Positions 1-11,369 of a stretch of 11,369 nucleotides of DNA are shown here, piece by piece. A model generated the notes under the pieces. The model ran no database searches and was not told where the DNA came from. It was given only the letters and a program-made list of their open reading frames with translations. A program made the position numbers and the translations under genes. Numbering within the stretch: the stretch's first letter is position 1; every line of letters starts with the position of its first letter. The DNA is from a bacterium (GTDB lineage Bacteria; UBP15; UBA6099; DSWB01). The DNA lies in assembly GCA_020061125.1 (NCBI GenBank), contig JAGUYV010000279.1, positions 1 through 11,369 on the forward strand, read 5' to 3'.

Positions 1-12
1 AGTGAGGAAAAA

Positions 13-137
13 CACCGGGACTGGGTGCGTTTTGCGACAGCAAAACCTTGCCTGTCCCGCGTTTTTTCCGACGCCGGGACTTTTTCAACGGCCCCACTGT
101 GCCTGTCCCCCGCTTTTTGCGGTTGCCTGGCTCTTTC
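13..137. repeat. Tandem REP-like inverted-repeat element
   Basis: Two consecutive units each begin with CCGGGAC (15-21 and 74-80) and end with TGCCTGTCCC (49-58 and 100-109), so the GGGAC and GTCCC ends are inverted repeats about 30-40 bases apart. The first unit contains a perfect inner hairpin, GTTTTGC / GCAAAAC (29-35 and 40-46) with a 4-base loop. A tail at 118-137 (TGCGGTTGCCTGGCTCTTTC) recurs in slightly altered form at 8922-8940. Read on the minus strand the units are GGGACAGGCA...GTCCC, a pattern reminiscent of REP elements spread by Y1-type (RAYT) transposases; that link is inference. The element lies just past the stop of the esterase gene, where its hairpin could also act as an mRNA end. 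Confidence 0.6.
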
Positions 138-148
138 GCCGCGTACGC

Positions 149-1114
149 TCACAGATTTTTCTTGAACCACTTGCCGATGAGAATCTGCGTTTTTCCGGGC
201 GGGGGAATGTGCCCCGAGCCGCCGCATTTGAACCATTCGATGTACTTCGGCTCTCCCGCGGCCTCGAACTGCAGTTCCGCATTGAGTTTTGGCACGATGA
301 TGTCGTCCGAACAATTGATCATGAGCATGGGCCGCGGCGCCATGAGGCCCACAAAATGGAGCGCATCCACGGACTGCATGCTGTCCGCGAATATGGCGAG
401 CGGCGCGCCGGTCTTGCCGCAATGCTCGCGGATCGCCACAATGGGCGGCACTTGGCTGTTCGCGAAAAATTCGTCCCAACCTCCGCCGCCCACGATGAAC
501 AGCGCCGTCTTCACCCGCGCATCCGCGCCCGCGAACACAGCGCCCATGAACGAACCCATGCTCACTCCCAGGAAGCCGATACGCGTTGCGTCAATGTCGT
601 CCCTGGTTTCGAGATAATCCACGGCGCGGCGCAGGTCCATGATGGACTGATGAAACGCGGCCCGGTTGTTGTCCGCGTCCGTGGTGAGCACATTTTTGCC
701 CGGCTGTTTGCGCTCGCCGTGGTACTGTGCGTCAATGGCCAGCACGGCCATGCCACCGCCCGTGAGGGATGGCGCGAACATGTTGGCCATGGACTTGTCT
801 CCGCCATAGCCGTGCATGAACACCACGCACGGATGAGCGGGCGCGCCGTTTGCGGGCAGAAATAGCAGCGCAGGCACGCGCTCGCCGTTCACGCTGTCAA
901 ACACCAGGCTGTGGACAGTGTAGGTTCCGGAATCGCTTTGCGGCGACAGCTCCGCATTCAGGGGCGCGGCGTGGTCGTAATCGTAGGATTCAAGGTATTG
1001 CGCGATTTGTTCGGGAGTTGCAGAGCGCGCCGGGGCCGCGGCCGGAGCGAGCAGCAGAACCGCTGCGGCCAGCATCAGAGCGCGCGCCGCGCGCGCGAGC
1101 CGGAACTGTGTCAT
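149..1114 (-). CDS. Secreted alpha/beta hydrolase (dienelactone hydrolase / acetyl-xylan-esterase-like)
   Basis: A 321-residue serine hydrolase, probably acting outside the cytoplasm on an ester; the substrate cannot be read from sequence. Residues 1-29 form a signal peptide (arginine-rich start, Ala/Leu core, likely cleavage after APA). The alpha/beta hydrolase marks occur in order: oxyanion segment HGYGGD at 101-106, nucleophile elbow GVSMG with Ser185, acid in DDIIVP (Asp271 best fits the usual D-x-x-V-P spacing), and catalytic His302 in GSGHIPPP. The YHGER segment at 131-135 is common in prolyl-oligopeptidase-like and cephalosporin-deacetylase-like esterases. Length suits a single-domain enzyme. 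The ATG is preceded by GAGG about 9 bases upstream. It is transcribed alone, divergently from the TPR-CHAT gene. The fold and catalytic class are firm; the exact subfamily is not. Confidence 0.88.
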   Translation of the reverse strand: MTQFRLARAARALMLAAAVLLLAPAAAPARSATPEQIAQYLESYDYDHAAPLNAELSPQSDSGTYTVHSLVFDSVNGERVPALLFLPANGAPAHPCVVFMHGYGGDKSMANMFAPSLTGGGMAVLAIDAQYHGERKQPGKNVLTTDADNNRAAFHQSIMDLRRAVDYLETRDDIDATRIGFLGVSMGSFMGAVFAGADARVKTALFIVGGGGWDEFFANSQVPPIVAIREHCGKTGAPLAIFADSMQSVDALHFVGLMAPRPMLMINCSDDIIVPKLNAELQFEAAGEPKYIEWFKCGGSGHIPPPGKTQILIGKWFKKNL

Positions 1115-1420
1115 AGATCGTCACCTCGGATAAAAGATTCCATGCAAAGCGGGGCGTTCAACCGCAACCGCGGCCGCGAAATGCGCGTCCGCCGCTATCG
1201 GACCCGTCAGCCCCATCTGAAATTATCGCACATACACATGAATGAAAAAAGACTCAAGTTCGGCTCACGAACACAAACTCCGTTCGTTTTTGCTGTACTG
1301 TGTCAAGACCGACCAGCATCCGCAGGGAGCCGACTCTTTCACTCTTTTGTAATACAGACGATTCCAAAAAGATAATCAGAAGATCTATAATTATTGTTGT
1401 ACCCATGCGGAGGGACATGA
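1115..1420. other. Divergent intergenic region between esterase and TPR-CHAT genes
   Basis: This 306-base gap holds no convincing gene. The half next to the esterase is GC-rich; the half next to the TPR-CHAT gene is clearly AT-richer. On the minus strand a possible extended -10, TGCGATAAT (1222-1230), lies 17 bases after a weak T-rich -35, giving the esterase mRNA a leader of about 100 bases; this call is weak. Promoter candidates for the plus-strand gene are listed separately. Confidence 0.5.
1347..1391 (+). promoter_or_regulatory. Candidate promoters for the TPR-CHAT gene
   Basis: Two overlapping sigma70-type candidates are visible. One pairs TTGTAA (1347-1352) with GATAAT (1371-1376) over an 18-base spacer. 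The other has a perfect TATAAT at 1386-1391 but only a poor -35 (TTCCAA near 1362-1367). The second would place the transcript start near 1398, about 23 bases ahead of the ATG and just upstream of the GGAGGG ribosome site at 1409-1414. A weak -35 with a perfect -10 could mean activator dependence, but that is inference. Confidence 0.4.
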
Positions 1421-4400
1421 ATGACGAAGATGCAATTATGGAAGCGCAGATTTGCATTCCTGTGGTTGTCATCCGCTAAGATATTGATTTATGTGTGCTT
1501 GTCCACCATGGTCTTCTGCCTTGACACTCCGCTTCTCGCCGATGAATACGACAAGTGCGTTGCCTTAATACAGGAAGGCGCCGCCGCGTACGAGAGCGCA
1601 AACTATCACAAGGCCATTGACGAATATTCGCAAGCGCATGATTGCATACTGGCCTTCAACGGCGGTGAAGAAACCGCAGACACAGCTGTCTTGCTCAACA
1701 AAATCGGTACAGCCAATTACTCCATCGGGGATTATGACCGCGCCATTGAGTACTTTGAAAAGGCGTTGAAAATCGGGATATCGGTTTATGGCGAACAGAA
1801 CGCTGATGTGGCCGTTCGCTACAACAACATCGGCATGGTCTATAAATCCCGCGGGGATTACGACCGCGCCATTGAGTTCTATGATAAAGCCCTCAAGATC
1901 GTTCTGGCGGTCTATGGCGAGCATCACCCCGATGTGGCCTCATACTACAACAACCTCGGCACGGTCCATAAAGCCCGCGGGGATTACGACCGCGCCATCG
2001 AGTTCTATGATAAGGCCCTGAAGATCGATCTGACGGTCAATGGCGAACAGTACGCTGGTGTGGCCATTCGCTACAACAACATCGGCATGGTCTATAAAGC
2101 CCGCGGGGATTATGACCGCGCCATCGAGTTCTATAAAAAGGCGGTGAATATCGGTCTGGCGGTCTATGGCGGACATCACCCCGATGTGGCCTATTACTAC
2201 AACAACATAGCCGGAGTTTATAAAGACCGCGGGGATTATAGCCGCGCTCTTGAGTTCTATGAAAAGGCCCTCAAGATCGATCTGGCGGTCTACGGCGAAC
2301 AGCACCCCGATGTGGCCGTTAGATACAACAATATCGGCACAGTGTATAAAGACCACGGGGATTATGACCGGGCTATCGAGTTCTATGATAAGGCCCTGAA
2401 AATTATGTTGGTTGTATATGGTGAGCAGCATCCAACCACGGCAATAAGTTACAACAACATCGGCCAAGTCTATGAAAACCGCGGGGATTATGACCGCGCC
2501 ATCGAGTTCTATGAAAAGGCTCTGAACATCGATCTGGCGGTCTATGGAGAGCAACATGTATCCACGGCTACGAACTACACTAACATCGGCTCTGTACATG
2601 ACTCTAGAGGGGATTATGACCGCGCCATCGAGTTCTATGAAAAGGCCCTGAATATCGATCTGGCGGTCTTTGGCGAGCATCACCCCTATGTGGCCAGTGA
2701 CTACAACAACATTGGCGGAGTCTATGACTCTCGGGGGGATTACGACCGCGCCATCGAGTTTCATGAAAAGGCACTCCGAGCATTATGCAATGGCGCCGAG
2801 ACACCAGATGCCGCTGATTGCCGCCCCGACGCGGACACTCTTTATGCTTTCCGGCGCATTGCGCAAGCCTACGACTCTACTGGCAATCCGGCGGCAGCGG
2901 CCGCAGCTTATGAGAAAGCGGCCGCGGCCCTGGAACGGTTGCGCGGCAACATTGAATCCCAAGAAGCCAAGACCTTCCACAGCAGTGAATACTACGAACT
3001 GTTCCCCGAGGGTCTCGGTGCGTTCGCAGCCCTTTATCAAGACGCTGGGGACAAGACCGTGCTTGAACGCGCCTTCTCTTTCGCAGAGAAGGGAATTGGG
3101 CGGGTCTTCCTCGAAATGATAGGGCGCAGCCGGGCCATCGTAGACGGGGGCCTTCCCCCTGATGTCGTCAATGAGGGGCTCAATCTCAAGGCCCGGCTAC
3201 AGGTTGCACGGGACAGAATCAATTCAGAGGAAACCAAGCCAAAGGACGAGCAGAGACAGGATCTTCGAAAACTGGCCTATGACGACTTCAACCATGCGGA
3301 AACGGACCTTGAAGCCTACGAGACAAGGCTGCTCAAGGAATACCCAAATTACGCAGAGCTCATGAACCCGCAGGTGCGGTCGCTTGATGAGATCCGGTCG
3401 AAAGTCCTGTCGCCGGGAGAAGCGGCTTTGGAATATGTAGTGGGCGAGAAAGCCTCATGGCTCATCTTTATTAAAAAGGACGGCATCAGCATCCACCAGC
3501 TTCCGCCTCGGGAGGAAATCACAGACAAGGTGAACCGATTGCGGTATTTTATCATGCCCGAGGACTGCTCCTACCTCGCGTCCAAGAAGAAACAGTGCGA
3601 AAGCACCGCAAAGGATTCGGGAGCAGAATGCAGAGAAATACGCAGCCAGGCGGTTTCTTGTGCATCAGGCAGGGACAAATGCACAACCATGGGCAAAGTG
3701 TGTCTCGAACAGCTGCGGGCCTCGTTCGATGGCCAGCGCAAGGCCCTCGCCGCGGAGCTTCACAGCATGCTGTTGGGGCCGGTGGAGTCCGAACTCGAAG
3801 GCGTCGGCAGGCTTCTCATCGTGCCCACCGGCGACCTTTACTTTCTTCCGTTTGAAGTCCTGATTGAAGACGGTGAGTATCTTATAGAGAAGTATGACAT
3901 CCGATACACCCCGAGCCTGAATGTGGCCTATCTCGTGGCGATGCGCGCAGCACAGGACAGCGCCATGGGCGAGTGGATGGGCTTTGGCGACCCGCTCTAT
4001 GACAAGAAATGCGACGACCGCGTCCCCCGCGGCATGGAAATGGATGAAGACACCGCAAACGCCCTTGCCAACTACACCCGCGCCTTGGAAGCAGACATTG
4101 ATCTCAGGGGTGCGTGGTGCCGCATACCGGATACCGGCAAGGAGATCCTTGCCATTGCAGGTCTCATGGGGTTCGACAGGTCCAGCGGCCATGTGTTTCT
4201 TGATCAGGACGCAACCGAGAAACTCTTCAAATTGCATGTGCCAAAAGGGACCCGCTTCCTGCATGTGGCCAGCCACGGCACCCTCGGCGAGGGGGGCGCC
4301 CGGCAACCGGCGCTGGTTTTAAGTCTGTACGGTAACGAGGGTTCCAAGGAAGACGGCTTCCTCACCATGACCGAAGTCTTCAACATGAAAACGCCCGCCG

Positions 4401-4690
4401 AGATGGTGGTGTTGAGCGCGTGCAAGACTGGCCAGGGACAGATGGAGAAGGGAGAAGGCGTTGCCGGCATGAGCCGCGCTTTCCTCTACGCTGGGGCCGG
4501 CTCGCTCGTCGTCTCTCTGTGGTCCGTGGCTGACGAGGAGACCAAAGACCTCATGGTCCGCTTTTATGAAAAGATTCTAACCGGACAGGATCGGCAGGAG
4601 GCGCTAACCTTCACCAAGCGAGAGATGATCAAGCAGGGATTCGCCCCATATTACTGGGCACCCTTCATCTACATCGGCACAAACAACTGA
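1421..4690 (+). CDS. Exported TPR-CHAT protein (caspase-like protease domain)
   Basis: A 1089-residue protein. Residues 1-40 look like a signal peptide or membrane anchor: KRR at 8-10, a long hydrophobic stretch with one internal lysine (20), and PLLA before DE, so cleavage after Ala40 is likely. Residues about 60-500 are tetratricopeptide repeats of the 42-residue kinesin-light-chain type: nine close copies with GDY at 103, 145, 187, 229, 271, 313, 355, 397 and 439, plus a degenerate unit at each end. A helical linker (510-650) leads to a CHAT domain (about 650-1088) with LLIVPTGDLYFLPFE at 798-812 and the C14-type dyad His952 (HVASHGTL) and Cys1001 (VLSACKTG), followed by the typical AGMSRAFLYAGAGSLVVSLW. 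CHAT proteins are caspase/separase relatives; TPRs usually bind partners or regulate the protease. A six-cysteine insert at 716-761 interrupts the CHAT region. GGAGGG 6 bases before the ATG supports the start. The target is unknown. Confidence 0.93.
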   Translation: MTKMQLWKRRFAFLWLSSAKILIYVCLSTMVFCLDTPLLADEYDKCVALIQEGAAAYESANYHKAIDEYSQAHDCILAFNGGEETADTAVLLNKIGTANYSIGDYDRAIEYFEKALKIGISVYGEQNADVAVRYNNIGMVYKSRGDYDRAIEFYDKALKIVLAVYGEHHPDVASYYNNLGTVHKARGDYDRAIEFYDKALKIDLTVNGEQYAGVAIRYNNIGMVYKARGDYDRAIEFYKKAVNIGLAVYGGHHPDVAYYYNNIAGVYKDRGDYSRALEFYEKALKIDLAVYGEQHPDVAVRYNNIGTVYKDHGDYDRAIEFYDKALKIMLVVYGEQHPTTAISYNNIGQVYENRGDYDRAIEFYEKALNIDLAVYGEQHVSTATNYTNIGSVHDSRGDYDRAIEFYEKALNIDLAVFGEHHPYVASDYNNIGGVYDSRGDYDRAIEFHEKALRALCNGAETPDAADCRPDADTLYAFRRIAQAYDSTGNPAAAAAAYEKAAAALERLRGNIESQEAKTFHSSEYYELFPEGLGAFAALYQDAGDKTVLERAFSFAEKGIGRVFLEMIGRSRAIVDGGLPPDVVNEGLNLKARLQVARDRINSEETKPKDEQRQDLRKLAYDDFNHAETDLEAYETRLLKEYPNYAELMNPQVRSLDEIRSKVLSPGEAALEYVVGEKASWLIFIKKDGISIHQLPPREEITDKVNRLRYFIMPEDCSYLASKKKQCESTAKDSGAECREIRSQAVSCASGRDKCTTMGKVCLEQLRASFDGQRKALAAELHSMLLGPVESELEGVGRLLIVPTGDLYFLPFEVLIEDGEYLIEKYDIRYTPSLNVAYLVAMRAAQDSAMGEWMGFGDPLYDKKCDDRVPRGMEMDEDTANALANYTRALEADIDLRGAWCRIPDTGKEILAIAGLMGFDRSSGHVFLDQDATEKLFKLHVPKGTRFLHVASHGTLGEGGARQPALVLSLYGNEGSKEDGFLTMTEVFNMKTPAEMVVLSACKTGQGQMEKGEGVAGMSRAFLYAGAGSLVVSLWSVADEETKDLMVRFYEKILTGQDRQEALTFTKREMIKQGFAPYYWAPFIYIGTNN
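1727..2773 (+). repeat. 126-bp in-frame tandem repeat array encoding TPR units
   Basis: Nine copies of a 126-base (42-codon) unit lie head to tail inside the TPR-CHAT gene, eight whole periods plus a ninth partial unit. Copies share long exact stretches around the codons for GDYDRAIEFY; for example the 30 bases beginning at 2107, 2485 and 2611 are the same. Third-codon positions are conserved along with the amino acids. The period never slips across all nine copies. The middle of each unit (YGEQHPDVAVRYNNIG) varies more than the GDYDRAIEFYEKAL half. Confidence 0.9.
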
Positions 4691-5136
4691 CAAGCATTTA
4701 TTCACAGCAAACTCGAATGTTCTCTCCTCGAAATGGGGTTGTCTCCGCAGCACCGTGGACCTGGGCATACTGTCGGGCAAGAATAAGTCAGTCGGCCACA
4801 AACAAATCACCATGGAGATGCGACATAAGAATCAACCCCGTGTTCAGCAAGAAAATCAGCATCGCGCTGTTCGAGAACGAAATCTACACCGTGAATGTAA
4901 ATTCGGAATTCGAGTTCAACAATATCATGTCATATGCAAGTGCGAACTCACATGGCATCGACTTTGCACAGAAAGTCGCCCACCACAAGAATATCATGAC
5001 GAAGGAAATTGAGGAGAAATACCTCGAGGAATCAGGTCAAGCGAGCGATACAAGCCTGCCTTTTTACAAGCCGGAAGTTCATCCCCTGGTCTGCCAAAGT
5101 CTACAAAATCCGGATTCCGAAACTTATCCAACATGC
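4691..5136 (+). pseudogene. Possible decayed, frame-shifted gene remnant
   Basis: This stretch between the TPR-CHAT stop and the tRNA terminator has no start codon with a ribosome site. From about 4689 to 4825 the coding-like frame is the one containing VDLGILSGKNKSVGHKQ. From about 4840 the coding-like frame is a different one, containing KKISIALFENEIYTVNVNSE and then IEEKYLEESGQ, with GC-ended codons at first and no stop until inside the terminator hairpin at 5164-5166. A change of frame plus no usable start suggests a broken gene. I do not recognise either part. A real 149-residue protein from ATG 4717 is possible but would have no Shine-Dalgarno and an unlikely first 40 residues. Base composition is AT-richer than the flanking operons. 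Confidence 0.25.
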
Positions 5137-5164
5137 AAGAAAGCCCGCCGTAGCGGGCCTTCTT
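5137..5164 (-). terminator. Hairpin terminator of tRNA-fMet
   Basis: Arms AAGAA-A-GCCCGC (5137-5148) and GCGGGC-C-TTCTT (5153-5164) pair with a 4-base loop and a single A/C mismatch. Read on the minus strand the GC stem is followed by TTTCTT, a modest U tract, five bases past the tRNA 3' end. The symmetry means it may also stop transcripts coming from the plus strand. Confidence 0.7.
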
Positions 5165-5168
5165 GAAG

Positions 5169-5242
<74 letters not shown>

Positions 5243-5247
5243 AATTG

Positions 5248-5276
5248 AGTATAAGCCTTGCCGGGAAATATGTAAA
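5248..5276 (-). promoter_or_regulatory. Sigma70-type promoter of tRNA-fMet
   Basis: On the minus strand TTTACA (5276-5271) and TATACT (5253-5248) are separated by exactly 17 bases, with only one or two mismatches per box from consensus. The -10 box ends only 5 bases before the first mature tRNA nucleotide, so the predicted transcript start falls at or next to the mature 5' end. Confidence 0.75.
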
Positions 5277-5333
5277 GCCTTTTTGAAAGTCCGTGAACGG
5301 GGAATTCCGATGCCGAACGCTTAGACGGCGGGC

Positions 5334-6701
5334 CTATTGACCGGGCAGGCGTTCGATTTTGAAAGTTGCAGTGCGGTTTGTTTGTGACAGGGTTGCGGGT
5401 TGGGACAGGGTGAAAAACGGGCGCAGGGGAGCGTAGCCGGGGTCGAGCATGAAGGCTTTGACTTCGTGGATTTCATAGGAAACCCTGTCGGATCCGGCGA
5501 TGCGGAACGCTTCGATGTCCTCATATTTCACGCCGGGGGGCAGCTTGATGTTGGTGCGCGCCCAGCCCGAGAACGCCAGCAAGCCGTCGTCTCCCAGGAA
5601 CGGGACATCCTTGCCGGGGTTCGAGGAGAGCCAGCGCTTTTCGTTCTTGAGCTTGACTTCAAAGCTCAAGGTTTTTTCTCCGTTTAGATTGTTTGCGCGA
5701 TAGTCCACATACACATAGTCGCGCATGTCCGCGAGCTGGGCTGATGCGCGGTTGTATTTGGCGGCGGCCTTGTTTTCCGCGAACATCTCTTCGGAGGCAA
5801 TGCGGTGCATCCAGGGGAAGGCGTCCATGACGGCGTCTCGCGGCTTGTCCGCGCCCCAGGAGAAGATCACGGGTTCGGGCGCGGCGCGCACCGGGGTTTC
5901 GCCGTTCTGGTCGAAGTTGCCGTTGTCCGTGGAGCAGCGCAGAACGGGATGCCTTCCGATTTTGCGCCCCGTGAAATTTTTGGTGTTGTGTCCCTCTCCC
6001 TGGTACTGCTCGCTGACGATGTTTCCGGTGGCGTCGTCGAGGACCACGCGGTAGACCCACTCGATGTCGGTGATGCGGCCGTAGCGGCTCATGAGAATGG
6101 CGGGGTTGCGCCCGGTGCCGCCGTCCTCGTTGCTGAAAACCACATGGTACTCGATGGTGGTGTGTCCGTCCGCGGACCACGGCGCGCCCATGACGGCCAG
6201 GGTTATGTCGGAACCCTTTTCCGCAACCCGCTCGTAAATCCACGGCGCATGCTCGAAAAACCTGTAGCGCATGTCGTGCGGCAGAATGGTGCGCGCGATG
6301 ATTTCGTGGATGAGGACGCTGCCCGCGCGGGCGGGAGATATGTCCGGTTCGAGCGACAGGGTGAGGGTGTGATCTCCTTCTGGAATTGGGCCGAGGCATG
6401 CGGAATACTCCATGGGCTGCGGCCCGCCCGAAACCACAATGTGATTGGCGAATTGCCCGTCGAGGTCCGCGCGGAGAATCAGCCCGCGGTTGTCATGCGC
6501 GGCCCAATGGGTGTTTGGAGAGGACATGGTGAGGATCACGCAGGTTTCCCCGGCTTCGTTCACGGAAATTGGGAAATCCATGGAGCGCAGGGTGAAATCG
6601 AGCATGCCGAGCAGGCCGGACTCCTGCGCCGCGGCGGGCGCGGCGAGACGGACGGCGCACAACAGCACCATGCCGGCGATGCGGATTCCCAGGCGCTTCA
6701 C
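5334..6701 (-). CDS. Secreted protein of unknown function with conserved-looking SNEDGGT core
   Basis: About 455 residues. I do not recognise the family. A signal peptide is clear (VKRLGIRI, then a Leu/Val/Ala core, likely cleavage after AAA near residue 25). The middle looks like the functional core: IEYHVVFSNEDGGT (183-196), LMSRYGRITDIEWVY (203-217) and a Gly/His-rich QYQGEGHNTKNFTGRKIG from 232. The region from about 297 (WMHRIASEEMFAENKAAAKY) is helical; the last 120 residues (from YVYVDYR) look beta-rich. A GTG at 6707 overlaps the upstream stop, but the GTG at 6701 has GGAG five bases ahead of it and is preferred. It follows the saccharopine-dehydrogenase-like gene with a 2-base gap, so translation is probably coupled. 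A secreted polysaccharide- or lipid-related role is only a guess. Confidence 0.8.
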   Translation of the reverse strand: MKRLGIRIAGMVLLCAVRLAAPAAAQESGLLGMLDFTLRSMDFPISVNEAGETCVILTMSSPNTHWAAHDNRGLILRADLDGQFANHIVVSGGPQPMEYSACLGPIPEGDHTLTLSLEPDISPARAGSVLIHEIIARTILPHDMRYRFFEHAPWIYERVAEKGSDITLAVMGAPWSADGHTTIEYHVVFSNEDGGTGRNPAILMSRYGRITDIEWVYRVVLDDATGNIVSEQYQGEGHNTKNFTGRKIGRHPVLRCSTDNGNFDQNGETPVRAAPEPVIFSWGADKPRDAVMDAFPWMHRIASEEMFAENKAAAKYNRASAQLADMRDYVYVDYRANNLNGEKTLSFEVKLKNEKRWLSSNPGKDVPFLGDDGLLAFSGWARTNIKLPPGVKYEDIEAFRIAGSDRVSYEIHEVKAFMLDPGYAPLRPFFTLSQPATLSQTNRTATFKIERLPGQ

Positions 6702-6703
6702 GG

Positions 6704-7840
6704 TCACTCCACGGGTTTGGTCATGGCAATATCTTCATAACCCTGCAGGCCCTTTTCTTTCATGTACACGATGAATTTGCGGGGGTCCAGGCAGCCTTCG
6801 GGAGCGAACACGCCGCCCTGCGCCTTGTCTATGCGCAGTTCGCCTTTAATCAGCATCTGCGTGCCCACGGACAGGCTCAAGCCCGTGGCCTCGCGCATCT
6901 GACCCAAACCGCACAGGGTCTTGCGCACGGTTTTTCCGTCTTTCTTGCCCCACACATCCACGCGCACCGCGCCGTGCGCCGGGTCCTGGTCCGGGAACAG
7001 CTTGTTCGCAAGTTCCTCGATCTTCCACACGAACTTGACGGCGTTGTCCACTTTTTTGGGTGTGTCGAAAAGGTTCAGTTGCGAGGGAATCACGAACAGC
7101 TCCGCGCCCTTGCCGTAGCCCATGAAGAAGTTCACGGATTTGAGTTCAGGGATGAATTTCGGAACCGTGACGGGTTCCGCGTGGCCCATGTTCCAGACCT
7201 TGATGCGGCCGAACTCGGGGAATTCCACGGTGCGTTTTTCGCTGCATGCTTTAATCATTTCGAGGCGCCCGTCGCGCCACATCGCCACCTTGCCGCTCAT
7301 GATGAAGAACATGTGCTTGAACACGGCCGGGCCGCCGCCCGCATTCAGCGGCTGGAAAACATAAATGTTGGCCTCGGTTGGCTCGTCGAGCTGGTCGCAC
7401 AGGAAGCGGATGCCCACATTGGTGAAACCGGGGCTTGTGCCAAGGCCGGAGAGCACGAGCACGCCTTTGTCCCTGGCGGCCTGTCCGTATTTGTCCATGA
7501 CCTCCTGGGCCGCGTTCCATTCGTCGCACACGCTGGCGTAACAGGTGCCCGCATCCACGGCCGCGGCCACGAGTTTTGCCTCGAAGCGGTGAAAGGGACC
7601 CAGTGCGGACGCCGCGGCGTCGTAGCCCTTCATGGCGTCCACCAGAGCGCCGTGGTCGTTGGCGTCCACGATTTTCACATCCACCGCGGCCTGCGCGCCC
7701 GCGCATGTCTGCGCCACGCGCTCCGCAGCTTCGGCGTTGGCGTCCGCTATGGTGACCCGTTCCACGCCCGGCGTGGACGCCAGGTCCTCCACGCACCGGC
7801 TGCCCACATCTCCCGCGCCGCCCATGACGATGATTTTCAT
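6704..7840 (-). CDS. Saccharopine-dehydrogenase-like NAD(P)-dependent oxidoreductase
   Basis: A 378-residue cytoplasmic enzyme of the saccharopine dehydrogenase / lysine-ketoglutarate reductase fold. The N-terminal Rossmann fold shows MKIIVMGGAGDVGS (GxGxxG-type loop at 7-13) and an acidic pair at the end of strand two (ADAN, Asp33), which favours NAD over NADP. GTSPGFTN at 134-141 is the segment typical of this family at the start of the substrate domain, and REATGLSLSVGTQMLIKGEL (316-335) fits its C-terminal closing part. Substrate is not predictable: the family includes many enzymes that do not act on saccharopine. An ATG at 7849 is only one base from the GGAGG site, whereas the ATG at 7840 lies 10 bases from it and starts directly with the Rossmann strand, so 7840 was chosen. 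First gene of a two-gene operon with the unknown secreted protein. Confidence 0.85.
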   Translation of the reverse strand: MKIIVMGGAGDVGSRCVEDLASTPGVERVTIADANAEAAERVAQTCAGAQAAVDVKIVDANDHGALVDAMKGYDAAASALGPFHRFEAKLVAAAVDAGTCYASVCDEWNAAQEVMDKYGQAARDKGVLVLSGLGTSPGFTNVGIRFLCDQLDEPTEANIYVFQPLNAGGGPAVFKHMFFIMSGKVAMWRDGRLEMIKACSEKRTVEFPEFGRIKVWNMGHAEPVTVPKFIPELKSVNFFMGYGKGAELFVIPSQLNLFDTPKKVDNAVKFVWKIEELANKLFPDQDPAHGAVRVDVWGKKDGKTVRKTLCGLGQMREATGLSLSVGTQMLIKGELRIDKAQGGVFAPEGCLDPRKFIVYMKEKGLQGYEDIAMTKPVE

Positions 7841-7894
7841 TATGTGCATTCCTCCCTGTTTGTTTTCGAGTGCCGCAAATCGTTTGATGAGATG

Positions 7895-7924
7895 ATCATA
7901 CGCTATCGCGCGCTGGGATCACAA
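7895..7924 (-). promoter_or_regulatory. Candidate promoter of the saccharopine-dehydrogenase-like operon
   Basis: On the minus strand TTGTGA (7924-7919) and TATGAT (7900-7895) are 18 bases apart. The predicted start near 7888 gives a leader of about 48 bases with GGGAGG shortly before the chosen ATG. Confidence 0.5.
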
Positions 7925-8067
7925 CCCATTTTGATGCAGCACGGGGCGCCTCCCTTTTTCTTTGTGCGGAATGCGATTATGATACTGCAAAGCCGGGGAG
8001 CGGTTCGGCAGCATGAATCCGGAGGGAGCCATTGAAAGGACACCACGGAAGCGTGGAGCGGGTTGAC

Positions 8068-8089
8068 GGCGCGGTTCGGCGACCGCGCC
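8068..8089. repeat. Perfect GC-rich hairpin, likely interspersed element
   Basis: GGCGCGGT (8068-8075) and ACCGCGCC (8082-8089) form an 8-bp perfect stem around the 6-base loop TCGGCG. There is no T run after it on either strand, so it does not look like an ordinary terminator. From memory, similar GGCGCGGT hairpins are scattered through intergenic DNA of planctomycete- and verrucomicrobium-like genomes; that comparison was not checked. Confidence 0.6.
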
Positions 8090-8125
8090 CTACATAACAA
8101 AATCAATATTAAGGAAGAACTTATT

Positions 8126-8158
8126 TCAATAAAAGCAACTGGTCAATAAAAGCAACTG
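8126..8158. repeat. Two exact 16-bp direct repeats, 17-bp period
   Basis: TCAATAAAAGCAACTG occurs at 8126-8141 and again at 8143-8158, one base apart, about 47-79 bases before the PHP gene start. AT-rich compared with its surroundings. Either a recent slip duplication or a paired protein-binding site; the sequence alone cannot decide. Confidence 0.7.
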
Positions 8159-8166
8159 ACAGCAAG

Positions 8167-8184
8167 CACGAAGCACCAAGGACA
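8167..8184. repeat. CACGAAG-type short tandem repeat, upstream copy
   Basis: CACGAAGCA followed by CCAAGGACA gives two 9-base units of the same kind as those at 8785-8811 on the other side of the PHP gene, the second unit degenerate. Confidence 0.45.
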
Positions 8185-8204
8185 ATATTCTTGTACTGAC
8201 GCCC

Positions 8205-8756
8205 ATGCATCTCAAAGGCTGCATTCACACACACACCACCTGCTCGGACGGCAAGCTCACGCCCCAGGAAGTTGCCGATGTGTACGCGGCGCTCGGGTAT
8301 GACTTCATCGCGTTCACGGATCACGACTATCTTCTGAAACACGACCACCAGTTGCTGTACGACAGCGTCAAGTCCGATCTCATCATTTTCCACGGAATCG
8401 AGCACACGGTTTTCGAGAAAGGCTATGTGCATGTGGGGCATATCTGGGGCGTGCGCGAGGAGTTGTATGTGCTGAATCACCTGGGCGAATACGATCTCAC
8501 CTACGAGCAGGTCAAGGAACGCATCGCGGGCGTGGCCGAGCGCTATCCCCTGCACGCCGTGGAGATCACCACAAAAGGCTTTCCCGAAAAGGAATTCGAT
8601 GTGGACGACATCGGGTATCCGCGCATCGCCAGCGACGACTCGCACACGCGCATCGGCTGCGGCCGCGCGTGGATCGAGATGGACTGCAAACGCGACCCGG
8701 ACGAAATCATCAAAGCCATCAAGGCAGGTTTCTTCTGGAACTGCTACGCGAAGTGA
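8205..8756 (+). CDS. PHP-domain metal-dependent hydrolase
   Basis: A compact 183-residue PHP (polymerase and histidinol phosphatase) domain protein, probably a cytoplasmic phosphoesterase using two or three metal ions. The PHP motifs appear in order: HTHTTCSDG (His8, His10, Asp15), FTDHD (Asp39, His40), GIEH (Glu66), HVGH (His76, His79) and ASDDSH (Asp144, Asp145, His147). No polymerase, AMP-binding or other domain is attached, and it is shorter than many stand-alone PHP enzymes (about 220-290 residues), so it is close to the minimal fold. Substrate unknown. The ATG has no clear Shine-Dalgarno; an in-frame stop near 8157 with no other ATG, GTG or TTG between fixes the start. It is monocistronic, with repeat debris on both sides. 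Confidence 0.88.
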   Translation: MHLKGCIHTHTTCSDGKLTPQEVADVYAALGYDFIAFTDHDYLLKHDHQLLYDSVKSDLIIFHGIEHTVFEKGYVHVGHIWGVREELYVLNHLGEYDLTYEQVKERIAGVAERYPLHAVEITTKGFPEKEFDVDDIGYPRIASDDSHTRIGCGRAWIEMDCKRDPDEIIKAIKAGFFWNCYAK

Positions 8757-8784
8757 ATTCTAAAGTCAAAGATAAAGATTAATC

Positions 8785-8811
8785 CACGAAGAACACGAAG
8801 ATCACGAAGCA
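8785..8811. repeat. CACGAAG 9-bp tandem repeat, three units
   Basis: CACGAAGAA, CACGAAGAT and CACGAAGCA lie head to tail 28 bases after the PHP stop. The 9-base period keeps a reading frame but no coding signal is visible. Such CACGAAG strings are, from memory, a recurring intergenic feature in several environmental bacterial lineages. Confidence 0.65.
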
Positions 8812-8870
8812 CAGCGATTCGTGGAGCCGCTGAAAAATCAAAAATCCTGCATCAGAGGCGCAAGCGCAGC

Positions 8871-8940
8871 AAAACACAGGGACCGGGAACGCGGTGTTTT
8901 TCCGTGTGACTTGCCTGTTATTGCGGTCGCATGGCTATTC
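8871..8940. repeat. Diverged copy of the element at the window start
   Basis: Shares AGCAAAAC, GGGACCGGG, TTGCCTGT and a tail TGCGGTCGCATGGCTATTC (8922-8940) with the element at 13-137, in the same order and orientation; the tail differs by only a few bases from 118-137. The GTCCC end is degenerate here, so this is an older copy. Confidence 0.5.
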
Positions 8941-9042
8941 AACAGGATTATCATCGCCATGTACGCGTTATCCAAATCACCGCGCTTCCGCTGTGTCCCT
9001 TGATATTCTCTTTTCGCCCCTTTTGTGAATTCCGCCACAATC

Positions 9043-9072
9043 TTGACCCACCCGCTGCGCACGGTGTAAAGT
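9043..9072 (+). promoter_or_regulatory. Candidate promoter of the thiolase-like operon
   Basis: TTGACC (9043-9048) and TAAAGT (9067-9072) are 18 bases apart, with a TG just before the -10 box. The predicted start near 9079 leaves a leader of about 64 bases that ends in AAAGGAGGTG (9127-9136), a near-perfect anti-16S match 8 bases from the ATG. Confidence 0.5.
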
Positions 9073-9142
9073 AGAGGGCGTGTCACATCTTGCCAGGCAT
9101 TAAGGGCAATCATAGACAATCCGGGTAAAGGAGGTGCGGTGA

Positions 9143-10285
9143 ATGGCGAATCGCGTTGCCATTTGCGCCGTGGCGCAGTTGCCGTTCGAGTCCAACAAAT
9201 GGACCAAGCGGTTTCAGGAGATGTGCTTCGATGTTGTGGAGCCTATTCTGAAACAGACCGGCGTCACTTTTGACATGGAGAAGGGAATACGGAATGTGGT
9301 GACCTGCTCGGACGATGTGTTCGACGCGCGCACCATTTCCGATAACGGCATCACCGACGCCGTGGGCGCTCACTACCGCGGCGAGGAGAAAGTGGCCATG
9401 GACGGGCTGAACGCGCTGGGCTACGGCATGGCGTGCATCCTGTCCGGGCACGACGAAGTCACACTGGTCGTGGGGCACTGCAAGGAAAGCCAGAGCGAAA
9501 GCCGCAACATGTGCACGAACCTGGCGTACGATCCCTTCTACTGCCGGCCCCTGGGACTGGATTTCATGAGCGCGGCGGCCATGCAGGCGCGCGCGTACAT
9601 GGACAAGTCCGGCCTCACCGAAGCGCAACTCGCGCAGGTCGTGGTCAACGCCCGCAAAAACGCGGCCAAAAACCCCTTCGCAAACGCCAAGGCCCCGGTC
9701 ACCGCAGACGATGTGCTCAAGTCCGAACTCGTGTGCGACCCTCTGCGCGCGCTGCATGTGTACCCGGTGTCCGACGGCGCTGTCGCGTTCCTGCTCTGCA
9801 ACGAGGAGCGGGTCAAGGAATTCACCGACAATCCCGTGTGGCTCACAGGCTTCGGCAACAACATGCACAGCTATTTCCTGGGGGACAGGGATCTGGCGGA
9901 TGTGTCGAATCTGCAGCGGGCTGCGGCGCGCGCATACAAGATGGCGGGCGTCAAGGATCCGGCGTCGGAATTCGATCTCTACGAAATCTGCGATCCGTAC
10001 GCGTATCAGTTGCCCATGTGGCTTGAGGGCCTGGGCGTGTGCGACAGCGGCCCCGCGTTCATTGACGGCGGGGGACTCGAAAAGAAAAAGGTGAACCTGT
10101 CCGGCGGCATGCTGGCGGGCAATCCCATCATGATCGGCGGCCTGGCCCGGGCCGCCGAGGCCGTGCTGCAACTGCGCGGCGAAGCGGGCGAACGCCAGGT
10201 CGAAGGCGCGAAAAAAGCTCTGGCCCACAGCACCACCGGCGGGGCCGGCCAATTCCAATCCGTTCTCGTCATCGAGAAGGACTGA
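9143..10285 (+). CDS. Thiolase-fold protein, SCP2-like, lacking usual catalytic residues
   Basis: A 380-residue thiolase-superfamily protein, the length of a full thiolase. Family marks: LNALGYGMACILSGHDEVTLVVG (89-111, the helix after the nucleophile loop), PVSDGAVA (208-215), YEICDPYAYQ with EGLGVC (280-300), VNLSGGMLAGNP (317-328) and HSTTGGAG (362-369). Hand alignment puts Ala85 where the nucleophilic cysteine should be, Asn327 where GHP has its histidine, and Ser363 near the second cysteine. Cys283 occupies the place of the HD motif histidine in SCP2-type thiolases and might substitute. It could form a complex with the next protein, as with thiolase-fold proteins that need a DUF35 OB-fold partner. 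AAAGGAGGTG 8 bases ahead fixes the start. First gene of the operon; chemistry not assigned. Confidence 0.85.
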   Translation: MANRVAICAVAQLPFESNKWTKRFQEMCFDVVEPILKQTGVTFDMEKGIRNVVTCSDDVFDARTISDNGITDAVGAHYRGEEKVAMDGLNALGYGMACILSGHDEVTLVVGHCKESQSESRNMCTNLAYDPFYCRPLGLDFMSAAAMQARAYMDKSGLTEAQLAQVVVNARKNAAKNPFANAKAPVTADDVLKSELVCDPLRALHVYPVSDGAVAFLLCNEERVKEFTDNPVWLTGFGNNMHSYFLGDRDLADVSNLQRAAARAYKMAGVKDPASEFDLYEICDPYAYQLPMWLEGLGVCDSGPAFIDGGGLEKKKVNLSGGMLAGNPIMIGGLARAAEAVLQLRGEAGERQVEGAKKALAHSTTGGAGQFQSVLVIEKD

Positions 10286-10301
10286 CCCGGGAGGTCCCAC
10301 C

Positions 10302-11369
10302 ATGAGCCACAAGAAAAACAGACATGTGGGCATCATCGGCATCGGCCAGAGCCAGTACTCCAGCCACCGCGAAGAAGTCAACCAGCCCGAAATGATCCAT
10401 GAAGCCATTGTCAAATGCCTCAAGGACGCCGGGCTGACCATGGACGACATTGACTGCGTGGTGCACGGGAACATGGAACTGTTCGAGATGGTGCACCAGC
10501 CGGACCTGTGGCACACCATTGGCTCCGGCGCATTCGGCAAGGACGAGTTTCGCATCACCACCGGCGGCACAACGGGCGCAACCCTGGTCTGCGCGGCCGA
10601 CAACCTCGTGGCCTCGGGCATGTACGATGTGGTCCTGGCCGTGGGATTTGAAAAGCTGCAGGAAGGGCACACCACCGGCGGCATCACCAACATGGCCGAC
10701 CCGCTCTGGGGCCGCAGCCTGCAGACCGGCGCGCTCACCGGCGCCACGGCCGCGGATATCATCGAGAACTTTGGCGAAGACCGCGCACGCCGCGCCGCCA
10801 TGAAGCTGCGCATCCAGATGGACAAGCACGCGTGCCTCAACCCGAACTCGCACCGCAGCTTCGGCCTCTCCGACGATCAGCTTGAAGACCTGGTGCAGAA
10901 CTCGCCGCCGCTGGTCGGCGACCTGCGCCTCATCCACATGTGCTCCCAGAGCGACGGCGCCTGCGCCATGATTTTCGCCTGCGAGGAAAAGGCCAAGCAA
11001 TTCAGCAAGAAACCGGTCTGGATCCGCGATCATGTGACCATCCACCGCGAGGAAACCTTCACCATGTTTCCGGCCGAGGAAAAGGATCGCGACCCGGTCA
11101 CGCAGCGTGTGGCCGCGGAAACGCTCTTCAAACGCAACGGCATTGACAATCCGGTCGAGTACTTCGATGTGTTCGAAATGTACGACCCCTCGTCCTGGTG
11201 GGGCCTGGACTGGCTCAAGGAGTTCTTCCTGCTCGATGGGGACGGGCACCTCAAGATGGTGGAGAACGGCGACATCGCCATCGGCGGCAAGATCCCGATG
11301 AACCCCTCGGGCGGCGTTGTGGCGGCCAACCCCATCGGCGCAACCGCCATGGTGCGCGTGGCCGAAGCC
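10302..11369 (+). CDS. Second thiolase-fold protein, 3' end cut by window
   Basis: The open frame runs from the ATG to the last base (356 codons so far, no stop), so only the C-terminal end is missing. It begins 16 bases after the previous stop with GGGAGG 7 bases ahead, clearly the same operon. Thiolase marks: ITTGGTTGATL (85-95) before ASGMYDVVLAVGFEKL (104-119), SQSDGACA (215-222), FEMYDPSSWW (291-300) and GGKIPMNPSGGVVAANPIGA (328-347). The nucleophile position holds Gly89 (TTGGTTG instead of a CxSG-type loop), and NPIGA replaces GHPxGA, so the usual Cys and His are absent. The TTGG-T-TGG-like loop resembles the thiolase-like proteins found with DUF35 partners. It is a distant paralogue of its neighbour, which suggests a heteromeric complex. 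Substrate unknown. Confidence 0.85.
   Translation, partial: MSHKKNRHVGIIGIGQSQYSSHREEVNQPEMIHEAIVKCLKDAGLTMDDIDCVVHGNMELFEMVHQPDLWHTIGSGAFGKDEFRITTGGTTGATLVCAADNLVASGMYDVVLAVGFEKLQEGHTTGGITNMADPLWGRSLQTGALTGATAADIIENFGEDRARRAAMKLRIQMDKHACLNPNSHRSFGLSDDQLEDLVQNSPPLVGDLRLIHMCSQSDGACAMIFACEEKAKQFSKKPVWIRDHVTIHREETFTMFPAEEKDRDPVTQRVAAETLFKRNGIDNPVEYFDVFEMYDPSSWWGLDWLKEFFLLDGDGHLKMVENGDIAIGGKIPMNPSGGVVAANPIGATAMVRVAEA

Follow-up and report, generated by a model that had tools for sequence, protein, structure and literature searches.

A tandem of thiolase-fold proteins lacking the thiolase catalytic residues, predicted to form a heteromeric carbon–carbon lyase with DUF35 and SCP2 partners

Organization of the locus

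The window analysed here (11,369 nucleotides) is one whole contig, C68, of a draft genome of 4.1 Mb that is 79% complete. Two co-directional genes encoding thiolase-fold proteins, here termed A and B, lie at the end of the contig and are separated by a gap of 16 bp; the open reading frames listed for them in the earlier note proved to be real and correctly placed. The genes of the cluster are as follows.

8205..8756, + strand: PHP-domain protein, 183 aa; likely first gene of the cluster
9143..10285, + strand: protein A, 380 aa, complete ORF; thiolase-fold protein of the A-type/Ltp4-like clade, with a shortened nucleophile loop and without the canonical catalytic residues; predicted partner subunit
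10302..11369, + strand: protein B, 356 aa in the window, cut by the contig end; thiolase-fold protein of the B-type/Ltp3-like clade; predicted catalytic aldolase subunit

A PHP gene is found 5' of A in 44 of the 66 family loci that have room upstream. Orthologues of B have a full length of approximately 398 aa, and the missing end of the protein appears to lie on another contig of the same genome. The end of this contig, C372, opens with VLTMLEKDLDW followed by a stop codon, which corresponds to the last 11 residues of B and is identical to the C-terminus of the orthologue L035_B. The exact match of this peptide suggests that C68 and C372 adjoin, with about 31 residues of B falling in the gap. 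The earlier note had suggested looking for a DUF35 gene downstream of the pair, and two are present on the adjoining contig. The end of B is followed by a 386-aa protein, in which a DUF35 zinc ribbon (20.4 bits, just below the 23.2-bit cut-off) accompanies two SCP2 domains, and then by a 150-aa protein with a DUF35 OB fold (65.1 bits, cut-off 27.1). In the SCP2-fused copy, Pfam does not detect an OB fold and matches the zinc ribbon alone. The gene order on C372 is that observed in relatives.

Fold and catalytic columns of A and B

Comparisons with Pfam, NCBIfam and the PDB identify both A and B as SCP2/thiolase-like proteins. The Pfam model Thiolase_C_1 matched both above its cut-off of 28 bits (A, 87.1 bits; B, 43.1 bits), and Thiolase_N matched B above its 26.4-bit cut-off (29.4 bits) and A below it (20.4 bits). 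A thiolase fold was obtained in the AlphaFold model of A (pLDDT 91.9) and in that of the intact orthologue L035_B (81% identical to B; pLDDT 85.3), on which the fold of B was judged in place of the contig-cut protein. In both cases the best VIA-align match was the archaeal acetoacetyl-CoA thiolase 6esq (A: Z 49.4, 371 aligned, rmsd 2.2; B: Z 48.4, 375 aligned, rmsd 2.6). The fold mark NPSGG, which the earlier note had ascribed to both proteins, is present in B; A has LSGG.

Catalytic columns were read from an alignment that combined A, B and their relatives, Cys thiolases, and two thiolase-fold aldolases with solved structures, TcLtp2 and CtSal; the sequences of these two aldolases were drawn from PDB alignments. 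The column mapping is checked by the published residue numbers, since the alignment reproduces Tyr294/Tyr344 of TcLtp2 and Gly89/Tyr302/Cys304/Gln352 of CtSal. At the columns occupied in Cys thiolases by Cys, His, Cys/Ala and His, protein A has Gly88, Cys283, Pro285 and Asn327, and protein B has Gly89, Tyr294, Pro296 and Asn343. Their positions are given below.

9404..9406, + strand: Gly88 of A; nucleophilic Cys column, followed by a 3-residue deletion
9989..9991, + strand: Cys283 of A; column of the HDCF His and the aldolase Tyr; Cys in 9/74 orthologues, not conserved
10121..10123, + strand: Asn327 of A; GHP His column
10566..10568, + strand: Gly89 of B; nucleophilic Cys column, equivalent to CtSal Gly89 and TcLtp2 Gly83; Gly in 26/26 B-types
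11181..11183, + strand: Tyr294 of B; HDCF His column, equivalent to the base Tyr302 of CtSal and Tyr294 of TcLtp2; Tyr in 26/26 B-types
11187..11189, + strand: Pro296 of B; column of CtSal Cys304 and TcLtp2 His296; Pro in 23/26 B-types
11328..11330, + strand: Asn343 of B; column of the GHP His, CtSal Gln352 and TcLtp2 Tyr344; Asn in 26/26 B-types

Both proteins therefore have the fold of an SCP2-type thiolase and are devoid of the nucleophilic Cys and the GHP His, as had been claimed from inspection by eye, and the HDCF His is also gone from both. The alignment with the aldolases places Gly89 at the nucleophile position of B, in agreement with the earlier reading, and shifts the corresponding position of A by three residues. 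Ala85, the residue originally proposed, sits in strand Nb3, which spans residues 80–85 according to DSSP of the A model. Since helix Na3 starts at residue 88 and the nucleophile loop of A is 3 residues shorter, the Cys column of A corresponds to Gly88.

A Cys elsewhere at the catalytic site, with Cys98 of A or Cys97 of B as examples, had been named as the finding that would overturn this picture. Helix Na3 spans residues 88–100 in A and 91–104 in B, so that both residues are well inside it, and the Cys is kept in 21/74 orthologues of A and 65/87 orthologues of B. On this basis we rejected a thiolase with a shifted Cys. It is also scarcely credible that the pair is a thiolase or acyl-transferase using another nucleophile such as Cys283, which does lie within an active-site motif of A at the column of the HDCF His, given that the orthologues without this Cys (n=74 in all) carry Ser, Asn, Met, Lys and others at the same column, and that Cys97 and Cys98 are helical and not conserved.

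The two proteins differ markedly in how well their sites are preserved. Nine different residues occupy the aldolase-Tyr column among the A-types (n=22). The B-types (n=26, from Actinobacteria, Beta- and 'Deltaproteobacteria', Spirochaetota and other phyla) have many other invariant residues around the site, across several phyla, and the Gly together with the catalytic Tyr of the (Y)D motif is present in B and absent in A. As judged from the alignment, the invariance of Gly, Tyr and Asn across phyla indicates that loss of the thiolase residues with retention of these B columns is not due to chance. In CtSal and TcLtp2 the Cys is likewise replaced by Gly, and the Tyr that replaces the HDCF His is the catalytic base; the Y302F change in CtSal abolishes activity (PMC12329534). 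The general acid of the known aldolases (TcLtp2 Tyr344 or CtSal Cys304) is absent in B, which has Asn343 and Pro296 at these columns.

The absence of every known acid residue and the variability of A at the catalytic positions would be expected if both proteins were pseudo-enzymes providing a scaffold for DUF35, SCP2 and hydratase proteins. We consider this very unlikely, however, because B keeps the Gly, Tyr and Asn throughout, together with the other invariant residues around the site, and a scaffold would have no need for an invariant Tyr in that column. The suggestion of two inactive-looking subunits thus holds insofar as the thiolase residues are lost from both, but is unsupported for B, which retains the Gly and base Tyr of known aldolases and by this measure is not simply dead. 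Similarly, of the two options offered earlier, a different chemistry or a scaffold, the sequences favour chemistry other than thiolysis; a pure scaffold is improbable for the pair, although A alone may be non-catalytic.

Pairing, phylogeny and host range

B directly follows A in all 78 family loci with a complete A, with a spacing of typically 8–28 bp. Pairwise distances among A and B proteins co-vary over 22 pairs (Mantel r 0.75), a value that was reached in 0/5000 permutations (maximum 0.36). An IQ-TREE phylogeny built from 65 proteins, without Sal and with Ltp2 represented by Nocardia, resolved the A-types into one clade and the B-types into another (each 100/99); the labels had been assigned from BLAST scores and gene positions ahead of tree building. 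Both clades are separate from the Cys thiolases and from the Nocardia Ltp2. Since Ltp2 falls outside the B clade, the Tyr of B could be convergent.

Both clades include members of actinobacterial tandems (Streptomyces, Tsukamurella and Nonomuraea), in which a DUF35 gene precedes a short and then a long thiolase gene. Judged by length and gene order, these thiolase-fold proteins appear to be Ltp4 (short) and Ltp3 (long) of the Rv3521-Rv3522-Rv3523 type, the gene names behind this equation being taken from PMC6429209. In these tandems, a single protein of 299–339 aa has the DUF35 OB domain matched twice.

The NCBIfam models place A and B at some distance from these proteins. PRK07937 (353 positions, cut-off 419 bits) gave 177.2 bits for A, and PRK08313 (389 positions, cut-off 514 bits) gave 236.7 bits for B and 271.4 bits for its intact orthologue. 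Control proteins from Streptomyces and Nonomuraea, the two actinobacterial tandems scanned with NCBIfam, all scored above the cut-offs (495–550 bits with PRK07937 and 694–713 bits with PRK08313). Filing A and B under PRK07937 and PRK08313 was therefore rejected, and by these scores they are relatives of the two subfamilies and not members.

Hosts of the family include Desulfobacterales, Spirochaetota, Syntrophaceae and UBP15-like bacteria. Two A/B-bearing strains, Desulfosarcina alkanivorans PL12 and D. widdelii PP31, have complete sequences. The A/B module often occurs twice per genome.

Partner genes and the predicted reaction

In 51 family loci the two genes that follow B encode an SCP2-DUF35 and a DUF35 protein. 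In 16 others their products are two fusion proteins, ligase-SCP2-DUF35 and DUF35-MaoC, whose domains were confirmed by Pfam on representatives. The MaoC part of the latter keeps the hydratase motif GDFNPMH, and its domain order is that of Shy, a DUF35-first MaoC hydratase which binds the Sal aldolase through DUF35 (PMC11321319). Neither a MaoC hydratase nor a ligase is found beside the window's own cluster (C68 and C372), so such partners would be encoded elsewhere; MaoC proteins are indeed encoded at other sites in this genome.

Taken together, these observations make it likely that A and B are subunits of one heteromeric thiolase-fold carbon–carbon lyase, a predicted retro-aldolase, with B as the catalytic and A as the pseudo-subunit. 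An A–B dimer would be flanked by two DUF35 modules; two such modules for two thiolase-fold subunits fit the alpha-beta-beta-alpha architecture of CtSal-Shy(DUF35), with A–B in place of the central homodimer. An acyl-CoA ligase, an acyl-CoA dehydrogenase and a hydratase would supply a beta-hydroxyacyl-CoA, whose bulky part would be held with the help of SCP2/DUF35, the SCP2 domains gripping the hydrophobic acyl group. Tyr294 of B would then act as the base that deprotonates the beta-hydroxyl, leading to cleavage of the C-alpha/C-beta bond and release of a ketone or aldehyde and an acyl-CoA enolate. The enolate would be protonated by a donor that might come from A or from a B-specific residue, given that Asn343 and Pro296 replace the acids of TcLtp2 and CtSal. 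A itself may have a structural or substrate-shaping role.

Genes for acyl-CoA dehydrogenases, AMP-ligases, enoyl-CoA hydratases and CoA-transferases frequently lie near the pair in family loci, and the order ligase, dehydrogenase, hydratase, aldolase follows the logic of aldolytic beta-oxidation. Since the chemistry is reversible, the same complex might instead run synthetically, joining an acyl-CoA enolate to a ketone or aldehyde in biosynthesis or carbonyl fixation, and the DUF35-partnered thiolase-fold proteins found as structural matches include the synthetic PhlABC and the HMG-CoA synthase complex. The degradative character of the neighbour set, in which MaoC hydratases also occur, makes this direction decidedly unlikely.

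The substrate of the proposed retro-aldolase is more likely to be a bulky, branched or polycyclic acyl-CoA than a straight-chain one. A special case, which overlaps with the heteromeric retro-aldolase, is that the pair is a true steroid side-chain aldolase, an Ltp3-Ltp4 of anaerobes with sterols or bile acids as its substrates. The SCP2 domains, the Shy-like DUF35-MaoC fusion and the kinship to Ltp3/Ltp4 point in this direction, but we regard it as unlikely: the PRK08313 and PRK07937 cut-offs are not reached, and we know of no steroid degraders among the Desulfobacterales, Spirochaetota, Syntrophaceae and UBP15-like hosts. A check of the Desulfosarcina cluster's two acyl-CoA dehydrogenases for a steroid-specific type returned no specific match.

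Thiolase-fold aldolases that lack the Cys and have DUF35 partners are already known, and a two-gene version has been proposed in Actinobacteria. According to a review, Ltp3-Ltp4 is a heteromeric aldol-lyase that acts on C24-branched sterols, a function that rests on the genetics it cites (PMC6678751). Our literature searches yielded neither an activity for a member of the A/B family nor a biochemical study of Ltp3-Ltp4, and no match for DUF35, SCP2 and thiolase in Desulfo- organisms. Three features are new: a widespread branch found for the most part in anaerobes; a B signature that lacks any known acid and is paired with a degenerate A; and the fusions that surround the pair, namely SCP2-DUF35, ligase-SCP2-DUF35 and DUF35-MaoC. 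More tentatively, the family may represent a widespread and hitherto undescribed class of obligately heteromeric thiolase-fold aldolases in anaerobes, in which one subunit keeps the base Tyr alone, the pseudo-subunit or a new position supplies the proton donor, and DUF35/SCP2 coupling to ligase and hydratase serves bulky non-steroid acyl-CoA substrates.

If the proposed reaction is correct, Cys-less retro-aldol cleavage would not be confined to steroid degraders and would extend, as a conserved module, to sulfate-reducing and syntrophic bacteria, spirochaetes and candidate phyla. A strict pair in which one active site is conserved and the other degenerate would make the role of a thiolase-fold pseudo-subunit testable, and the need for both ltp3 and ltp4 in Actinobacteria would be explained. 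Database labels such as 'acetyl-CoA acetyltransferase', 'thiolase' and 'lipid-transfer protein' would imply the wrong reaction.

Comparison with characterized complexes shows that BbsAB and the archaeal thiolase/HMG-CoA synthase/DUF35 complex, which the earlier note had offered as analogies, share the thiolase fold and a DUF35 partner but are not the nearest systems; closer to the window pair are the actinobacterial Ltp4-Ltp3-DUF35 tandem and the Sal-Shy and Ltp2-ChsH2 aldolase complexes. BbsAB and the archaeal complex both keep the nucleophilic Cys, the HDxF His and the GH(P/A) His, all of which are lost in A and B: BbsB has HDAF and GHP, the archaeal thiolase (6esq) has HDCF and GHA, and each has Cys where A and B have Gly. 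The TcLtp2-ChsH2(DUF35) steroid aldolase (PDB 6ok1) has the same fold (VIA Z 40.6 to B), a Gly in place of the Cys and the base Tyr294; it differs in that the acid Tyr344 corresponds to Asn343 in B, that YDHF is found where B has YDPS, and that Ltp2 belongs to another clade. The CtSal-Shy bile-acid aldolase complex (PDB 9myr) shares the replacement of the Cys by Gly, of the HDCF His by Tyr and of the GHP His by an amide (Gln in CtSal, Asn in B), the DUF35 partner and, in relatives of A/B, the DUF35-MaoC fusion. Sal, however, is a homodimer whereas A and B are predicted to form a heteromer, and the acid Cys304 is replaced by Pro296 in B. We did not file the pair as Ltp2 or Sal, since it has none of the known acids and Ltp2 lies in another clade. 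The actinobacterial Ltp4-Ltp3 system differs in several respects: the window pair is approximately 30–35% identical to it and below the NCBIfam cut-offs; the DUF35 modules reside here on two proteins, one of them fused to two SCP2 domains, and in Actinobacteria on one; and the A/B family occurs in other phyla, mostly in anaerobes, with a PHP gene upstream. Nevertheless, it shares with the window the A-type and B-type tandem beside two DUF35 modules, the Gly-Tyr-Pro-Asn signature of B and common clades for both subunits.

PHP-domain gene and other neighbours of the A–B pair

The tandem Cys-less thiolase-fold proteins A and B, a predicted aldolase pair, share the window with the following genes:

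1421–4690, + strand: TPR–CHAT protein, 1089 aa
5334–6707, − strand: 457-aa protein with a signal-like N-terminus
8205–8756, + strand: PHP-domain protein, 183 aa, upstream of A

A PHP-domain gene lies upstream of A in 44 of the 66 family loci (loci with an A–B pair) that have room for such a gene, at a spacing from A of 386 bp in the window and of 12–415 bp among relatives. Its product is metal-dependent hydrolase-like, and a role in acyl-CoA chemistry is not obvious.

The 1089-aa protein contains numerous near-identical, kinesin-light-chain-like TPR repeats and ends in a CHAT protease domain (210 bits; motifs HVASHG and SACKTG). A Pfam search at 1e-4 returned zero matches for the 457-aa protein.

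Related proteins in the source genome and in relatives

Two further loci of the source genome encode thiolase-fold proteins:

L004 (contig C464), 853–2277, − strand: further Cys-less thiolase-fold protein, 474 aa (motifs KTGGATGG, HDAF, GCMHAVGA)
L004, 230–1063, − strand: zinc-ribbon/OB-like protein, adjoining the 474-aa protein
L003 (contig C308), 8–1480: HMG-CoA synthase-like protein fused to DUF35
L003, 1432–2694: Cys-type thiolase (motifs VENYCATG, HDCF, GHP)

In the phylogeny, the 474-aa protein clusters with L027 and L021, outside the clades holding A-type and B-type proteins. The L003 fusion gene overlaps the start of the gene for the Cys-type thiolase, the canonical counterpart within the same genome.

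Among relatives, a second, more distant A–B pair (identity ~42% for A and ~39% for B) was found ~7–10 kb downstream of the first, adjoining further DUF35 genes, in the spirochaete and ‘Deltaproteobacteria’ loci L036 (17017–19341), L045, L047, L055, L065, L070 and L074.

Zinc ribbons of the predicted DUF35 partners

Of the two predicted DUF35 partners of the window cluster, the SCP2-fused copy has the zinc ribbon CPEC...CAVC. The other is:

L005 (source genome), 1450–1899, − strand: second DUF35 protein, zinc ribbon CKKC...CERD

Here three Cys are present and the fourth is replaced by Asp. The zinc site of CtShy, the DUF35-containing partner of the bile-acid aldolase CtSal, is likewise unusual, being of C3H1 type (PMC12329534).
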